A DNA stretch of 64,000 bases from Actinopolyspora alba (GTDB lineage Bacteria > Actinomycetota > Actinomycetes > Mycobacteriales > Pseudonocardiaceae), in NCBI RefSeq assembly GCF_900112765.1, contig NZ_FOMZ01000007.1, positions 124,001 to 188,000 of the forward strand, read 5' to 3'. This document shows, in pieces, positions 1-64,000 of this stretch. Numbering within the stretch: the first letter of the stretch is position 1; the number at the start of each line of letters is the position of its first letter. Under the pieces are notes generated by a model. It had not been told where the DNA came from and did no database searches. It was given only the letters and a program-made list of their open reading frames with translations. The position numbers and the translations under genes are program-made.

Positions 1-87
1 GCGGGCGACAACACGACGGGGAAAGCTCTACGAGTTCCTTCGGTCGATAGTTCGGACAAGTGCACGGCAGTCGCTGAGAGGTTCACG

Positions 88-2775
88 GTGGACGATTCCG
101 CGAGCGAACAGCAGCAGTGGGAACCGGAAGCCCACTACCCGCGCCACTGGGAGGCCGACGTCGTCCTCTCGGACGGCGGCACGGTTCATCTGCGGCCGAT
201 CCTGCCCGCCGACGCCGATCAACTCGTGGCATTCCACGGCAGGCTCAGCGATCGCACCCGTTACTACCGCTACTTCTCGCCTTATCCGCGGATGCCGCAG
301 CGCGACGTCGACCGCTTCAGCCGTGTGGACTACGTCAACCGGGTGGCGCTGGTGGCACTGCTCGGTGACGACATAGTCGCGGTGGGGCGCTTCGACCGGC
401 TGCGTGAACCGGAGGAGTCGGCCGAGGTGGCGTTCGTGGTGCAGGACGGGCACCAAGGCAGAGGGCTCGGATCGATCCTGCTCGAACACCTCGCTGCCGC
501 CGCGCGGGAGTGCGGTCTCAGCCGGTTCGTCGCCGAGGTCCTCGCCGAGAACTCCCAGATGGTCCGCGTTTTCCGTGATGCCGGTTACGAGGTCAAACGG
601 GCCATGGAGGAGGGCTTGGTCCACCTGGAGTTCCCGCTCGACCCGACCGAGGAGTCACTGGCGGTCGCACGCGCCAGGGAACAGGCCGCCGAAGCCCGCA
701 GCGTGCACAACCTGCTGCACCCGCGTTCGGTAGCGGTGATCGGCGCCTCCATCGCCCCGGACAAGATCGGCCACACCGTGCTGGCCAACCTGCTCGGGGC
801 CGATTCCGCCGCACCGATATACCCGGTCAATCCGGAGCACCGGGCGGTGCGGGGAGTGCGTTCCTACGCCTCGGTGCTCGACATTCCCGACGACATAGAC
901 CTGGCTGTGATCGCCATCCCCGCGGGCGGTGTCGCCGAGGTGCTGGACGCCTGCCTGACCAAGGGCGTCAAAGCGCTGCTGATCGTCAGCTCGGGTTTCA
1001 GCGAGGTCGGTCCCAGCGGTCGGGAGGCCGAGAGCAGCATGGTGCACCAGGCGCGGGTCTACGGTATGCGCGTGGTCGGCCCCAACGCGTTGGGTGTGGT
1101 CAACACCGACCCGGCCCAGCGGCTGAACGCCAGTCTGGCTCCGCGCCTGCCCGGGCGTGGCAGGACCGGGTTCTTCTGCCAGTCCGGGGCGCTGGGGGTG
1201 GCGATTCTGGCCGCGGCCACCGAGCGCGGCCTCGGGGTCTCCACGTTCGTCTCCGCGGGCAACCGTGCCGACCTTTCCGGCAACGACCTGCTGCAGTACT
1301 GGCAGACCGACACCGCCACCGACGTGGTGCTGCTGTACCTGGAGTCGTTCGGCAATCCGCGCAAGTTCGCTCGCCTGGCACGACGCCTGGGGCGCAGCAA
1401 ACCGATAATCGCGGTCAAGTCGGGACGTCACGCCGTGCGTGCGGGACTGGCCGCCACTTCGGTACGGATCGACGAGACCAGTGTGCAGGCGCTGTTCGAT
1501 CAGGCGGGCGTCATTCGGGTCGAGTCCGTGGCGCAGATGTTCGACGCCGCGCTGTTGTTGGCACACCAGCCACTGCCCGGTGGTGAGCGGGTGGCGATCG
1601 TGGGTAATTCGAGCGCGCTGGGGATGCTGGCCGCCGACGCCGCACTGGAGCAGGGGCTGCGTCCGGTCGTGGACCCGGTGGATGTCGGGGCCGCCGCCGG
1701 GCCCGAGGAGTTCGCCGCGGCGGTACGCTCCGCTGCCGAGAACAGCGAGGTGGACGCGTTGGTCACGGTGTTCGCCCCGCCCGTGGCCGTGCCGGGCACG
1801 GCTTACGCCAGGCAGCTGCGCACCGCGTTGCACGAGGCGGGAACGCTGCGGACCAAACCGGTGGTGAGCACCTTCCTCGCCGCAGAAGGAGTGCCGGACG
1901 AGCTGGCGGTTCCGGGACCGGACGGAACTCCGGGCCCCGGCTCGGTGCCCTCCTATCCCAGCCCGGAGCGGGCGGTGCTGGCGTTGGCCCGTGCCGTGCG
2001 GTACGCGAACTGGCGCGCCGCGCCGCAGGGTGAGCTCGTCCGTCCGGAAGGAGTCGACGTCGAACGGGCGCGCCGGTTGGTCGAGGAATGGACCGGCTCG
2101 GGGATCGGCAGGCTGTCCGACGAGCAGATGGTGCTGCTGCTGGAGTGCTACGGAATCGATGTGGTGGCGTTCCGACTGGTCACCGATGCCGATTCGGCGG
2201 TGGCAGCCGCCGAGGAGGTCGGGTTTCCCGTGGCGCTGAAGTCGGCCAGCGAACGACTTCGGCATCGTACGGATCTGGCCGGGGTACGCCTCGACCTCGG
2301 TGGGCCCGACGCGGTGCGAACCGCTTACCGGGACCTGTACGACCTTTCCGGAACGACCGAGCTCTACGTGCAGCGGATGGCCCCCAAGGGAACGTCGTGC
2401 GTGATACGGCTGATGGACGATCCCTCCTTCGGTACCCTCGTTTCCTTCGGCCTGGCCGGTCCCGCCAACGACCTCATCGGTGATCGTGCCTATCGGGCGG
2501 TGCCGCTGACCGACACCGACGTGGCGGAGCTGATCAGGGAGCCGCGCGCCGCGCCGATGCTCACCGGCTATCGCGGGGGCCAGGCGGCGGATCTCGACTC
2601 GATGGCGGACCTCGTGCTGCGGGTGGCCAGCCTGGCCGAGGATCTGCCCGAAGTGCGTGAGCTGGTGCTGGAGCCGGTGTTGGCCGCCCCGTCGGGTGCC
2701 TGGGTCACGGGTGCGGTGCTCGGGTTGGGGCCGACACCCGATTCTCCCGATTCCGGACCGCGCAGGCTCCGATGA
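88..2775 (+). CDS. GNAT acetyltransferase fused to an acyl-CoA synthetase (NDP-forming), Pat-like protein acetyltransferase
   Basis: This 895-residue protein probably acetylates lysines of metabolic enzymes with acetyl-CoA. Residues about 20-190 are a GNAT domain; the acetyl-CoA loop reads QGRGLG at 123-128. From about residue 205 (VAVIGAS) follows a CoA-binding and succinyl-CoA-ligase-like region, and from about 675 an ATP-grasp region. The phosphohistidine usually found in an SHTGAL context in active ADP-forming synthetases is not visible: the matching stretch near residues 452-460 reads AATSVRIDE. The synthetase half may therefore only sense ligand, as known for Salmonella Pat, whose domain order is reversed. 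The GTG start has a purine-rich GAGAG 7 bases upstream. Domain calls are firm; the substrate is inferred. Confidence 0.85.
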   Translation: MDDSASEQQQWEPEAHYPRHWEADVVLSDGGTVHLRPILPADADQLVAFHGRLSDRTRYYRYFSPYPRMPQRDVDRFSRVDYVNRVALVALLGDDIVAVGRFDRLREPEESAEVAFVVQDGHQGRGLGSILLEHLAAAARECGLSRFVAEVLAENSQMVRVFRDAGYEVKRAMEEGLVHLEFPLDPTEESLAVARAREQAAEARSVHNLLHPRSVAVIGASIAPDKIGHTVLANLLGADSAAPIYPVNPEHRAVRGVRSYASVLDIPDDIDLAVIAIPAGGVAEVLDACLTKGVKALLIVSSGFSEVGPSGREAESSMVHQARVYGMRVVGPNALGVVNTDPAQRLNASLAPRLPGRGRTGFFCQSGALGVAILAAATERGLGVSTFVSAGNRADLSGNDLLQYWQTDTATDVVLLYLESFGNPRKFARLARRLGRSKPIIAVKSGRHAVRAGLAATSVRIDETSVQALFDQAGVIRVESVAQMFDAALLLAHQPLPGGERVAIVGNSSALGMLAADAALEQGLRPVVDPVDVGAAAGPEEFAAAVRSAAENSEVDALVTVFAPPVAVPGTAYARQLRTALHEAGTLRTKPVVSTFLAAEGVPDELAVPGPDGTPGPGSVPSYPSPERAVLALARAVRYANWRAAPQGELVRPEGVDVERARRLVEEWTGSGIGRLSDEQMVLLLECYGIDVVAFRLVTDADSAVAAAEEVGFPVALKSASERLRHRTDLAGVRLDLGGPDAVRTAYRDLYDLSGTTELYVQRMAPKGTSCVIRLMDDPSFGTLVSFGLAGPANDLIGDRAYRAVPLTDTDVAELIREPRAAPMLTGYRGGQAADLDSMADLVLRVASLAEDLPEVRELVLEPVLAAPSGAWVTGAVLGLGPTPDSPDSGPRRLR

Positions 2776-3008
2776 ACCGCTTCCGAGTTGCTCACCCCGT
2801 GGCTCGGGACGTTCCCGAACCGTCGAGCACGCCGATGGTGAACGGGGCACGGGACGAACCGTTCCACGACAAGCGTCGAGGTCGTGCCCGGACCATCGGA
2901 TGTCGGTCGTGGGGCCGGGCCAACTCCTCGCGGCGGTTCGGTGTGTCGCGTTGTCGCCAATCCGACACGCGGCGCAACCGGCGAACGGGGTGGCCACGTC
3001 CAGGTGGT

Positions 3009-3506
3009 ATGAGACGACTGCCAACCCTGCTGGGTGCCGGTGTGATGCTGTTCGCGTTGACCGCCTGTGGTGAAGGGCGGTCCGATGTCGGGTTCGGTGC
3101 CCAGCCACCACCGCCGCCCTCCGAACAACAGCGGTCCAGGATCGCGCCCGACGACGGTGCGTCAGGACCCCCCGGACGGAAGCCGAAGGGCACCGAGGTT
3201 CCCGCCGAACAGGTCGATGCCTCCGCGTTGCCCGAGGGGTACCCCCGTGAGGTCTGGACCAGGAACTCGGGCAGGAAGCTCGTCGCGATCGGCCAGGAGG
3301 GCGGATGCGGCAGCGTGCGCGCCGAGGTGACCGGCCAGAGCGCTGAACGGGTGGAGCTGGTTCTCGTCGAGGAGAACCCGAATCCGTCCGGTCCGTGCAC
3401 CATGGATCTGCGCTATCCACCCGTGGTCGCCCCGATCGACGAACCCCTCGGCGACCGGACCGTGGTTCTCACCGAGCGGGAGGTCGACGTCCCGAGCGAC
3501 CAGTAG
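3009..3506 (+). CDS. Small secreted lipoprotein, unknown function
   Basis: A 165-residue protein with a lipoprotein signal: MRRLP, a hydrophobic stretch, then the lipobox LTAC with the acylated Cys at position 20. A proline-rich linker (PPPPPS) follows, then a globular part with cysteines at GGCGS and GPCTM that could form a disulfide. The open frame runs further upstream to 2772, but that extension is Arg-rich and unlike a protein N-terminus, so the ATG just before the signal peptide was chosen; AGGTGG lies immediately before it, which is unusually close. It is probably anchored outside the cytoplasmic membrane. I do not recognise the family. Confidence 0.7.
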   Translation: MRRLPTLLGAGVMLFALTACGEGRSDVGFGAQPPPPPSEQQRSRIAPDDGASGPPGRKPKGTEVPAEQVDASALPEGYPREVWTRNSGRKLVAIGQEGGCGSVRAEVTGQSAERVELVLVEENPNPSGPCTMDLRYPPVVAPIDEPLGDRTVVLTEREVDVPSDQ

Positions 3507-3737
3507 CGCTCGCGGGAGCCTCACCGAATACGAGGGCACCGCGCTCCGCTTCGCCGGATCACTCGTTCGCGGGGAATACGCGAGTCTTCGCAGGGGCACG
3601 CGAGTCACTGGGACAAGACTTCGTGCCTTCTCGGGACGAGTGAAGCCTTCAGGCCTGCCGGAGAACCTGCGATCCTGTCCATGATTACGTGCGCGGAAGG
3701 CTTCCGCGCACGGCTTGGAGGGAAAGGGCGCATTCCA

Positions 3738-4466
3738 ATGGCAGAGCGGAGCGATGGTGTTCCGAACGGACTGGTCAACTTTCGGGATCTGGGGGGACTG
3801 CCCGTCGAGGACGGGGTGACCACCAGTCCCGGTGTGCTGTTACGCAGTGATGCGCCTTATCACGGGGACCAGGATCCCCCGGAGGCTCCCCACTGGCCGC
3901 CCCGAGCGGTGATAGACCTTCGCGACACCGGTACGGAATCCGACGCGGTGCACCCGTTGGAAAACGTCAGCACGGTCCACCGGATCCCGCTGCTCGAAGG
4001 GCTGCGCGGGGAGTCGGGGCAGGACCCCTGGCTGACGTTGCCGGAGCTGTACGGCTACATCCTGGACTTCGCCGCGAAACCGCTGCTGGAGGTCTTCCGG
4101 ATCGCGGTGGAGACCGACGGTCCGGTGCTGGTGCACTGTGCCGCGGGCAAGGATCGCACCGGTGTGGCCTGCGCGATGCTGTTGCGTACGGCGGGAGTTC
4201 GCTACGACGCGGTGGTGGCCGACTACGTGCACACCGACCGCAACATGCGTCAGGTGCTGCGGCGGCTCCGGATAGAACCCGAACTACCCCCGGGAGTCGA
4301 CGAATCCGATGTCGACGAGTTCGTTTCCGCGCCGACACACGCCATCGAACACGCGCTCGAACGCCTGGAGTCGCACGAGGAGGGGGTGGCCGGCTGGCTG
4401 ATGCGGCACGGTGCCGCTCCCGAGGACATCCGACGTTGGCGAGAGCGGCTGCTGGGTCCGCGGTGA
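3738..4466 (+). CDS. Tyrosine-protein phosphatase (PtpB/IphP-like)
   Basis: A 242-residue phosphatase with the Cys-based P-loop HCAAGKDRTG; the His is residue 133 and the nucleophilic Cys 134. The N-terminal VNFRDLGG motif is typical of the IphP/PtpB-like group, which removes phosphate from phosphotyrosine and sometimes from phosphoserine/threonine or phosphoinositides. There is no signal peptide, although PtpB of M. tuberculosis is secreted by an unknown route. A strong ribosome-binding site (GGAGGGAAAGG, about 3717-3727) decides the ATG at 3738 over an in-frame ATG at 3681. It converges with sigB and shares a hairpin terminator with it. Confidence 0.88.
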   Translation: MAERSDGVPNGLVNFRDLGGLPVEDGVTTSPGVLLRSDAPYHGDQDPPEAPHWPPRAVIDLRDTGTESDAVHPLENVSTVHRIPLLEGLRGESGQDPWLTLPELYGYILDFAAKPLLEVFRIAVETDGPVLVHCAAGKDRTGVACAMLLRTAGVRYDAVVADYVHTDRNMRQVLRRLRIEPELPPGVDESDVDEFVSAPTHAIEHALERLESHEEGVAGWLMRHGAAPEDIRRWRERLLGPR

Positions 4467-4519
4467 CCTTCTCCGCCTGAAGGACCCGCTCCACGTGGAG
4501 TGCTTCCCGGGACGCCTTC

Positions 4520-4555
4520 GGGGCGCCGGGGTGAACGGGTTCACCCCGGCGCCCC
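4520..4555. terminator. Bidirectional hairpin terminator between the phosphatase and sigB
   Basis: A perfect 16-bp inverted repeat: GGGGCGCCGGGGTGAA at 4520-4535, a CGGG loop, and the complementary arm at 4540-4555. It lies between two convergent stop codons (4466 and 4573). No T-tract follows, as is common in high-GC actinobacteria. Confidence 0.75.
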
Positions 4556-4572
4556 GGCGTGCGAGTTCCGGC

Positions 4573-5508
4573 TCAGCTCGCGTAGGAGCGCAGCTTGTTC
4601 GCCCGGTCACCCTGCCGCAGCTTCGACATGACCTCACGCTCGATCTGGCGAACACGTTCCCGGGAGAGGCCGAACGCCTTGCCGATCTGGTCCAGCGTGC
4701 GCGGCTGACCGTCGTCCAGGCCGTAACGCATGCGGATCACCTGCTGCTCCCGACCTTCCAGCGTGTCCAGCACGCGACGCAGATCGTCCTGCAGGAACCC
4801 GGAGATCACGGCGTTCTCGGCATCGGCGCTCTCGGAGTCCTCGATGAAGTCCCCGAGCGGGGCGTCCTCCTCCGACCCGACAGGCATGTCCAGGCTGACC
4901 GGATCCTTGGAGTGATCCATGAGGTCGATCACCTTTTCCACCGACATGTCCGCCTCGCCGGCGATCTCCTCCTCGGTGGCCTCCCTGCCGAGCTTCTGGT
5001 GCAGGTCCCGCTTGATCCGGGCGAGTTTGTTGACCTGCTCCACCAGATGGACGGGTAGGCGGATCGTACGGCTCTGATCGGCCATGCCTCGTACCAAAAA
5101 AAAGCCCTTGGTGTAGTCGAACTTCTCGACCGCACGGATCAGGCCCAGGTTGCCCTCCTGGATCAGGTCCAGCAGTGGCATTCCACGCCCGGTGTAGCGC
5201 TTGGCCAGGCTCACCACCAACCGCAGGTTGGCTTCCATCAGGTGGTTCTTCGCGTCACGGCCGTCGCGCACGACCGTCTTGAGGTCGCTACGACGCTCCC
5301 TGGTCATGTCCTCCGAAGTGTCCAGCAGGTGCTTGGCGAACACTCCGGCCTCGATTCGCTTGGCGAGGTCCACCTCGTCCTGGGCGCTGAGCAGTGCGGT
5401 ACGCCCGATACCATTGAGGTAGACCCGCACCAGATCGGCCGATGGCCCCTGGTTGTCGAGGTCGGCCTCGTTGGTGACGTCCGGGGCTGTGGTCTGCGGG
5501 ACGGTCAT
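4573..5508 (-). CDS. sigB: Principal-like sigma factor SigB, with an anomalous deletion in region 2.3-2.4
   Basis: A 311-residue group-2 sigma-70 factor with region 1.2 (VRVYLNGIG), region 2 ([21 protein letters not shown]), region 3 ([13 protein letters not shown]) and region 4 ([20 protein letters not shown]). After K134-G135 the protein reads [10 protein letters not shown]. The family, including SigA in this window, reads [18 protein letters not shown] before R-G/A-MADQ, so 15 near-invariant residues are replaced by FLV (36 bases lost, frame kept) at an 8-base A/T run, 5096-5103. This is the segment that melts the promoter. The ATG at 5508 has GGGAGGT upstream; an in-frame extension to 5901 looks like noise. 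As written the protein should not open promoters: assembly error or pseudogene. Confidence 0.85.
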
Positions 5509-6061
5509 AGAGCTACCTCCCTGACGGGCTGGTTGTCGGGTGCCGGGGTACCGGCACGCCACCGCGCCACACGAAGGACGGGTACGCTCGGTGTGGTGGT
5601 AATGATTCGTCCTTCTTCGGTATCGTCGGTGGCGGATGGTGCCGGTGGTTGAGTCGGTTCGGTTCTGGTTACTCGTCGGATCGACCGTGGGGTCGGATCG
5701 GCGGTACGAGATGTGGGGCTTCTCGTCTGGCTGATCGGAAGCGGCTGTTTCACGGCCTGTGGCATCTCGGTCGGCTGGTTCGCCGCCCTCCCGGCGGGTC
5801 CCACCTCCACCTGGGCGGTGGTTCGAGGGGTGGCCGGTGACCGGCTGTGGAACCGGTTCTCGGGCGTTGTGTTGTGGTCTGGTTACCCGGAAAACGCACA
5901 CGTTGCCGAAATCGTTCCCGGAATCGTCGGATGAGCGACGTCAGCGTCGTCACACTCGACGTGACCGGTGCCCGTGTGGGAGAAGATGCCAGGGGAGCGG
6001 CGGAAGGCGCGAGCGCGGTGCTCGACCGAGCTGCCCCTCGGCCTTCCGGACGAACCGTGCC
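5509..6061. other. Intergenic region upstream of sigB
   Basis: There is no convincing gene here. It must carry the sigB promoter and leader (minus strand) and the 3' end of the monooxygenase transcript. Open frames run through on both strands but lack start signals and look like Arg/Gly/Pro-rich high-GC noise. I could not identify a clear -35/-10 pair or an ECF-type GGAAC element. Confidence 0.5.
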
Positions 6062-7564
<1,503 letters not shown>

Positions 7565-7680
7565 CTATACGTTGAGAATGGCGGGGTGGACGCTCTACCT
7601 ACTCGATGTCTCCGGCCCCGCTCACGAGACGTGCGAGAGGTTCCACCGAGCGACCCACCAACCCGACCGGAAAACTTCAA

Positions 7681-8106
7681 TCAGGTCTCCACGAGCAGCG
7701 TGAACGGGCCGTCGTTGGTGCTCTCCACCGCCATTTCCGCTCCGAAGACACCTGTCGAGACGCGGGCACCCCGGTCGCGCAACCGCTCGACCACCGAGTC
7801 CACCAGCGGTTCGGCCTGTTCGGGTGCCGCCGCGGCGCTCCAGGACGGTCGCCGCCCCTTCCGAGTGCTCCCGTAGAGGGTGAACTGGCTGATCACCAAC
7901 AGCGGTGCGTCAGCGGTGGCGCAGGACTGCTCGTCCCGCAGCGCCCGCAGCTCGTGAAGCTTGCGCGCCATGACCTCCGCCTGCTCGGACGTGTCCGAGT
8001 GGGTCGCCGCCACCAGCACCAGCAGCCCCGGCTCGGTGATGCTTCCCGCCACCTCGCCGCCCACGCGCACCGTGGCTTCCGAGACTCGCGTCACCACCGC
8101 CCTCAT
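7681..8106 (-). CDS. dtd: D-aminoacyl-tRNA deacylase
   Basis: A 141-residue DTD, which hydrolyses D-aminoacyl-tRNA (and mischarged Gly-tRNA-Ala) to protect translation. Signature motifs are MRAVVTRVSEATV at the N-terminus, the active-site SQFTLYG, and a C-terminal Gly-cis-Pro loop reading NDGPFTLL, where NDGPVT is more usual. The start ATG overlaps the stop of the upstream methyltransferase gene by 4 bases (ATGA), so the two are translationally coupled. Confidence 0.93.
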   Translation of the reverse strand: MRAVVTRVSEATVRVGGEVAGSITEPGLLVLVAATHSDTSEQAEVMARKLHELRALRDEQSCATADAPLLVISQFTLYGSTRKGRRPSWSAAAAPEQAEPLVDSVVERLRDRGARVSTGVFGAEMAVESTNDGPFTLLVET

Positions 8107-9635
8107 CGCTGTGGCCCCCACTCGGCGGGCAGCAGCATGCCGTGCCGGATCAACTCACGCAGCACCGGTTCGGCCGAACGGGCCAGTTCAGCGGAATCGG
8201 CCCCGTGACCGACGGCGAGCAGCTCCAGCAGTTCGTCGGTGGCGAGCGCGCCCTGGCAGCCCGCGATCAGGTTGGCGCCGATCTCGTCGACCTCGTGCTG
8301 CCAGCCCGGCCCGTCGGTTCGGTGCAGCCGGTGCACGAAGGTGCTCCAGCCGTCCTGCTCGTGCGAGCTGACCTGCTCCAGCACCAGCCCCGGGGCGGTC
8401 ACCAACGGGCTGCGCAGCAGTTCCTCCCGGGTCGGGCGCTGCCGCAGCCACTCGATCCTGCGCAGCCACTCGTCGGCCTCGGCGCCGAGGGGATCGTCGA
8501 AAGCCTGCCTGAGGTCCTCGCACACCACCTCGCCGGGCTGTTGCCCCCGCGTGCGGCGCAGCGTGACGAAGCCGAAGCCGACGGCCGTGACACCGTTGGT
8601 CTCGAACCACTCCAGCCATTCGGCCGATTTGTTCCTGCCGGTTTCCGACCTCGGATCGATCCCGGCGTCACGCAGCCACGTGCCGACGTACAGCTCCGGC
8701 TCGGCCACGTCGCGCTGCACGAACCAGGCGTCCACGTCGGTGTGCCGCAGCCAGCCACCGACCCGTTCCCGCCAGTCCTCGTCCGCCAGGTGCAGCCACG
8801 AGGCGAGCACGTGTGCGGTGCCGCCCTCGTTGAGCAGTTCCGGAACCCTGCCGACCACGAGAGCGCTCGCGTCGTCGCCGGACAGTCCCGAGTCGCGATA
8901 GACGAAATCGGTTCGTGCGGGGCCGACCACGAACGGGGGGTTGCACACCACCTGGTCGAAGCGTCGCCCTGCCACGGGGTCGAACCAGTCGCCGTGGAGT
9001 GCCTCCACATCGATGCGGTTCAGTCGGAAGGTGGCCTTCGCGAGCGACAGCGCCCGCTCGGAGACGTCGGTGACCGTCACCCGTTCCGCGTGCGTGCCGG
9101 CGTGCAGCGCCTGCACGCCGCATCCCGTCCCCAGGTCGAGCAACGATCCCACCTGCCTGGTCGGGGTGGCGCGTACCAGACTCATCGAGGCGTGGCCGAC
9201 TCCGAGCACGTGCTCGCGGGAAACCGGCAGGTTCGAGGGACGCGTGTCCGCGTCCAGGTCGGAGATGATCCACCACGAGTTGCCCGTGGCGGCGTGCGGT
9301 CGGATGTCCAGTCCCGCACGTACCGAGTCACCGTCGTGCACGAGGACGCCTGCCGCGACGGCCTCTTCCACGGCCAGCGGGTGCAGTGCCTGTTCCGCCG
9401 CGGCCCGGTCGACCGGGTGCCCGAGCAGGAAGAGGCGGATGAGCGTGTTGAGCGCGCCCACTTCGGAGGTGGCCCGAATCGCCGGTTCGGGCTCCCCTCT
9501 TCCCAGGGCGGCGTGGGCCCGCGGCCCCAACGTGTCGACCACGCCGTCGGCCGTGTAGTTCGCGGCGAGCAACGCCTCGCGCAGCCGGTCGATGCGATCG
9601 TGCGATAGTTCGGGAGTCACGTCCTCGATCCTCAC
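8103..9635 (-). CDS. SAM-dependent methyltransferase with HemK-like NPPF motif
   Basis: A 510-residue protein of the actinobacterial class I methyltransferase family with an N-terminal helical domain (about 1-140, DUF7059-like). The Rossmann core has the SAM loop LLDLGTGCGVQ and the catalytic VCNPPFVV motif typical of N6-adenine, N5-glutamine or rRNA guanine methyltransferases. The C-terminal about 200 residues are family-specific. The GTG at 9635 is chosen because GGAGGA lies 9 bases upstream; the in-frame GTG at 9662 has nothing comparable. It is the first gene of a pair with dtd, which suggests a translation-related substrate, but the substrate is unknown. Confidence 0.8.
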   Translation of the reverse strand: MRIEDVTPELSHDRIDRLREALLAANYTADGVVDTLGPRAHAALGRGEPEPAIRATSEVGALNTLIRLFLLGHPVDRAAAEQALHPLAVEEAVAAGVLVHDGDSVRAGLDIRPHAATGNSWWIISDLDADTRPSNLPVSREHVLGVGHASMSLVRATPTRQVGSLLDLGTGCGVQALHAGTHAERVTVTDVSERALSLAKATFRLNRIDVEALHGDWFDPVAGRRFDQVVCNPPFVVGPARTDFVYRDSGLSGDDASALVVGRVPELLNEGGTAHVLASWLHLADEDWRERVGGWLRHTDVDAWFVQRDVAEPELYVGTWLRDAGIDPRSETGRNKSAEWLEWFETNGVTAVGFGFVTLRRTRGQQPGEVVCEDLRQAFDDPLGAEADEWLRRIEWLRQRPTREELLRSPLVTAPGLVLEQVSSHEQDGWSTFVHRLHRTDGPGWQHEVDEIGANLIAGCQGALATDELLELLAVGHGADSAELARSAEPVLRELIRHGMLLPAEWGPQR

Positions 9636-9790
9636 ACGTCGGTGTCCTCCGGATTCGGGCACACCCGTGATCCGGCGGCGTCGTCCGAGGTCGCCGGGCC
9701 CCGCGCTCGCCCGCGTCCCCCGGGACGAACAACGCCGGGGATGTGCGGTGGGACGGTCGAGTGGGACGATGTGAGTGTGGAGGTGGTGTC

Positions 9791-10117
9791 GTGAGTGGCT
9801 CCCAGCGTAATGACGACACCCCGGTGCTCATCACCGAGGCAGAGCCGTCGTACGACGATCAGCAAGCGGCCAGGCGCAAGAAGTACGCGCTGATGATGTC
9901 CTTGCGCATCCCATGTCTGGTGGCGGCCGTCATGGTTTACCCGATCTGGTGGCTGTCCCTGATCATCATCGCTGTCTCCATCCCGTTGCCCTGGATAGCG
10001 GTTTTGGTGGCCAATGACCGGCCTCCTCGCAAGACCGAGCACGTCAACCGGTACCACCGCGATTCCCGGAAGCGTGAACTGGAGGACGCGGAGCACCGGG
10101 TGATCGACGGCGGATGA
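9791..10117 (+). CDS. DUF3099 membrane protein
   Basis: A 108-residue protein with two closely spaced membrane segments (SLRIPCLVAAVMVYPIWWL and about LSLIIIAVSIPLPWIAVLVA) between polar ends; it matches the actinobacterial DUF3099 pattern, including the N-terminal PVLITEAEPSYDDQ. Function is unknown. The GTG at 9791 follows a strong GGAGGTGG. It diverges from the methyltransferase and lies 81 bases upstream of the DUF3039 gene, as in related actinobacteria near sigB. Confidence 0.8.
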   Translation: MSGSQRNDDTPVLITEAEPSYDDQQAARRKKYALMMSLRIPCLVAAVMVYPIWWLSLIIIAVSIPLPWIAVLVANDRPPRKTEHVNRYHRDSRKRELEDAEHRVIDGG

Positions 10118-10198
10118 CCGTGCCCCTCCGTGGCGGTTCCTCGGCTGAGCCGCTACCGGACGGCGTCGCGGTCCCACGTGGTGGGGCATCATGGTGTT

Positions 10199-10453
10199 AT
10201 GACTACGACTACTCTTCCGGAGACCGACACCCGGCCGGAGAACACCGAGCAGACCAGTGACGACCGGCCCGAGGTTTTTCACTACGTCCAGAAGGACAAG
10301 ATCGCCGAGAGTGCCGTGATGGGCAGTCACGTGGTGGCCCTGTGCGGCGAGGTGTTCCCGGTCACCAAATCGGCCAAGCCCGGCTCCCCGGTGTGCCCGG
10401 AGTGCAAGGAGATCTTCGAGGGGCTCCCGCCCGGTGGTGGCGACGACGAGTAG
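10199..10453 (+). CDS. DUF3039 family protein with CPEC zinc-binding motif
   Basis: An 84-residue protein. The conserved core YVQKDKI...GSHVVALCGEVFPVTK...PVCPECK identifies DUF3039, a small actinobacterial family of unknown function. The three cysteines (ALCG and CPEC) plus a His could hold one zinc. A Thr-rich disordered N-terminus precedes it. No good Shine-Dalgarno sequence is seen before the ATG, so it may be read from a short leader. It ends 20 bases before the convergent YihY gene. Confidence 0.82.
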   Translation: MTTTTLPETDTRPENTEQTSDDRPEVFHYVQKDKIAESAVMGSHVVALCGEVFPVTKSAKPGSPVCPECKEIFEGLPPGGGDDE

Positions 10454-10473
10454 AGCCGATCTCGTTCCGCGCC

Positions 10474-11685
10474 TCAATCCGAGTTCGGTTCGGTCGACGG
10501 TCGCCCGCGGTGCGGAGGTTCGGCACCCGGTCCCGCACCGGGTGAATCCGGCCCGCGGGCACCGTCGGAGTCCCCGGTCGTGGGAGCGGAATTCGTCGTG
10601 GCGCCGGACTCCTCGGACGAGGTGCCGTGCTCCCGGTCCCGCGCTGTCCTGTCGTACCCTGTCCGCTCGTGCTCCGTCCTGTCGTGCCCCGTACCGCCAC
10701 GCCAGGCGTCGTAGCCACGTTCGGTGCGCAACCGCTGGGCGGCACGTTGCATCTCCAGGCGTCGCCAGCGCCGCCGTTCCCGTCGCGTCATCCCGGCGGG
10801 CCAGGTGTGTTGAATCGCGTTGTTGAACTGCGCTCCGCCCACCACCGCGAATCCGATGAAGAAGGCGAACAGCAGGAAGGCTATCGGGGTGGCCAACGCA
10901 CCGTAGGTGTATCCGGTGCTGGTCACCCAGGTGATGTAGAGGCGCAGTCCCACGCTGGAGCACAGGAACACCACCATCGCCAGCAGCGCGCCGGGCAACC
11001 CGCGATGCCAGGGAAGCTTGCGGGGCAGCGCGAGTTTGTACAGCGTCGCCAGCGCCAGTACCAGCAGCACCCCGGTGACCGGGAAGTACAACAGTCGGAT
11101 GAGCACGGTCACGTCCGCACGGAGCCACTCGGGCAGCACGTCGAGCAGCCAGCGCGGCCCCAGCGCGGTCAGCGGCAGGATGAGCATCGCGGCGACCAGG
11201 CTGACCAGGTACAGCAGCAGTGCCAGTACCCGTTGCCAGATCGCGTTGCGCACCATGTACTGGTCGTAGGCCAGCGTGATCGAGTCGATCAACGAGGCCA
11301 GGGCCGAGGAACCGGCCCACAGCGACAGCAGGAACGCCACCGAGACGACCCTCGTCCGCCCACCGGTCAGGATGTCGGCGACCGTGGGACGGATGATCCG
11401 GTCGACGACGGTGTCGCTGAAGATCGTTCCGGCGAATCCCACGACTCTGCGCTGCATGGTCTCGACCACTTCTGGGCCCAGCCACTCACCCACGAAACCC
11501 AGGCTGCCCAGCAGCCCCAGCAGCAGCGGTGGGAGGGAGAGCGTTTGCCAGAACGCGGCGGCCGCAGACTCCGAGAAGATGTCGTCGTTCCACGACTTGC
11601 GCAGGGTTCGGACCACCAGGTGTCTCGGTCCGCTCGCTCGGCTGCGGGGGCGTTCCCGCCCGTCGCGGTTCGAACTCGGATTCAT
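10474..11685 (-). CDS. YihY/BrkB-family integral membrane protein
   Basis: A 403-residue membrane protein with about six hydrophobic segments between residues about 30 and 285 and the family hallmarks FWQTLSLPPLLLGLLGSLG, GSSALASLIDSITLAYDQ and a late FFIGFAVVGGAQFNNAIQ. The Arg-rich cytoplasmic tail ends in a degenerate repeat of DRTxxERT/YDRT units and a Ser/Pro/Gly-rich end. The role of YihY/BrkB proteins is unsettled (transport or membrane homeostasis; once misannotated as RNase BN). The ATG at 11685 has GGAAG 6-7 bases upstream; an in-frame ATG at 11748 is the alternative. Confidence 0.82.
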   Translation of the reverse strand: MNPSSNRDGRERPRSRASGPRHLVVRTLRKSWNDDIFSESAAAAFWQTLSLPPLLLGLLGSLGFVGEWLGPEVVETMQRRVVGFAGTIFSDTVVDRIIRPTVADILTGGRTRVVSVAFLLSLWAGSSALASLIDSITLAYDQYMVRNAIWQRVLALLLYLVSLVAAMLILPLTALGPRWLLDVLPEWLRADVTVLIRLLYFPVTGVLLVLALATLYKLALPRKLPWHRGLPGALLAMVVFLCSSVGLRLYITWVTSTGYTYGALATPIAFLLFAFFIGFAVVGGAQFNNAIQHTWPAGMTRRERRRWRRLEMQRAAQRLRTERGYDAWRGGTGHDRTEHERTGYDRTARDREHGTSSEESGATTNSAPTTGDSDGARGPDSPGAGPGAEPPHRGRPSTEPNSD

Positions 11686-11911
11686 GCCACTTCCAGAATG
11701 TCGTCGCCGGTGTCCGTAGTGCGCCCGGTAGTCGTCGCGGGGTTTCATTCTCCGGCGCCCCCGCCCCTGCGGGCTCGCTGGCGAGTGGTCGAGCGGTAGG
11801 CTCCCGGAGGTTCTTGGTGTCGCGCGGAAGTGTCGTTGCCGAGGGTTTCGGCCGATCGGGGGCGGATGACTCCGGCCGCGGGTGTTGATCGGAAAGGAGT
11901 GGCAGACGAGC

Positions 11912-13726
11912 GTGTCCGAGGCGCAAGTTGACCAATCCGTTCGTTCGGTGCTCAGCGACCCGTCACAGGCCAACGAGAAGCCGCTGCGTGCGTGGCAGCG
12001 CAGAGCGCTGACGAGGTACCTGGCGAGCAAACCACGCGACTTCATGGCGGTGGCGACTCCGGGAGCGGGTAAGACCACTTTCGGGCTGCGCGTCGCCGCC
12101 GAGTTGTTGGCCGACCGGACGGTGGAGGCGGTGACGGTGGTTACCCCCACCGAGCACCTCAAGCATCAGTGGGCGCTCGCCGCGGGCGGGGCCGGGATCC
12201 CGATCGACTCCGAGTTCAGCAACTCCGACGGTACGACCTCCCGCGACTATCGTGGTGTCGCGCTCACTTACGCGCAGGTCGCCTCGCACCCCAACCTGCA
12301 CCGGGTGCGAACCGAGCGCAGAAAAACCCTGGTGATTCTGGACGAGGTCCACCACGCGGGCGATGCCAAATCCTGGGGCGACGCGGTTCGGGAGGCATTC
12401 ACCCCCGCCGAGCGCAGGCTCAGCCTCACCGGTACACCGTTCCGCTCCGACGACAACCCCATCCCGTTCATCACCTACGAGCCCGACTCCGACGGGGCGC
12501 AGCGCAGCAAGGCCGATCATCTGTACGGCTATTCCGACGCGTTGCGGGACGGTGTGGTCCGGCCGGTAATTTTCCTCGCCTACTCGGGCGAGGCCCGCTG
12601 GCGCACCAGCGCCGGTGACGAGTTCACCGCCAGGTTGGGCGAGCCCATGACCGCCGAGCAGACCGCGCGTGCCTGGCGCACCGCGCTCGATCCCGGTGGG
12701 GAATGGATTCCCTCCGTACTGCAGGCCGCCGACACCAGGCTCACCCACCTCCGCCGCGACGGGATGCCGGACGCGGGCGGGTTGGTGATCGCCTCGGACC
12801 AGAAGAGCGCTCGTTCCTACGCCAAGACGCTGCAACGCATCAGTGGAACGGAACCGGTCGTGGTGGTTTCCGACGACCCGCAGGCCTCCGAGCGAATCGC
12901 CGCCTTCGCCGAGTCCGACGATCGTTGGATGGTGGCGGTGCGCATGGTCAGCGAGGGAGTGGACGTGCCGCGGCTCGCCGTGGGGGTCTACGCCACGAGT
13001 GCCTCCACTCCGCTGTTCTTCGCACAGGTCATCGGCCGGTTCGTACGTGCCCGCCGCTCCGGCGAGACCGCCAGCATTTTCCTGCCCAGCGTGCCCGTGC
13101 TGCTCGAGCTCGCCAGCCAGCTGGAGGCCGATCGCGACCACGTGCTCGGCAAGCCGCACCGGGAGAAGGAGGGCTGGGACGACGAGGAACTGGTCGAGGC
13201 CAACCGGCAGCGCGACGAGCCGGGGGAGAACGAGCAGCCCTACACCTCGTTGGGGGCCGAGGCCGAGCTGGACCAGGTGATTTACGACGGCTCCTCGTTC
13301 GGTACCGCTGCCTTCGCCACCACCGAGGAGGAGCAGGACTACATCGGGCTGCCCGGTCTGCTGGAGCCGGACCAGGTGCGCGCGCTGTTGCAGCAGCGCC
13401 AGCAGGAGCAGCTGCGCGAGGTTGACAAGCGCGAGAAGCAGCACAAGGCGGAGCAGGCCACGACACCGGGGCGCGATCCGCAGCAGGGTGGCTCGTCCGG
13501 TGATGGGCAGTCCGGGACCGACAAGCAGCGTCCGCAGAGCGTCCAGGAGCGTCTCAAGGCGCTGCGCAAGGAGCTCAACAAGGTGGTGTCACTGCACCAC
13601 CAGCGGACCGGAAAGCCCTACGGGGCGATTCACAAGGAGTTGCGCCGGGTCTGTGGCGGGCCGGCCACCGCCAGCGCCAGCATCGAACAGCTGGAGGAGC
13701 GCATCGCCACCCTTCGCTCCTGGTGA
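11912..13726 (+). CDS. Superfamily 2 DEAD/DEAH-box helicase
   Basis: A 604-residue helicase with motif I ATPGAGKTTFG, motif II DEVHH, motif III SLTGTPFRSDD, and the C-terminal RecA domain motifs V (SEGVDVPRLAVGVYAT) and VI (QVIGRFVRARR). The DExH form and GTPF motif place it nearer type III restriction/XPB-like helicases than RNA DEAD-box proteins. The C-terminus (about 490-604) is Gln/Glu-rich and probably coiled coil, then a small helical domain seen in actinobacterial orthologs. The GTG at 11912 is about 12 bases after GGAAAGGAG; a GTG at 11882 lacks a site. Substrate and role are unknown. Confidence 0.85.
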   Translation: MSEAQVDQSVRSVLSDPSQANEKPLRAWQRRALTRYLASKPRDFMAVATPGAGKTTFGLRVAAELLADRTVEAVTVVTPTEHLKHQWALAAGGAGIPIDSEFSNSDGTTSRDYRGVALTYAQVASHPNLHRVRTERRKTLVILDEVHHAGDAKSWGDAVREAFTPAERRLSLTGTPFRSDDNPIPFITYEPDSDGAQRSKADHLYGYSDALRDGVVRPVIFLAYSGEARWRTSAGDEFTARLGEPMTAEQTARAWRTALDPGGEWIPSVLQAADTRLTHLRRDGMPDAGGLVIASDQKSARSYAKTLQRISGTEPVVVVSDDPQASERIAAFAESDDRWMVAVRMVSEGVDVPRLAVGVYATSASTPLFFAQVIGRFVRARRSGETASIFLPSVPVLLELASQLEADRDHVLGKPHREKEGWDDEELVEANRQRDEPGENEQPYTSLGAEAELDQVIYDGSSFGTAAFATTEEEQDYIGLPGLLEPDQVRALLQQRQQEQLREVDKREKQHKAEQATTPGRDPQQGGSSGDGQSGTDKQRPQSVQERLKALRKELNKVVSLHHQRTGKPYGAIHKELRRVCGGPATASASIEQLEERIATLRSW

Positions 13727-13777
13727 CGTGCCAGGGTTCCTGGTGACGTGCCCGGGCTCCTGCCGACGTCCTCGGCA
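13718..13777. repeat. Three-copy 20-bp tandem repeat across the helicase stop codon
   Basis: Unit TCCTGGTGACGTGCCMGGGY: copies at 13718-13737 and 13738-13757 are nearly identical, and a degenerate third lies at 13758-13777. The first copy contains the last codons and the TGA stop of the helicase gene, so the second duplicates the same Ser-Trp-stop context. Confidence 0.8.
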
Positions 13778-13886
13778 CCCGGGCCGGTATCGGTGCGGCC
13801 GCCGGGCTCCCGCCGCTTCCGGTCCGGATCCGTCCGGCTCCGGTGGGGCGGGGGAACCAGTGGGGTGCGAGGAGAACGAAACACGA

Positions 13887-13918
13887 AGTGCCCGGCCGGA
13901 GGAGTCCGACCGGGCACT
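13887..13918. terminator. Hairpin terminator downstream of the helicase
   Basis: Arms AGTGCCCGGCCGGA (13887-13900) and its complement at 13905-13918 with one mismatch; loop GGAG. It sits between the convergent helicase and zinc-ribbon genes. The remainder of this roughly 295-base gap holds only the 20-bp tandem repeat. Confidence 0.65.
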
Positions 13919-14021
13919 CGTTGTGGTTCCATCCCCGGAACCGGCTCCGGAATTCGCCGGGTGACCGGATTCACCGACTGCTCGGCTCGTCCGGCGCCCC
14001 GACGGTCCGGTAACCGTGATC

Positions 14022-14216
14022 TCAGAGTTCGATCTGTTCGTCTTCCTGCAGATCCGCCTCGATCTCGCTGAGTCCCGACTTGAACTCACGGGCGTGGTGT
14101 CCGCAGAACAGCAGTTCTCCGCCGGACTGGAGAACTGCCCTGAGCTTTGCGGCGGCCCCGCAGCGGTCACAGCGGTCGGCGGCGGTCAACTCGGGGCGGG
14201 TGAGTGTGTCAGGCAT
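14022..14216 (-). CDS. Small zinc-ribbon protein (DUF7455-like)
   Basis: A 64-residue protein. Two Cys/His pairs, CDRC and CGHH, separated by a short beta hairpin suggest one zinc ribbon, and the C-terminus is very acidic (EADLQEDEQIEL). The family is common next to sigA in actinobacteria; its function is unknown, and a transcription-related role is only a guess from position. The ATG at 14216 follows GGAGGGAGA at good spacing; an upstream extension to 14411 has no support. Confidence 0.82.
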   Translation of the reverse strand: MPDTLTRPELTAADRCDRCGAAAKLRAVLQSGGELLFCGHHAREFKSGLSEIEADLQEDEQIEL

Positions 14217-15066
14217 CGGAATCTCCCTCCGTCCCGGCGTCGGGGGTACCCGACGCCTCGATCCTGCTGCAACCACCGGTAGCCCGCTGGCGACGGGGCC
14301 GGTGTCGCAAGTTCCACTCTTACAGACACTTGGGCTCGCGTCACTGTTCCAACCTCGATCAGCGACTTGCGTCACCCGGAAATGCCCGAATGGCGGAGTG
14401 GGCGGGAGCACACTGTAGCCCTGCTTGCCACTTACCTGCTGACCAGCGAAAACAATGCTATTGGCCGATCACGATCTGTGATTTGGATCAAAAAGCAATA
14501 GCTCTTCAGTGTGTTTTTCGGCATATTTGTGCCTGCTGCGACGTCGAGGGTTCCGCTGTGGGCGAACGGGCGGAGTACTCCTGTTCCCGACCTGTGGTAC
14601 GAAAAATGTGGTCCCGATCACTTTTCGTGGGGGATGTGTTGCTCGGGGCCGTGTCCGGAACGGGTGGAGAGCCGAACGACCCGGCTGGGGCCATTCACGA
14701 TCAGATCCCGGCCTCGTGGCCGCGGTGTGGCAGCGGCGATCGGCGGCCCGCCGCCCGTAACTCAGGGCGAGCGGCGGGACTTTCGCTTCGGGCCGGCCCG
14801 GAGTCGACACGAGAAAGCGCCCGGCCCCGTTCGGGGCGGGCGCGGTTGCGGGACGGCCGGAGCGAGTGCGATTTCGGGTGTTCGGACACGTTCACCGGGC
14901 CGCGAGATCCCCATTGGTCGGCCCGCCGGTCGGAAGGACCGCGAACCGGAGGTACCGCCGGGCTGCGGGGCACGCGATGTGGTTCGCACGAAGTGCCCCG
15001 CCACACCTGGCGGGAACCGACCCACCCGGGAGAGCCCCGAGCGGGCACGGGCCCGTGACGGATCAC
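14217..15066. other. Large intergenic region between the zinc-ribbon gene and sigA
   Basis: 850 bases without a convincing gene. Around 14440-14520 is a patch unusually AT-rich for this window (contains TTTGGATCAAAAAGCAATAG), which may hold a promoter for the minus-strand zinc-ribbon gene. The part near sigA contains a hairpin (14817-14843). Long open frames here are Arg/Gly/Pro-rich and have no start signals. A non-coding RNA cannot be excluded by eye. Confidence 0.5.
14817..14843 (-). terminator. Probable sigA transcription terminator
   Basis: GCGCCC GG CCCC GTTC GGGG C GGGCGC forms an imperfect hairpin; on the minus strand it is followed by TTTCTCG. It is oriented for sigA transcripts, although it lies about 220 bases after the stop codon. 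Confidence 0.5.
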
Positions 15067-16548
15067 TCAGTCCAGGTAGTCGCGCAGTACCTGGGACCGC
15101 GAGGGATGCCGGAGCTTCGACATCGTCTTGGACTCGATCTGGCGAATGCGTTCCCGGGTGACGCCGTAAACCTGCCCGATCTCGTCCAGCGTGCGTGGCT
15201 GTCCGTCGGTGAGTCCGAACCGGAGGCGGACCACACCGGCCTCCCGTTCCGAGAGCGTCTGCAGCACCGACTGCAGCTGGTCCTGCAACAGGGTGAACGA
15301 GACCGCGTCCACGGCCACCACGGCTTCGGAGTCCTCGATGAAGTCACCGAGCTGGCTGTCGCCCTCGTCACCGATGGTCTGGTCGAGCGAGATGGGTTCC
15401 CTGGCGTACTGCTGGATCTCCAGGACCTTCTCGGGGGAGATGTCCATCTCCTTGGCGAGCTCTTCCGGAGTGGGCTCGCGCCCCAGATCCTGCAGCAGTT
15501 CACGCTGGATGCGGCCGAGCTTGTTGATGACCTCGACCATGTGGACCGGAATGCGGATCGTGCGGGCCTGGTCCGCCATGGCGCGCGTGATCGCCTGTCG
15601 GATCCACCAGGTGGCGTAGGTGGAGAACTTGTAGCCCTTGGTGTAGTCGAACTTCTCGACCGCACGGATCAGGCCCAGGTTGCCCTCCTGGATCAGGTCC
15701 AGAAAGGCCATTCCACGCCCGGTGTAGCGCTTGGCCAGGCTCACCACCAACCGCAGGTTGGCCTCCAGCAGGTGGCTCTTCGCGCGCTCACCGTCGCGCA
15801 CGATCCAGCGCAGGTCCCGCCGCAGTTGCAAGGGGGGCATCTCGCCCGCTTCCTCCGCCTGCCGCAGCCGCTCGGCGGCGTAGAGGCCCGCCTCGATCCG
15901 TTTGGCGAGTTCGACCTCCTCCTCCGCGTTGAGCAGCGCGACCTTGCCGATCTGCTTGAGATAGGCACGCACGGAGTCGGCAGAAGCGGTCAGCTCGGCA
16001 TCCTTGCGGGCCTGCCGGAGAGCTTCGGACTCCTCCTCGTCCCAGACGAAGTCCGGGTCGGTCTTGCCTTCCTCGTCCTCGACGACCTCCGGCTCCTCGG
16101 GGATGTCGACCTCGATGTCGTCGAGCTCGCCGTCTCCGATGTTGGCCGAACTCAGGTCGGTCTCGATCGGTTCGTCGATCTCCAGGTTCTCGCCGTTGGC
16201 CTGGTCCGGAGTCGACTCGCCCGTCGATTGGGACGCGGTGTCGTCACCGGCCGACTTGGCCGTCTTCTTCGTCGTCGACTTCGCAGACGACTTGGAAGTG
16301 CTCTTGCGGCCGGTCGATTTCGTCCCGCTCGACTTGGTTCCGCTGGACTTGGTTCCGCTCGACTTTGTCGTGGTCGAGCCCTTGGAGTTCTTCTTGCCGG
16401 TGGACGAGGATTTCGGTGCTTCGTCGGTTTCGGCCTCGGGAGCCGTGTCCGCGTTCGAAGCGGTCTTCGTCTTGTTGGGCTCGGACCGGGCCCCGCCTGA
16501 TGCTGCAGCGGAGCCGGAGCGTCGGGTTGCGGTTTCTGCGGCTGCCAC
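15067..16548 (-). CDS. sigA: Primary RNA polymerase sigma factor SigA/HrdB
   Basis: A 493-residue housekeeping sigma-70 factor. The N-terminus is low-complexity Ser/Thr/Lys-rich with a three-copy 15-bp repeat (16322-16366) encoding T-K-S-S-G-like units, then an acidic stretch. Region 1.2 starts near [12 protein letters not shown]; region 2 is intact ([14 protein letters not shown]); region 3 and region 4 ([20 protein letters not shown]) follow and the protein ends RDYLD. The GTG at 16548 has GAAAGGG 6 bases upstream; the frame continues to 16890 without a usable site. It is 354 bases downstream of ppgK, in the same order as in mycobacteria. Confidence 0.95.
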
Positions 16549-16681
16549 GTACGCCCTTTCGCGACGGTCTGTCAGGGCTGGCCGGGGGCGCGAAACCTCG
16601 GCCGCCAGGGGTCGGGGACAACCCACCGTTCGAGCCCTACGAGGCGTGCCGGAAGGCCGTGAATTCGGTGGGACGTGTTCC

Positions 16682-16711
16682 ATTGTAACTGCGTCAGGTG
16701 AGTGTGGTTCC
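16682..16711 (-). promoter_or_regulatory. Candidate sigA promoter with ECF-like GGAAC-N17-GTT and a TACAAT box
   Basis: Minus strand: GGAAC (16711-16707), 17 bases, then GTT, immediately followed by ACAAT so that TACAAT can also act as a sigma-70 -10 box. It lies about 135-165 bases upstream of the sigA GTG. GGAA-N18-GTT is the SigR/SigH-type consensus known from Streptomyces and mycobacteria. The match is one base short in the spacer and found by eye. Confidence 0.35.
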
Positions 16712-16902
16712 GCTGCAAGGCTGATCAGAACACCGTGTCGTGTGCACGGGTCTCCGACGCCCCGAGTTCGTCGCGCTCGGAAGCCACATTCCCCATTCGG
16801 CGCACCAACCCCCGGGCCCGCGCCGCACGCTCCCGTCGCGGGAACGCCCGGTGCACGGCTCGGGAAGTCGCGGTGCGATTGTTTTAGCACCGCAGCCGGA
16901 TG

Positions 16903-17661
16903 CTACGCGCGTTGCGCGGCGGCTGATGCCGCACCGACTATACCCGCGTCGTTCTTCAGCGACGCCGCCACGATCGGAGTTCGGTTCTGCAGCAGCGGCA
17001 GCCACTTGTGCGATTTCTTGCTGACACCGCCCCCCGCGATGATCAGATCCGGCCACAGGAACTTCTCCAGACTCTGGATGTACCTGCTCACCCTGGGAGC
17101 CCACTCCTCGTAGCTGAGTCCGAGGTTGTCCTTGACCGAGGCCGCTGCCTCAGCCTCGGCGTCCTGCCCGGCGACCTCGATGTGCCCGAGTTCGGTGTTC
17201 GGCAGCAGACGCCCGTCCAGGAACGCCGAGCTGCCTATGCCGGTGCCGAACGTGAGGACGACCACGAGACCGGATTCGCGTTCCACTCCGGCGCCGAAGC
17301 GCATCTCGGCCAGCCCCGCGGCGTCGGCGTCGTTGAGCATTACGATTTGCTCACGAGCTCGCCCGAGCCGCTTGGCGAACAGTCCCTGGGCGTCTGTATC
17401 GATCCAGTCTTCGTCGATGTTGGCGGCCGTCAACGCCGTGCCGTTCTTGATCACGCACGGTAGTGTGATGCCCACCGGGCCGTCCCAGCCGAACTTGCCG
17501 ACGATCTCGGCGACCACATCGGCCACGGCTTCCGGGGTGGATGGGTGGGGAGTCGAGATGCGCAGCCGTTCGTCGGCCAGGACTCCACCCTCGACATCGA
17601 CCGGGCATCCCTTGATGCCGGAGCCGCCGATGTCAATGCCGAATCCGCGGGCAGTGCCCAT
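16903..17661 (-). CDS. ppgK: Polyphosphate glucokinase
   Basis: A 252-residue ROK-type sugar kinase that phosphorylates glucose from polyphosphate (or ATP). Motifs: phosphate loop [12 protein letters not shown] at the N-terminus, [11 protein letters not shown] with the catalytic Asp, and [10 protein letters not shown] for nucleotide/polyphosphate binding. The family TELGH motif (NTELGHIEV) is present, and a C-terminal [10 protein letters not shown] loop resembles known actinobacterial PPGKs. The ATG at 17661 follows AGGAAGG. It has its own divergent promoter and is placed beside sigA and the inositol-phosphatase-like gene, as in M. tuberculosis. Confidence 0.93.
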
Positions 17662-17700
17662 GCCTGATCCTTCCTATTCGATTCAGGACGAGGTGTGCAG

Positions 17701-17729
17701 ACTTTAACCGCGCTGTGTTGCGATGTGAA
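17701..17729 (-). promoter_or_regulatory. Sigma-70-type promoter of ppgK
   Basis: Minus strand: TTCACA (17729-17724), a 17-base spacer, TAAAGT (17706-17701). It matches TTGACA at 5 of 6 and TATAAT at 4 of 6. The leader to the ppgK ATG would be about 33 bases. Confidence 0.6.
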
Positions 17730-17757
17730 CGTGGGTTTGACACATCAGTATGACGCC

Positions 17758-18555
17758 GTGGGGCTGCGGGACACTTCGGTGCTCGTCGCACGGGAGGCCG
17801 CCGACCTGGCGATGACCATGCGGAACGAGATCGTCACCGCGGGTGCGGTGGACACGAAGAGTACCGAGACGGACGTGGTGACGGCCGCGGACCGGGCGGT
17901 CGAGAAGCTGATCAGGCGGCGACTCGCCGAACTCCGGCCGGGCGAGTCGGTACTCGGCGAGGAGGAGGGGGGTGAGGCGGAGCAGGCGGGGCTGCGTTGG
18001 GTGGTCGATCCCATCGACGGAACCGTCAACTATCTCTACGGCTACCCCGCGTACGCCGTTTCGATCGCCGCGCAGCTGGACGGCGTCTCGTTGGCCGGTG
18101 CCGTGGTGGAACCCCCGTCGGGGCGTGTCTGGAGCGCCGCGGTGGGCCACGGTGCCGATCTCGACGGTGAGCCCCTCCGGGTCGCCGATTCGCATCGCCT
18201 CGACCTGGCGTTGCTCGGAACCGGATTCAGTTATCTCCGGCAACGTCGTGTCCGACAGGCTTCGCTGCTGCTGGAGCTGATCGGTGAGATACGCGACATC
18301 AGGCGCGGTGGCGCTGCTTCCCTCGAGCTGTGTGCTGTTGCCGCCGGATGGCTGGACGGTTACTACGAACACGGCCTGTCGCGGTGGGACTGGGCCGCCG
18401 GCTCGCTGATAGCCGCCGAGGCGGGCGCGCGGTTACGACTGCCCGCGACGGGAACCACCGACGGTCTGGGGGACGAGGCCATCGTCTGCGCTGCTCCCGG
18501 GATCGTCGACGGTCTCACCGGCAAGTTGTTCGAGCACGGGGCCGCCGATATCTGA
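17758..18555 (+). CDS. suhB: Inositol monophosphatase-family phosphatase
   Basis: A 265-residue enzyme of the Mg-dependent, Li-sensitive phosphatase family (inositol-1-phosphate, histidinol-phosphate or related substrates). Metal-binding motifs are VTAADRAVE, the hallmark WVVDPIDGTVNYLYG, and the second motif SRWDWAAGSLIAAEAG. GEEEGG supplies the catalytic Glu. The N-terminus of the family supports the GTG at 17758; the frame extends to a GTG at 17695 that overlaps the ppgK promoter. No clear Shine-Dalgarno sequence is seen. It is the ortholog by position of M. tuberculosis SuhB; true substrate unknown. Confidence 0.85.
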   Translation: MGLRDTSVLVAREAADLAMTMRNEIVTAGAVDTKSTETDVVTAADRAVEKLIRRRLAELRPGESVLGEEEGGEAEQAGLRWVVDPIDGTVNYLYGYPAYAVSIAAQLDGVSLAGAVVEPPSGRVWSAAVGHGADLDGEPLRVADSHRLDLALLGTGFSYLRQRRVRQASLLLELIGEIRDIRRGGAASLELCAVAAGWLDGYYEHGLSRWDWAAGSLIAAEAGARLRLPATGTTDGLGDEAIVCAAPGIVDGLTGKLFEHGAADI

Positions 18556-18631
18556 GAACTTCGCGTGCCGCGGGACTCGACCGGAGTCCGGGCGTGCGGG
18601 TCCGACGCCGCACCCGCGTCACGGCGGATCC

Positions 18632-18655
18632 GGGGTCGGGAACGTTCCCGGCCCC
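18632..18655. terminator. Palindromic terminator between suhB and cei
   Basis: GGGGTCGGGAACGTTCCCGGCCCC is a 24-base palindrome with one T-G pair on each side, lying between two convergent stop codons (18555 and 18681). Confidence 0.5.
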
Positions 18656-18680
18656 GTGTGGGGCCCGGGGAGGGCAACGA

Positions 18681-19394
18681 TTAACAGTGCACGTCACGGG
18701 CGGCGTCGAGCAGTTCCTCGGAGACGTTCGGTTGGCCCACCCGCTGTTGGTCGGCTCCGCTCCGGCGGTTCTCCTTGGCCCAGTTCTTGAGTTGCTGCAG
18801 TACCTGGTGGGCCTGCTGGGTGGCGCGTACCCCGTCGAACTCCGATCCCAGCGCCAGGTCCACCGTCGTGCCGGGGCGCTGGTCGCGGACCAACTGCGCG
18901 CAGGGGGCGATCAGGCTCAGCGTGCGGGCGGCTCCTGCACCCGCACGGCCGTAGCGTATCTGGCCGTGGCATTTCAGGTTCGGATCCGTGTAGATCGGAT
19001 CGTTGGCCGGGTCGCCACCTTTGGCGAATCCGAGATTGTTCAGCTCCTCGGTGACCAGGGTGGCCTGATTGGCCTCACCGTTGGCGTTGAACACGTGCAC
19101 CGAGACGTCCTGCGGGGGGAGCGGCGTGGTGTCGTCCAACGCTTCACGGGACAGCATCGTGCCCGCCGGCGTCTTCGTGGGAGGTTCGCCGGGCTTCGCC
19201 GCCGAGGTGCCGGCCTCGGCTTCCGGCAAGTTGCAGCGAGTCGCCATTTCCACCGACTCGGTCGATTCGAACACCCTGGTCCAGACGAAACCCGACAACA
19301 GGGCGAGTACGGCGAGCAGGATCAACGCGGGCAATGGACGCCGGCGCCGATACCGCGGACCCCGCAGCCCTTTTCCTGTGCTCGCGGTGGACAC
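18681..19394 (-). CDS. cei: Envelope integrity protein Cei (LytR C-terminal domain)
   Basis: A 237-residue membrane-anchored protein: basic N-terminus, one membrane segment at about 20-40 (LPALILLAVLALLSGFVWT), then an external region ending in a LytR_C-like domain (VSVHVFNANGEANQATLVTEEL) with paired cysteines (KCHGQ, APCAQ, final DVHC). The ortholog by position, Rv2700/Cei, is needed for envelope integrity and virulence in M. tuberculosis. GTG start at 19394 with GGGGAGG upstream. The final Cys as last residue is unusual but in keeping with a disulfide. Confidence 0.85.
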   Translation of the reverse strand: MSTASTGKGLRGPRYRRRRPLPALILLAVLALLSGFVWTRVFESTESVEMATRCNLPEAEAGTSAAKPGEPPTKTPAGTMLSREALDDTTPLPPQDVSVHVFNANGEANQATLVTEELNNLGFAKGGDPANDPIYTDPNLKCHGQIRYGRAGAGAARTLSLIAPCAQLVRDQRPGTTVDLALGSEFDGVRATQQAHQVLQQLKNWAKENRRSGADQQRVGQPNVSEELLDAARDVHC

Positions 19395-19952
19395 GTTCTG
19401 CCAGCCTCCCCTGATCGAGCCGTCATTCGTCCCGGTGAGTTAGATCGAAACGGTTTCACGCCGAATCGACTGTCCGCCCCAATCAGCTTAGGTGTTGTAG
19501 CGCGACTACGCGGCCTCGTGCGGACAGTCGTGTCGAAGTTGTTGCCCGGTGTGTCTTCGTCGTTGCCAGGTGTGCCGTTACGTCGATGGGACAGATCGTG
19601 GCAACGGTGGAGCACCCCCATCGTCTCCACGGCTGACCGATGTCGTTCTTCGTGTCCGTTCGACCGCGTCCCACCCTGCCATGTTGTTGCCCGGGCCACA
19701 GGATTCACCGGCGGCGGGGTGAAGCACATACCACACCTATGGGTGACCCGGTGCGTATCACGCTCCGGGATGAGCTACCCTTCCCGCGCTCCACGCTGTG
19801 AGGTTGAGGTCGGTCGCTCGTTTCGGGGGAACTTGGAGCGCAGGACAAACGGAGACCTCCGCCACTCTCGCGTGCGGGCACAAATTGGAGCCCTGGAACG
19901 TTGACCAGCGGCACACCATTGCAAATCTCCACAAATGCAGGGGTGAAACGAG
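19395..19952. other. Divergent intergenic region between cei and the DUF4193 gene
   Basis: 558 bases with no supported gene. It should hold promoters for both divergent genes. On the plus strand a TTGACC at 19901-19906 is a possible -35, but the region 16-18 bases further (AAATCT) is a poor -10. The middle part has short open frames without start signals. Confidence 0.5.
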
Positions 19953-20255
19953 ATGGCCACCGACTACGACGCTCCGCGGCGCAACGAGTCCGAGGATCTT
20001 CCCGAGGACTCGCTGGAAGAGCTCAAGGCCAAACGCAACGATGCTCAGTCCGGGTCCGTGGACACGGACGAGGGTGAGATCGCGGACAATTTCGAGCTTC
20101 CGGGTGCCGACCTCTCCGGTGAGGAGATGACCGTCAAGGTGCTCCCGAAGCAGGCCGACGAGTTCACCTGCTCCAGCTGTTTCCTAGTGCACCACCGCAA
20201 TCGACTGGCGGGGGAGCGGAACGGGAAATACGTCTGCCGCGACTGCGCGGCCTGA
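19953..20255 (+). CDS. DUF4193 zinc-ribbon protein
   Basis: A 100-residue protein beginning MATDYDAPRR, acidic in the middle, with a C-terminal zinc ribbon CSSC...CRDC. Members of this family are among the most conserved small proteins of actinobacteria (Rv2699c by position), with no known function. The ATG has AGGGGTG 8 bases upstream. The ribbon suggests nucleic acid or protein binding, which is inference only. Confidence 0.88.
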   Translation: MATDYDAPRRNESEDLPEDSLEELKAKRNDAQSGSVDTDEGEIADNFELPGADLSGEEMTVKVLPKQADEFTCSSCFLVHHRNRLAGERNGKYVCRDCAA

Positions 20256-20450
20256 AACGCGTGGGTCGAGGACCCGATGGCGGGCTGGATGTGAGAAATC
20301 GCACGTCCAGTCCGCTGTTCACGTTCAACGTGTGCCCCGGCGGACGTGCCGCTCTCAGCGTGGCACACTTCCACCGGCCCGTTCGGCACCGAGCCGATCC
20401 GCCGCGGGCTGTCCGGATGCGGTGGGCGTCCCCCGAGCACGTGGTCCGGG

Positions 20451-20990
20451 CTACTCCGCTCGGTGGTCTCCGCCGGCCTGCCGTTCGCCACGTCGCAGCA
20501 CCTCGGCCAGTCGTTCCGGGTGCCGCGTGCTGACCACCCAGTAGGGGGTCGGGTCGTCGGGATCGTCCAACCAGATTCGTGCGGCGGTTGGTGCCCAGGG
20601 GCTGTGCAGCATGAAGGCCGCCGGATCCAGTTCCGGGCCGAGCGCTCGTCGTTTCCGTTCCCGCGGGATCACCTCGACGTCGGAGACGAACCGCAGCGGC
20701 AACCGCGCGTTGCCCGCCCGTAGTTCCCGCTCGGTGACCACGAGGCGCGTTCGGCTCAGCCAGACAGGCAGGGCTATCGACAACGGCAACAGCACCACGT
20801 AGGGCAGCCACGCCCGAATGCCCGGGTACCCCATGTGCACCTCTGCGGCCAGCAGGGCGGCCGCTACGAGCGGCAACGGCCAACTCCACCAGGAGACGTG
20901 CAGCCGTTCCCGGTAACGGATTTCTCCGGTCGTGTCATTCAACCCGGTTGTGGGACCGCTTTCGGGGGCCGCTTCTGAACTATCCGACAC
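20451..20990 (-). CDS. DUF3093 membrane protein
   Basis: A 179-residue protein with two membrane segments at about 32-72 ([18 protein letters not shown] and [17 protein letters not shown]) and a cytoplasmic domain ([19 protein letters not shown] onward) that resembles a PH-like/bPH fold. It matches DUF3093 and Rv2698 by position. Function unknown. The GTG at 20990 leaves only 24 bases to the divergent dut start, so the two promoters must overlap. Confidence 0.85.
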
Positions 20991-21014
20991 GTCCTCAGGG
21001 TAGTCTTGCGCCCC

Positions 21015-21521
21015 GTGCCAAGCGTGAAGGTCCTGCTTACTCGTGTCGATCCCGAAATACAACCCCCGTCCTACGCCCGGACCGGTGATGCCGGTGCGGA
21101 TCTCGTCACAGCGGAGGACCTGGTGCTCCACCCCGGGCGTCGTGCTGTGGTCGGTACCGGGATCGCCATAGCTCTCCCGGAGGGTTTCGCCGGTTTCGTG
21201 CACCCGCGTTCCGGGATGGCCGCCCGATCGGGGCTCAGTGTGGTCAACGCGCCGGGAACCGTTGACGCGGGCTACCGGGGTGAGATCAAAGTGTGCTTGA
21301 TCAATCATGATCCGGACCGGGAGATCGTACTGCGGCGCGGGGACCGAATAGCCCAGTTGGTGGTGCAGCGTGTCGAACACGCCGTTTTCGAGGAGGTCGT
21401 CCAACTGCCGGAGTCGGTACGCGGTTCCGACGGTTATGGTTCGACCGGAGGTCACAGTGCGTTGACGGGTTCGGCCGAGGTTGGCGACACAGGCAATACG
21501 ACCGGTAGTACGGAGGTCTGA
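21015..21521 (+). CDS. dut: dUTP diphosphatase
   Basis: A 168-residue trimeric dUTPase that converts dUTP to dUMP and PPi. Motif 1 is [10 protein letters not shown], motif 2 [11 protein letters not shown], motif 3 [16 protein letters not shown], motif 4 [10 protein letters not shown], and motif 5 a Gly-rich [11 protein letters not shown] arm. The GTG at 21015 matches the family N-terminus ([10 protein letters not shown]); a TTG at 21006 is less likely. TAGTCT at 21001-21006 lies 8 bases before the GTG and could be the -10 of a leaderless transcript. It is followed 4 bases later by the DUF3710 gene. Confidence 0.94.
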
Positions 21522-21525
21522 CGGG

Positions 21526-22161
21526 ATGTTCGGATGGCGCCGTCGCGACGGACGCGAGAATGACGCGGATGGTTCCGACGTCAGCGAGGACTATCACGAC
21601 GGGGCGGATTCCGCGCCCGACGGCGGACCCTACGACAAGCACGAGGCTCCGCACGACGAAGTCGAACGGCTCGATCTCGGATCGGTGCGGTTGCCCGTGC
21701 CGGAGAACAGCCAGTTGCAGGTGGAGGTCGATCCCGAGGGGCCGGTGCGGGCCGTGCACCTGCTCACCCCCTCCGGGCGGCTCACCGTCAGTGCGTTCGC
21801 CGCTCCGCGAACCGGTGACCTCTGGCAGGAGGTGCGCGAGGAGCTGATCGAGCAGTTGCGTTCCGACGGGGCCGACGTGCGTCACGAGCAGGGAATCTGG
21901 GACACCGAGCTCGTGGCCGACACGGACAGGACCTCGTTGCGGTTCGTCGGTGTGGACGGGCCCCGTTGGTTGCTGCGCGGTGTGGCGGCCAGCCCGTCCG
22001 AGGACCTCGAGGCGTGCACGAAGCTACTGTACGCGGTCATCGACGAGACGGTCGTCGATCGCGGTTCGGACCCCATGCCGGTCCGCACCCCGTTGCCGAT
22101 CGAGCTTCCCGAGGAGATCGCACAGCACATTCAGCAGCAGCAGGAGCAGGCGGGAGCCTGA
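21526..22161 (+). CDS. DUF3710 family protein
   Basis: A 211-residue soluble protein: a disordered acidic N-terminus (about 1-45) and a folded part starting RLDLGSVRLPVPENSQLQVEVD, recognisable as DUF3710 (Rv2696c by position). Function unknown. The ATG follows GGAGG by about 9 bases; this site lies in the last codons of dut, so the two are translated from one transcript. Ends with a Gln-rich tail. Confidence 0.85.
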   Translation: MFGWRRRDGRENDADGSDVSEDYHDGADSAPDGGPYDKHEAPHDEVERLDLGSVRLPVPENSQLQVEVDPEGPVRAVHLLTPSGRLTVSAFAAPRTGDLWQEVREELIEQLRSDGADVRHEQGIWDTELVADTDRTSLRFVGVDGPRWLLRGVAASPSEDLEACTKLLYAVIDETVVDRGSDPMPVRTPLPIELPEEIAQHIQQQQEQAGA

Positions 22162-22312
22162 GAACGCTCGCACTCCGGCTGTGGTTCGAAGCCGGAAGTC
22201 GTTCGCTCGAACCGTCGTTACCCCACATGAGGGTGGACTACGAGACTAGGCTGAACTCGCACGGGTGAGAACCCGCGCGGGCACACTGGCCCACTGCGCA
22301 CAGGAGCGCGAG

Positions 22313-22690
22313 ATGAGCAACACCGGAGACGGCTACCTCCGCCGCCTCGTACGTCGCCTCACCAGCGACGTCGCCGAACTCGACGCCGACGACCTCTCCG
22401 AGAGGTCGCGGGCGAGCGGAGCCAGGCGGGCGTGCGACTGCAAGTGCGGTGAACAAGCGGAGGTGCTGGGCCGAGTCCGCTGCGTCGGTATGGCGCCCAA
22501 GGCTTCGGTCCCCACGTTGGAAGCCGAGTTGTACGACGGCACCGACGGGGTGACATTGGTTTGGCTCGGCAGGCGTCAGATCACCGGTATCGAACCCGGC
22601 AGAACTATAAAGGCCCGCGGTCGGATTGCCGATCGTGATGGTCACAAGGTTCTTTACAATCCCTACTACGAGTTGCAGAACACCGCATGA
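22313..22690 (+). CDS. OB-fold nucleic-acid-binding protein
   Basis: A 125-residue protein whose core, AEVLGRVRCVGMAP...LEAELYDGTDGVTLVWLGRRQITGI...GRIADRDG, has the strand pattern of a tRNA_anti-type OB fold (Rv2694c by position). Two cysteines in CDCKC sit just before it. AGGAG precedes the ATG by about 7 bases. The stop overlaps the start of the DUF3159 gene by 4 bases (ATGA), so the two are coupled. Confidence 0.83.
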   Translation: MSNTGDGYLRRLVRRLTSDVAELDADDLSERSRASGARRACDCKCGEQAEVLGRVRCVGMAPKASVPTLEAELYDGTDGVTLVWLGRRQITGIEPGRTIKARGRIADRDGHKVLYNPYYELQNTA

Positions 22691-23508
22691 CTGAATCCAG
22701 TTCATCCACTCCGGACGGGGACGACCCCGTCCGGAGTTACGACGAGGCGTCCGACGGCGGGTCCGACGGGACCGCCGGTTCGCCCAAGCCGCCGTTCGGG
22801 ATGCGTGCCCCCGCCGAGGGAGCCGACGGGGCCGAGCAGACACTGCTGCAGCAGATGGGCGGTGTCAGCGGTCTCGCCTATTCCGCCGTTCCCATCGTCG
22901 TGTTCGTTGTCGCCAACTCGCTGGTCGGGATGATTCCGGCCATTTGGATCGCCATCGCGAGCTCCCTCGTGCTCGCCCTGGTGCGGATCGTCCGAAGGGA
23001 ACCCCTGCAACCGGCTGTCTCGGGTGTGCTCGGGGTGGCGGTTTGTTCCTTCATCGCCTACCGCACGGGGGACGCCAAGGGGTTCTTTCTGCTCGGGATC
23101 TGGACCAGCCTGATCTACGGTGGCGTCTTCCTCGTTTCGATGCTCGTGCGCTGGCCGCTGATCGGCGTCGCCTGGTCCGTGCTCAACGGGCACGGGTTCC
23201 GGTGGCGACAGCAGCGAAAGGCCTTGACCGGTTACGATCTGGCGACGCTTGCCTGGACGATCGTTTTCGTCGCCAAGTTCGTGGTGCAGCAGTGGCTTTA
23301 CGCCGCTGACGAGACGGGCTGGCTGGCCGTGGCGCGTATCGCCATGGGGTATCCGCTCACCGCGCTGGCACTGCTGGTGACGGTCTGGGCCATTCGACGC
23401 GCGGGCAAGGTCGCCGAACAGGCAAGCGAAGCCGAATCCGGGGAGTCCGACGGTGGTGCCGGTACCGGCGAGGTGGCTCCGGCGCGTCCCCGGCCCGAGA
23501 TGGGATGA
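22687..23508 (+). CDS. DUF3159 multi-pass membrane protein
   Basis: A 273-residue protein with a disordered polar N-terminus (about 1-50), then five or six membrane segments (SAVPIVVFVVANSLVGMIP; IWIAIASSLVLALVRIV; SGVLGVAVCSFIAYR; and others). It matches DUF3159 (Rv2693c by position), distantly like intracellular septation protein A. A conserved stretch LLGIWTSLIYGGVFLVSMLV is visible. Function unknown. Last gene of the dut cluster; a hairpin terminator follows. Confidence 0.85.
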   Translation: MTESSSSTPDGDDPVRSYDEASDGGSDGTAGSPKPPFGMRAPAEGADGAEQTLLQQMGGVSGLAYSAVPIVVFVVANSLVGMIPAIWIAIASSLVLALVRIVRREPLQPAVSGVLGVAVCSFIAYRTGDAKGFFLLGIWTSLIYGGVFLVSMLVRWPLIGVAWSVLNGHGFRWRQQRKALTGYDLATLAWTIVFVAKFVVQQWLYAADETGWLAVARIAMGYPLTALALLVTVWAIRRAGKVAEQASEAESGESDGGAGTGEVAPARPRPEMG

Positions 23509-23533
23509 CTCCGGAAATGGGATGAGTCCGGCT

Positions 23534-23572
23534 GCCGGGAGGGCGGTGGTCCCGCCGCGTGTTCCTCCCGGC
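23534..23572 (+). terminator. Terminator of the dut-DUF3159 cluster
   Basis: Arms GCCGGGAGG (23534-23542) and CCTCCCGGC (23564-23572), with a further GGCGG/CCGCC pairing inside, followed by CGTTTCGG on the plus strand. Confidence 0.65.
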
Positions 23573-23655
23573 CGTTTCGGCGAAGCGTTCCCGTGAACCG
23601 TTCCGCTCGGAAATCCGACCGCTACGAGTCTGCCCCGCTTCGCGGCCGGTACTCC

Positions 23656-24327
23656 TCAGTCCAGGTCCGGCGGGTCGTGCACCAGTTCACTGATCCGCCG
23701 TTCCACGTCGCCCGAGGCGACGAAGAGCATCTCGTCACCCACCTCCAGCGGGTCGTCGGGCCGCGGAACGATGACCCGCCCCCCGCGAAGGATCGTGACC
23801 AGCGCGGCGTCCGCCGGAAGCGTCAGGTCACGGACCCTGCGGCCCGCCAGCGGAGCCCCTTCGGGCAGGGTCATCTCCACCAGGTTGGCCTGGCCCTGAC
23901 GCAGCGTCATGAGTCGGACGATGTCACCGACACTGACCGCTTCCTCCACCATCGCGGCCAGCATGCGCGGGGTCGACACCGCGACATCGACCCCCCACGC
24001 CTCGTTGAACAACCACTCGTTGTGCGGATCGTTCACCCGTGCCGCGACTCGCCTGACCGCGAACTCCGTCTTGGTCAGCAGCGAGACCACCAGGTTGACC
24101 TTGTCGTCACCGGTGGCCGCTATCACCACGTCGCAGGTCTCGATCCCGGTCTCCTCCAGCGAGGAGAGCTCGCAGGCGTCCGCGTGCACCCACTGGGCTC
24201 CAGGAATGGCCCTGGGCTGGTAGTTCTGCGCCGAGCGCTCGATGAGCATGACCTGGTGCCCGCCGTCGAGGAGTTCGCCGGCTATGGACTGCCCGACCGC
24301 GCCTGCTCCGGCTATGGCGATGCGCAT
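23656..24327 (-). CDS. ceoC: TrkA-type potassium regulator CeoC
   Basis: A 223-residue RCK protein: RCK_N Rossmann domain with MRIAIAGAGAVGQSIAGEL binding NAD(H) or ATP, and a C-terminal RCK_C (TrkA_C) domain from about 140 that usually binds a regulatory ligand. It is a soluble gating partner of potassium transporters. The ATG overlaps the stop of the upstream ceoB by one base (TGATG). CeoB/CeoC pairs lie at the same position in M. tuberculosis. Confidence 0.9.
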   Translation of the reverse strand: MRIAIAGAGAVGQSIAGELLDGGHQVMLIERSAQNYQPRAIPGAQWVHADACELSSLEETGIETCDVVIAATGDDKVNLVVSLLTKTEFAVRRVAARVNDPHNEWLFNEAWGVDVAVSTPRMLAAMVEEAVSVGDIVRLMTLRQGQANLVEMTLPEGAPLAGRRVRDLTLPADAALVTILRGGRVIVPRPDDPLEVGDEMLFVASGDVERRISELVHDPPDLD

Positions 24328-24992
24328 CACTGGGTCTCCTCGGGTGGGCGCTGCGCCGTCGCGGTTATCTCGGTGATCGTTCCCGACAGGGCCGCCACGT
24401 AGACGGTGTCGTCGGCCTGCACCACCGTGTCCGACTTCGGAAGCACACCGTTGCCGAACCGCATGATGAACGCGACCCGGCATCCGGTCGCGGTCTCCAG
24501 GTCACGGGTGCGCCTGCCCACCCAGCTCTCGTGCAACGGCAGGCGCAGCACGGCCACGCTCCCGGACGGGTCCCGCCAATCCGTCGCCACCCCCTCCGGG
24601 AGCAGCATCCGCAGGAACCGGTCGGTGGTCCACGGCACCGTGGCCACCGTCGGAATCCCCAACCGCTGGTAAACCTCGGCCCGTTTCGGGTCGTAGATCC
24701 GTGCCACCACGTGATCCACCCCGAAGGTCTCCCGGGCCACCCGCGCCGAGACGATGTTGGAGTTGTCCCCGTTGGACACGGCGGCGAAGGAGCCCGCCCG
24801 TTCTATCCCGGCTTCGATCAGTACGTCCCGGTCGAAACCGTTCCCGGTCACACACTGGCCGTGGAACTGCTTGCTCAACCGGTGGAAGGACTCACCGTTC
24901 TTGTCCACGACTGCCACGGTGTGATCGAGCCGTTGCAGTGCGGCCGCGAGGGAAGCCCCCACTCGGCCACAGCCCATGATCACGACATGCAC
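24327..24992 (-). CDS. ceoB: TrkA-type potassium regulator CeoB
   Basis: A 221-residue RCK protein with N-terminal HVVIMGCGRVGASLAAAL and D of VAVVDKN as the nucleotide-ribose ligand, plus a C-terminal TrkA_C domain. With CeoC it probably forms the cytoplasmic gating ring of a potassium transporter, plausibly the divergently transcribed permease. The GTG at 24992 follows GAGGAAA by 7 bases. The CeoB/CeoC order and one-base overlap imply equal synthesis. Confidence 0.9.
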   Translation of the reverse strand: MHVVIMGCGRVGASLAAALQRLDHTVAVVDKNGESFHRLSKQFHGQCVTGNGFDRDVLIEAGIERAGSFAAVSNGDNSNIVSARVARETFGVDHVVARIYDPKRAEVYQRLGIPTVATVPWTTDRFLRMLLPEGVATDWRDPSGSVAVLRLPLHESWVGRRTRDLETATGCRVAFIMRFGNGVLPKSDTVVQADDTVYVAALSGTITEITATAQRPPEETQ

Positions 24993-25404
24993 GACCGGTT
25001 TCCTCGCTCTCGGCTGGTTGCCGGACCCACTGTGTCGGGATCCGTGACCCTTCCCACAGCTCTGACAGTACCCGTCGGTGTGCCGAGTCTCCGTGTCTCG
25101 AAACGGCCCGATCCGGTGAGGACGACGGAGCGGATCGACACGACGCGCTTAGTCGACGCGGGCCGGTGCACCGTATCGAGTGAGGCGGGGGTCGCTCACC
25201 CAGGGGGTCCGTCGAGAACGCGGTGTTCGGTTTCCGGTGCGCAACGAGTTCGCTGCCACCGGTTTCGGCCCGGAGATCCCGGAAAAGCCGCCGTTCTCGG
25301 GAGATCGTCGGCGGGTGCCGCGAAGGCCCGTTCCGGCGCGCGACGCGGTTCGGGCACGCGATCCCGCGGGAGCGGTTCGTGGGCGGCCTCCTACGCTCTT
25401 GGCC
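24993..25404. other. Divergent region between ceoB and the permease
   Basis: 412 bases. It holds the promoters of the potassium genes. A -10 box TACGCT (25392-25397) stands 7 bases before the permease GTG. I looked for a c-di-AMP (ydaO) riboswitch, expected for some potassium importers, and could not recognise one. The permease frame runs open through most of the region but is Arg/Pro-rich. Confidence 0.5.
25392..25397 (+). promoter_or_regulatory. -10 box for a leaderless permease transcript
   Basis: TACGCT ends 7 bases before the GTG at 25405, which places the transcription start at or next to the start codon. The -35 is weak. Confidence 0.45.
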
Positions 25405-27441
25405 GTGTCCAAGCTCGCGACCGTGACCAAGCGTCTGCTGGTGGGCCGACCGTTCCGCAGTGACCGGTTGTCGCACACGCTGCTGCCCAAACGCGTCGCC
25501 CTACCGGTGTTCGCGTCGGACCCGATGTCCAGCGTGGCCTACGCGCCGCAGGAAATCCTGCTCACGCTGTCCGTGGCCGGTATATCGGCGTACGCGATCA
25601 GCCCGTGGATCGGCCTCGTCGTCGTCGCGGTGATGCTGGTGGTGGTTGCCTCCTACCGCCAGAACGTTCGCGCCTACACCTCCGGTGGTGGTGACTACGA
25701 GGTGGCCACCACCAACCACGGCCGCCGCTGGGGGCTCGTGGTCGCCAGCGCGCTGCTGGTCGACTACGTGCTCACCGTCGCCGTCTCCATCTCTTCGGCC
25801 GCCGCCAACATAGGCTCGGTCGTGCCGTTCGTGGCCACGCACAAGGTCGCCTTCGCGGTGGGCGCCATCGCCCTGCTCACGGCAGTGAACCTGCGGGGCG
25901 CCCGCGAGTCCGGCACCACGTTCGCCGTGCCCACCTACGCGTTCGTGCTGGGTATCCTCGGAATGATCGGTGTCGGGCTCTACCGCACCTACGTGCGCGG
26001 TGACGAGCTGCGGGCCGAGAGCGCGGGCTTCGAACTGGCCCAGGAGCCCTCCCAGATCGCCGGACTCGGTTTCGTCTTCCTCGTGCTGCGCGCCTTCTCC
26101 TCCGGCAGCGCCGCGTTGACCGGCGTGGAGGCCATCAGCAACGGTGTTCCCGCCTTCCGCAAGCCCAAACCGCGCAATGCCGCCACCACCCTGTTGTGGA
26201 TGGGTCTGATCGCCGTGACCATGTTCATGGGGTTGCTCATGCTGGCCCGCATCACCGGCGTGCTCATCGCGGAGGACCCGCAGCACCAGCTCATCGGGGT
26301 GCCGGAGGGCTACGAGCAGAAGACGCTGATCGCGCAGCTGGCTCACGCGGTGTTCGGCGGGTTCACACCCGCCGTCTACTACCTGATCTTCTGCACGGGG
26401 TTGATCCTGGTGCTGGCTGCCAACACCGCCTTCAACGGTTTCCCGTTGCTGGGCTCCGTCCTGGCACAGGACCGGTACCTGCCGCGGCAGCTGCACACCC
26501 GGGGCGACAGGCTCGCCTTCTCCAACGGCATCCTGTTCCTGGCCGGGTTCGCCACCGTGCTGGTCCTCGTGTTCGAGGCCGAGGTGACCAAGCTGATCCA
26601 GCTCTACATCGTCGGAGTGTTCGTCTCGTTCGTGCTGAGCCAGAGCGGCATGATCAGACACTGGAACCGGCGGTTACGTACCGAGGAGGATCCCTCCGCC
26701 CGGGCCAGCATGCGCAGGGCCCGTGTGATCAACTCGATCGGGCTCGCGATGACCGCCACGGTACTCGTCATCGTGCTGATCACCAAGTTCCTGCACGGTG
26801 CCTGGATCGCGATCGCCGCGATGGTCGCGGGCTACCTGCTGATGCGTGGTATCCGCAAGCACTACGACCGGGTCAGTGCGGAGCTCAGCCGCACCGACGG
26901 GCCGACGGTACTGCCCTCCCGCAACTACGGACTGGTGCTGGTTTCGCAGTTGCACCTGCCGAGCATGCGGGCACTGGCCTACGCACGCGCCACCCGCCCC
27001 GACGAGTTGGAGGCCATCACGGTCAACGTCGACGACTCGGACACCAGGCAGCTGGTGGCGGCTTGGGAGGAACGCGACATCACGGTCCCGCTCAAGGTGC
27101 TCGAATCCCCTTACCGTGAGATCACTCGGCCGATCGTGGACTATGTGAAGCGCATCCGGCGGGACAGTCCGCGCGATGTGGTGACCGTTTTCATCCCGGA
27201 GTACGTGGTCGGACGCTGGTGGGAGCAGTTGCTGCACAATCAGAGTGCGCTTCGCCTCAAGAGCAGGTTGTTGTTCGAGCCGGGCGTGATGGTCACCAGT
27301 GTTCCGTGGCAGCTGGAGTCCTCCACCAGGGTCGATCTGCGCGCCCCCACGCCTCGCCGTTCGGTGCGTTGGGGAGCCGGCAACGGGAACAAGGGCAACG
27401 GGGAGCGGAGCAGCGGGGGGAGGAGCAACGGGCAGCGTTGA
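25405..27441 (+). CDS. APC-superfamily permease, candidate potassium importer (KimA/Rv2690c type)
   Basis: A 678-residue transporter with about twelve membrane helices (about residues 35-500) and a roughly 170-residue cytoplasmic C-terminal domain (from about YGLVLVSQLHLPSMRAL). The N-terminal SDPMSSVAYAPQEIL is characteristic of this APC/KUP-like group, which includes Bacillus KimA, a K+ importer. Annotated as amino acid permease in many genomes; the neighbouring CeoB/CeoC regulators favour potassium (inference). The tail ends in a Gly/Asn/Ser-rich stretch. Start chosen at GTG 25405 (MSKLATVTKRLLVGRP), preceded by a -10 box rather than a Shine-Dalgarno sequence. Confidence 0.85.
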   Translation: MSKLATVTKRLLVGRPFRSDRLSHTLLPKRVALPVFASDPMSSVAYAPQEILLTLSVAGISAYAISPWIGLVVVAVMLVVVASYRQNVRAYTSGGGDYEVATTNHGRRWGLVVASALLVDYVLTVAVSISSAAANIGSVVPFVATHKVAFAVGAIALLTAVNLRGARESGTTFAVPTYAFVLGILGMIGVGLYRTYVRGDELRAESAGFELAQEPSQIAGLGFVFLVLRAFSSGSAALTGVEAISNGVPAFRKPKPRNAATTLLWMGLIAVTMFMGLLMLARITGVLIAEDPQHQLIGVPEGYEQKTLIAQLAHAVFGGFTPAVYYLIFCTGLILVLAANTAFNGFPLLGSVLAQDRYLPRQLHTRGDRLAFSNGILFLAGFATVLVLVFEAEVTKLIQLYIVGVFVSFVLSQSGMIRHWNRRLRTEEDPSARASMRRARVINSIGLAMTATVLVIVLITKFLHGAWIAIAAMVAGYLLMRGIRKHYDRVSAELSRTDGPTVLPSRNYGLVLVSQLHLPSMRALAYARATRPDELEAITVNVDDSDTRQLVAAWEERDITVPLKVLESPYREITRPIVDYVKRIRRDSPRDVVTVFIPEYVVGRWWEQLLHNQSALRLKSRLLFEPGVMVTSVPWQLESSTRVDLRAPTPRRSVRWGAGNGNKGNGERSSGGRSNGQR

Positions 27442-27611
27442 TCCTCCCGACGTACGTCCGTGCCGGGGCGGTGCTACCGACCGGTGTGCGCTGCCCGGTG
27501 TTCCCGACCCCACGCGCCGCGCTTCACGGGAAACCGTCGCTACTGTCTCGTCATCGGTTTCCGTGCCGCTCGTCGGCCGGAAGCCACCTTTGATTGGAGC
27601 CGTGAGACCTG

Positions 27612-28871
27612 GTGAATGACAAACCGGACTGGACGGGGCGACGGCTTCGTCTCGAGGTCGGTGCGGTGGCCCACGGCGGGCACTGTGTCGCCCGGTACGA
27701 GGGCCGGGTCGTGTTCGTGCGGCACACCCTTCCCGGAGAGACCGTGGACGCACTGGTGACCGAGGACCGCGGCGGCGGATTCTGCCGCGCCGATGCCGTG
27801 GCGGTGGTCGAAGCCGCTCCCGGCAGGGTGGAACCGTCCTGCCCGTTGGCCGACATCGCACGCGGGACCGATCGTTGCGGTGGCTGCGACTGGCAGCACG
27901 TCGACCCCGCCGTCCAACGGGAGCTGAAGGCCGCCGTGGTGGCCGAGCAACTCACGAGACTGGCGGGGGTCGAGTACCCGGTCGAGGTGTCGCCGCTGCC
28001 CGGTGGTCCGCTGCGCTGGCGCAGCCGTGTCCGGTTGGCGGTGGACGACAACGGCGCGGTCGGTTTTCGGGCGCACCGCAGTCACCGCGTGATACCGGTT
28101 CGGGACTGCCCGATCACGGTGGAGGGCGCGCTCGACGAGGTCGCTTCCCGTTCCTGGACGCCAGGATCAGAGGTGGCCGTCACCCGGGACGGTTCGGGGC
28201 AGGTGCACGTCACCGAGCACTCGGTTCGACCCCGGCGCTCCGGTCGTGGCGGTGGTCGTCCCGCCCGGTCCGCCCGGAAGGTACGGGGAACGGGGATCGC
28301 CCACGAGGCCGCGGTGGGGCGGGAGTGGGGTGTCCGTTCGGAGGGCTTCTGGCAGGTGCACCCCGAAGCCGCCGATCGGTTCGCCGAAGTCGTCGCCCGG
28401 ATGGCCGATGTCCCTTCCGGCGGCCGGGCGTGGGACCTCTACGGCGGTGTCGGACTGTTCGCGGCCGTGCTCGGGCAGCAGGCCGGAGCGAACGGTGACG
28501 TGCTGCTCGTCGAGTCCGGTGAGTCGGCGGTACGCGACGCCGAGGCCAACCTGGCCGATCTGCCGCAGGTGCGGGTGCGATCCGGCCGTGTGGAACGCGT
28601 GGTGACCGAGCCGACCGTTCCCGCTCCCCACGTGGTGGTGCTCGATCCGCCGCGCAAGGGGGCGGGCAGCGAGGTGGTGGACGCGATCAGCCGCGCACGG
28701 CCGAGCCGGGTCGTCCACGTCGCCTGCGATCCCGCCTCCCTGGCACGCGACATCGGGCTCTTCCGGGAGCGGGGTTACCGATTGAGCCGGCTGGAGGCCT
28801 TCGACGCCTTCCCGATGACGCAGCACGTGGAATGCATCGCTCTGTTGGAGGATACTGAACGGAACTCGTGA
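27612..28871 (+). CDS. SAM-dependent RNA uridine-5 methyltransferase (TrmA/RlmCD family)
   Basis: A 419-residue enzyme with an N-terminal TRAM domain (VGAVAHGGHCVARYEGRVVFV), a cysteine-containing insert (CGGCDWQH) that lacks a complete set of four iron-sulfur cysteines visible in RlmD, the SAM-binding WDLYGGVGLFA, the catalytic DPPRKGAG and the nucleophilic Cys in HVACDPASLARD. It methylates C5 of uridine in rRNA or tRNA; which site is unknown. The GTG start is 13 bases after GGAG, wider than ideal. Corresponds to Rv2689c by position. Confidence 0.88.
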   Translation: MNDKPDWTGRRLRLEVGAVAHGGHCVARYEGRVVFVRHTLPGETVDALVTEDRGGGFCRADAVAVVEAAPGRVEPSCPLADIARGTDRCGGCDWQHVDPAVQRELKAAVVAEQLTRLAGVEYPVEVSPLPGGPLRWRSRVRLAVDDNGAVGFRAHRSHRVIPVRDCPITVEGALDEVASRSWTPGSEVAVTRDGSGQVHVTEHSVRPRRSGRGGGRPARSARKVRGTGIAHEAAVGREWGVRSEGFWQVHPEAADRFAEVVARMADVPSGGRAWDLYGGVGLFAAVLGQQAGANGDVLLVESGESAVRDAEANLADLPQVRVRSGRVERVVTEPTVPAPHVVVLDPPRKGAGSEVVDAISRARPSRVVHVACDPASLARDIGLFRERGYRLSRLEAFDAFPMTQHVECIALLEDTERNS

Positions 28872-28894
28872 GTCAGCGCGTCACTACGCCTTGT

Positions 28895-28917
28895 GGAGCC
28901 ACGTAGTTCGTGGCTCC
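28895..28917. terminator. Hairpin after the RNA methyltransferase
   Basis: GGAGCCAC (28895-28902), 7-base loop, GTGGCTCC (28910-28917), 24 bases after the stop codon. No T-tract. Confidence 0.5.
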
Positions 28918-28947
28918 GTACACTGGCGAGGTCAAGTGGTGACCCTG

Positions 28948-29007
28948 TATTACATGACCCCGTAGTGCATGATCCCGAGAAGCATGACGATGTAATGCAT
29001 CACGGCA
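28948..29007. repeat. Four 15-bp repeats with CATGA core upstream of dxs
   Basis: Exactly spaced 15-base units at 28948, 28963, 28978 and 28993, each with a CATGA or CATCA core after five or six bases. The block is AT-rich for this genome and lies about 145-200 bases upstream of the dxs start, in a position suited to regulator binding or to a structured leader. Confidence 0.55.
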
Positions 29008-29149
29008 GGCACGTGATGTGCGAAGTGAAAGTTCGAAGCGCGGTTCCGTGATGGGAGCCGCGTGCTGTGGGCAGCGGGCCGCTCCGCGAACCGGAGCCGT
29101 GCCCTTGCCCTCGAGACCTGTAGTCGGTCACGACGAGCGAGGTGGAGCG

Positions 29150-31093
29150 GTGACGCTGCTGGAGTCCGTGCACAGCCCGGCCGATGTCCAGCGCCTGGAG
29201 CACGGTGAGTTGGTCGAGCTCGCCGCCGAGATCAGATCCTTCTTGATCGAGAAGGTGTCGCGTACCGGTGGTCATCTCGGGCCGAATCTCGGTGCGGTCG
29301 AGCTGACCCTGGCGTTGCACCGTGCGTTCGACTCACCACGCGACCCCATCGTGTTTGACACGGGGCACCAGTCCTACGTGCACAAGATGCTCACCGGCAG
29401 GCAGCGGGGCTTCGACCGGCTGCGAAAACGCGACGGGCTGTCCGGTTACCCCTCGCGGGCCGAGAGCGAGCACGACCTGGTCGAGAACAGCCACGCCTCC
29501 ACCTCGTTGTCCTACGCCGACGGCCTGGCGCGGGCGATCCAGCTGAGCGACTCCGGTCGTCACGTCGCCGCCGTCGTCGGCGACGGGGCACTGACCGGAG
29601 GCATGTGCTGGGAGGCCCTCAACAACATCGCGGCCGACCAGGAACGCCCGCTGGTGATCGTGGTCAACGACAACGGGCGTTCCTACGCCCCCACGATCGG
29701 CGGGCTGGCCGAGCACCTGGCCTCGCTGCGGTTGCGTCCCGGCTACGAGCGGGCCTTGGAGAACGGTCGTCGTACCGTGCGCAGTCTTCCGGTGGTCGGT
29801 CGGCCGCTCTACACCGGCCTGCACGCGGCCAAGCGGGGTATCAAGGACGCGCTGAGCCCGCAGGTGATGTTCTCCGATCTCGGGATCAAGTACTTGGGGC
29901 CTGTGGACGGGCACGATCTCAAGGCACTGGACTACGCGCTGGGGATGGCCAAGACATTCGGCGGCCCGGTGATCGTGCACGCTGTCACTCAGAAGGGCAA
30001 CGGCTTCGCACCCGCCGAGAACCACGAGGCCGACCAGATGCACCAGGTCAAGGTGATGGACCCGGCAACGGGCGCTCCCACCGGCCCCACCGCGACCAGT
30101 TGGACCAACGTGTTCTCGGACGAGCTCGTCCGTATCGGTGGGGAACGCGACGACATCGTCGCGATCACCGGTGCCATGCTGGGCCCCACCGGTCTGGACA
30201 AGTTCGCCCGGAACTACCCCGATCGTTGCGTGGACGTGGGCATCGCCGAGCAACACGCCATGACCTCGGCCGCGGGCATGGCGATGGGCGGGTTGCACCC
30301 GGTGTTCGCGGTGTACTCGACGTTTCTCAACCGCGCGTTCGACCAGTTGCTCATGGACGTGGCGCTGCACCGGCAGCCGGTGACGGTGACCCTGGACCGC
30401 TCCGGCGTGACCGGTGACGACGGGCCGAGCCACAACGGCATGTGGGACCTGTCCGTCCTGGGGATGATCCCCGGTATTCGGGTCGCCGCCCCGCGCGATG
30501 CGGCGACGCTGCGTGAGGAGCTGCGGGAAGCGGTCGCGGTGGAGGACGGTCCCACCGTGGTGCGGTTCTCGAAGGGAACGGTCATCGACGAGGTGCCCGC
30601 GCTCGAGCGGGTCGACGGCGTCGACGTGCTGCGCCGCCCCGCCGAACACGAGGAACGGGACGTGCTGTTGAGCGCGGTCGGCGCGTTCGGCGAGCTCGCG
30701 GTCGCCGCCGCCGAGCGACTCGCCGCGCAGGGGATTGGCGTGACCGTGGTGGACCCGCGCTGGGTGGTTCCCGTTCCGGGAGCCGTGCTCGACATGGCCC
30801 GGCGCCACCGTCTCGTCGTCACGCTCGAGGACTGCGGTCGGCACGGTGGTTTCGGGTGGTCGTTGGCGGCCGCCATGCGTGACGCGGACATCGACGTTCC
30901 GCTGCGGGATCTCGCGATTCCGAATCGTTTTCTGGAACACGCCTCGCGCGGTGAGGTGCTCGCCGAACTCGGACTCACCGAGCAGGACGTGGCCCGCAGG
31001 ATCACCGAGTGGGTGGCCGATCGGCTCGAAGGGCAGCTGGACGAGGACGAGACCGGTATCGCCACCGATCTGGACACACCGCGCGCCGAGTGA
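29150..31093 (+). CDS. dxs: 1-deoxy-D-xylulose-5-phosphate synthase
   Basis: A 647-residue thiamine-diphosphate enzyme that condenses pyruvate with glyceraldehyde-3-phosphate, the first step of the MEP isoprenoid pathway. The TPP/Mg motif is [27 protein letters not shown] and the [15 protein letters not shown] stretch are transketolase-family landmarks. The GTG at 29150 gives the usual N-terminus ([15 protein letters not shown]) and follows GAGGTGGAG; the frame extends to 29018 without a family match. Acidic C-terminal tail after the last domain. Confidence 0.95.
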
Positions 31094-31144
31094 TCCCGCG
31101 CTCCCTGATCGTCCGGAACGGCCGTGCTGTGGCACGGTGAACGC

Positions 31145-31861
31145 GTGCGGATCCTTGTGGTGGAGGACGAACAGCCGCTCGCCGACGCGATCGCGCGTGG
31201 GCTGAGACGGGAAGGGCTTGCCGTGGACGTGACCTACGACGGCCTCGATGCTCAGGAGAAGGTCGCGGTCACTCGCTACGACGTGGTGGTGCTGGATCGT
31301 GATCTGCCCTCGTTGTCCGGTGACCGGCTGTGCGCCGAGTTGGTCGCGTCCCAGGAGCTCACCAGGGTTCTGATGCTCACCGCGAGCGGCACGGTGGCCG
31401 ACCGCGTCGAGGGGCTCTCGCTCGGTGCCGACGACTACCTCGCGAAGCCGTTCGCGTTCGACGAGCTCGTGGCCAGGGTTCGCGCGCTGGGTAGACGTTC
31501 CACACCTGCCACACCGCCGTTGCTGACCGCACACGACCTCGAGCTGGACTCCGCCAGGATGCGGGTCACCAGGAGCGGTGGTGAGGTGGATCTGACCCGC
31601 AAGGAGTTCGGGGTGCTGCAGGTGCTGCTCGCCGCGCGCGGCGCCGTGGTCAGTTCCGAGGAACTGCTGGAACGGGTGTGGGACGAGTACGCCGATCCGT
31701 TCACCACCACCGTGCGAGTGACCGTTATGACGTTGCGGAAGAAGCTCGGTGACCCGAGCGTCATCGACACGGTGGTCGGCTCCGGCTACCGCGTGCCCTC
31801 CGCCGGTTCAGGGACCTCGTCCGACACGGACGCCGAAGTCTCCGGTGCCGGCGAGAAGTGA
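31145..31861 (+). CDS. OmpR/PhoB-family response regulator
   Basis: A 238-residue regulator: receiver domain (VVEDEQ acidic pair near residue 7-9, phospho-Asp in VVVLDRDLPSLSG, Lys in LAKPFAF) and a C-terminal winged helix (LTRKEFGVLQVLLAARG ... VRVTVMTLRKKLGDPSVIDTVVGSGYRV). The kinase gene follows, overlapping by one base (TGATG). The signal and target genes are unknown; the pair resembles actinobacterial envelope-stress systems. The GTG start lacks a strong ribosome-binding site. Confidence 0.9.
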   Translation: MRILVVEDEQPLADAIARGLRREGLAVDVTYDGLDAQEKVAVTRYDVVVLDRDLPSLSGDRLCAELVASQELTRVLMLTASGTVADRVEGLSLGADDYLAKPFAFDELVARVRALGRRSTPATPPLLTAHDLELDSARMRVTRSGGEVDLTRKEFGVLQVLLAARGAVVSSEELLERVWDEYADPFTTTVRVTVMTLRKKLGDPSVIDTVVGSGYRVPSAGSGTSSDTDAEVSGAGEK

Positions 31862-33033
31862 TGCTGTTCCGGGCTCGTTCGGTGGCACGTCCCGTGCCCG
31901 CCGAATCACCCGCGCGGCGCGGCCCCGGTCTGCGACTGCGGCTGACGCTGCTGTCGACCGTGCTGGTCGCCCTGGTCAGCGGTCTGCTGTTGTGGCTCGG
32001 CTGGTTGTTGGTCGGCGACGTGGTGGCCGCAGTGCCGCGCATGTCCCCCGGAACCACGGTGCGGGTGGACGGCGTGCAGGTCTCCGCTGGTGAACTCGCC
32101 GAGGCGCTGCGAGCTCGGGCGCGGGAGCGGGTGCTGCTGATCGGTGGTGCCGCCTTCGTGGCCGTCGTGCTGGCGGCGGCGGTGTCGGCGTGGACCGTGT
32201 GCGGCAGGGTGCTGCGGCCGTTGCACTCGGTCACCGGCACCGCGCGGAGGCTTTCCGCACGATCGCTGGGGGAGCGGATCGGGTTGCACGGCCCCAGGGA
32301 CGAGGTCGCGGAGCTGGCCGACACCTTCGACGGGATGCTGGACCGGCTCCAAACCGCGTTCGAATCCCAGCACCGTTTCGTGGCCAATGCCAGTCACGAG
32401 CTGCGCACGCCGCTGTCGGTGATCCGTACCGAGCTCGACGTCACCCTGTCCGATCCGAACGCCGACGCGGCCGAGCTGCGCCGGATGGCCGGGGTGGTGC
32501 GCGACGCGACGGCCAAATCGCAGCGACTCGTCGAGTCGTTGCTGCTGCTCGCCCGTACCGAGGGGGCCGAGCTGCCGAGTCGTGAGCCGGTAGATCTGAC
32601 CGAGCTGGCGCGTTGCGCGTTGCGGCCGATGGCGGAGCAGGTGTGCGCCTCCGGGCTGCGTACGGAGGTCAGTCCCGCTTCGGCCTTCGCGATGGGGGAT
32701 CCGGCGCTGCTGGAACGGGTGGCGGGAAACCTGCTGGAGAACGCGGTGCGCTACAACGTCGAGGGCGGCTGGATTGCCGTCGTCACCGCTGTTTCGGGGG
32801 AGTGGACCTCGTTGACGGTTTCCTCGTCCGGCGCCGAGGTCTCCCCGGAGCGGGTGGACGGGTTGTTCGAACCGTTCCGCCGGGCGGGTACGGAACGCAC
32901 CGCGCGCACCGGTGCCGGGCTCGGACTGTCCATCGTGCGGGCCGCGGCGAGCGCGCACGGTGGCACCGTCTCGGCCTGTCCGGTTCCGGGCGGCGGGCTC
33001 TCAGTGACCGTGTGGCTGCCCGCGGCGCGGTGA
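31861..33033 (+). CDS. Two-component sensor histidine kinase
   Basis: A 390-residue membrane kinase with two membrane segments (about 25-50 and 95-115) flanking a very short (about 40-residue) outside loop, then HAMP, the HisKA box FVANASHELRTPLSVIRTELDVTL with the phosphorylated His, and HATPase (NLLENAVRYN N-box; GLGLSIVRAAASAHGG G-box). The short sensor loop suggests it detects membrane events or a partner protein. Start ATG 31861 overlaps the regulator stop; GTG 31858 is an alternative. Confidence 0.9.
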   Translation: MLFRARSVARPVPAESPARRGPGLRLRLTLLSTVLVALVSGLLLWLGWLLVGDVVAAVPRMSPGTTVRVDGVQVSAGELAEALRARARERVLLIGGAAFVAVVLAAAVSAWTVCGRVLRPLHSVTGTARRLSARSLGERIGLHGPRDEVAELADTFDGMLDRLQTAFESQHRFVANASHELRTPLSVIRTELDVTLSDPNADAAELRRMAGVVRDATAKSQRLVESLLLLARTEGAELPSREPVDLTELARCALRPMAEQVCASGLRTEVSPASAFAMGDPALLERVAGNLLENAVRYNVEGGWIAVVTAVSGEWTSLTVSSSGAEVSPERVDGLFEPFRRAGTERTARTGAGLGLSIVRAAASAHGGTVSACPVPGGGLSVTVWLPAAR

Positions 33034-33087
33034 GCTCCGCGGAATCTTCTCCGAAACTTCCCACCGGCGAGCCGTCGTGCGGAGTGG

Positions 33088-33666
33088 TCAGAGCCGGAGG
33101 GTGGCGATGTCCAGTTCCAGCGGTGCTGGTGATTCCTCGATGTGTACCGGTCCGTCACCCAGGCGCACCGATGTGGCGGGGGCGTACCGTCCCTCGTCCA
33201 ATCGGTATGCCACCAGCTCGGTCGGCCCGCGACCGTCCTGGGCAACGCTCCAGAAGAACGGGATGCCCGCCTCGGCGCAGGCGTCCAGCTTGTCGCGCTG
33301 TTCCCGTGCGGTGTTGCCGGGTGACCAGATCGCCCCGGCGAGCCGTACGTGCTCGGCGCCGAACGAGTTACCGAGGGGAGCGGTGTCCAGCACCACGAAG
33401 TCCGGGATCAGCGCCGTCCGCCGCTCGGTGCCGATCTCCACGCCGATGCCACCCACCGCGTACAGCGCGTTCGGCGTGGACGCGATAGCCCTGTCGAGCA
33501 AGTTCACGAGCTGTTTCTCGGCCCATTGGTGCGGGCCGCTCGGTAGTGGCGTCACCAGCCAGTACCCTTCGAGCAGTTCCAGGCGCGACCCGTCGGCGCG
33601 GGCGGGCAGCGCGTGCCAGTCGTCGATCGTGAACGGGCCGATCTCGTGCTGTACAAGCGCGGTCAC
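33088..33666 (-). CDS. Uma2-family nuclease-like protein
   Basis: A 192-residue protein of the Uma2 (DUF820) family with a PD-(D/E)xK-like core: acidic residues in RLELLEGYWLVTP and PDFVVLDTAP and the KLDACAEAGIPFFWSV helix. These proteins are expanded in cyanobacteria and actinobacteria; biological role unknown. GTG start at 33666 with GAGGTGAGG upstream. It is an accessory insertion between the two-component system and fadB compared with the mycobacterial order. Confidence 0.82.
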   Translation of the reverse strand: MTALVQHEIGPFTIDDWHALPARADGSRLELLEGYWLVTPLPSGPHQWAEKQLVNLLDRAIASTPNALYAVGGIGVEIGTERRTALIPDFVVLDTAPLGNSFGAEHVRLAGAIWSPGNTAREQRDKLDACAEAGIPFFWSVAQDGRGPTELVAYRLDEGRYAPATSVRLGDGPVHIEESPAPLELDIATLRL

Positions 33667-33883
33667 CGAGCATCACCTCACCTCGTTCGTGATCCATCAT
33701 GCCACGACCGGCGAGCCGCCGTGCGTGCGATTCGCCGTGCTCCGGGAGCAGCTGTGCGCCGGGGACAGCTGTGCTCCGAGGATACCCACGCGAGCGCCGT
33801 CACCGGGAGCGAATCGGCACGGGCTCCGAGGAATCCGTGCGGAACGCCTTCTCCGCTCGGCGCGTCGCGGACCACTCCACACC

Positions 33884-33920
33884 AAAAGGGCCGGGACGGT
33901 GGTGGGTACCGTCCCGGCCC
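33884..33920 (-). terminator. Rho-independent terminator of fadA-fadB
   Basis: A perfect 13-bp stem GGGCCGGGACGGT (33888-33900) / ACCGTCCCGGCCC (33908-33920), 7-base loop; on the minus strand the stem is followed by TTTTGG. It lies about 50 bases after the fadB stop. Confidence 0.85.
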
Positions 33921-33971
33921 TCGAGCACCGGTCACTCCGTGATTACCAACCGGACTGTCCGGAGCGATCGC

Positions 33972-36080
33972 TCAGCTGCTGGGCAGGCTGGCCACCCCTG
34001 GTTGGTGGAAGCGCTTGCCGTTGACCAGCTCGGAGTAACCCGAGCGGTCCAGGTAGGGCGTGATGCCGCCCAGCCAGAACGGCCATCCCGCCCCGAGGAG
34101 CATGCACAGGTCGAGATCCGCGGCCTCGACGACGACGTCCTCGTCCAGCATGATCCGCGCCTCTTCCGCCAACGCGCGCAGCGCGCGGTCACGGACCTGC
34201 TCCTCGGAGAGCGGCTCGTCGCCCTGCTGCCACAGCTCGGCGACCTCGGGGTCGACGATCTGGTTGCCCGCCTCGTCGGTGGTCCACACGCCCGTCTTGC
34301 CCGCGTCGACGAACCGCCGCAGGTTGTCGCTGAGACCGAACCGGTCCGGGTAGGCGGCGTGCATGGTCTCGTTGACGTGCTGTGCGATCGCGGGACCGAC
34401 CAGCTGCAGCAGCACCATCGGACTCATCGGCAGCCCCAGCGGGTTCAGCGCCCGGTCGGCCACCTCGAAGGGGGTCCCCTCGTCGACCGAGGCGATCACC
34501 TCGCCGAGGAAACGGGTCAGCAGCCGGTTGACCACGAAGGCGGGTGTGTCGGCGGTCAGCACGCAGGACTTCTTGAGCTTCTTGCCGACCGCGAAGGCCG
34601 TGGCCAACGCGGTGTCGTCGGTCCGCTCGCCGCGCACGATCTCCAGCAGCGGCAGTACCGCGACGGGGTTGAAGAAGTGGAAGCCGACCACCCGTTCCGG
34701 ATGGGCGAGCTTCGCGCCCATCTCGCCGACCGAGAGCGAGGAGGTGTTGGTGGCCAGCACCGTCTCCGGCGAGACGTGCTGCTCCAACTCGCCGAACACC
34801 TGCTGCTTGACCGACATCTCCTCGAACACGGCCTCGATGACGAAGTCGGCGTCGGCGAAGGCGCTCTTGTCCAGCGAACCGGTGACCAGCGCCTTGAGCC
34901 GGTTCACTCCGTCTGAGGAGAGCCGCCCCTTCACACCGAGCTTGTCGATCTCGCCGTGCACGTAGGCCACGCCCTTGTCGATGCGTCCCTGGTCGATGTC
35001 GGTGAGTACCACCGGCACCTCCAGGCGACGTGCGAACAGCAGCGCCAGTTGCCCGGCCATCAGCCCCGCGCCGACGACGCCCACCTTGTTGACGTCGTTG
35101 GCCAGGGACTTGTCCGGTGCTCCGGCCGGCTTCTTCGCCCGCTTCTGCGTGAGGTCGAAGGCGTAGAGCCCGGCACGCAGCTCGTCGGTCATCAGCGCGT
35201 CGGCGAGTGCTTCGGTCTCGGCCGCGTAACCGGCGTCGAGGTCGTTGTTCCTGGCGAGTTCGAGCAGCTCGACGGCCTTGTTCACGCCCGGCGAGGCGCC
35301 GTGCGTCTTGCTCGCCGCGATCTCCTTCGCGCGAGTGATCGCGTCGTCCCAGCCCTGGCCGCGGTCGATCTCGGCGCGCTGCACGGTGCTGGACCCGTTG
35401 ATCACCCGCGCGGCCCAGCGCAGCGATTCCTCCAGGAAGTCGGGGGACTCGAGCTGGATGTCGAAGATGCCCATGCCGGTGGCCTTGCCGGGGTTGAGCA
35501 TCTTGTTCTGGTTGAGCGAGTTCTCCAGGATCACGGTCACCGCCTGGTCCGCGCCGACCAGGTTGGGCAGCAGCTGGGTACCGCCCCAGCCCGGGAACAG
35601 GCCCAGGAAGCACTCGGGGAACGCGATCGCGCCCGCGTTGTCGGCCACGGTGCGGTAGTGGCACGACAGGGCCAGTTCGAGTCCGCCTCCCAACGCCGCG
35701 CCGTTGACGAAGGCGAAGGTGGGGATCTCGGACTCGGTCAGCCGTCGGAACACGTCGTGTCCCGCCTTGGCGATCCGGTGGGCGTACTCCCGTTCGCCGA
35801 GCTGGCCCATCCCGGACAGGTCGGCCCCGACGGCGAACACGAACGGCTTACCGGTCACCGCGATGGCGGCCGGCTCCGCCGCGAACGCCTCGTCCAGCGC
35901 GGAGTCCAGCGAGGCGAGCCCGGCCGGGCCGAAGGTGGACGGCTTGGTGTGGTCGTGACCGTTGTCGATGGTGACGAGCGCGACCCTGCCGTCCAGTCCC
36001 GGAACCTCGACGAGCCGGGTGTGGGCGCGGGTCACGACCTCGTCGGGAAACAGTGCTGCGGAATCGCTGTCGATGCTCAC
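33972..36080 (-). CDS. fadB: Fatty acid beta-oxidation multifunctional enzyme FadB (enoyl-CoA hydratase / 3-hydroxyacyl-CoA dehydrogenase)
   Basis: A 702-residue fusion. Residues about 20-230 are crotonase-like, with FAFVNGAALGGGLELALSCHYR and catalytic-Glu-type motifs (ECFLGLFPGWGGTQLLP). From about 325 is the NAD-binding dehydrogenase (KVGVVGAGLMAGQLALLFARR), with HFFNPVAVLPLLEIVRG as active-site stretch. LMAGQ where GTMG/LMGSG is more common is a mild variant. GTG at 36080 overlaps the fadA stop by four bases (GTGA). Together with FadA it completes the last three steps of beta-oxidation. Confidence 0.94.
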   Translation of the reverse strand: MSIDSDSAALFPDEVVTRAHTRLVEVPGLDGRVALVTIDNGHDHTKPSTFGPAGLASLDSALDEAFAAEPAAIAVTGKPFVFAVGADLSGMGQLGEREYAHRIAKAGHDVFRRLTESEIPTFAFVNGAALGGGLELALSCHYRTVADNAGAIAFPECFLGLFPGWGGTQLLPNLVGADQAVTVILENSLNQNKMLNPGKATGMGIFDIQLESPDFLEESLRWAARVINGSSTVQRAEIDRGQGWDDAITRAKEIAASKTHGASPGVNKAVELLELARNNDLDAGYAAETEALADALMTDELRAGLYAFDLTQKRAKKPAGAPDKSLANDVNKVGVVGAGLMAGQLALLFARRLEVPVVLTDIDQGRIDKGVAYVHGEIDKLGVKGRLSSDGVNRLKALVTGSLDKSAFADADFVIEAVFEEMSVKQQVFGELEQHVSPETVLATNTSSLSVGEMGAKLAHPERVVGFHFFNPVAVLPLLEIVRGERTDDTALATAFAVGKKLKKSCVLTADTPAFVVNRLLTRFLGEVIASVDEGTPFEVADRALNPLGLPMSPMVLLQLVGPAIAQHVNETMHAAYPDRFGLSDNLRRFVDAGKTGVWTTDEAGNQIVDPEVAELWQQGDEPLSEEQVRDRALRALAEEARIMLDEDVVVEAADLDLCMLLGAGWPFWLGGITPYLDRSGYSELVNGKRFHQPGVASLPSS

Positions 36081-37348
36081 TTGGCGCCCCCGGCGGTCTT
36101 GTCGTGGTTCGGGTTCTCCCAGATCACCGTGCCGCCCATGCCGAAGCCGACGCACATGGTGGTGATGCCGTAGCGAACCTCCGGATGCTCGGCGAACTGC
36201 CTGGACAGCTGGGTCATCAGCCGCACCCCCGAAGAGGCGAGCGGGTGTCCGCAGGCGATCGCTCCGCCCCACTTGTTGACCCTGGGGTCGTCGTCGGCCA
36301 TTCCGAAGTGTTCGAGGAAGGCCAGTACCTGGACCGCGAACGCCTCGTTGATCTCGAAGAGTCCGATGTCGTCGATGGACAGCCCCGCCCGGTGCAGCGC
36401 CTTCTCGGTGGCCGGCACCGGTCCCACTCCCATGACCTCGGGCTCCACACCGGCGAAGGAGTAGCCGACCATGCGCATCCCGACGGGAAGCCCCAGTTCA
36501 CGGGCGGTGTCCTCGTCGGCGACGACACAGCCGGTCGCGCCGTCGTTGAGTCCCGCGGAGTTGCCCGGGGTCACCCGGCCGTGCGGCCGGAAGGGAGTCT
36601 TGAGTCCCGCCAGGGACTCCACGGTGGTCCCGGGGCGGGGAGGTTCGTCGGCGGTGGCCAGTCCCCAACCGGACTCGCTGGAGCGGGTGGCTACCGGGAC
36701 CAGGTCCGCGCCGATCCTGCCCGCTTTCGCCGCCGCTTCGTACCGCTGCTGGCTGAGCGCGGCGTAGGCGTCGGTGCGCTGCTTGGTCAGGTTCGGGTAA
36801 CGGTCGTGCAGGTTCTCGGCGGTGGAGCCCATCACCAGGGCGGAGGAGTCGACCAGGTTGTCGGACACGAATCGCGGATTGGGATCCACCCCCTCGCCCA
36901 TGGGGTGATTGCCCATGTGCTCGACCCCGCCCGCCACGGCGATGTCGTAGCCGCCGAATCCGATGCCGCCCGCGACGTTGGTGACCGCCGTCATCGCACC
37001 GGCGCACATCCGGTCGATCGCGAAGCCGGGTACGGATTTGGGCAGTCCGGCGAGCAGGGCCGCGTTCCTGCCGATCGTCAGTCCCTGGTCGCCGATCTGG
37101 GTGGTGGCCGCGATGGCGACCTCGTCGATCCGTTCCGGTGGGAGATCGGGCTGCCGCCGCAACAGTTCCCGAATGACCTTGACGATGAGATCGTCCGCTC
37201 GGGTCTCGGCGTAGATGCCCTTGGTGCCTGCCTTGCCGAACGGCGTGCGGACGCCGTCGACGAAGACCACGTTCCTGAGGGCACGCGGCGTTCCCGCCGA
37301 TGCGGGGCCGCTGCTCTTGTCGGCTGCTGCCGACGCAGGTGCTGCCAC
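36077..37348 (-). CDS. fadA: Acetyl-CoA acyltransferase (3-ketoacyl-CoA thiolase) FadA
   Basis: A 423-residue thiolase cleaving 3-ketoacyl-CoA with CoA. Acyl-accepting Cys is in DRMCAGAMTAV, and the C-terminal motifs are INEAFAVQ, the His in GGAIACGHPLASSG, and the base Cys in MCVGFGMGG. An Ala/Ser-rich N-terminal tail of about 25 residues precedes the core. The GTG start has AGGAG 8 bases upstream. First gene of fadA-fadB; two identical-arm palindromes upstream suggest control by a TetR-type repressor. Confidence 0.94.
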   Translation of the reverse strand: MAAPASAAADKSSGPASAGTPRALRNVVFVDGVRTPFGKAGTKGIYAETRADDLIVKVIRELLRRQPDLPPERIDEVAIAATTQIGDQGLTIGRNAALLAGLPKSVPGFAIDRMCAGAMTAVTNVAGGIGFGGYDIAVAGGVEHMGNHPMGEGVDPNPRFVSDNLVDSSALVMGSTAENLHDRYPNLTKQRTDAYAALSQQRYEAAAKAGRIGADLVPVATRSSESGWGLATADEPPRPGTTVESLAGLKTPFRPHGRVTPGNSAGLNDGATGCVVADEDTARELGLPVGMRMVGYSFAGVEPEVMGVGPVPATEKALHRAGLSIDDIGLFEINEAFAVQVLAFLEHFGMADDDPRVNKWGGAIACGHPLASSGVRLMTQLSRQFAEHPEVRYGITTMCVGFGMGGTVIWENPNHDKTAGGAK

Positions 37349-37419
37349 GGCGTGCTCCTTGTCGATGTGGGTACGCGCCAGGCCGGGCGGCTCCGTTGCC
37401 CGACGACGGGCTCTGCCGC

Positions 37420-37431
37420 TACCGGCCGGTA
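37420..37431. promoter_or_regulatory. fadAB operator 1 (TACCG-N2-CGGTA)
   Basis: TACCGGCCGGTA, a perfect palindrome close to the predicted transcription start of fadA. Its arms are identical to those of operator 2. Confidence 0.65.
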
Positions 37432-37437
37432 ACGTGC

Positions 37438-37443
37438 ACTCTA
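37438..37443 (-). promoter_or_regulatory. -10 box of the fadA promoter
   Basis: TAGAGT on the minus strand, with GTTACC 16 bases upstream as a weak -35. Both operators bracket it: operator 2 covers the -35, operator 1 the start point, a classical repression layout. The leader to the GTG would be about 80 bases. Confidence 0.5.
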
Positions 37444-37450
37444 GCGCTCA

Positions 37451-37464
37451 TTACCGAACGGTAA
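37451..37464. promoter_or_regulatory. fadAB operator 2 (TTACCG-AA-CGGTAA)
   Basis: TTACCGAACGGTAA, a perfect 14-base palindrome. Centre-to-centre distance to operator 1 is about 32 bases, roughly three helical turns. The arm TACCG/CGGTA is that of TetR-type fatty acid regulators as a class; the regulator is not in this window. Confidence 0.65.
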
Positions 37465-37552
37465 CCAGTGGGATCGATGTCTGCTGGACCACAGCCGTGA
37501 CACCACCGTCGGACCAGTGGGGACCGAAGCCGCGGACCGTGAATCGAGCGGA

Positions 37553-38818
37553 TTATTTCACCTGGTCGGAAGCTTCGCCGTCGGACTCGCCCATCGCCTT
37601 CGCGATCGGTTCCGCCGTCAGTTCCACCTGCCAGGGCCGGGCGCCGCGTTCGTGCAGCTGTGCCGCTATCGATGCCACACCGCCATCCGAGGGAGGTTGC
37701 CAGCAGAGCCTGCGCACCAGATCCGGCAGCAGCAGGTTCTCCACCGGCAGGTTGTTCCGCTCGGCGATACCGGAGAGCACGTTCCGCACCGCGCTCAGCC
37801 GGGACGCCGCGGCCGCGTCCCGTTCCGCCCACCTGTTCGTGGGTGGTGGTCCGTCGTTCGGTGCGGTGGTGGCGGGCAGTTCCTCCTGGTCCAGCTCGCG
37901 TGCGTTCCGCAGCGCCTCGAACCACTGCTCGGATCGCCTGCGCTGCTGCTTGCCACCGAATACCGGCAGCGCGACGAGGTCCTCTCTGGTGGCCGGGTTC
38001 TCCCGCGCCGCCCGGATGATCGAGCTGTCCGGCAGGATCCGTCCCGGCGCGATGTCCCGGCGGCGGGCGATGTCGTCCCGCAGTTGCCACAGCGCGCGCA
38101 CGATCGCCAGCTGTACCGGGGTGCGCAGCCGGTGGATTCCCGAGGTCCGACGCCACGGTTCCGGTCGTGCGGGTGGCGGCGGAGCCGTGCGAACCGCTTC
38201 GAACTCCTGCATCGCCCAGTCGAGCTTGCCCTGCTTGTCGAGTTCCGCGCGTAGCGCGGCACGTAGTTCGACCAACAGCTCCACGTCGAGGGCCGCGTAC
38301 ACCAGCCACTCGCGGGGCAGCGGTCTGCGCGACCAGTCGGCCGCACCGTGTCCCTTCTCCAGCCGGTACGACAGCAGTCGCTCCGCGAGTGCGCCGAGTG
38401 ACACTCGTTCGTAGCCGGCCAGTCGGCCCGCCAGTTCCGTGTCGAAGAGCCGATCCGGACGCAGGCCGAGCTCGGCCAGGCACGGCAGGTCCTGCGAGGC
38501 CGCGTGTAGTACCCATTCCGTGTCACCGAGTGCGGCGACGAGCGGCCCCGGATCCCCGTTCAGCGCGATCGGGTCGATCAGTACCGTGCCCGTGCCCTCG
38601 CGGCGTAACTGCAGCAGATATGCCCGCTGCGAGTAGCGGTACCCGGAGGCGCGCTCGGTATCGATCGCGATCGGCCCACTGCCCGCGGCGAGTGCCGCGG
38701 CAGCGAGACGCAGGGATCGGGGCTGCTCGACCACCGGTGGGACACCACCGGAGGGACGCGTCAGCAACACTGGTTCGGAGTGGTCCGGTTCGGCGGATTC
38801 GGGGTGAACAGCATCCAC
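37553..38818 (-). CDS. Ribonuclease D-like 3'-5' exonuclease with HRDC domain
   Basis: A 421-residue protein. The DEDD exonuclease core starts at ExoI PIAIDTERASGYRY, ExoII is around VLHAASQDLPCL with DTELAGRLAGY, and ExoIII YAALDVELLVEL. The HRDC domain begins near IHRLRTPVQLAIVRALWQLRDDIARRRD. It probably trims RNA 3' ends (tRNA or degradation intermediates). The GTG start at 38818 has GAGGGA 17 bases upstream, rather far; TATCGT 9 bases before the start could be a -10. Same position as Rv2681. Confidence 0.85.
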   Translation of the reverse strand: MDAVHPESAEPDHSEPVLLTRPSGGVPPVVEQPRSLRLAAAALAAGSGPIAIDTERASGYRYSQRAYLLQLRREGTGTVLIDPIALNGDPGPLVAALGDTEWVLHAASQDLPCLAELGLRPDRLFDTELAGRLAGYERVSLGALAERLLSYRLEKGHGAADWSRRPLPREWLVYAALDVELLVELRAALRAELDKQGKLDWAMQEFEAVRTAPPPPARPEPWRRTSGIHRLRTPVQLAIVRALWQLRDDIARRRDIAPGRILPDSSIIRAARENPATREDLVALPVFGGKQQRRRSEQWFEALRNARELDQEELPATTAPNDGPPPTNRWAERDAAAASRLSAVRNVLSGIAERNNLPVENLLLPDLVRRLCWQPPSDGGVASIAAQLHERGARPWQVELTAEPIAKAMGESDGEASDQVK

Positions 38819-38907
38819 GGCTCACAGACGATACGTCCCTCTATCGGCTGAGGGGACCGAACGGTCCGATTCACCGTCCGCCGACCGGTTCGATGGTTGT
38901 TGTCAGG

Positions 38908-39624
38908 TCATCGAATCACTCCGGCCCGCATTGCCAACGCGACCATCTGGGCCCGGTCTCCGGTACCCAATTTGCGCCCGATCCGTGACAGGTGACTCTT
39001 CACCGTCAGAGCGGACAAATTGAGCGTTTCGCCGATCTCTTTGTTGGATCGACCGTCCGCCACCAGTTGCAACACTTCGATCTCACGAGCGGAGAGCTCG
39101 CGCGGAGTGTTGTCGGTGCCCGGAACCCGGGTACCGGCGGCCAACACCGGAGCCACGTTCGGATCGGCGTACACACCGCCGTCCAGCACGCGGCGCACAC
39201 CGTCCGTGACCACGGTCGGTGAGGCCGATTTCAGCAGGTATGCCTGTGCTCCCGCTTGAAACGCGGCCCGAACCGCATAGGGGTCGTCGGACGAGGCGAG
39301 CACCACGATCCGTGGCCAGCCCTGGGTACGCAATTCCGTAACCAGGTCTACACCTGTCCCATCGGGCAGTCCCAGATCCAGGACTGCCAGGTCGCACGGA
39401 CCGGTGGCCAAGGCGCGTGCCTTGGCCTCGGCCATCGATGCGGCTTCGTGCACCGTGCCGGCCCCCATCTGCAGCAGCCGGGAGGATATGGCCTCCCGGA
39501 GCAGCGGATGGTCGTCCACCACGAGCACCGTGAACAGCTCTTCCCGCGGGTGCGGAACCATGTTAGCCGGCAATGCACCGGCTGGCGTGGTACGAGCGGC
39601 CTGACCTAAGCCGACGGCAGCCAC
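38908..39624 (-). CDS. NarL/LuxR-family orphan response regulator
   Basis: A 238-residue regulator: receiver with the acidic pair in VLVVDDHPLLREA and Asp in DLAVLDLGLPDG, Lys in YLLKSASPT, and a C-terminal LuxR HTH (LSAREIEVLQLVADGRSNKEIGETL). No kinase is adjacent. The GTG at 39624 has GGGAGGT 6 bases upstream. The extra N-terminal segment (about 1-25) is not part of the receiver. The long upstream gap suggests complex control. Confidence 0.88.
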   Translation of the reverse strand: MAAVGLGQAARTTPAGALPANMVPHPREELFTVLVVDDHPLLREAISSRLLQMGAGTVHEAASMAEAKARALATGPCDLAVLDLGLPDGTGVDLVTELRTQGWPRIVVLASSDDPYAVRAAFQAGAQAYLLKSASPTVVTDGVRRVLDGGVYADPNVAPVLAAGTRVPGTDNTPRELSAREIEVLQLVADGRSNKEIGETLNLSALTVKSHLSRIGRKLGTGDRAQMVALAMRAGVIR

Positions 39625-40178
39625 GTCACTACCTCCCTGGAGTCGGTCGTGCCCCCCGACCGGCACCGGGACTCTCGGCCGATCAGCCGCGCCACTGATC
39701 GACCGAAAGTGGTGTCGTTCAGGTTGTAGCGTAACCGTCCGAGCGGATTATTGGGACGATCAAACGGGTATGTATCCCGATCGAGTTGTCCTCGATGTGA
39801 CGCTGCCTACTTCTTTCGGGTGATACTAAAAAACAGTGTTAACGCCGAAACGTAGTGATTCGATAAAGATCTTTCGATCTTCGCGTCTCCGGCGCCGTTG
39901 GAAGGGTGCGAGACGGCCCCGTCGTTCGCGCCCCCGGTCGCCCCGACGGTCCCGTACCCCCGCCGGTCCCGCACTCCTGACGGCCCCTACCTCTCGGATG
40001 CCCCGCCGAGGCGTCCGGTGTGGCCCGCTCGCCGTGTGAGTGACCGTCCGAGAGGTGCCCCACTCGGCGGGAGCCCCGGTCGGCAGGTCCCAGTCGACAG
40101 ACCCCAGTCGACAGACCCCAGCCGACAGACCCCAGTAGGCAGGCCCCCGGGTGGCAGCGATTCACTCGCCGGAGGCGT
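39625..40178. other. Intergenic region upstream of the orphan regulator
   Basis: 554 bases without a gene. It contains an AT-rich patch near 39820-39880 (with A6 and GATAAAGATC), likely the regulator promoter zone on the minus strand, and a five-copy tandem repeat at 40074-40143 just after the DUF3000 stop. No clear promoter pair was found. Confidence 0.5.
40074..40143. repeat. Five-copy 14-bp tandem repeat
   Basis: Units of CCCCAGTCGACAGA starting at 40074 (diverged, CCCCGGTCGGCAGG), 40088, 40102, 40116 and 40130 (diverged). The middle copies contain the palindrome GTCGAC. It lies in the 3' gap after the DUF3000 gene. Confidence 0.85.
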
Positions 40179-40748
40179 TCAGCCGTGCCTGCGGCGCTCC
40201 GCCGTCCGGTTGCCCAACACGCTCACGCCGACCGGCGGCAGCCCGGCCGCGGTACCGATCACTTCCTGGAACGCGCGCGCGTGCGCGGTCAGCTCGCTGT
40301 CCGAAGGAGTCCAGGAACCCCGCAGCTCCAGTTCGTGCTCGCGCGCCGGCTCCGCTATGTCACCGAACCTGGCCGAGCAGGTCGCGGTAACCGTTCCACC
40401 CAGCGCCGTGTGGTCGGCGCGGCACGAGTGCAGCGCTTCCGTCAGCCACGACCAACCGAGCTCGGCCAGCCCGGGGTCACCGGCCAGGTCGCTTCCCACA
40501 TCGCCCCGCAGGTAGAGGACCAGCCGCAGCACACCTTCCCACGAGGGCTGTCCCTCCGGGTCGTGCAGCAGTACGAGTCGGGCCGTGACGGCCGTGCCCT
40601 CGGGACCGCTCGTCTCGGCCGCCAGCGCGTAGGTCCACGGAGCCAGCCGCTTCGGCGGACGTATCTCGCTGAGCTCTATCTCCCTGCGGGGAGGTGGGGC
40701 CTGCAGTGTTGCCACCGCGTCCCGAAAAACCATGGGAACAGCCGACAT
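40179..40748 (-). CDS. DUF3000 family protein
   Basis: A 189-residue soluble protein of the actinobacterial DUF3000 family (Rv2680 by position), with core [37 protein letters not shown] cut here into known blocks, [13 protein letters not shown] and [11 protein letters not shown]. Function unknown. ATG at 40748 is chosen; an ATG five codons later is possible. TACAGT (40771-40766) is a likely -10, which would leave a leader of about 11-12 bases. Confidence 0.8.
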
Positions 40749-41106
40749 CTCGGTCACAGCAGGTGACTGTAAGACCTGTTCGCAACCACGTGGCGACGCC
40801 ACGCCGGAGATCACGGACAGTGGACCGGACGCTCGGCTTCCTCGCACGGCGTGCGAACATGAGGTCGGATCCGTCCCAGGCGGATCCGACCACCCGGGTG
40901 GAGGGGCTCCGGCGTGCCCGAGACGTCGGTCGGCGTGCCGTTACCCGGCCACCCGCTCAAGCCGTCCCGCGAGGACTTCCGAGGAGCTCCATGCGCTTGT
41001 CCGGACGTGGTCCTTCCGGCTCCGCGACAGTTCGTCATGTCGGCGGCCGGGGCCCGGAGTCGGCCCTACGGCGCCCCTGATCCCTTCGAATCGGCGGAGG
41101 ATTCCG
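40749..41106. other. Divergent region between DUF3000 and hemE
   Basis: 358 bases. It holds the DUF3000 promoter (TACAGT on the minus strand near 40766) and the hemE leader with GGAGGA at 41095-41100. The hemE frame is open to 40732 but its upstream part is Arg/Pro-rich. No operator recognised. Confidence 0.5.
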
Positions 41107-42186
41107 ATGACCCATCCCACGCACGTCTCCAACCGGCGCGGGCTCGACGATGCTCCGTTGCTGGTGGCCGCGAACGGCGGAACCCCCGAACACACCCCCG
41201 TGTGGTTCATGCGCCAGGCGGGGCGTTCGCTGCCGGAGTACCGCAGGGTCCGGGAAGGCGTTCCCATGCTGCGGGCCTGTCTCACGCCCGAACTGGTCTG
41301 TGAGATCACGATGCAACCCGTCCGCAGGCACGGCGTGGACGCCGCGATCCTGTTCAGCGACATCGTGCTTCCGCTCTACGCCGCCGGGGTGGGGCTGGAC
41401 ATCGTCTCCGGCACCGGTCCGGTGGTCAACCAGCCGGTGCGCGGTGCCGCCGACGTGGCTGCCCTGCCCGAACTGGAGACCGAGCACGTCGAAGGGGTGG
41501 CCGAGGCGATCCGGCTGTTGCTCGGTGAGCTGGGGAACACCCCGCTCATCGGGTTCGCGGGGGCCCCGTTCACACTGGCGTCCTACCTCGTCGAGGGCGG
41601 TCCGAGTCGCAACCACGAGCGAACCAAGGCGCTCATGCACTCCGACCCGGAAACCTGGCACGCGCTGCTCGGCAAACTCGCCGAGACCACGCTGAAATTC
41701 CTGCGGGTGCAGGTCGACGCCGGGGTCGACGCGATTCAGCTGTTCGACTCCTGGGCGGGCGCGCTCTCCCCTCGTGACTACGTCACCTACGTGCAGCCGC
41801 ACACCAGCCGGATCCTGCGGGGCATAGCCGAGTACACCGGCGGCGAGGTGCCGCGGATCCATTTCGGGGTGGGGACGGGTGAACTGCTCGGAGCGATGCA
41901 CGAGGCCGGCGCCAGCGTGACGGGGGTCGACTGGCGGGTCCCGTTGGACACGGCCGCGTCGCGGATCGATCCGCTGCGGCCCTCGCGCCCGGTGCTGCAG
42001 GGAAATCTCGACCCGGCGGTGCTGTTCTCGGACTGGGAGTCCGTGCGCGGCGAGACGGAACGGATCCTCGCGGAGGGCGAGTCGGCCGGTGGCCACATCT
42101 TCAACCTCGGGCACGGCGTACTGCCCGACACCGATCCCGAAGTGTTGACCAGGCTCGTCGAGTTCGTGCACTCCCGCCGAGACTGA
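41107..42186 (+). CDS. hemE: Uroporphyrinogen decarboxylase
   Basis: A 359-residue enzyme converting uroporphyrinogen III to coproporphyrinogen III. Signatures: [46 protein letters not shown], and [10 protein letters not shown] with [15 protein letters not shown]. The ATG follows GGAGGA by 6 bases. First gene of hemE-hemY-hemQ; the set is the coproporphyrin-dependent heme branch of actinobacteria. Confidence 0.96.
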
Positions 42187-42199
42187 CCGGAGCGGAAGC

Positions 42200-43609
42200 A
42201 TGTCCAGAGTCGCTGTGATCGGCGGCGGTGTGGCCGGGATGACCGCCGCACACCGGTTGCGGAAGCTACTGGGGGAGCACGCCGAGATCGTCGTGTTCGA
42301 CCAGGCCGAGCGAACCGGCGGCAAGCTCTACACCGCTCGGCTCGCCGATCGCGGCTACGACCTCGGCGCCGAGGCGTTCCTGGCGCGGCGTCCGGAAGTC
42401 ACCCGACTGGCCGCTGAGCTCGGGCTGGACGACGAGCTGGTTCATCCCCGTTCCGCCTCGGCGACGGTGCGTGCCGGGGGAGGGAGTCGTTCGCTGCCCG
42501 CGGGGATGCTCATGGGGGTCCCCGCCTCCGGACGGGCCGTCAGCGGGGTCCTCTCGAAGAGCGGCGTGCGTGCCGTGGAGCGGGAGGAGTCACTCGAACC
42601 GCTGCGGTTGTCCGGTGGCGATGCCTCGGTCGGTGCTCTGCTGCGGGAACGGCTCGGCCACGAGGTCGTCGAACGACTCGTGGAGCCGCTGCTCGGCGGG
42701 GTCTACGGGGGATCGGCCGACGCCCTGGGGCTGCGCGCCACCATGCCCGCGCTGGCGAACGCGCTGGACGCGGGCGCCGAGTCGCTGACGGCCGCCGTCA
42801 ACGCGGCCATGCCGGAACCGTCCCCGCCCGGTACGGACAGACCGCCCGTGTTCGGGGCGTTCCGGCGGGGCTACGACACGCTGCTCGACGAACTGCGGAA
42901 GCGCTCGCGAGCGAGTTTCGAGCTCGGCCTGCCGGTCCGTGCCCTGCGTCCGTTGTCCCGGGGCTGGAACCTGGCCATCGGTTCCGCCCCGAGTCCCCGA
43001 ACGCTCGATGTGGACGCGGTCGTGCTGGCCGTGCCCGCTCCCGCCGCCCGCAAGCTGCTCGCCGACCCCGTTCCGGACGCCGCCGACGGCTTCGGTCGCC
43101 TCCGACTCGCCTCCATGGCCGTGATCGGACTGGCGCTGCCGTCCCACGTCGAGCTGCCCGCGGCCTCCGGAGTGCTCATCGCCCGTGGCGAGCGTCACGC
43201 GGACGGGACTCCGTTCACCGCGAAGGCGTTCACCTTCTCCAGTCGCAAGTGGCCGCATCTGCGCGGTGGTGAGGGGGAGTCGCTGGTCCGGGCCTCGGTC
43301 GGCAGGGGAGACCCCGCCGAACTGCGGCCGGACGACGACGAGCTGCTGCGCCGGGTACGCGCCGATCTGGCCGAACTCACCGGAGTGACCGCCGCGCCTT
43401 CGCAGAGCCGTGTCGTTCGTTGGGGCGGTGGGCTGCCGCAGTACGGCGTGGGGCACTCCGAGGTCGTCGCCGGTATCGAGGACGCCGTCTCGCGGACACC
43501 GCGACTGGCAGTGGCGGGCGCCGCGCTGCACGGCGTCGGGGTTCCCGCCTGCGTCGGCACCGGTGAGTCGGCCGCGTCCGTGATCGCGGAACAGCTGGCC
43601 GCGACCTGA
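42200..43609 (+). CDS. hemY: Coproporphyrinogen III oxidase (protoporphyrinogen oxidase family)
   Basis: A 469-residue FAD oxidase with dinucleotide motif [17 protein letters not shown] and a C-terminal FAD contact [22 protein letters not shown]. In actinobacteria it oxidises coproporphyrinogen III to coproporphyrin III (also called CgoX), so that HemQ acts last. Starts 13 bases after hemE stop (GGAGCGG precedes the ATG by about 4 bases). Soluble, unlike HemG. Assigned from motif and operon. Confidence 0.93.
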
Positions 43610-43668
43610 GGCACACACCCGCCCACCTGTCCGCCTCGGGGCGCACGAACGGTGGCAGACTGGTCGGC

Positions 43669-44367
43669 ATGGCCCGCCTGAACTACGCCGAGTTGAACGA
43701 TACGATCCGCTACACCATGTGGTCGGTGTTCCGCGTCCGCGCCGGGGAACTTCCCGAGGACAGGGAGAAGGCCGGGGCGAGCACCAGGCAGTTCCTGGAA
43801 GGGCTCGAGGAGTCCTCGGACCTCGTGGTGCGTGGCGTCTACGACGTCTCCGGCATGCGCGCCGACGCCGACTTCCTCATCTGGTGGCACGCCTCCAGGA
43901 TCGAGGACCTGCAGGCGGCCTACTCGGACTTCCGGCGCGAGACTCCGCTCGGCCGGGCCAGCGAACCGGTGTGGAGCAATGTGGCCGTGCACCGTCCCGC
44001 CGAGTTCAACAAGAGCCACGTGCCCGCGTTCATCGCAGGCGAGGATCCGCGTGCCTACGTGTGCGTCTATCCGTTCGTGCGCTCCTACGAGTGGTACCTG
44101 CTCCCGGACGATGAGCGGCGGGACATGCTCGTCGAGCACGGCAAGGAGGCCAGGGACTACCCGGACGTGCGGGCCAACACCGTTCCCGCCTTCGCGCTGG
44201 GCGACTACGAGTGGATCCTGTCCTTCGAGGCCGACGAGCTCCACCGGCTCGTCGATCTGATGCGCCACCTGCGCGCCACCCAGGCTCGGCTGCACGTGCG
44301 CGAGGAGACCCCGTTCTACACCGGACCGCGAGTCGGGGCGGAGGACCTGGTCGCGCGGCTGCCGTGA
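43669..44367 (+). CDS. chdC: Coproheme decarboxylase ChdC (HemQ)
   Basis: A 232-residue protein of the chlorite-dismutase fold that decarboxylates iron coproporphyrin III to heme b with hydrogen peroxide. Typical stretches are [47 protein letters not shown], and the proximal region [35 protein letters not shown] cut here at known landmarks (HGKEA, GDYEW). The ferrochelatase CpfC is not in this window. Starts 59 bases after hemY; weak ribosome-binding site. Confidence 0.95.
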
Positions 44368-44373
44368 GCTCCG

Positions 44374-44410
44374 GCGCTGAATTGATTTTGCGCTGATTCA
44401 GCGCTACTGT
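44374..44410 (+). promoter_or_regulatory. Leaderless vapBC promoter with overlapping GCGCTGA operator
   Basis: -35 TTGATT (44382-44387), 17-base spacer, -10 TACTGT (44405-44410), then six bases to the antitoxin ATG. The palindrome GCGCTGA-T-TCAGCGC (44390-44404) fills the spacer, and another GCGCTGA half-site at 44374-44380 abuts the -35. Such autoregulatory sites are usual for toxin-antitoxin pairs. Confidence 0.7.
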
Positions 44411-44416
44411 TGTGCT

Positions 44417-44653
44417 ATGGCGACCATACAAGTTCGCGATCTCTCCGAACGCGCTTACGAGGTTCACCGCACCCGGGCTCGTGCGTCGGGTCAGTCGCTG
44501 CAGGCGTATCTACGTGGTGTGTTGGAAGAGGAGGCGTCGAGAACTCCGAAGGCGGAGGTTCTGGCGACGATGGAGCGAGTGCTGGAGACGAACACCGGGA
44601 CCGGTGTGACAGTGGACAGCATCGTCGAGGACCGGGAAGCCGATCGTCGATGA
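44417..44653 (+). CDS. vapB: VapB/FitA-like antitoxin
   Basis: A 78-residue protein with an N-terminal ribbon-helix-helix (ATIQVRDLSERAYEVHRTRARASGQSLQAYLRGVLEEEA broken at known blocks: TIQVRDLSE, GQSLQAYLRG) and an acidic C-terminus that likely covers the toxin active site. It should bind the GCGCTGA palindrome and, with the toxin, repress its own promoter. ATG at 44417; the stop overlaps the toxin start by four bases (ATGA). Confidence 0.85.
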   Translation: MATIQVRDLSERAYEVHRTRARASGQSLQAYLRGVLEEEASRTPKAEVLATMERVLETNTGTGVTVDSIVEDREADRR

Positions 44654-45054
44654 CGTCATTGGTCGTCATCGATGCTTCAGCGGCGCTTCTCGCTCTCACG
44701 AGCTCCGAATCCGCCGCGCGGTCCTTCCGAATGCGCCTTCCCGAACTCGAGTGCCATGTCCCTCATCAGTTCGACGCCGAAGTGGGCAACGTCCTGCGAC
44801 GTAAGGAGCTGCGAGGGGAGCTGGACCAGGAGTCCGCTCACGCAGCGCTGCGCGCGAGCAGACATGTAGCTGATCAACGCTACCCGCACGTCGGGCCACT
44901 CGCCGAGATGGCCTGGTCACTGCGCGGTGCGGTTACCTTCTACGATGCTCTTTACGTCGCGTTGGCTACCACCCTGGACGTGCCCCTGCTGACCGCCGAC
45001 GCGCGTCTTGCCAGAGCACCCGGACTGTCCTCTGCCGTCGAGCTCGTCGCGTGA
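44650..45054 (+). CDS. vapC: VapC-type PIN-domain toxin
   Basis: A 134-residue PIN ribonuclease. Its four acidic active-site residues are visible: Asp in VVIDASAALLAL, Glu in FDAEVGNVLRR, Asp in TFYDALYVALA and Asp in LLTADARLA. VapC toxins cut tRNA or rRNA; the target cannot be told. The pair is an insertion between hemQ and msrB relative to M. tuberculosis, and base use is like its neighbours, so the insertion is not obviously recent. Confidence 0.87.
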   Translation: MTSLVVIDASAALLALTSSESAARSFRMRLPELECHVPHQFDAEVGNVLRRKELRGELDQESAHAALRASRHVADQRYPHVGPLAEMAWSLRGAVTFYDALYVALATTLDVPLLTADARLARAPGLSSAVELVA

Positions 45055-45216
45055 GCGTTGTCGATCGGTCGGAGGACGGCATGGACTCTCACCACGTTCC
45101 CCGCATCGCCCCGGCCGAGATCGCGATCACCGGCAGCGGGGGCAGCGCCCGCTGCTTCACCTCCCGGACGCGTCGACCCCGGCCGGAGTTCCGCCCCGCC
45201 TGCTCGGTCGCTTCGG

Positions 45217-45645
45217 TCAAGCGTTCTCGTCCGGCTCCAGCCGCAGTGCGATGGAGTTGATGCAGTAGCGCTGGTCGGTCGGGGTGGGATAGCCCTCTCC
45301 CTCGAACACGTGGCCGAGGTGGCTGTGGCAGGAGGCGCAAAGCACCTCCACGCGCACCATGCCGTGCGAGCGGTCCTCCCGGAGCAGGACCGCTTCCGAG
45401 TCGCTGGGGTCCCAGAACGAGGGCCAGCCGCAGTGCGACTCGAACTTGGTGCCGCTGCGGAACAGTTCGGCGCCACAAGCACGGCACTCGTAGACGCCCT
45501 GGGTCTTCTCCTCCACGTAGTCACCGCTGTACGGCGCTTCGGTGGCTCCCTGGCGCAGCACGGCGTACTCGTCCTGGTCGAGTCGCTCCCGCCACTGCTG
45601 TTCCGACTTGACGACCTTGGGGGTGCTTCCCACTACCGGATCCAT
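45217..45645 (-). CDS. msrB: Peptide methionine (R)-S-oxide reductase
   Basis: A 142-residue MsrB repairing methionine-R-sulfoxide. Zinc is held by two CxxC pairs (YECRACG and LCASCHSH). Substrate motif HCGWPSFWDP and catalytic Cys in RYCINSIAL are present. The ATG at 45645 has GTGGGGG just before; TATCGT six bases further up makes a leaderless start possible. Position corresponds to Rv2674. Confidence 0.94.
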   Translation of the reverse strand: MDPVVGSTPKVVKSEQQWRERLDQDEYAVLRQGATEAPYSGDYVEEKTQGVYECRACGAELFRSGTKFESHCGWPSFWDPSDSEAVLLREDRSHGMVRVEVLCASCHSHLGHVFEGEGYPTPTDQRYCINSIALRLEPDENA

Positions 45646-45729
45646 ACCCCCACGATAATTCCGCGCGAGTGCGGCGGCACCGGAGGAGGCGCGCTCCACC
45701 GGGAGGCGGGACCCATCGGGTGGCGGGAG

Positions 45730-46038
45730 TCACCCGGAGAACGCCGCCACCATGAAGACCAGGGCGTTCCATATCGTGAAGGCCACTCCCAGCAGGATCA
45801 GCGTGACCACGACGACGGCGAGCAGTCTCCGCTCACCCCGCAGTCGGTTCGCGCTCTGCGCGAAGTCGCCGACCCCCTGCAACATGCCCTCGACGGTCGC
45901 TCGGGAACCGCAGTGCTGCATCCGGTCCAGATGCGCGGCGAACGCCTGCGCCTCCGGGTCGTGCGGGTCCAGTCCGATCAGGTCGTCGGCGAAACGGCCG
46001 GCCGGCTCGTCCGGTTCGCCGTGCTCGGCGCGTGACAT
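45730..46038 (-). CDS. Small membrane protein, unknown function
   Basis: A 102-residue protein with a polar, acidic N-terminal half (FADDLIGLDPHDPEAQAFAAHLDRMQHC) and one or two C-terminal membrane segments (LLAVVVVTLILLGVAFTIW and ALVFMVAAF). ATG at 46038. I do not recognise the family. It lies 85 bases upstream of msrB and could be in the same transcript. Confidence 0.6.
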   Translation of the reverse strand: MSRAEHGEPDEPAGRFADDLIGLDPHDPEAQAFAAHLDRMQHCGSRATVEGMLQGVGDFAQSANRLRGERRLLAVVVVTLILLGVAFTIWNALVFMVAAFSG

Positions 46039-46343
46039 GTCTCCACGGTAACCCTCCGTGCTCTTCCACGCGCCCGTATCGAACGTTCACCGGAGCCACC
46101 TGATCGGTTCGGAAAGCCGCTGTCGGACTTCGTTCAAGCGGTTCTCCCGTTCCGGTACGGGCGGAACCTCCCGCGGCTGATCGGGTGGGCGCGCGGCTGA
46201 TCGGCTGGGACGGGCACCGACGAAGCGCCGGTGCCGAACGGGAAATGGTGTTCGATCGCGGGTGTCGCCCGTCCAGCGGTATCCGTGGCGCGGACGGCGG
46301 GGCAGCATCGACGTGTCGATGTTCCTGCGATCAGGAGGCCGTC
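46039..46343. other. Divergent region before the cysteine-rich peptide gene
   Basis: 305 bases. The AGGAGG site at 46333-46338 serves the downstream small gene. A promoter could not be read with confidence. A short minus-strand frame ending at 46087 is not supported. Confidence 0.5.
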
Positions 46344-46448
46344 ATGGAGCAAGCCGTGGCACAGACCGCGACGGAGACACAGTTCGGTGGGTGCAGCTGC
46401 TGCGCCAGTTGCAGTGGCCCCTCCTGCGGGTGCTGCAGCAGCTGCTGA
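46344..46448 (+). CDS. 34-residue cysteine-rich peptide with tandem CxCCxxC motifs
   Basis: The peptide begins MEQAVAQTATETQFGG and ends in a core with eight cysteines in its last 18 residues: CSCCASC (17-23), spacer SGPS, CGCCSSC (28-34). It thus holds two copies of C-x-C-C-x-x-C. AGGAGG lies 5 bases before the ATG, among the strongest ribosome-binding sites in the window, and a hairpin terminator follows at 46520-46559. The leader/core layout fits a RiPP precursor; the CxCC motifs equally fit a metal-binding peptide. No modification enzyme, transporter or metal regulator is adjacent. I do not recognise the family. It is real by signals, function open. Confidence 0.65.
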   Translation: MEQAVAQTATETQFGGCSCCASCSGPSCGCCSSC

Positions 46449-46519
46449 CGGGACCCCGCGGCCCCGGGTTCCGCATGTGCTCGCGGAGCGGAACCCCGCC
46501 GTCCGCCCTCGCTACGGGG

Positions 46520-46559
46520 AGGCCCGACGTCGAGTGGTCGAATACGCCACGTCGGGCCT
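46520..46559 (+). terminator. Terminator after the cysteine-rich peptide gene
   Basis: A perfect 11-bp stem AGGCCCGACGT (46520-46530) / ACGTCGGGCCT (46549-46559), 18-base loop, followed by TGTTCG. It could also serve the convergent lipoprotein gene. Confidence 0.7.
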
Positions 46560-46616
46560 TGTTCGCGAGGGCACCGCGAGCGAACCCGCGGGGGATTCCG
46601 CTCCCCGGGCGCGGCA

Positions 46617-48167
46617 TCACGCCGGACAGGCCGCGTCGCGGGGCGGAACCTCGCCCTCGACCAGGAATCCGCTGACGAGTTCCGTGACGCAGTCGGACCG
46701 CCCCAGCGCACCGCGCCCGCTTCCCAGCCAGCTCACCTTGCTGCCGTTGGGCAGCGTGGCGGCCATGTTCTCACTGCCGGTCGCGGGGGTCAGGGGATCG
46801 TTCTCGGTGGCTATCACCGGTATACGTGGCAGTCGACCGTTGCCGGGCGAAGGCATCGCCTGTTGCGGTCTGGGCCATGTCGAGCACCTGATCAGTCGTT
46901 GTGCGAACACGCCGCCGAAGAGTGGTCTGCTGTCGACCCATTCCTCGGCGATGTCGCGCGCTCGCTCCGGCGGGAGCCGCAACATCGTGTCGTTGCAGCG
47001 TGTCACCATGCGCTGTCCCAGCCGGTCGGCCCCGACCTCGGAATTCCGGATGAAGCCCGCCAACGCGCTGCCGTCGCCGTCCTCGGCCGCCGCGATGGCC
47101 CGCGTCAATCGGGGCCAGTCATCCCGGTTCCCCAGACCGTGCAGCACCGCTCTGGTCAGTTCCCCCGAGGTGAGCGGTGCTCCGCCGTCCGTCGGCAGGG
47201 CCTGTCCGCGAGTGCGTTCGATGAGCGAGTCCAGCCGTTGCCTCGGCGAGTCCCCCAGCGCGCACTCGTCGGCGTCGCGGCACGTCGCGGCGAACACGTC
47301 GAAGGTCCGCTCGGCGCCGTCGGCGCGCCGTTTCAGCTGCGCCAGGGTTTTCAGCGTCGGGTCCGGGGCACCGTCGAAGACCATCCTGCCCACGTTGTTC
47401 GGATAGTCACGTGCGTAGACGCTCAGCACGCGCGACCCCTCGCCACGGCCGATGGCGTGCAGTCGGGGAACGCCGAGTTGCAGTCGCAGTTCCTCCAGGT
47501 CGTTCGAAGCGTGGCGCGTGTCGTAGGTCTGGGCTCGTCGTTCCAGCTCCAACAGGCACTTCTGGCTGGCCGTACGCACCGATTCCAACAACCCGTCCAA
47601 CGCCGCGTCGTCGGTCGCTCGGGAGTCGAACCGAGTTATGGCCTCGCGTTCCCGCTCGGGTACGCAGTTCGCCGGATCGGAATCCCCGGTGCCCCGGCGG
47701 TCCATTCCGATGATCCTGAACTCGCGCAGCATCCGTTCGGGCAGCCGCGTGGCGAGGCGCGCGGCGAAGGTCGTTCCCGGTGCGCCGCGGATGTCGTTGA
47801 CCACCACCAGCGGGACGTCACCGGAGCCGGCGGTCAGCAGCGCGATCCGTGTGGTGCCACCGCGCACGGCCCCGGGAGGATCGGTGCTGGTCAGCAGGCT
47901 AGTGCACGAGAACCGCATGTCGCCGGGGGAGTGGCTCGAATCAAGCTCGCTTTTGGTCGCGGCGGTGCAGTCCGACCAGTCCAGCGCGTTGTGGCTCGAC
48001 GGCCCCAGCGGCGGCACGGTTCGTGGCTCGGAGTTCCGCGGGGTTCGCGCACCGGAGTTCCCGTCGTCCCGATAGGCCACGGCCGGACGGTCGGACGGTC
48101 CCGCGGAACACGCCGTGAGCACCAGAAGCAGCAGGATGACACCGACTCTGCCGATGACGCGCGGCAC
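46617..48167 (-). CDS. Lipoprotein of the tripeptidyl-aminopeptidase alpha/beta-hydrolase family, catalytic residues lost
   Basis: A 516-residue protein with a lipobox LTAC (Cys 20) and an alpha/beta-hydrolase fold with TAP-like C-terminus. Active relatives have G-x-S-x-G with the nucleophile Ser (as in GGSYGSR); here the same place reads IGRGEGSR, so Ser is Gly. The catalytic His in GAGHG is Arg here (GSGRGALG), while the Asp of ENDPLTP is kept. It therefore cannot hydrolyse by the usual mechanism and is probably a binding or scaffold protein on the cell surface. The GTG at 48167 has AAGGAG 7 bases upstream. Corresponds to Rv2672 by position. Confidence 0.8.
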   Translation of the reverse strand: MPRVIGRVGVILLLLVLTACSAGPSDRPAVAYRDDGNSGARTPRNSEPRTVPPLGPSSHNALDWSDCTAATKSELDSSHSPGDMRFSCTSLLTSTDPPGAVRGGTTRIALLTAGSGDVPLVVVNDIRGAPGTTFAARLATRLPERMLREFRIIGMDRRGTGDSDPANCVPEREREAITRFDSRATDDAALDGLLESVRTASQKCLLELERRAQTYDTRHASNDLEELRLQLGVPRLHAIGRGEGSRVLSVYARDYPNNVGRMVFDGAPDPTLKTLAQLKRRADGAERTFDVFAATCRDADECALGDSPRQRLDSLIERTRGQALPTDGGAPLTSGELTRAVLHGLGNRDDWPRLTRAIAAAEDGDGSALAGFIRNSEVGADRLGQRMVTRCNDTMLRLPPERARDIAEEWVDSRPLFGGVFAQRLIRCSTWPRPQQAMPSPGNGRLPRIPVIATENDPLTPATGSENMAATLPNGSKVSWLGSGRGALGRSDCVTELVSGFLVEGEVPPRDAACPA

Positions 48168-48518
48168 GTGAACTCCTTCTCGGCGCGGTGTGCTGACTCG
48201 GACGGGCGCCTTCCCTCCCCTGTGCACTCCGGGAATCATCGCACGGTCGGTGTGAGAAGTGGGTTAACGGTCGCGGCGGTCACGTCGGTGGTACCGGTAG
48301 GGCGGTGTTGCAGTAGTCTGCCGTCCGGCCGGTCCTCCGGCAGCACCGACCGCACCCACCGCTCGTGGCGCTTTCCACGTCCCGGCAGCGGGACAGCACC
48401 ACCGAGGCGGAACGGGGATTCCCCGTGTTCCGCGAGACGGGTACCCGCGCGGACCACCGGTGGGGGCGAACGTCGTCGACCCGTGCGGCATCGATTCGGA
48501 CAGGAATGGAACGCGACC
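48168..48518. other. Divergent region between the lipoprotein and the EamA exporter
   Basis: 351 bases. A hairpin CGGAAC-GGGG-ATT-CCCC-GT-GTTCCG at 48408-48432 lies about 90 bases before the exporter start and might be an attenuator or operator. The exporter frame is open far upstream but has no start signals there. Confidence 0.45.
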
Positions 48519-49424
48519 GTGGCACAACTGGACGAGGCCTCGTCAGCCGGTCGGCATCCCGAAGGACGGTTCGGCGCGCTGGCCACCCGTGCTTTCGGGG
48601 CCGTGCCCCCGCCCGTGCTCGTGGTCACCGGCATGATCAGTTTGCAGGTCGGTGCCGCCTTCGCCAAGCAGCTGTTCGCCATGGCCGGTGCGTTCGGCGT
48701 GAGCGCGATCCGACTCACCTTCGCCGCGCTGGTGCTGCTGCTGGTGTGGCGTCCCGCGTTGCGGATGGACCGCAGGACCTTTTTGGTCATCGCCGGATAC
48801 GGCGCGATGCTCGCCGGAATGAACACCAGCATCTACCACGCTTTCGAGCGGATTCCGCTGGGTATCGCCGTCACCATCGAGTTCCTGGGGCCGTTGTCGG
48901 TCGCGGTTTTCGGTTCCCGCCGCAAGCTCGACGTGGTCTGGGCGCTGCTCGCCGCCACCGGCGTCCTGCTGCTCTCCCGCGTGGAGGGCGGACTCGATCC
49001 GCTGGGGGTCGCCTTCGCGTTGCTGGCGGCGGTGTTCTGGGCGGGCTACATCCTGATGGGTGCCAAACTCGGTGACCGCACCACGGGCGGGGGTGGGCTC
49101 GCCGTCGGGATGGCGGTCGGCGCGGTGCTGGTGCTCCCGTTCGGGGTGGTCGAGTCGAACACCGCACTGCTCGATCCGCACGTGCTGGCCGTGGGACTGG
49201 TGGTCGCCCTGATGTCCTCCGTCGTGCCCTACTCGCTGGAGCTGGAGGCGCTGCGCCGCATCCCACCGCGGGTCTTCGGGGTGCTGATGAGTCTGGAGCC
49301 CGCCGTGGCAGCCCTGGCCGGGCTGGTGGTGCTGCGGGAGGCGCTCGGCGCGGGACAGTGGCTCGCGGTGCTGTGCGTGGTGCTCGCCTCGATCGGAGCG
49401 ACTCGCGGTGGTGCACGAGCTTGA
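48519..49424 (+). CDS. EamA/RhtA-type drug/metabolite transporter
   Basis: A 301-residue protein with ten membrane helices in two EamA repeats; the stretches ISLQVGAAFAKQLF, NTSIYHAFERIPLGIAVTIEFLGPLS and VPYSLELEALRRIPPRVFGVLMSLEP match RhtA, the threonine/homoserine exporter. The substrate is probably amino acids or small metabolites, not proven. The GTG at 48519 has a weak AGGAATGGAA upstream; the region between the two divergent genes is long enough for its own promoter. Confidence 0.85.
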   Translation: MAQLDEASSAGRHPEGRFGALATRAFGAVPPPVLVVTGMISLQVGAAFAKQLFAMAGAFGVSAIRLTFAALVLLLVWRPALRMDRRTFLVIAGYGAMLAGMNTSIYHAFERIPLGIAVTIEFLGPLSVAVFGSRRKLDVVWALLAATGVLLLSRVEGGLDPLGVAFALLAAVFWAGYILMGAKLGDRTTGGGGLAVGMAVGAVLVLPFGVVESNTALLDPHVLAVGLVVALMSSVVPYSLELEALRRIPPRVFGVLMSLEPAVAALAGLVVLREALGAGQWLAVLCVVLASIGATRGGARA

Positions 49425-49437
49425 GCGTCGGGACTTC

Positions 49438-50064
49438 TCACCGCACGCGTTGCGCCGGTGAGCTGTCCAGGTTCAGCCGGACAACGGTCGGCAGCGTCTC
49501 GACACGGAGCGCCTCGCGGGCTCGGGAGAGCACCTTCTCGTCCAGTTCCTCCCAGACCTGACGGACATCGGTGCCGTGCTGCAACGACAGCACCATCCGC
49601 AGTCCGGGGTTCTCGGCGGTGCCGGTGGTACGCACCCGTGCTCGGGTCACACCGCTGACCTCGCGCGCGTCGGTTCGCACCGCGTCCGTGAACGCCGTCC
49701 CGGTGAGCGAGGTGGTTCCCGTGGCGCCGCCGCCGATGTGGATGTCCGGGCGGTTCTCCGGACGCAACGCGTGGATCAGCCACCAGAGTCCCAGCAGCAC
49801 CAGCAGCACGCCCAGCACGGCCACCGCCGTGAGACTCAACCGGGGATTGTCCCGGATCCATTGTTCCAGCAGCGGGTCCAGCACCGGGCGGCCCGCCCGG
49901 TACACCCCGAGAACACCCGAGCCCACCAGCAGTGTCAGCGCACCCGCCAGCACCGCCAGCGTCCCGACCACGTGAACGATCGCCCGCTCGAAGGTCAGCG
50001 AGCGTCCCAGCCGGTTCGCGGTCCGCTCGGTGTGTCGCGGTGCGCTCGACTGCTCAACCGCCAT
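49438..50064 (-). CDS. amaP: Alkaline-shock response membrane anchor AmaP
   Basis: A 208-residue protein with two membrane segments at about 28-52 and 75-98 (IVHVVGTLAVLAGALTLLVGSG; LTAVAVLGVLLVLLGLWWLI) and a cytoplasmic alpha/beta domain that resembles Asp23 (TRARVRTTGTAENPGLRMVLSL). AmaP anchors Asp23 on the membrane in Staphylococcus. Last gene of the Asp23 cluster. ATG preceded by GAGGAGC. Confidence 0.8.
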   Translation of the reverse strand: MAVEQSSAPRHTERTANRLGRSLTFERAIVHVVGTLAVLAGALTLLVGSGVLGVYRAGRPVLDPLLEQWIRDNPRLSLTAVAVLGVLLVLLGLWWLIHALRPENRPDIHIGGGATGTTSLTGTAFTDAVRTDAREVSGVTRARVRTTGTAENPGLRMVLSLQHGTDVRQVWEELDEKVLSRAREALRVETLPTVVRLNLDSSPAQRVR

Positions 50065-50088
50065 GATCGCTCCTCGACAGCCTTGTGG

Positions 50089-50622
50089 TCATCGCTGTTT
50101 CGTCGGTTTGACCGCGACCGAGACCTTCGGGGGCGTGACCAGCGGCAGTTCCTCCGTCGCGGCACGAGCGGTCTCCCGCAGTCTGGGTTCGAGGTCACCG
50201 ACCTCGGTGAATTGGCTGACCGCGTTCACCCGCACCGCTTTGCGGCGCGCGACCACGGACGCGCGTGCCACCCCGTCCTGTTCCCTGATCCGGTGGCCGA
50301 CCAGCCGTGCGAGTGACCGAGGACGGGTGACCACCACCACCTCCGGCGCGGGATCGTGCAGTCTGATGTCTCCCCTGCCCGCCCGGGAGGCCACGAAAAT
50401 CAGCAACAGGCCGAGCACGACGGTGACGGCCGCCCCCGTTCGCACCAGGGTGTCCCGCCAGGAGACTCCGGCCAGTTCGTCTCGCAGGGTGGCACGGTCC
50501 ACCAGCAGCGGGTCCGCTCCGGTGGAGACGGCGGCGCGTACCGCTTCGACCACCAGCAGCAGACCAGCGGCCAGGAACAGCAGTCCCAACAGCGTGGTGA
50601 GGATTCGAACGAACGCACGCAT
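50089..50622 (-). CDS. DUF6286 membrane protein of the Asp23 cluster
   Basis: A 177-residue protein with two membrane segments (LTTLLGLLFLAAGLLLVVEAV; TGAAVTVVLGLLLIFVA) and a cytoplasmic domain with RLVGHRIREQDGVARASVVARRKAV. It resembles AmaP in layout and is found with Asp23 genes in actinobacteria. ATG with GGAAGGA about 11 bases upstream. Function unknown; probably a second membrane anchor. Confidence 0.78.
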   Translation of the reverse strand: MRAFVRILTTLLGLLFLAAGLLLVVEAVRAAVSTGADPLLVDRATLRDELAGVSWRDTLVRTGAAVTVVLGLLLIFVASRAGRGDIRLHDPAPEVVVVTRPRSLARLVGHRIREQDGVARASVVARRKAVRVNAVSQFTEVGDLEPRLRETARAATEELPLVTPPKVSVAVKPTKQR

Positions 50623-50650
50623 CGATCGGCAGTCCTTCCAGTGTGAGCGG

Positions 50651-51061
50651 CTACTCCACTCGTGGGGCGGTGGGGTGCGGCACCAGCGCGGTGACCGTGA
50701 CGTCCACCGTGGCGACCCGGCAGTCCGCCATGCGTTCCAGCTCGGTGCGTACCCGTTCGCGAACGGCGCTCACGGTCTCGGCGATCGGTGCCGGATAACG
50801 CAGCGCGAGTTCCAGACGTATCCGCAACTGTCGCTCCGGACCGGCCAACCGTGCCGTCGCTCCGTGCTCGCCCGTACCGAGCCCCGCCACGCGCCGTCGC
50901 AGCCGGACACAGTTCGGCACGGAGTCCGCCGCGTGTTCGGCGATCCTGCGCAGCACTCCCCGGTCGATCCGCAGTCCACCGCGTTCCGCCGGCTCGGTGA
51001 CACTGCCGCGCTCGGAACGTGTCGTCGCGGTGCTCTCGGCGGTGCCCACTGTCCCGGTCAC
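50651..51061 (-). CDS. Asp23/Gls24-family envelope-stress protein
   Basis: A 136-residue Asp23-like protein; the core (GGLRIDRGVLRRIAEHAADSVP ... LRIRLELALRYPAPIAETVSAVRERVRTELERM ... VDVTVTAL) has the family strand-helix pattern and the AYPxxI-like ALRYPAPI motif. Starts GTG at 51061 overlapping the stop of the upstream 59-residue membrane protein by 4 bases. Probably sits on the inner membrane face with AmaP and DUF6286 partners. Confidence 0.78.
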   Translation of the reverse strand: MTGTVGTAESTATTRSERGSVTEPAERGGLRIDRGVLRRIAEHAADSVPNCVRLRRRVAGLGTGEHGATARLAGPERQLRIRLELALRYPAPIAETVSAVRERVRTELERMADCRVATVDVTVTALVPHPTAPRVE

Positions 51062-51237
51062 CGGTCCTTGCCCCGTCCGAGCAGGTCACCGAACTCCATG
51101 TCGCCGTCCACGAACCGGCCCACCGCGAAGCCGATCAGACCGACCGCCAACGTGATCAGAAAGGCGGTGAAACCACCAGTGGTAACCGCTACGCCGAGAA
51201 TCAGCCCGGCGATCAAGCCGGTCTGTGTCGCGTTCAT
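51058..51237 (-). CDS. DUF2273-like small membrane protein (59 aa)
   Basis: A 59-residue protein, MNATQTGLIAGLILG at the N-terminus, two membrane helices, a Gly-rich turn, and the acidic end DGDMEFGDLLGRGKDR. It matches the layout of DUF2273 (YloU-cluster small integral membrane protein), always found with Asp23 genes. ATG at 51237, AGGAAGG 8 bases upstream, overlaps the following Asp23 gene (GTGA). Likely forms part of the membrane anchor. Confidence 0.78.
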   Translation of the reverse strand: MNATQTGLIAGLILGVAVTTGGFTAFLITLAVGLIGFAVGRFVDGDMEFGDLLGRGKDR

Positions 51238-51300
51238 GGCACAACCTTCCTATTAGTCCCTCGAGCCGGCGTGTGTTCGGTCGGTACGTGACCGCCGCGG

Positions 51301-51633
51301 TCATACGACTCGCGGACCGCGCCCGCGGCGTGCTCGCCATTCCCGTATTCGGGCCAGCAGCCCGCGCAGACCGTGTCGACGCACGAGCACCACCGGTCCG
51401 TCTCCCCGTTCGCCGGGCAGGGTATTCGGTGTTTCGCTCGGCGAGCGCACTCCGTCCCGTGCCGACTGTAGTTCCGCGACACCGGCGGCGAAGACTTCGG
51501 GATCACCACCGACGTCGGGATGGTTCGCACGTACGAACTCCCGCAGTCGGACCCGCGCTTCCCTGGCGTCGTCCGGGGTGCCGCGCGAGTCCGAACCCCG
51601 ATGCGAATCCGAACCCCGGCGCGAACCGATCAC
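51301..51633 (-). CDS. Small protein with J-domain-like HPD motif in the Asp23 cluster
   Basis: A 110-residue protein. Residues about 22-60 (helix VRLREFVRAN, then HPDVGGDPEVFAAGVAELQ) look like helix II, the HPD loop and helix III of a DnaJ J-domain; helix I is missing. The C-terminus is Arg-rich (LLARIREWRARRGRG). HPD is the residue trio that stimulates Hsp70 ATPase. GTG start at 51633 overlaps the preceding gene by four bases. I do not recognise the family; a Hsp70 link is inference. Confidence 0.65.
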   Translation of the reverse strand: MIGSRRGSDSHRGSDSRGTPDDAREARVRLREFVRANHPDVGGDPEVFAAGVAELQSARDGVRSPSETPNTLPGERGDGPVVLVRRHGLRGLLARIREWRARRGRGPRVV

Positions 51634-51983
51634 CTCGTCTCACCCGCACCGCGGTTCGACTCCGGTTCGTGTTCCGGTGCGAGCACGTCCGCGACGGTCA
51701 CGTCGATCCTCGTTTCACCGGTCACTTCGCGTATCCTCTCCCGGATCTCGGCCACGAGCTCGGGAACGGGACGTCGCAGCAGCAGCACGACACACACCTC
51801 GGTCGCCTCGCCGGTGTCCGAGGTGGTTCGGACGCCGGTCACCCGTCGCCCGGGCAGGTGGGTGGCGACGATTCCGTGCTCCCCGCCGTCCAGCCGAACC
51901 ACGCAGGGGTGCTCGAGGGCCGCTGCCGCTATCCGCTCGGCGACGTGCTCGTGCTCCCGTGCGGTCTCGTTTTCCGTGGTCAT
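51630..51983 (-). CDS. Asp23-like protein (short)
   Basis: A 117-residue protein with Asp23-like strand-helix arrangement (VAERIAAAALEHPCVVRLDGGEHGIVATHL cut at landmarks; VCVVLLLRRPVPELVAEIRERIREVTG). Shorter than the other family members. ATG at 51983 follows GGGAGCACGAGG. Translationally coupled to the J-like gene by 4-base overlap. Confidence 0.65.
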   Translation of the reverse strand: MTTENETAREHEHVAERIAAAALEHPCVVRLDGGEHGIVATHLPGRRVTGVRTTSDTGEATEVCVVLLLRRPVPELVAEIRERIREVTGETRIDVTVADVLAPEHEPESNRGAGETR

Positions 51984-52069
51984 CCTCGTGCTCCCGTGCT
52001 GTTGTGACGTGGTTCGGGACGCACAACGTCCTCGGACGGGGACACCGGGCAGAGCCATCGCTCAGCCGG

Positions 52070-52609
52070 TCACTGCACTCGTGATCCCGTCCCGTTCTGT
52101 TGGGTGGTCTCCTCATCCTCATCGGAGGGGAGGTGGATGTCGTTGACCGAGATGTTGACCTCGGTCACCTCCAAGCCGCACATGCGTTCCACACTTTGGA
52201 TCACATTGCGACGTACCGCACGGGCGAGATCCACGATCGCGGCACCGTACTCCACGACGATGTCCAGGTCGATAGCGGCCTGGCGTTCCCCGACCTCCAC
52301 CTGCACGCCCGAAACGTTCGAACTCCCGGTGCCGCCGGGGATGCGTTCCCGCAGGGCACCGAAAGCGCGTGACACGCCGCCACCCATCGAGTACACCCCG
52401 GAGATCTCCCGTGCGGCGATTCCGGCGATCTTCTGCACCACCGAGGAGGAGATGCTGGTCCTGCCCTGCGAGGTGTCGTCCGCCAGGCGCGCGGGTGTGT
52501 CCGGCGAACGGGACTCCGGGATACCGGTCACGTCCCTGCCGCCCGGCTGTTCCGACTGCGTGGACTCCGACTTGCTCGAACGGGTGGAGCTGCTGCCCGA
52601 CTGTGTCAT
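52070..52609 (-). CDS. Asp23/Gls24-family envelope-stress protein
   Basis: A 179-residue canonical Asp23 protein: disordered Ser-rich N-terminus (about 1-45), then TSISSSVVQKIAGIAAREISGVYSMGGG, VEVGERQAAIDLDIVVEYG and VIQSVERMCGLEVTEVNISVNDIH. Members accumulate at the cell envelope under alkaline or cell-wall stress. ATG with AAAGGAG upstream. It is separated from the anti-sigma gene by 122 bases, which could hold its own promoter. It is the reference sequence for the Asp23-like tails seen elsewhere in this cluster. Confidence 0.88.
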   Translation of the reverse strand: MTQSGSSSTRSSKSESTQSEQPGGRDVTGIPESRSPDTPARLADDTSQGRTSISSSVVQKIAGIAAREISGVYSMGGGVSRAFGALRERIPGGTGSSNVSGVQVEVGERQAAIDLDIVVEYGAAIVDLARAVRRNVIQSVERMCGLEVTEVNISVNDIHLPSDEDEETTQQNGTGSRVQ

Positions 52610-52731
52610 GCCGACTCCTTTCGGAAACACCGGTCGCCCCGTCTCCGAGCTGATGACGGGGCTCGTCGGTGTGGACTGGTACCCGATCAGATGCTAATTC
52701 GTGCCCCGGTCTTCCGGCCCGACACGCGTTA

Positions 52732-53331
52732 TCACCCGATTGGGGGACTGTCGGTTTCTTCTCCGGTTCCGTCCCACGGTGGAACGACATCGGCCAGCCG
52801 TACGGAGACATCCGGGGTGCCCGCGCCGAGATAGCCGTGCAGCGCGGCCACCAGCCTGCGCCGGATCTCGGCCAGTAACTCGTGAGCGGCCGTCGGGTAG
52901 GCGGCCACCAGATCGACGCGCACCGCCTCGTCCGCCATCAGGCACGAGCGCACCGCCATGCCGGAGAAGTCATCCAGGACCTCCGCGCTCAGTCGTCGCG
53001 TCAGGCTCAGCGTGGCCGCTGCCTGGATGAGCAGTTTGCCGTGCTCCTGTGACAGTTCCAGCGGTTGGCCACCGTGCCTGTCGCGCAGTCCGCGCAGGGT
53101 GGTCAGCGTTCGGTCCACCAGGTCGTTCGAGGCAACCGCGTGACTCCGTGCCAGTCGTCGCACGGGTCGCCAGCGCCGGGATATCTCCGCCAGCTCCGCC
53201 CGACAGTGCGGACAGTCCCGCAGGTGCTCCTCGAATTCTGGGGGTACACCGTCCAGGTGATATCCGATCAGCGCGCCGACACGCTGACCGCAGGGCAGGC
53301 GCCGATCCGAAGCGAAGCTCTCTTCGTTCAA
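52732..53331 (-). CDS. Zinc anti-sigma factor with C-terminal Asp23-like domain
   Basis: A 199-residue protein. Its N-terminus has the ZAS motif H36-x3-C40-x2-C43 (HLRDCPHC) with Cys 14 as further ligand; ZAS proteins bind ECF sigma factors. There is no membrane helix. Residues about 93-199 (VRVDLVAAYPTAAHELLAEIRRRL ... VSVRLADV) follow the Asp23 pattern. TTG start at 53331 overlaps the sigma stop (TTGA) and has GGAGGT upstream, which decides it. Probably holds the sigma factor inactive; the tail may interact with the Asp23 proteins downstream (inference). Confidence 0.8.
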   Translation of the reverse strand: MNEESFASDRRLPCGQRVGALIGYHLDGVPPEFEEHLRDCPHCRAELAEISRRWRPVRRLARSHAVASNDLVDRTLTTLRGLRDRHGGQPLELSQEHGKLLIQAAATLSLTRRLSAEVLDDFSGMAVRSCLMADEAVRVDLVAAYPTAAHELLAEIRRRLVAALHGYLGAGTPDVSVRLADVVPPWDGTGEETDSPPIG

Positions 53332-53912
53332 GGCACCTCCTTCAATTCGGCCAACAGTGCCAGACGTGCCCGGTGGAGCCGAGACCGCAGCGCGGTGACG
53401 TTCACCTCCAGCACTTCGGCGACCTCCTCGTAGTTCATCCCCTCGAGCTCACGCAGCACCAGTGGCAGTCGTTGGGAGGGTTCGAGGCGGGATATCGCCG
53501 CGTGCACTCGTCTGGTCTCCTCCTCGCGTAACGCCGTCCCCTCCGGGTTTCCCGTATTCCCCACCGGGGTCATGGATTCGTCGGTCGGGTCCAGCGGAAC
53601 CGTGGGGCGTCGTTTGCGGACCTGGCTCAGTGCCGCGTTGGTGACCACCCGGTAGAGCCACGTCGACGCGGCGGAGTCACCGCGAAACGTGGCCAGCGAG
53701 CGCCAGGCCGAGACCCAGGCGTCCTGCACGGCGTCCTCCGCCTCAGCCGGATCGCCCACGATCCGCAGTGCCACGCGGTAGAGCTTGCCGGTGTGCGTGC
53801 GAACGAGGGAGTCGAACGCCGAGGTGTCGCCGTTCCTGGCCGCCATGAGCAGTGCGCTGTCGTCGCGGACGCGCTCGTCGAGCTGTCGGTCGGCATCGAC
53901 CCCGTCGGTCAC
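53328..53912 (-). CDS. ECF RNA polymerase sigma factor (SigE-like)
   Basis: A 194-residue ECF sigma: region 2 (FDSLVRTHTGKLYRVALRIVGDPAEAEDAVQDAWVSAWR in family blocks; STWLYRVVTNAAL) and region 4 (LPLVLRELEGMNYEEVAEVLEVNVTALRSRLHRARLALL). Proteins of this kind recognise GGAAC-type promoters. GTG at 53912 overlaps the stop of the upstream reductase (GTGA), and its stop overlaps the anti-sigma TTG, so three genes are coupled. Confidence 0.9.
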   Translation of the reverse strand: MTDGVDADRQLDERVRDDSALLMAARNGDTSAFDSLVRTHTGKLYRVALRIVGDPAEAEDAVQDAWVSAWRSLATFRGDSAASTWLYRVVTNAALSQVRKRRPTVPLDPTDESMTPVGNTGNPEGTALREEETRRVHAAISRLEPSQRLPLVLRELEGMNYEEVAEVLEVNVTALRSRLHRARLALLAELKEVP

Positions 53913-54679
53913 TCGGCCAGTCTCCCGTAGCGGAGCAGAAGCATCGATTCGTCGGCGTACAGCGCCGAGAGCAGCCGCATGCCACGCGGTGTTCCGGCCG
54001 CCGGGCCTGTAGCGATCCTACTGGTGTCCCCGCTGGTCAGCAGTGGTGACACGGTGAGGCAGAGTTCGTCGACCACGTCAGCGGCGATCAGTGCTCCGAA
54101 CAGGCCGGGACCACCCTCGCAACCGATGCGGTACAGCCCGCGCCGTGCCAGCTCCCGCAGGGCCGTCGGGAGATCGACCTCGTTCCGCCCTGCCGTCACC
54201 ACGTCGGCGCCCGCCTCGGTCAGCGCGGCGACGCGCTCAGCGGGCGCCGCCTCGCTGGTGAGCACGATCGGGGCGGCGACCGTGTCGGTGAGCAGCGGCG
54301 AGCCGGGGTCGATCGAACCGCTGCCGGTGACCACCGCTATCGGGGGAACTTCGCCCAGGCCGCGCTCGGTGCGTCGTCTGGTGCGCGCCTCGGTGCGCCG
54401 CAACCCCCGGTACCCCTCGGCCGCTGCGGTTCCGGCCCCGACCAGCACGACGTCCGAGAGATCCCGGATCAGCGAGAGCACGCGTCGGTCCACGGGGCTG
54501 GACAACCCGCGTGAACCGCCGTTCACCGCCACGGCGCCGTCCAGGCTGGAGACGAAGTTCACCCTCACCCACGGGCGGCTCAGTTCCGATGGGTACTCGT
54601 AGAAACTTTCCAGCTCGTCGGCCGTTTCCGGCTCGCTGTCCACCTGTTTCGTCTCTGGAACGGGCCACAGCTGCTGCAT
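53909..54679 (-). CDS. RibD C-terminal-domain reductase (pyrimidine reductase family)
   Basis: A 256-residue NADPH-dependent reductase of the dihydrofolate-reductase-like RibD_C family. Motifs: RVNFVSSLDGAVAVNGGSRGLS, VVLVGAGTAAAEGYRGL and CEGGPGLFGALIAADVVDEL. The stand-alone M. tuberculosis homolog Rv2671 can replace dihydrofolate reductase. Start ATG 54679, first gene of the sigma/Asp23 cluster and divergent from the ZapE-like gene. Confidence 0.88.
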   Translation of the reverse strand: MQQLWPVPETKQVDSEPETADELESFYEYPSELSRPWVRVNFVSSLDGAVAVNGGSRGLSSPVDRRVLSLIRDLSDVVLVGAGTAAAEGYRGLRRTEARTRRRTERGLGEVPPIAVVTGSGSIDPGSPLLTDTVAAPIVLTSEAAPAERVAALTEAGADVVTAGRNEVDLPTALRELARRGLYRIGCEGGPGLFGALIAADVVDELCLTVSPLLTSGDTSRIATGPAAGTPRGMRLLSALYADESMLLLRYGRLAE

Positions 54680-54722
54680 GGTTCCATCACAGCACGGCCA
54701 CGGGCAGCCACGAGCCTCCGGT

Positions 54723-54728
54723 TACAGT
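54723..54728 (+). promoter_or_regulatory. -10 box of the ZapE-like gene (leaderless)
   Basis: TACAGT ends 6 bases before the ATG at 54735, giving a transcription start at the ATG. No -35 is evident. Confidence 0.55.
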
Positions 54729-54734
54729 TCCAGC

Positions 54735-55772
54735 ATGAGCATGCCGCGCCTGGTCGACCGCCATCCCGAGCTGGGTTCAGACGAACTGGTCGCCGCGCTG
54801 ACTCCTCCACCGCGCTTCGACGAAGTACGGTTCGACAACTACCTGCCCAACCCGGCGGAGCCCAGTCAGGCCGCGGCGGTAGCCGCCTGCAGGGAGTTCG
54901 CCGCCGATGCCGGACGCTCCGCTTCCGGCGGAGGCTCCTGGTTGCGCTCGCTGTTCGGCCGGGGCGGTAGGAACGGCCGCTCCGGTGGCCTGCCCGGGCT
55001 CTACCTGGACGGCGGCTTCGGGGTGGGCAAGACGCACCTGCTCGCCTCGCTCTGGCACGAGGTCGAGCGGCCGAAGGCTTACGCCACGTTCGTCGAGCTG
55101 ACCAATCTCGTGGGTGTGCTCGGTTTCAACGAGGCCGTGCGCAGGCTCTCCGATCATCGACTGTTGGCCGTCGACGAGTTCGAGCTCGACGACCCCGGGG
55201 ACACGATGCTGGTCACCCAGCTGCTGAGCAGACTCACCGACGCAGGCGTGCGGGTGGCCGCGACCTCGAACACACTGCCCGACAAGCTGGGCGAGGGCAG
55301 GTTCGCCGCAGTGGACTTCCTGCGGGAGATCCACGCGATGGCCGAGCGGTTCCGCGTCGTGCGCGTCGACGGCCCCGACTACCGGCACCGCGATCAGCCC
55401 GAACCACCGGAACCGCTCGACGAGACCGAACTCGCCGAGCGGGCGCGTGCCACCCCCGCTGCCACCTTCGACGACTTCGAACAGCTGTGCGCCCACCTGC
55501 AGCGGGTGCATCCCTCCAAGTACGGCCGAATGGTCGACGATGTCACCGCGGTTCACCTGAGCGGGGTGCACACCGTGCCGAACCAGGGGGTGGCGCTGCG
55601 GGTGGTGGCGCTCGCCGATCGGCTCTACGACCGCGCGGTACCGGTGCGCGTCTCCGGCGAGCCGTTGTCCGTGCTGTTCGGCGAGGAGATGCTGGCGGGC
55701 GGCTACCGCAAGAAGTACCTGCGTGCGCTGAGCAGGCTCACCGCGCTCTCCAGGGAGCTGGCCACCTCCTGA
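54735..55772 (+). CDS. zapE: AFG1/ZapE-family AAA ATPase
   Basis: A 345-residue ATPase: Walker A LDGGFGVGKTHLLASL, Walker B LLAVDEFELDDPGD, sensor I AATSNTLPDKL and an arginine-finger-like RKKYLRAL near the C-terminus. ZapE/AFG1 proteins act in cell division or membrane-protein quality control. ATG at 54735, or the second ATG six bases later. Insert GGRNGRSGG near residue 75-80 is a flexible loop. Corresponds to Rv2670c by position. Confidence 0.88.
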   Translation: MSMPRLVDRHPELGSDELVAALTPPPRFDEVRFDNYLPNPAEPSQAAAVAACREFAADAGRSASGGGSWLRSLFGRGGRNGRSGGLPGLYLDGGFGVGKTHLLASLWHEVERPKAYATFVELTNLVGVLGFNEAVRRLSDHRLLAVDEFELDDPGDTMLVTQLLSRLTDAGVRVAATSNTLPDKLGEGRFAAVDFLREIHAMAERFRVVRVDGPDYRHRDQPEPPEPLDETELAERARATPAATFDDFEQLCAHLQRVHPSKYGRMVDDVTAVHLSGVHTVPNQGVALRVVALADRLYDRAVPVRVSGEPLSVLFGEEMLAGGYRKKYLRALSRLTALSRELATS

Positions 55773-55811
55773 GCCGGTCGGGGCGGCTCCGGTTCACCGG
55801 TAGCCTGCCCT

Positions 55812-55856
55812 GCCCTGTCCGCCCTGTCCGCCCTGTCCGCCCTGTCCGGCCTGTCC
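55812..55856. repeat. Five-copy 9-bp tandem repeat GCCCTGTCC
   Basis: Units at 55812, 55821, 55830, 55839 and 55848 (the last GGCCTGTCC), in the 86-base gap between the convergent zapE and rocD genes. Confidence 0.9.
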
Positions 55857-55858
55857 GG

Positions 55859-57100
55859 TCAGCGTTCGGTGGTGAGCACGTGTGCCACGGCGTCCAGGCC
55901 GGAGTCCAGCTCCTCCGGGGTGATGACCAGCGGTGGGGCTATCCGCAGCGTGTTCTCCTGGGTCTGCTTGCAGAGCACACCGCGCCGCATCAGTTCCGTG
56001 GCCGCGGTGAGCCCCTCGGGACCGCCCGGCGAGATGTCGACGCCCGCCCACAGGCCCCGGCCTCGGACCTCGGAAACACCGTTACCGACCAGCTGGTTCA
56101 AGCGGGCGTGCAGCCGGTCACCGAGCTCGCGCGCCCGATCCTGGAAGTATCCGCTGGAGAGCAGGTTCACCACCGCCCGACCCACCGCACAGGCCAGCGG
56201 ATTGCCGCCGAACGTCGAGCCGTGCTCCCCGGGACGCAGCACACCGAGTACCGCGCGGCTTCCCACCACCGCGGAAACGGGGAGGATCCCCCCGCCGAGA
56301 GCCTTGCCCAGGGTGTAGAGGTCCGCGTGTACCCCCTCGTGCGAGGTCGCCAGCAGCTCGCCGGTGCGGGCCAGCCCCGATTGGATCTCGTCCGCGATCA
56401 GCAGCACGTCGTTGTCGTCGCACAGCCTCCGCAGTTCGCGCAGGTAGCCCTGCTCGGGCACGATCACCCCCGCCTCGCCCTGGATGGGTTCGACGAGTAC
56501 GGCAGCCGTATTGGGGGTGATCGCCGACTCGACCGCGGCGGCGTCGCCGTAATCGGTGACGACGAAGCCGGGGGTGTAGGGGCCGTAGTCGGCGCGCGCC
56601 TCGGGGTCGGTGGAGAACGAGACGATCGTGGTGGTGCGGCCGTGGAAGTTGGATCCAGCCACGACGATCTCCGCACGGTCCTCGGCGACCCCCTTGACCC
56701 GGTAGGCCCACTTGCGGGCGACCTTGATCGCCGACTCCACGGCCTCGGCCCCGGAGTTCATGGGCAGCACCATTTCCGTGCCGGTCAGTTCGGCCAGCTC
56801 CCGACAGAACGGCCCGAACTGGTCGTGGTGGAACGCTCTGCTGGTCAACGTCACACGCTCGAGTTGTTCCGTCGCGGCAGCGATCAGGTCCGGGTGGCGG
56901 TGCCCGAAGTTCAGCGCCGAATAGCCTGCCAGGAAGTCGAGGTAGTCGTTACCGTCCACGTCCGTCACCCACGCTCCGGTGCCCTTCGAGAGCACCACCG
57001 GAAGCGGGTGGTAGTTGTGCGCGGAGTAGGTCTCGTCCAGTGCCAGGAACTCGGATGTCTCGGTAGGCGTGCCACGCACGCTCGGTACGGCCGCGGTCAT
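55859..57100 (-). CDS. rocD: Ornithine-oxo-acid aminotransferase
   Basis: A 413-residue PLP aminotransferase converting ornithine to glutamate semialdehyde. PLP Lys is in LYTLGKALGGG, substrate/cofactor motifs are MNSGAEAVESAIKVARKW and ADEIQSGLARTGELLA. The ATG at 57100 has no Shine-Dalgarno sequence, but TAGCCT (57112-57107, minus strand) ends 6 bases before it, so it is likely leaderless. Converges with zapE. Other acetylornithine-type aminotransferases are less likely. Confidence 0.93.
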   Translation of the reverse strand: MTAAVPSVRGTPTETSEFLALDETYSAHNYHPLPVVLSKGTGAWVTDVDGNDYLDFLAGYSALNFGHRHPDLIAAATEQLERVTLTSRAFHHDQFGPFCRELAELTGTEMVLPMNSGAEAVESAIKVARKWAYRVKGVAEDRAEIVVAGSNFHGRTTTIVSFSTDPEARADYGPYTPGFVVTDYGDAAAVESAITPNTAAVLVEPIQGEAGVIVPEQGYLRELRRLCDDNDVLLIADEIQSGLARTGELLATSHEGVHADLYTLGKALGGGILPVSAVVGSRAVLGVLRPGEHGSTFGGNPLACAVGRAVVNLLSSGYFQDRARELGDRLHARLNQLVGNGVSEVRGRGLWAGVDISPGGPEGLTAATELMRRGVLCKQTQENTLRIAPPLVITPEELDSGLDAVAHVLTTER

Positions 57101-57418
57101 GGCAACAGGCTATGTCGTCACGGCAACACTTTCAGCCGCGACACATTGCTTCCTTTGGTTGTTCGTTGCGTCGTGGTTCCGGTGTGCACGTCTTCGTTGC
57201 GCGCTTTCACCCGCTGGAGTGGGGAGGTCCCGCCTCCTGTCCTCCCGTACCTCCCTCGCCGCGGGTCTGCTCCGTACGGGCTCCGGGCCGTTCCGGCTTT
57301 CCGGTGAGGGGTTCTCACACGATCGCAGCCAATTCCGGCGGATTTCCCGTGTTCGCCTTTCGTGACCTTCGGTGTGTTGATAATCACGAACGGTCGATCA
57401 AGGCCACCGGAGGTATCC
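57101..57418. other. Divergent region between rocD and the SGNH esterase
   Basis: 318 bases. It contains the rocD -10 (57107-57112) and, near the esterase, GATAAT (57379-57384) as candidate -10 with no good -35. No gene is supported. Confidence 0.5.
57107..57112 (-). promoter_or_regulatory. -10 box of rocD (leaderless)
   Basis: TAGCCT on the minus strand, six bases before the ATG at 57100. Same layout as the zapE and vapB promoters. Confidence 0.55.
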
Positions 57419-58246
57419 GTGCGCAAATCCGTGCTGTCGAACAGCTGTTCCGCCGTCCTGGCTGCCGCCCTGCTCCCACTGCTGGCCCCCGCCGCGAGCG
57501 CCGCGACCGAGCTCGCCGATCCGGTCGAGTACGCGGCCCTCGGCGACTCCTACGCGTCCGGCGTGGGAATCGGAAACTACACATCGGAGAGCGGTGACTG
57601 CCTGCGGAGCCCGCAGGCCTATCCGCGACTGATGGCGGATCGGGGAACGGTCGATTCCCTGGACTTCGCCGCGTGCGCGGGGGCGCAGACCCCGGACGTG
57701 CTGAACGAGCAGGTCAACGCGCTGAGCGCGAGCACCGATGTGGTCACCGTCTCGATCGGCGGCAACGACGCCGGATTCGTCGATGTGATCACCACCTGCA
57801 ACACCGGCAGCGACCAGACCTGTGACGACGCGGTCACCGAGGCGGAGAACTACGCCACCCAACAGCTTCCCGCCGAGTTGGCCGAGACCTACGACGCGAT
57901 CGCCGCCGCGGCTCCGCAAGCCCGAGTGGCCGTCGTGGGGTATCCGAGGTTGTTCGAGCTCGGCCCCTGCCTTTCCCTGCTGAGCGAGTTCGAGCGGGGC
58001 AGGCTCAACGACGCCGCCGACACGCTCGACAGCGTGATCGCCGAGCAGGCGGCGGCCGCCGGTTTCTCGTTCCTCGACGTGCGCGACGACTTCTCCGGAC
58101 ACGGCGTGTGTGGTGCGCAACCCTGGATCAACGGGCTCTCCTATCCGGTCGAGGAGTCCTTCCACCCCAACGCCACCGGCCACGAGCAGGGCTTCTTGCC
58201 CGATGTTTCCGGTTTCGTCGCCACGCAGAGCCAGTTGGCGAGCTGA
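57419..58246 (+). CDS. Secreted SGNH/GDSL-family esterase-lipase
   Basis: A 275-residue secreted hydrolase. Signal peptide with cleavage near PAASA-A. SGNH blocks: GDSYASG (nucleophile Ser), GGND (oxyanion), and SFHPN with catalytic His near the C-terminus. Six or more cysteines (for example SGDCLRS, FAACAGA, TTCNTG) suggest three disulfides, as in Streptomyces secreted lipases. The GTG at 57419 has GGAGGT 5 bases upstream. Substrate unknown; lipid or ester. Confidence 0.9.
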   Translation: MRKSVLSNSCSAVLAAALLPLLAPAASAATELADPVEYAALGDSYASGVGIGNYTSESGDCLRSPQAYPRLMADRGTVDSLDFAACAGAQTPDVLNEQVNALSASTDVVTVSIGGNDAGFVDVITTCNTGSDQTCDDAVTEAENYATQQLPAELAETYDAIAAAAPQARVAVVGYPRLFELGPCLSLLSEFERGRLNDAADTLDSVIAEQAAAAGFSFLDVRDDFSGHGVCGAQPWINGLSYPVEESFHPNATGHEQGFLPDVSGFVATQSQLAS

Positions 58247-58251
58247 GCGTT

Positions 58252-58290
58252 CGGAGTTCCCGGACCGGCGATCCCGTTCCGGGAACTCCG
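58252..58290. terminator. Bidirectional hairpin terminator after the esterase
   Basis: 12-bp perfect stem CGGAGTTCCCGG (58252-58263) / CCGGGAACTCCG (58279-58290), 15-base loop, between two convergent stops. Confidence 0.75.
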
Positions 58291-58301
58291 GTCCGGGGAG
58301 C

Positions 58302-59933
<1,632 letters not shown>

Positions 59934-60101
59934 TGAGTTCCCCCTTCACCGTCTCGGTCACAAGCCTAATGGTTCGGGACGGGCGCGTGGTCCGAACCGG
60001 TGGACGTGCGGTCTCGTGCCGAGGTTGCCCTTCAGGGGCTGGTGACGGCCGGGTGGGTTGTCCTCGGCTCTGCCGCGGGACTCGGTTGTTCCAGCTCGTT
60101 C

Positions 60102-61298
60102 TCAGCTCGCCGCCACGCGGTCGACCACGTGCTCGGCTATCGCCAGGCTGGAGGTGGCGGCGGGAGACGGCGCGTTGCGCACCGTGGTGATGCCGTCCTC
60201 GTGGTTGATCCGGAAATCGTCCACCAGTGAACCGTCCCGGTCCACGGCCTGTGCCCGGATTCCGGCACCCGCGCGCCGCACATCGGTGACGCCCACCTCG
60301 GGCACGTAACGGCGTGCGGTGCGCATGTAGGCCCTTACCGAGAGGCTGCCCAGCAGCTCCAGCGCACCGGTGCGCCAGTGTTGGCGGGCCATCCGCCAGA
60401 ATCCCGGCCAACCGGCCATGCCGCGCAGTTCCTCAAGGGACACGTCACGACGACGGTAGCCCTCCCGGTGCGGGGACAGGACCGCGTTCGGCCCGACCTC
60501 GACCTCCCCGGAAACGCGGCGGGTGAAGTGCACCCCCAGAAACGGGTAACGCGGGTCCGGAACGGGATAGATCATGCCGCGAACCAGCTCGCGCACCGAC
60601 GGAGCGAGCCGCATGTACTCGCCCCGGAACGGCACGATTCGCGGTTCGTCGGCACCGTCGGCCCAGCGGGACACCCGGTCCGCCCGCAGACCGGCGCACA
60701 CCACGAGCCGATCCACCGAGTGGATCCCGTCCGCGGTCTCGACGTCCACACCCCCGACCCGCCGCCGCACTCCGGTCACGGCCGTGGAAAGCAGGACGCT
60801 GCCACCTGCCCGCTCGATGTCCTCGCCCAACGCTCGGGCCACCGCCGCGTAGTCGGTGATCGCGGTTTCGGGGGAGTGCAGCGCGGCCACTCCGGCGGCA
60901 TGGGGCTCGATCTCGGTGATCCCCGAACCGGCCACACGTCGCAGTCCCGGAACACCGTTGCGCCGCGCGTTCGCCTCGAGCGCGTCGAAGCGGGCGAGTT
61001 CGGAACCGTCGACAGCCACCACGAGCTTGCCGCACTCCACATAGGGGAGTCCCCGCTCGGAGCAGTACTCGCGCAGCATCGACCGACCGCGAGCGCACAG
61101 TTCCGCCTTGAGGCTGCCGGGTTCGTAGTACAGGCCCGCGTGCACGACACCGGAATTGTGCCCGGTCTGATGCGCACCGAGCCGGTTCTCCTTCTCGAAC
61201 ACGACTACCCGGGTGCTCTCGTGACGTCGAGTGAGCTCGCGCCCCACCGCCAGGCCCACGATGCCGCCCCCGACGATGCCGACGGTCCGTTCGGTCAC
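60102..61298 (-). CDS. lhgO: L-2-hydroxyglutarate oxidase
   Basis: A 398-residue FAD oxidoreductase of the DAO family; VGIVGGGIVGLAVGREL binds FAD, followed by LGAHQTGHNSGVVHAGLYY, the LhgO hallmark. It oxidises L-2-hydroxyglutarate to 2-oxoglutarate, passing electrons to the membrane. GTG at 61298 is taken (GAGAGGA about 9 bases upstream); GTG 61307 is equally possible. Alone on its transcript. Confidence 0.85.
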   Translation of the reverse strand: MTERTVGIVGGGIVGLAVGRELTRRHESTRVVVFEKENRLGAHQTGHNSGVVHAGLYYEPGSLKAELCARGRSMLREYCSERGLPYVECGKLVVAVDGSELARFDALEANARRNGVPGLRRVAGSGITEIEPHAAGVAALHSPETAITDYAAVARALGEDIERAGGSVLLSTAVTGVRRRVGGVDVETADGIHSVDRLVVCAGLRADRVSRWADGADEPRIVPFRGEYMRLAPSVRELVRGMIYPVPDPRYPFLGVHFTRRVSGEVEVGPNAVLSPHREGYRRRDVSLEELRGMAGWPGFWRMARQHWRTGALELLGSLSVRAYMRTARRYVPEVGVTDVRRAGAGIRAQAVDRDGSLVDDFRINHEDGITTVRNAPSPAATSSLAIAEHVVDRVAAS

Positions 61299-61434
61299 GT
61301 GCGTCACGTCCTCTCGCGAGTTGCTCGACGTCCTGGGAAGGGACGTTCCGTGTGCCTCCCGGAGCACGACCGTCCCGGTGGTCTCGCGCGTGGGAGACGG
61401 CGCTCCCCGGGAGCGTGCGAGCCACGACCGGATG

Positions 61435-61887
61435 TCAGCCGCGTTGCCGCAGGAACTCGACCGCCCTGTCCGCGTGGACCGCCATGCGGAACTCGCTGCG
61501 GATCACCCGCAGGACACGGCTGTCACGGTCGATCAGGAAGGTGTGCCGTTTCACCGGCAGCGGACCGAAACCGCGACGGACGCCGAAGGAACGCGCCACC
61601 GTACCGCCCTCGTCGGAGAGCAGGGGGAATCCCAGTGAGTTCCGCTCCGCGAACCGGGCCTGTTTGTCCACCGGGTCCGGGCTGATACCGACCGGCTGGG
61701 CGTCCAGCACGGCGAACTCGGTCGCCAGGTCCCGGAAGTGACAGCTCTCCGTGGTGCATCCGGAGGTCATGGCGGACGGGTAGAAGAACAGCACCACGAT
61801 GCCGCCGGTCAGCAGCTCGGACAGCGTGCGCTGCGCTCCGCGCTGATCGGTCAGTTCGAAATCCGGGACGAGTTCGCCAGACTGCAC
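61435..61887 (-). CDS. bcp: Thioredoxin-dependent peroxiredoxin (Bcp/PrxQ type)
   Basis: A 150-residue peroxiredoxin with peroxidatic Cys in SAMTSGCTTESCHF and a second Cys five residues on, the PrxQ arrangement. DFELTDQRGAQRTLSEL is the usual N-terminus. It reduces hydroperoxides with thioredoxin or mycothiol-linked partners. GTG at 61887 with AAGGAG 6 bases upstream; longer open frame to 62949 is unsupported. Confidence 0.9.
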   Translation of the reverse strand: MQSGELVPDFELTDQRGAQRTLSELLTGGIVVLFFYPSAMTSGCTTESCHFRDLATEFAVLDAQPVGISPDPVDKQARFAERNSLGFPLLSDEGGTVARSFGVRRGFGPLPVKRHTFLIDRDSRVLRVIRSEFRMAVHADRAVEFLRQRG

Positions 61888-62106
61888 CAGGACTCCTTTC
61901 GAGATGCCGTTTCGGCTCGCGTACCCGGATCGATCGGAGCGAGTCGTTCCACCACGAACTCCCGATGTCTCCGATGATCGGCTTCGGCCCCTACCGAACC
62001 TACCCGTCCGGACGCTCCCGTTGGTCGGTGAGGTTTGAGCCCTCCTGCCACGGGGTAACGCGAGGCCGAACGGATCGCTCGATGCCCGAGTGGAGGTGTT
62101 CGACGA

Positions 62107-62697
62107 ATGGCCGGAAGCCTGAGCGGACTGCGCGTGGCTTTCCTGGTCGCCGGTGAAGGAGTCGAGCAGGTGGAGTTGACACGTCCCTGGCAAGCGGTCG
62201 AGCAGGCCGGTGGCCGACCGGAGCTGGTTTCGGTTTCCTCCGGTTCCGTTCGGGCGTTCCACCATCTCGACAAGGCGGACACCTTCCCGGTGGACCGGAT
62301 AGTCACCGACGCCGATGTGGCCGATTACGCGGGACTGGTCCTGCCCGGTGGTGTGGCGAACCCGGACGCCCTGCGCAGGGTGCCGGAAGCCGTTCGTTTC
62401 GTCGCCGAGTTCTTCGCCGACCAGAAACCGGTCGCCGCGATCTGTCACGCCCCGTGGACGCTCATCGAGGCCGACGTGGTGCGTGGTCGGCGAATGACCT
62501 CGTATCCGAGCCTGGCCACGGACCTGCGCAACGCCGGAGCCGAGTGGACCGACGAGCCGGTCGTCGTCGATTCCGGCCTGGTCACCAGCCGTAATCCCGA
62601 TGATCTCGATGCCTTCTGCGCCAAGACGGTCGAGGAGATGGCCGAAGGCAGACATCGTTCCCAGGCCCGCGGCGCTCCCAGCTCCGGAACCGGATGA
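62107..62697 (+). CDS. DJ-1/PfpI-family protein
   Basis: A 196-residue class I glutamine amidotransferase-like protein. The nucleophile-elbow Cys lies in AICHAPWTLIEADVVRGRRMTS, preceded by YAGLVLPGGVANPDALR. PfpI-like proteins act as deglycases/chaperones or proteases under stress; for this subgroup no activity is certain. ATG with GGAGGT 9 bases upstream. Divergent from bcp, so possibly a shared oxidative-stress context. Confidence 0.9.
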   Translation: MAGSLSGLRVAFLVAGEGVEQVELTRPWQAVEQAGGRPELVSVSSGSVRAFHHLDKADTFPVDRIVTDADVADYAGLVLPGGVANPDALRRVPEAVRFVAEFFADQKPVAAICHAPWTLIEADVVRGRRMTSYPSLATDLRNAGAEWTDEPVVVDSGLVTSRNPDDLDAFCAKTVEEMAEGRHRSQARGAPSSGTG

Positions 62698-62970
62698 ACT
62701 GCGGGGTCGGACCCACGCGAACGGGGAGCGGGGCCGGGTTCTCGTTGCAGCGGAGGGAAGGGTCGTCTTCGAGGAACTGCCCCTGCCACTCACCGAGTTC
62801 TCCGACGACGAACCGGCGCGGGTCGGTCCGCTGCCACAACGCTTCCGAAGCGAGCCTCTGCTGCGCTGCAGCGACGTGGGCGGTGGCGACTGATTCTCCC
62901 GCACAGGGGCCCTCGCACAGGGGCCATCACCCGAGAACAACCCCAACACCCGAAAGAGAAGGAGCCTACC

Positions 62971-63300
62971 GTGGCTGTGGACCGAGCCGATCTGAGAACG
63001 AGTCTGTCCGGACTGGACTTCCCGGCGGGCAAGGACCGGATCGTCGAGTACGCGGAGAACAACGGTGCCGACGCGGAACTACTCGCCGCGTTGCGTGCCA
63101 TGCCGCGTGCCGACGAGTACGAGAACCTCACCGAGGTGGGGCGTTCGCTCCAACTCGATCCGGCTTCCCAGCAGGGGCAGACCGATGCCGACAAGGCCGA
63201 CCAGAACACCCGCCGTACCGCGGACGGATTGGCCGAGCACGAGACCGAGACGACGAGCAACCCCATCGTGGAGGAACTGGGGGAGAACCGCGGTAGTTGA
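62971..63300 (+). CDS. DUF2795 family protein
   Basis: A 109-residue acidic protein. Residues about 8-60 (LSGLDFPAGKDRIVEYAENNGADAELLAALRAMP broken at landmarks) match DUF2795, a small helical domain abundant in actinobacteria, of unknown function. The C-terminus is disordered and very acidic. GTG at 62971 with GAAGGAG upstream. The 273-base gap before it holds no supported gene. Confidence 0.8.
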   Translation: MAVDRADLRTSLSGLDFPAGKDRIVEYAENNGADAELLAALRAMPRADEYENLTEVGRSLQLDPASQQGQTDADKADQNTRRTADGLAEHETETTSNPIVEELGENRGS

Positions 63301-63441
63301 GCGCGGTTCCACGTTTGCGCTCTCGCGTTCAGGGGCCGACATCGGACAGCCAACACCCTACTTCGGCCCTCCGCGAGGGTCGGTGGGTAGCCGCTTCCGG
63401 CGCTGCCTCATCCGTCCCGGTTGGCACCGGACCGTGTGGAG

Positions 63442-64000
63442 TCAGTCGACCAGCGCCTGGTACACCAGCGCCTGCAGCCGTGTCCTGATCGGGTGAGCGC
63501 TGGAGGGCATCAGCTGGGTCAGGAAGAGCACGGTCAGGTCCTCGCCGGGATCCACCCAGAACGCGGTGCTCGCCATTCCGCCCCAGGCGTACTGGCCCTG
63601 CGAGGACAGCACCTTCGAGGCCTGCGGGCGGTCGGTTACCGAGAATCCCAGCCCGAATCCCTTCCCCGCGTTGGTGGACTCGGAGAACGAGCCCATCGCC
63701 GTCTCGGCCAGATCAGCTCCGCCCGGCAGGTGGTTGCGGGTCATGAAGCCGACCGTGCGGTTGCTCAGCAGCCGGTTGCCGTCGAGTACCCCGCCGCCGA
63801 GCAGCATCTGCGTGAAGCGGTGGTAGTCGCGTGCGGACGAGACCAGGCCGCCACCTCCGGAAAGTACCCGGGGGCGGCTGGTGCTCACCCGGTTCAACCG
63901 CTCGTTGCGTACGGCGCGGCGCGTGCGGTCCACGCTGTAGAGCGCGGCCAGCCGGTCCAGCTCCGACTCCGCCACCGCGAAATCGGTGTCGCGCATGTCC
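63442..64000 (-). CDS. Beta-lactamase-family serine hydrolase (C-terminal part)
   Basis: The 3' portion of a class C beta-lactamase-like/EstB-like esterase gene; it runs off the right end of the window and the start is not seen. The visible 186 residues include GGGGLVSSARDYHRFTQMLLGGG and a late YAWGGMASTAFWVDP, typical of the C-terminal half. The catalytic SxxK lies outside the window. Confidence 0.8.
   Translation of the reverse strand, partial: DMRDTDFAVAESELDRLAALYSVDRTRRAVRNERLNRVSTSRPRVLSGGGGLVSSARDYHRFTQMLLGGGVLDGNRLLSNRTVGFMTRNHLPGGADLAETAMGSFSESTNAGKGFGLGFSVTDRPQASKVLSSQGQYAWGGMASTAFWVDPGEDLTVLFLTQLMPSSAHPIRTRLQALVYQALVD

Follow-up and report, generated by a model that had tools for sequence, protein, structure and literature searches.

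A candidate metallothionein-like peptide of minimal size, with four ligands in each half, in the Pseudonocardiaceae

Very small metallothioneins are described in fungi. According to the excerpts of PMC13107397, those of Neurospora crassa and Agaricus bisporus have seven cysteines and bind around six copper ions, and Heliscus lugdunensis is named as having a small eight-cysteine metallothionein. The peptide family described here shares with these proteins, as they appear in the excerpts, a very small size and seven or eight cysteines, a likeness drawn from size and cysteine count and not from sequence comparison. The fungal proteins are eukaryotic, and our family differs from them in its CxCCxxC-GP-CGCCxxC pseudo-repeat, in the use of histidine in one genus and in its bacterial promoter. 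Among bacterial metallothioneins a mixed Cys9His cluster is also on record, and PsdMT has a histidine ligand (PMC7387436, in excerpt). Within the same limits of the source, SmtA/PsdMT and MymT resemble the family in being small and cysteine-rich, in the histidine ligand of PsdMT, and in sequestering metal inside the cell, a function that our peptide may share; unlike them, the family has no Pfam or NCBIfam match to known metallothioneins. SmtA/PsdMT and MymT are also longer.

Two further systems are similar in appearance. In mycobacteria cysteine-rich short ORFs control a downstream gene (Canestrari et al. 2020, as described in the excerpt of PMC9031893), and these polycysteine ORFs on leaderless mRNAs resemble our gene in being short, cysteine-rich and actinomycete. 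In contrast to them the gene studied here mostly stands alone, with its own downstream hairpins, a convergent neighbor and selection acting at the level of the peptide. The precursors of thiopeptides and other cysteine-rich RiPPs share with it a C-terminal end rich in cysteine, serine and glycine, but the family lacks a conserved leader and a steady enzyme neighbor, and exchanges cysteine for histidine.

The window (the whole 64,000-nucleotide stretch of Actinopolyspora alba DNA analyzed) contains a gene of 34 codons on the + strand, encoding MEQAVAQTATETQFGGCSCCASCSGPSCGCCSSC followed by a stop (46344..46448), identified by reading of the frame and by homologs in the genus and family. The ATG lies at 46344 and the TGA ends at 46448. 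A ribosome binding site AGGAGG (46333..46338, +) stands five bases before the ATG, and GGAGG-type sites precede most of the 80 named relatives. The first 16 codons (46344..46391, +) are variable, and absent or unrelated in other genera. They are followed by the core CxCCxxC-xGPx-CGCCxxC (46392..46445, +), conserved in an alignment of relatives, whose cysteines are putative metal ligands. The C-terminal 18 residues, CSCCASCSGPSCGCCSSC, contain eight cysteines, which is 8 of 34 residues in the window peptide and 8 of 21 in the forms from Lentzea. The peptide is thus metallothionein-like in being small and cysteine-rich with CxC, CC and CxxC spacings. A previous sequence-only reading had reported the 34 codons, the well-spaced AGGAGG, the stop, a stem 71 bases further on and the eight cysteines in the last 18 residues; re-reading of the DNA and its translation confirmed all of these.

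Alignment of the relatives gave the consensus G-C-x-C-C-x-x-C-[ST]-G-P-x-C-G-C-C-x-x-C, and in the named loci the stop follows directly or one residue later. The ligand positions, glycine, proline and the Ser/Thr before the turn are kept, and little else is. The N-terminus ranges from 1–2 to about 17 residues, with start codons predicted from the position of the ribosome site, and is unrelated between genera: the 16 residues in the window are replaced by MVRTE... in Saccharopolyspora and MAVEITT... in Saccharothrix. The Lentzea forms start MGGC or MAGC and are 21 amino acids long, and several others likewise have no N-terminal extension; in one such example MGGCSCCGGCTGPGCGCCSSC is the whole product. 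Products are thus as short as 20–21 residues. The sequence-only reading had taken the N-terminal 16 residues for a leader, an interpretation that this comparison does not support. Inspection by eye found no signal peptide.

The departures from the consensus are informative. In divergent members, from a set of 24 loci of which one is clipped, the four cysteines of the first half are re-spaced as CxCxCxxC or CCxCxxC, and none is lost. In one genus, g10, which is probably Amycolatopsis in the narrow sense, histidine occupies the first cysteine position in 65 of the 65 loci read, giving a type with seven cysteines. Twenty-eight of these are identical (MHGCCSKCTGQGCGCCGNCN) and 37 are longer, and 12 of the 65, all of them among the longer forms, have a further terminal histidine. 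Exchange of cysteine for histidine, together with re-spacing that costs no cysteine, is the behavior of metal ligands. Seven cysteines plus a histidine would be a misfit for a peptide with all its cysteines in disulfides or azoles, and would suit metal ligands well. We also observed that in 37 of the 65 g10 members (L249–L285) the ligand core is immediately preceded by a few N-terminal residues, mostly cationic and hydrophobic (MIKRLLKVVLR, for example), which are possibly an anchor to the membrane or to a partner.

Selection was analyzed on 107 distinct 57-nt cores of the eight-cysteine type, corresponding to 60 distinct peptides with the tail. The overall pN/pS is 0.25 (5671 pairs). The variable columns gave pN = 0.48 and pS = 0.58. 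The motif columns have pN = 0.001 with pS = 0.73; in the named loci it was the search pattern itself that set these columns, so that the invariance of Cys, G and P is partly built in, but the synonymous variation is not, and profile searches did yield departures from the pattern. All four glycine codons, all four proline codons and both cysteine codons are in use across the cores. From these patterns of substitution we conclude that the peptide sequence is under purifying selection.

The peptide is present in all 10 Actinopolyspora genomes, the window's own included; six copies are 97–100% identical and four are 71–79% identical. A search of the Pseudonocardiaceae with one sequence found it in 165 of 390 genomes, and a profile built from 35 members raised this to 220 of 390, covering 41 of 46 genera. 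Absence of a homolog from close relatives had been named beforehand as the result that would count against the gene, and the opposite was found. The ORF at 46344–46448 is a real gene. A query of the histidine type matched 65 of 80 g10 genomes (E up to 1); one locus was read in each, and each was a member of the family. Twenty-one of these genomes were already among the 220, and the other 44 bring the total to 264 of 390. Divergent forms may escape in the remaining 126, since the profile was applied to no more than 20 candidates in each genome; of these, G015, G031 and G270 were still empty with 85–144 candidates scored.

In a phylum-wide draw of 296 genomes the window genome alone matched, and in a class draw of 394 genomes an earlier profile matched the window, one other member of the Pseudonocardiaceae and two genomes of other families, where only part of the profile was covered. 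Scanning the genomes of named species with a DNA pattern gave 101 stretches, and among the 80 listed nearly all carry what we take to be Pseudonocardiaceae genus names. The exceptions among those 80 are one record under the name Nocardia sp. NRRL S-836, one MAG labeled Actinomycetes and one record under the name Candidatus Melainabacteria; the last agrees in contig number and match position with the Pseudonocardiaceae genome G183. A phage or plasmid origin was rejected: tblastn gave no match with the low-complexity filter on, which may hide one, and four pattern hits on viral contigs lie in frames of 365–507 codons that do not belong to the family.

Searches of NCBIfam and Pfam with 16 members, the window peptide included, and four histidine-type forms returned no family, and no NCBIfam precursor model matched. 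The one member match in PHROGs had E = 0.092, which we take as chance, and two weak matches to solved structures (E = 0.1 and 0.94) were unconvincing. A structured-RNA reading was discarded, the three Rfam matches all falling far below the gathering score (best E = 0.11). Literature searches with core sequence strings found no such peptide, the lone match being a paper on DNA polymerase, and there was no description of the family among the matches listed; the excerpts of PMC7767326 and PMC6103462 hold nothing bearing on it. The remark in the sequence-only reading that no described family has this pattern agrees with Pfam, NCBIfam, PHROGs, the structures and the literature among the matches listed. 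The kind of molecule is already known; the family and its architecture are absent from the libraries searched. Amycolatopsis tucumanensis carries a member (L052). A copper-related metallothionein has reportedly been found in that species, and could be the product of the L052 gene or of another.

Two hairpins follow the gene. Folding predicts the first, with a 9-bp stem (46466..46496, +; arms 46466–46474 and 46488–46496). The second (46520..46559, +) lies between convergent genes and has perfect 11-bp arms (46520–46530 with 46549–46559) that start 71 bases past the stop. For the region 46440–46575 the fold is better than in 199 of 200 shuffled sequences (z = −2.98). The second hairpin had been called a terminator stem. 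There is no T-run, and a terminator scan requiring one made no call at this position; it is a probable terminator lacking a T-run. In 63 of 79 named loci (one of the 80 was too short and was dropped) the 120 nt past the stop hold a perfect stem 8 bp or longer, compared with 9.9% of shuffles.

The gene is mostly solitary, and its neighbors vary between genera. As judged by a rough ORF caller, 56 of 74 loci have a convergent gene next downstream; in the other 18 that gene is co-directional, and in 10 of those it lies within 250 nt. In 38 of the 80 named loci the peptide gene faces, within 500 nt, a convergent gene for a TAP-like alpha/beta hydrolase, and the window's own convergent neighbor is such a protein (Pfam PF08386). 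In Lentzea the neighbors include a 4HBT thioesterase and a MetE-like protein among others, and those in g10 differ again. Most of the g10 loci L221–L248 have the gene between what we take to be low-molecular-weight phosphatase-like and NIF3-like genes; this setting, absent in other genera, is possibly a link to metal. No metal gene or metal-regulator box was found as a steady neighbor. The sequence-only reading noted that no modification enzyme is adjacent, and the wider survey bears this out: up to 8 kb was taken from each of 80 loci, and no modification or maturation enzyme was recognized by eye among 20 representatives of the commonest neighbor clusters; five neighbors were compared with Pfam, and a rare enzyme could escape such a survey. 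We observed separately that a 102-residue protein (window 45730–46038, −; clusters c7 and c2 in the loci), which by eye has a single likely membrane segment and has no Pfam match, lies upstream in Actinopolyspora and Saccharopolyspora, often beside msrB (SelR domain).

The region upstream of the gene contains an 18-bp promoter element. A Gibbs search of 51 non-redundant upstream regions (from 77 of full length among the 80; best of six runs) gave the consensus TCRCTCGnnnRGCGGTRT, present in the window as TCGCCCGTCCAGCGGTAT (46265..46282, +), where it was found both by matrix search and with the relaxed form TCRCYCNNNNRGCGGTRT. Scores of at least 12 were obtained in 49 of the 51 regions, and the element is lacking from the other two, L064 (5.2) and L088 (1.5). 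A sequence TAnnnT starts 38 or 39 bases past the start of the element in 38 of the 51 relatives; over 1000 shuffles this count averaged 3.3 and never exceeded 10. The interval had been picked after inspection of the sequences. The candidate −10 box of the window, CAGCAT (46303..46308, +), is placed by alignment alone and is a misfit to TAnnnT. In this promoter model about 35 bases separate the −10 box from the ATG, a ribosome site is present and the transcription start is predicted; the center of the element would then fall near −42, and an activator bound to it would overlap the −35 region. For the histidine type, whose loci are close relatives and not independent, 38 of 65 upstream regions score at least 11 compared with 0 of 65 when shuffled. 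Among the loci scoring at least 8 there are 45 instances of TAnnnT at a distance of 38 or 39 bases. The element thus travels with the gene across unrelated surroundings. It corresponds to no metal box that we recognize, and to our knowledge the promoter is unlike the kinds under SmtB or RicR control.

Taken as a whole, the data make it probable that the gene encodes a metallothionein-like metallopeptide of minimal size, which has four ligands in each half and is expressed from its own promoter. The product would be a cytoplasmic peptide that stays unmodified and folds its C-terminal 18 residues around metal ions. CxCCxxC and CGCCxxC could each contribute four ligands, with the central x-G-P-x forming a turn between them, and the two halves might form two Zn(II)-type sites or a single thiolate cluster. 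A thiophilic metal would be soaked up, buffered or handed over, and the gene would be transcribed as a single-gene unit when a regulator acts at the element near −42. Given the use of histidine as a ligand in one genus, Zn(II) is slightly favored over Cu(I). The sequence-only reading had offered a RiPP precursor processed in trans or a small metal-binding peptide. The latter is favored by the retention of all eight ligand positions, the exchange of cysteine for histidine in 65 of 65 loci and the re-spacing; the part that depended on a leader is not favored. The family is short enough for gene finders to miss, yet it occurs in 41 of 46 Pseudonocardiaceae genera. Should the peptide bind metal, few gene-encoded metallothionein-like peptides would be shorter; it would be cheap to synthesize and titrate, and its promoter would offer a clean route to a new regulator in antibiotic-producing actinomycetes.

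It is conceivable, if rather unlikely, that the peptide is not a buffer and is instead a metal-stabilized micro-domain, a zinc fold that binds a protein, RNA or regulator, perhaps the factor acting on its own promoter. The strictness of the sequence, including the G-P, and an element that moves with the gene would suit a dedicated partner better than a metal sponge, and the cationic N-terminus of 37 of the 65 histidine-type loci points the same way. Against this, no residue is kept beyond the ligands, Gly, Pro and Ser/Thr, the N-termini are unrelated and no partner gene stays nearby.

We consider it improbable that the peptide is a RiPP precursor matured in trans, with its cysteines converted to thiazole, thioether or another form. 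The product is small with a C-terminus rich in Cys, Ser, Thr and Gly, and leaderless ribosomal peptides such as the microcin C-type precursors exist. But histidine replaces cysteine in every g10 locus read, no NCBIfam precursor model matches and no such enzyme appeared among the commonest neighbor clusters of the 80 loci up to 8 kb; moreover, occurrence in 41 of 46 genera is unlike the patchy distribution of RiPP clusters. A leader-dependent RiPP is unlikely, since the leader is missing or unrelated across genera and there is no steady maturation-enzyme neighbor. A peptide rich in disulfides or active in thiol redox chemistry, whether secreted or retained in the cytoplasm, is a still weaker candidate: the majority type does have an even number of cysteines, eight, yet the histidine type has seven, the CC pairs are vicinal, the spacing of the first half shifts and no signal peptide is seen by eye. 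Lastly, a Cys-responsive attenuator of the mycobacterial kind, in which translation of the short ORF controls the gene downstream, recalls an actinomycete short ORF rich in Cys codons and would suit the 18 of 74 loci with a co-directional next gene (10 within 250 nt), but is most improbable given that the next gene is convergent in the other 56 and in the window, that our gene has a ribosome site where the mycobacterial ORFs are on leaderless mRNAs, and that G, P and spacing, which attenuation does not need, are kept under free synonymous change.

The metallothionein-like assignment might extend further. The family could represent a new, ultra-small class of bacterial metallopeptide, 20 to about 37 residues long with two halves of four ligands each joined at G-P, that is retained in most genera of a large family of antibiotic producers, has a near-dedicated regulator and may be a metal sensor or chaperone and not a bulk buffer; we put this forward tentatively. 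The idea of a near one-gene circuit is rated lower because the element occurs at other sites. A matrix scan of the window and loci (2.02 Mb, both strands) gave 59 sites scoring above 11 off the gene and 130 at the gene, counts drawn from overlapping loci. One of them, TCCCTCGGATGGCGGTGT at 37677–37694 (−) in the window, is near the consensus and has a matrix score of 21.3, equal to the median at the gene. When 31 loci were inspected, five of the 28 sites listed were at the peptide gene, and two of the five had a normally spaced −10 box; among the other 23 one, in L187, also has a normally spaced −10 box and lies ahead of a 310-codon frame. The sites at 37677–37694 and in L187 count against a strictly private element, and a second target is possible, with these two as the candidates. 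Eight further non-gene sites had no theme in common. Allowing up to one mismatch in 12 genomes gave 88 sites, including those of the gene itself, and 91 for the reversed control, i.e. no excess. Among 200 family genomes, 13 contain the exact sequence TCACTCGNNNAGCGGTGT, at one site each, and 8 of the 13 sites are directly before the peptide gene.

Some species carry two members, among them a Lentzea (L064 and L101), Umezawaea beigongshangensis (L066 and L088) and Prauserella endophytica (L097 and L099). For the Lentzea and the Umezawaea it is the longer copy (L064, paired with L101, and L088, paired with L066) that is without the promoter element, which suggests divided regulation between the paralogs. 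The exact element was also observed in four genomes of genus g7 (L150–L153, from base 1501). In L150 and its kin it is upstream of a tiny ORF, MARALLLRRRDGV, which in our view resembles the leader peptide of an amino-acid operon.
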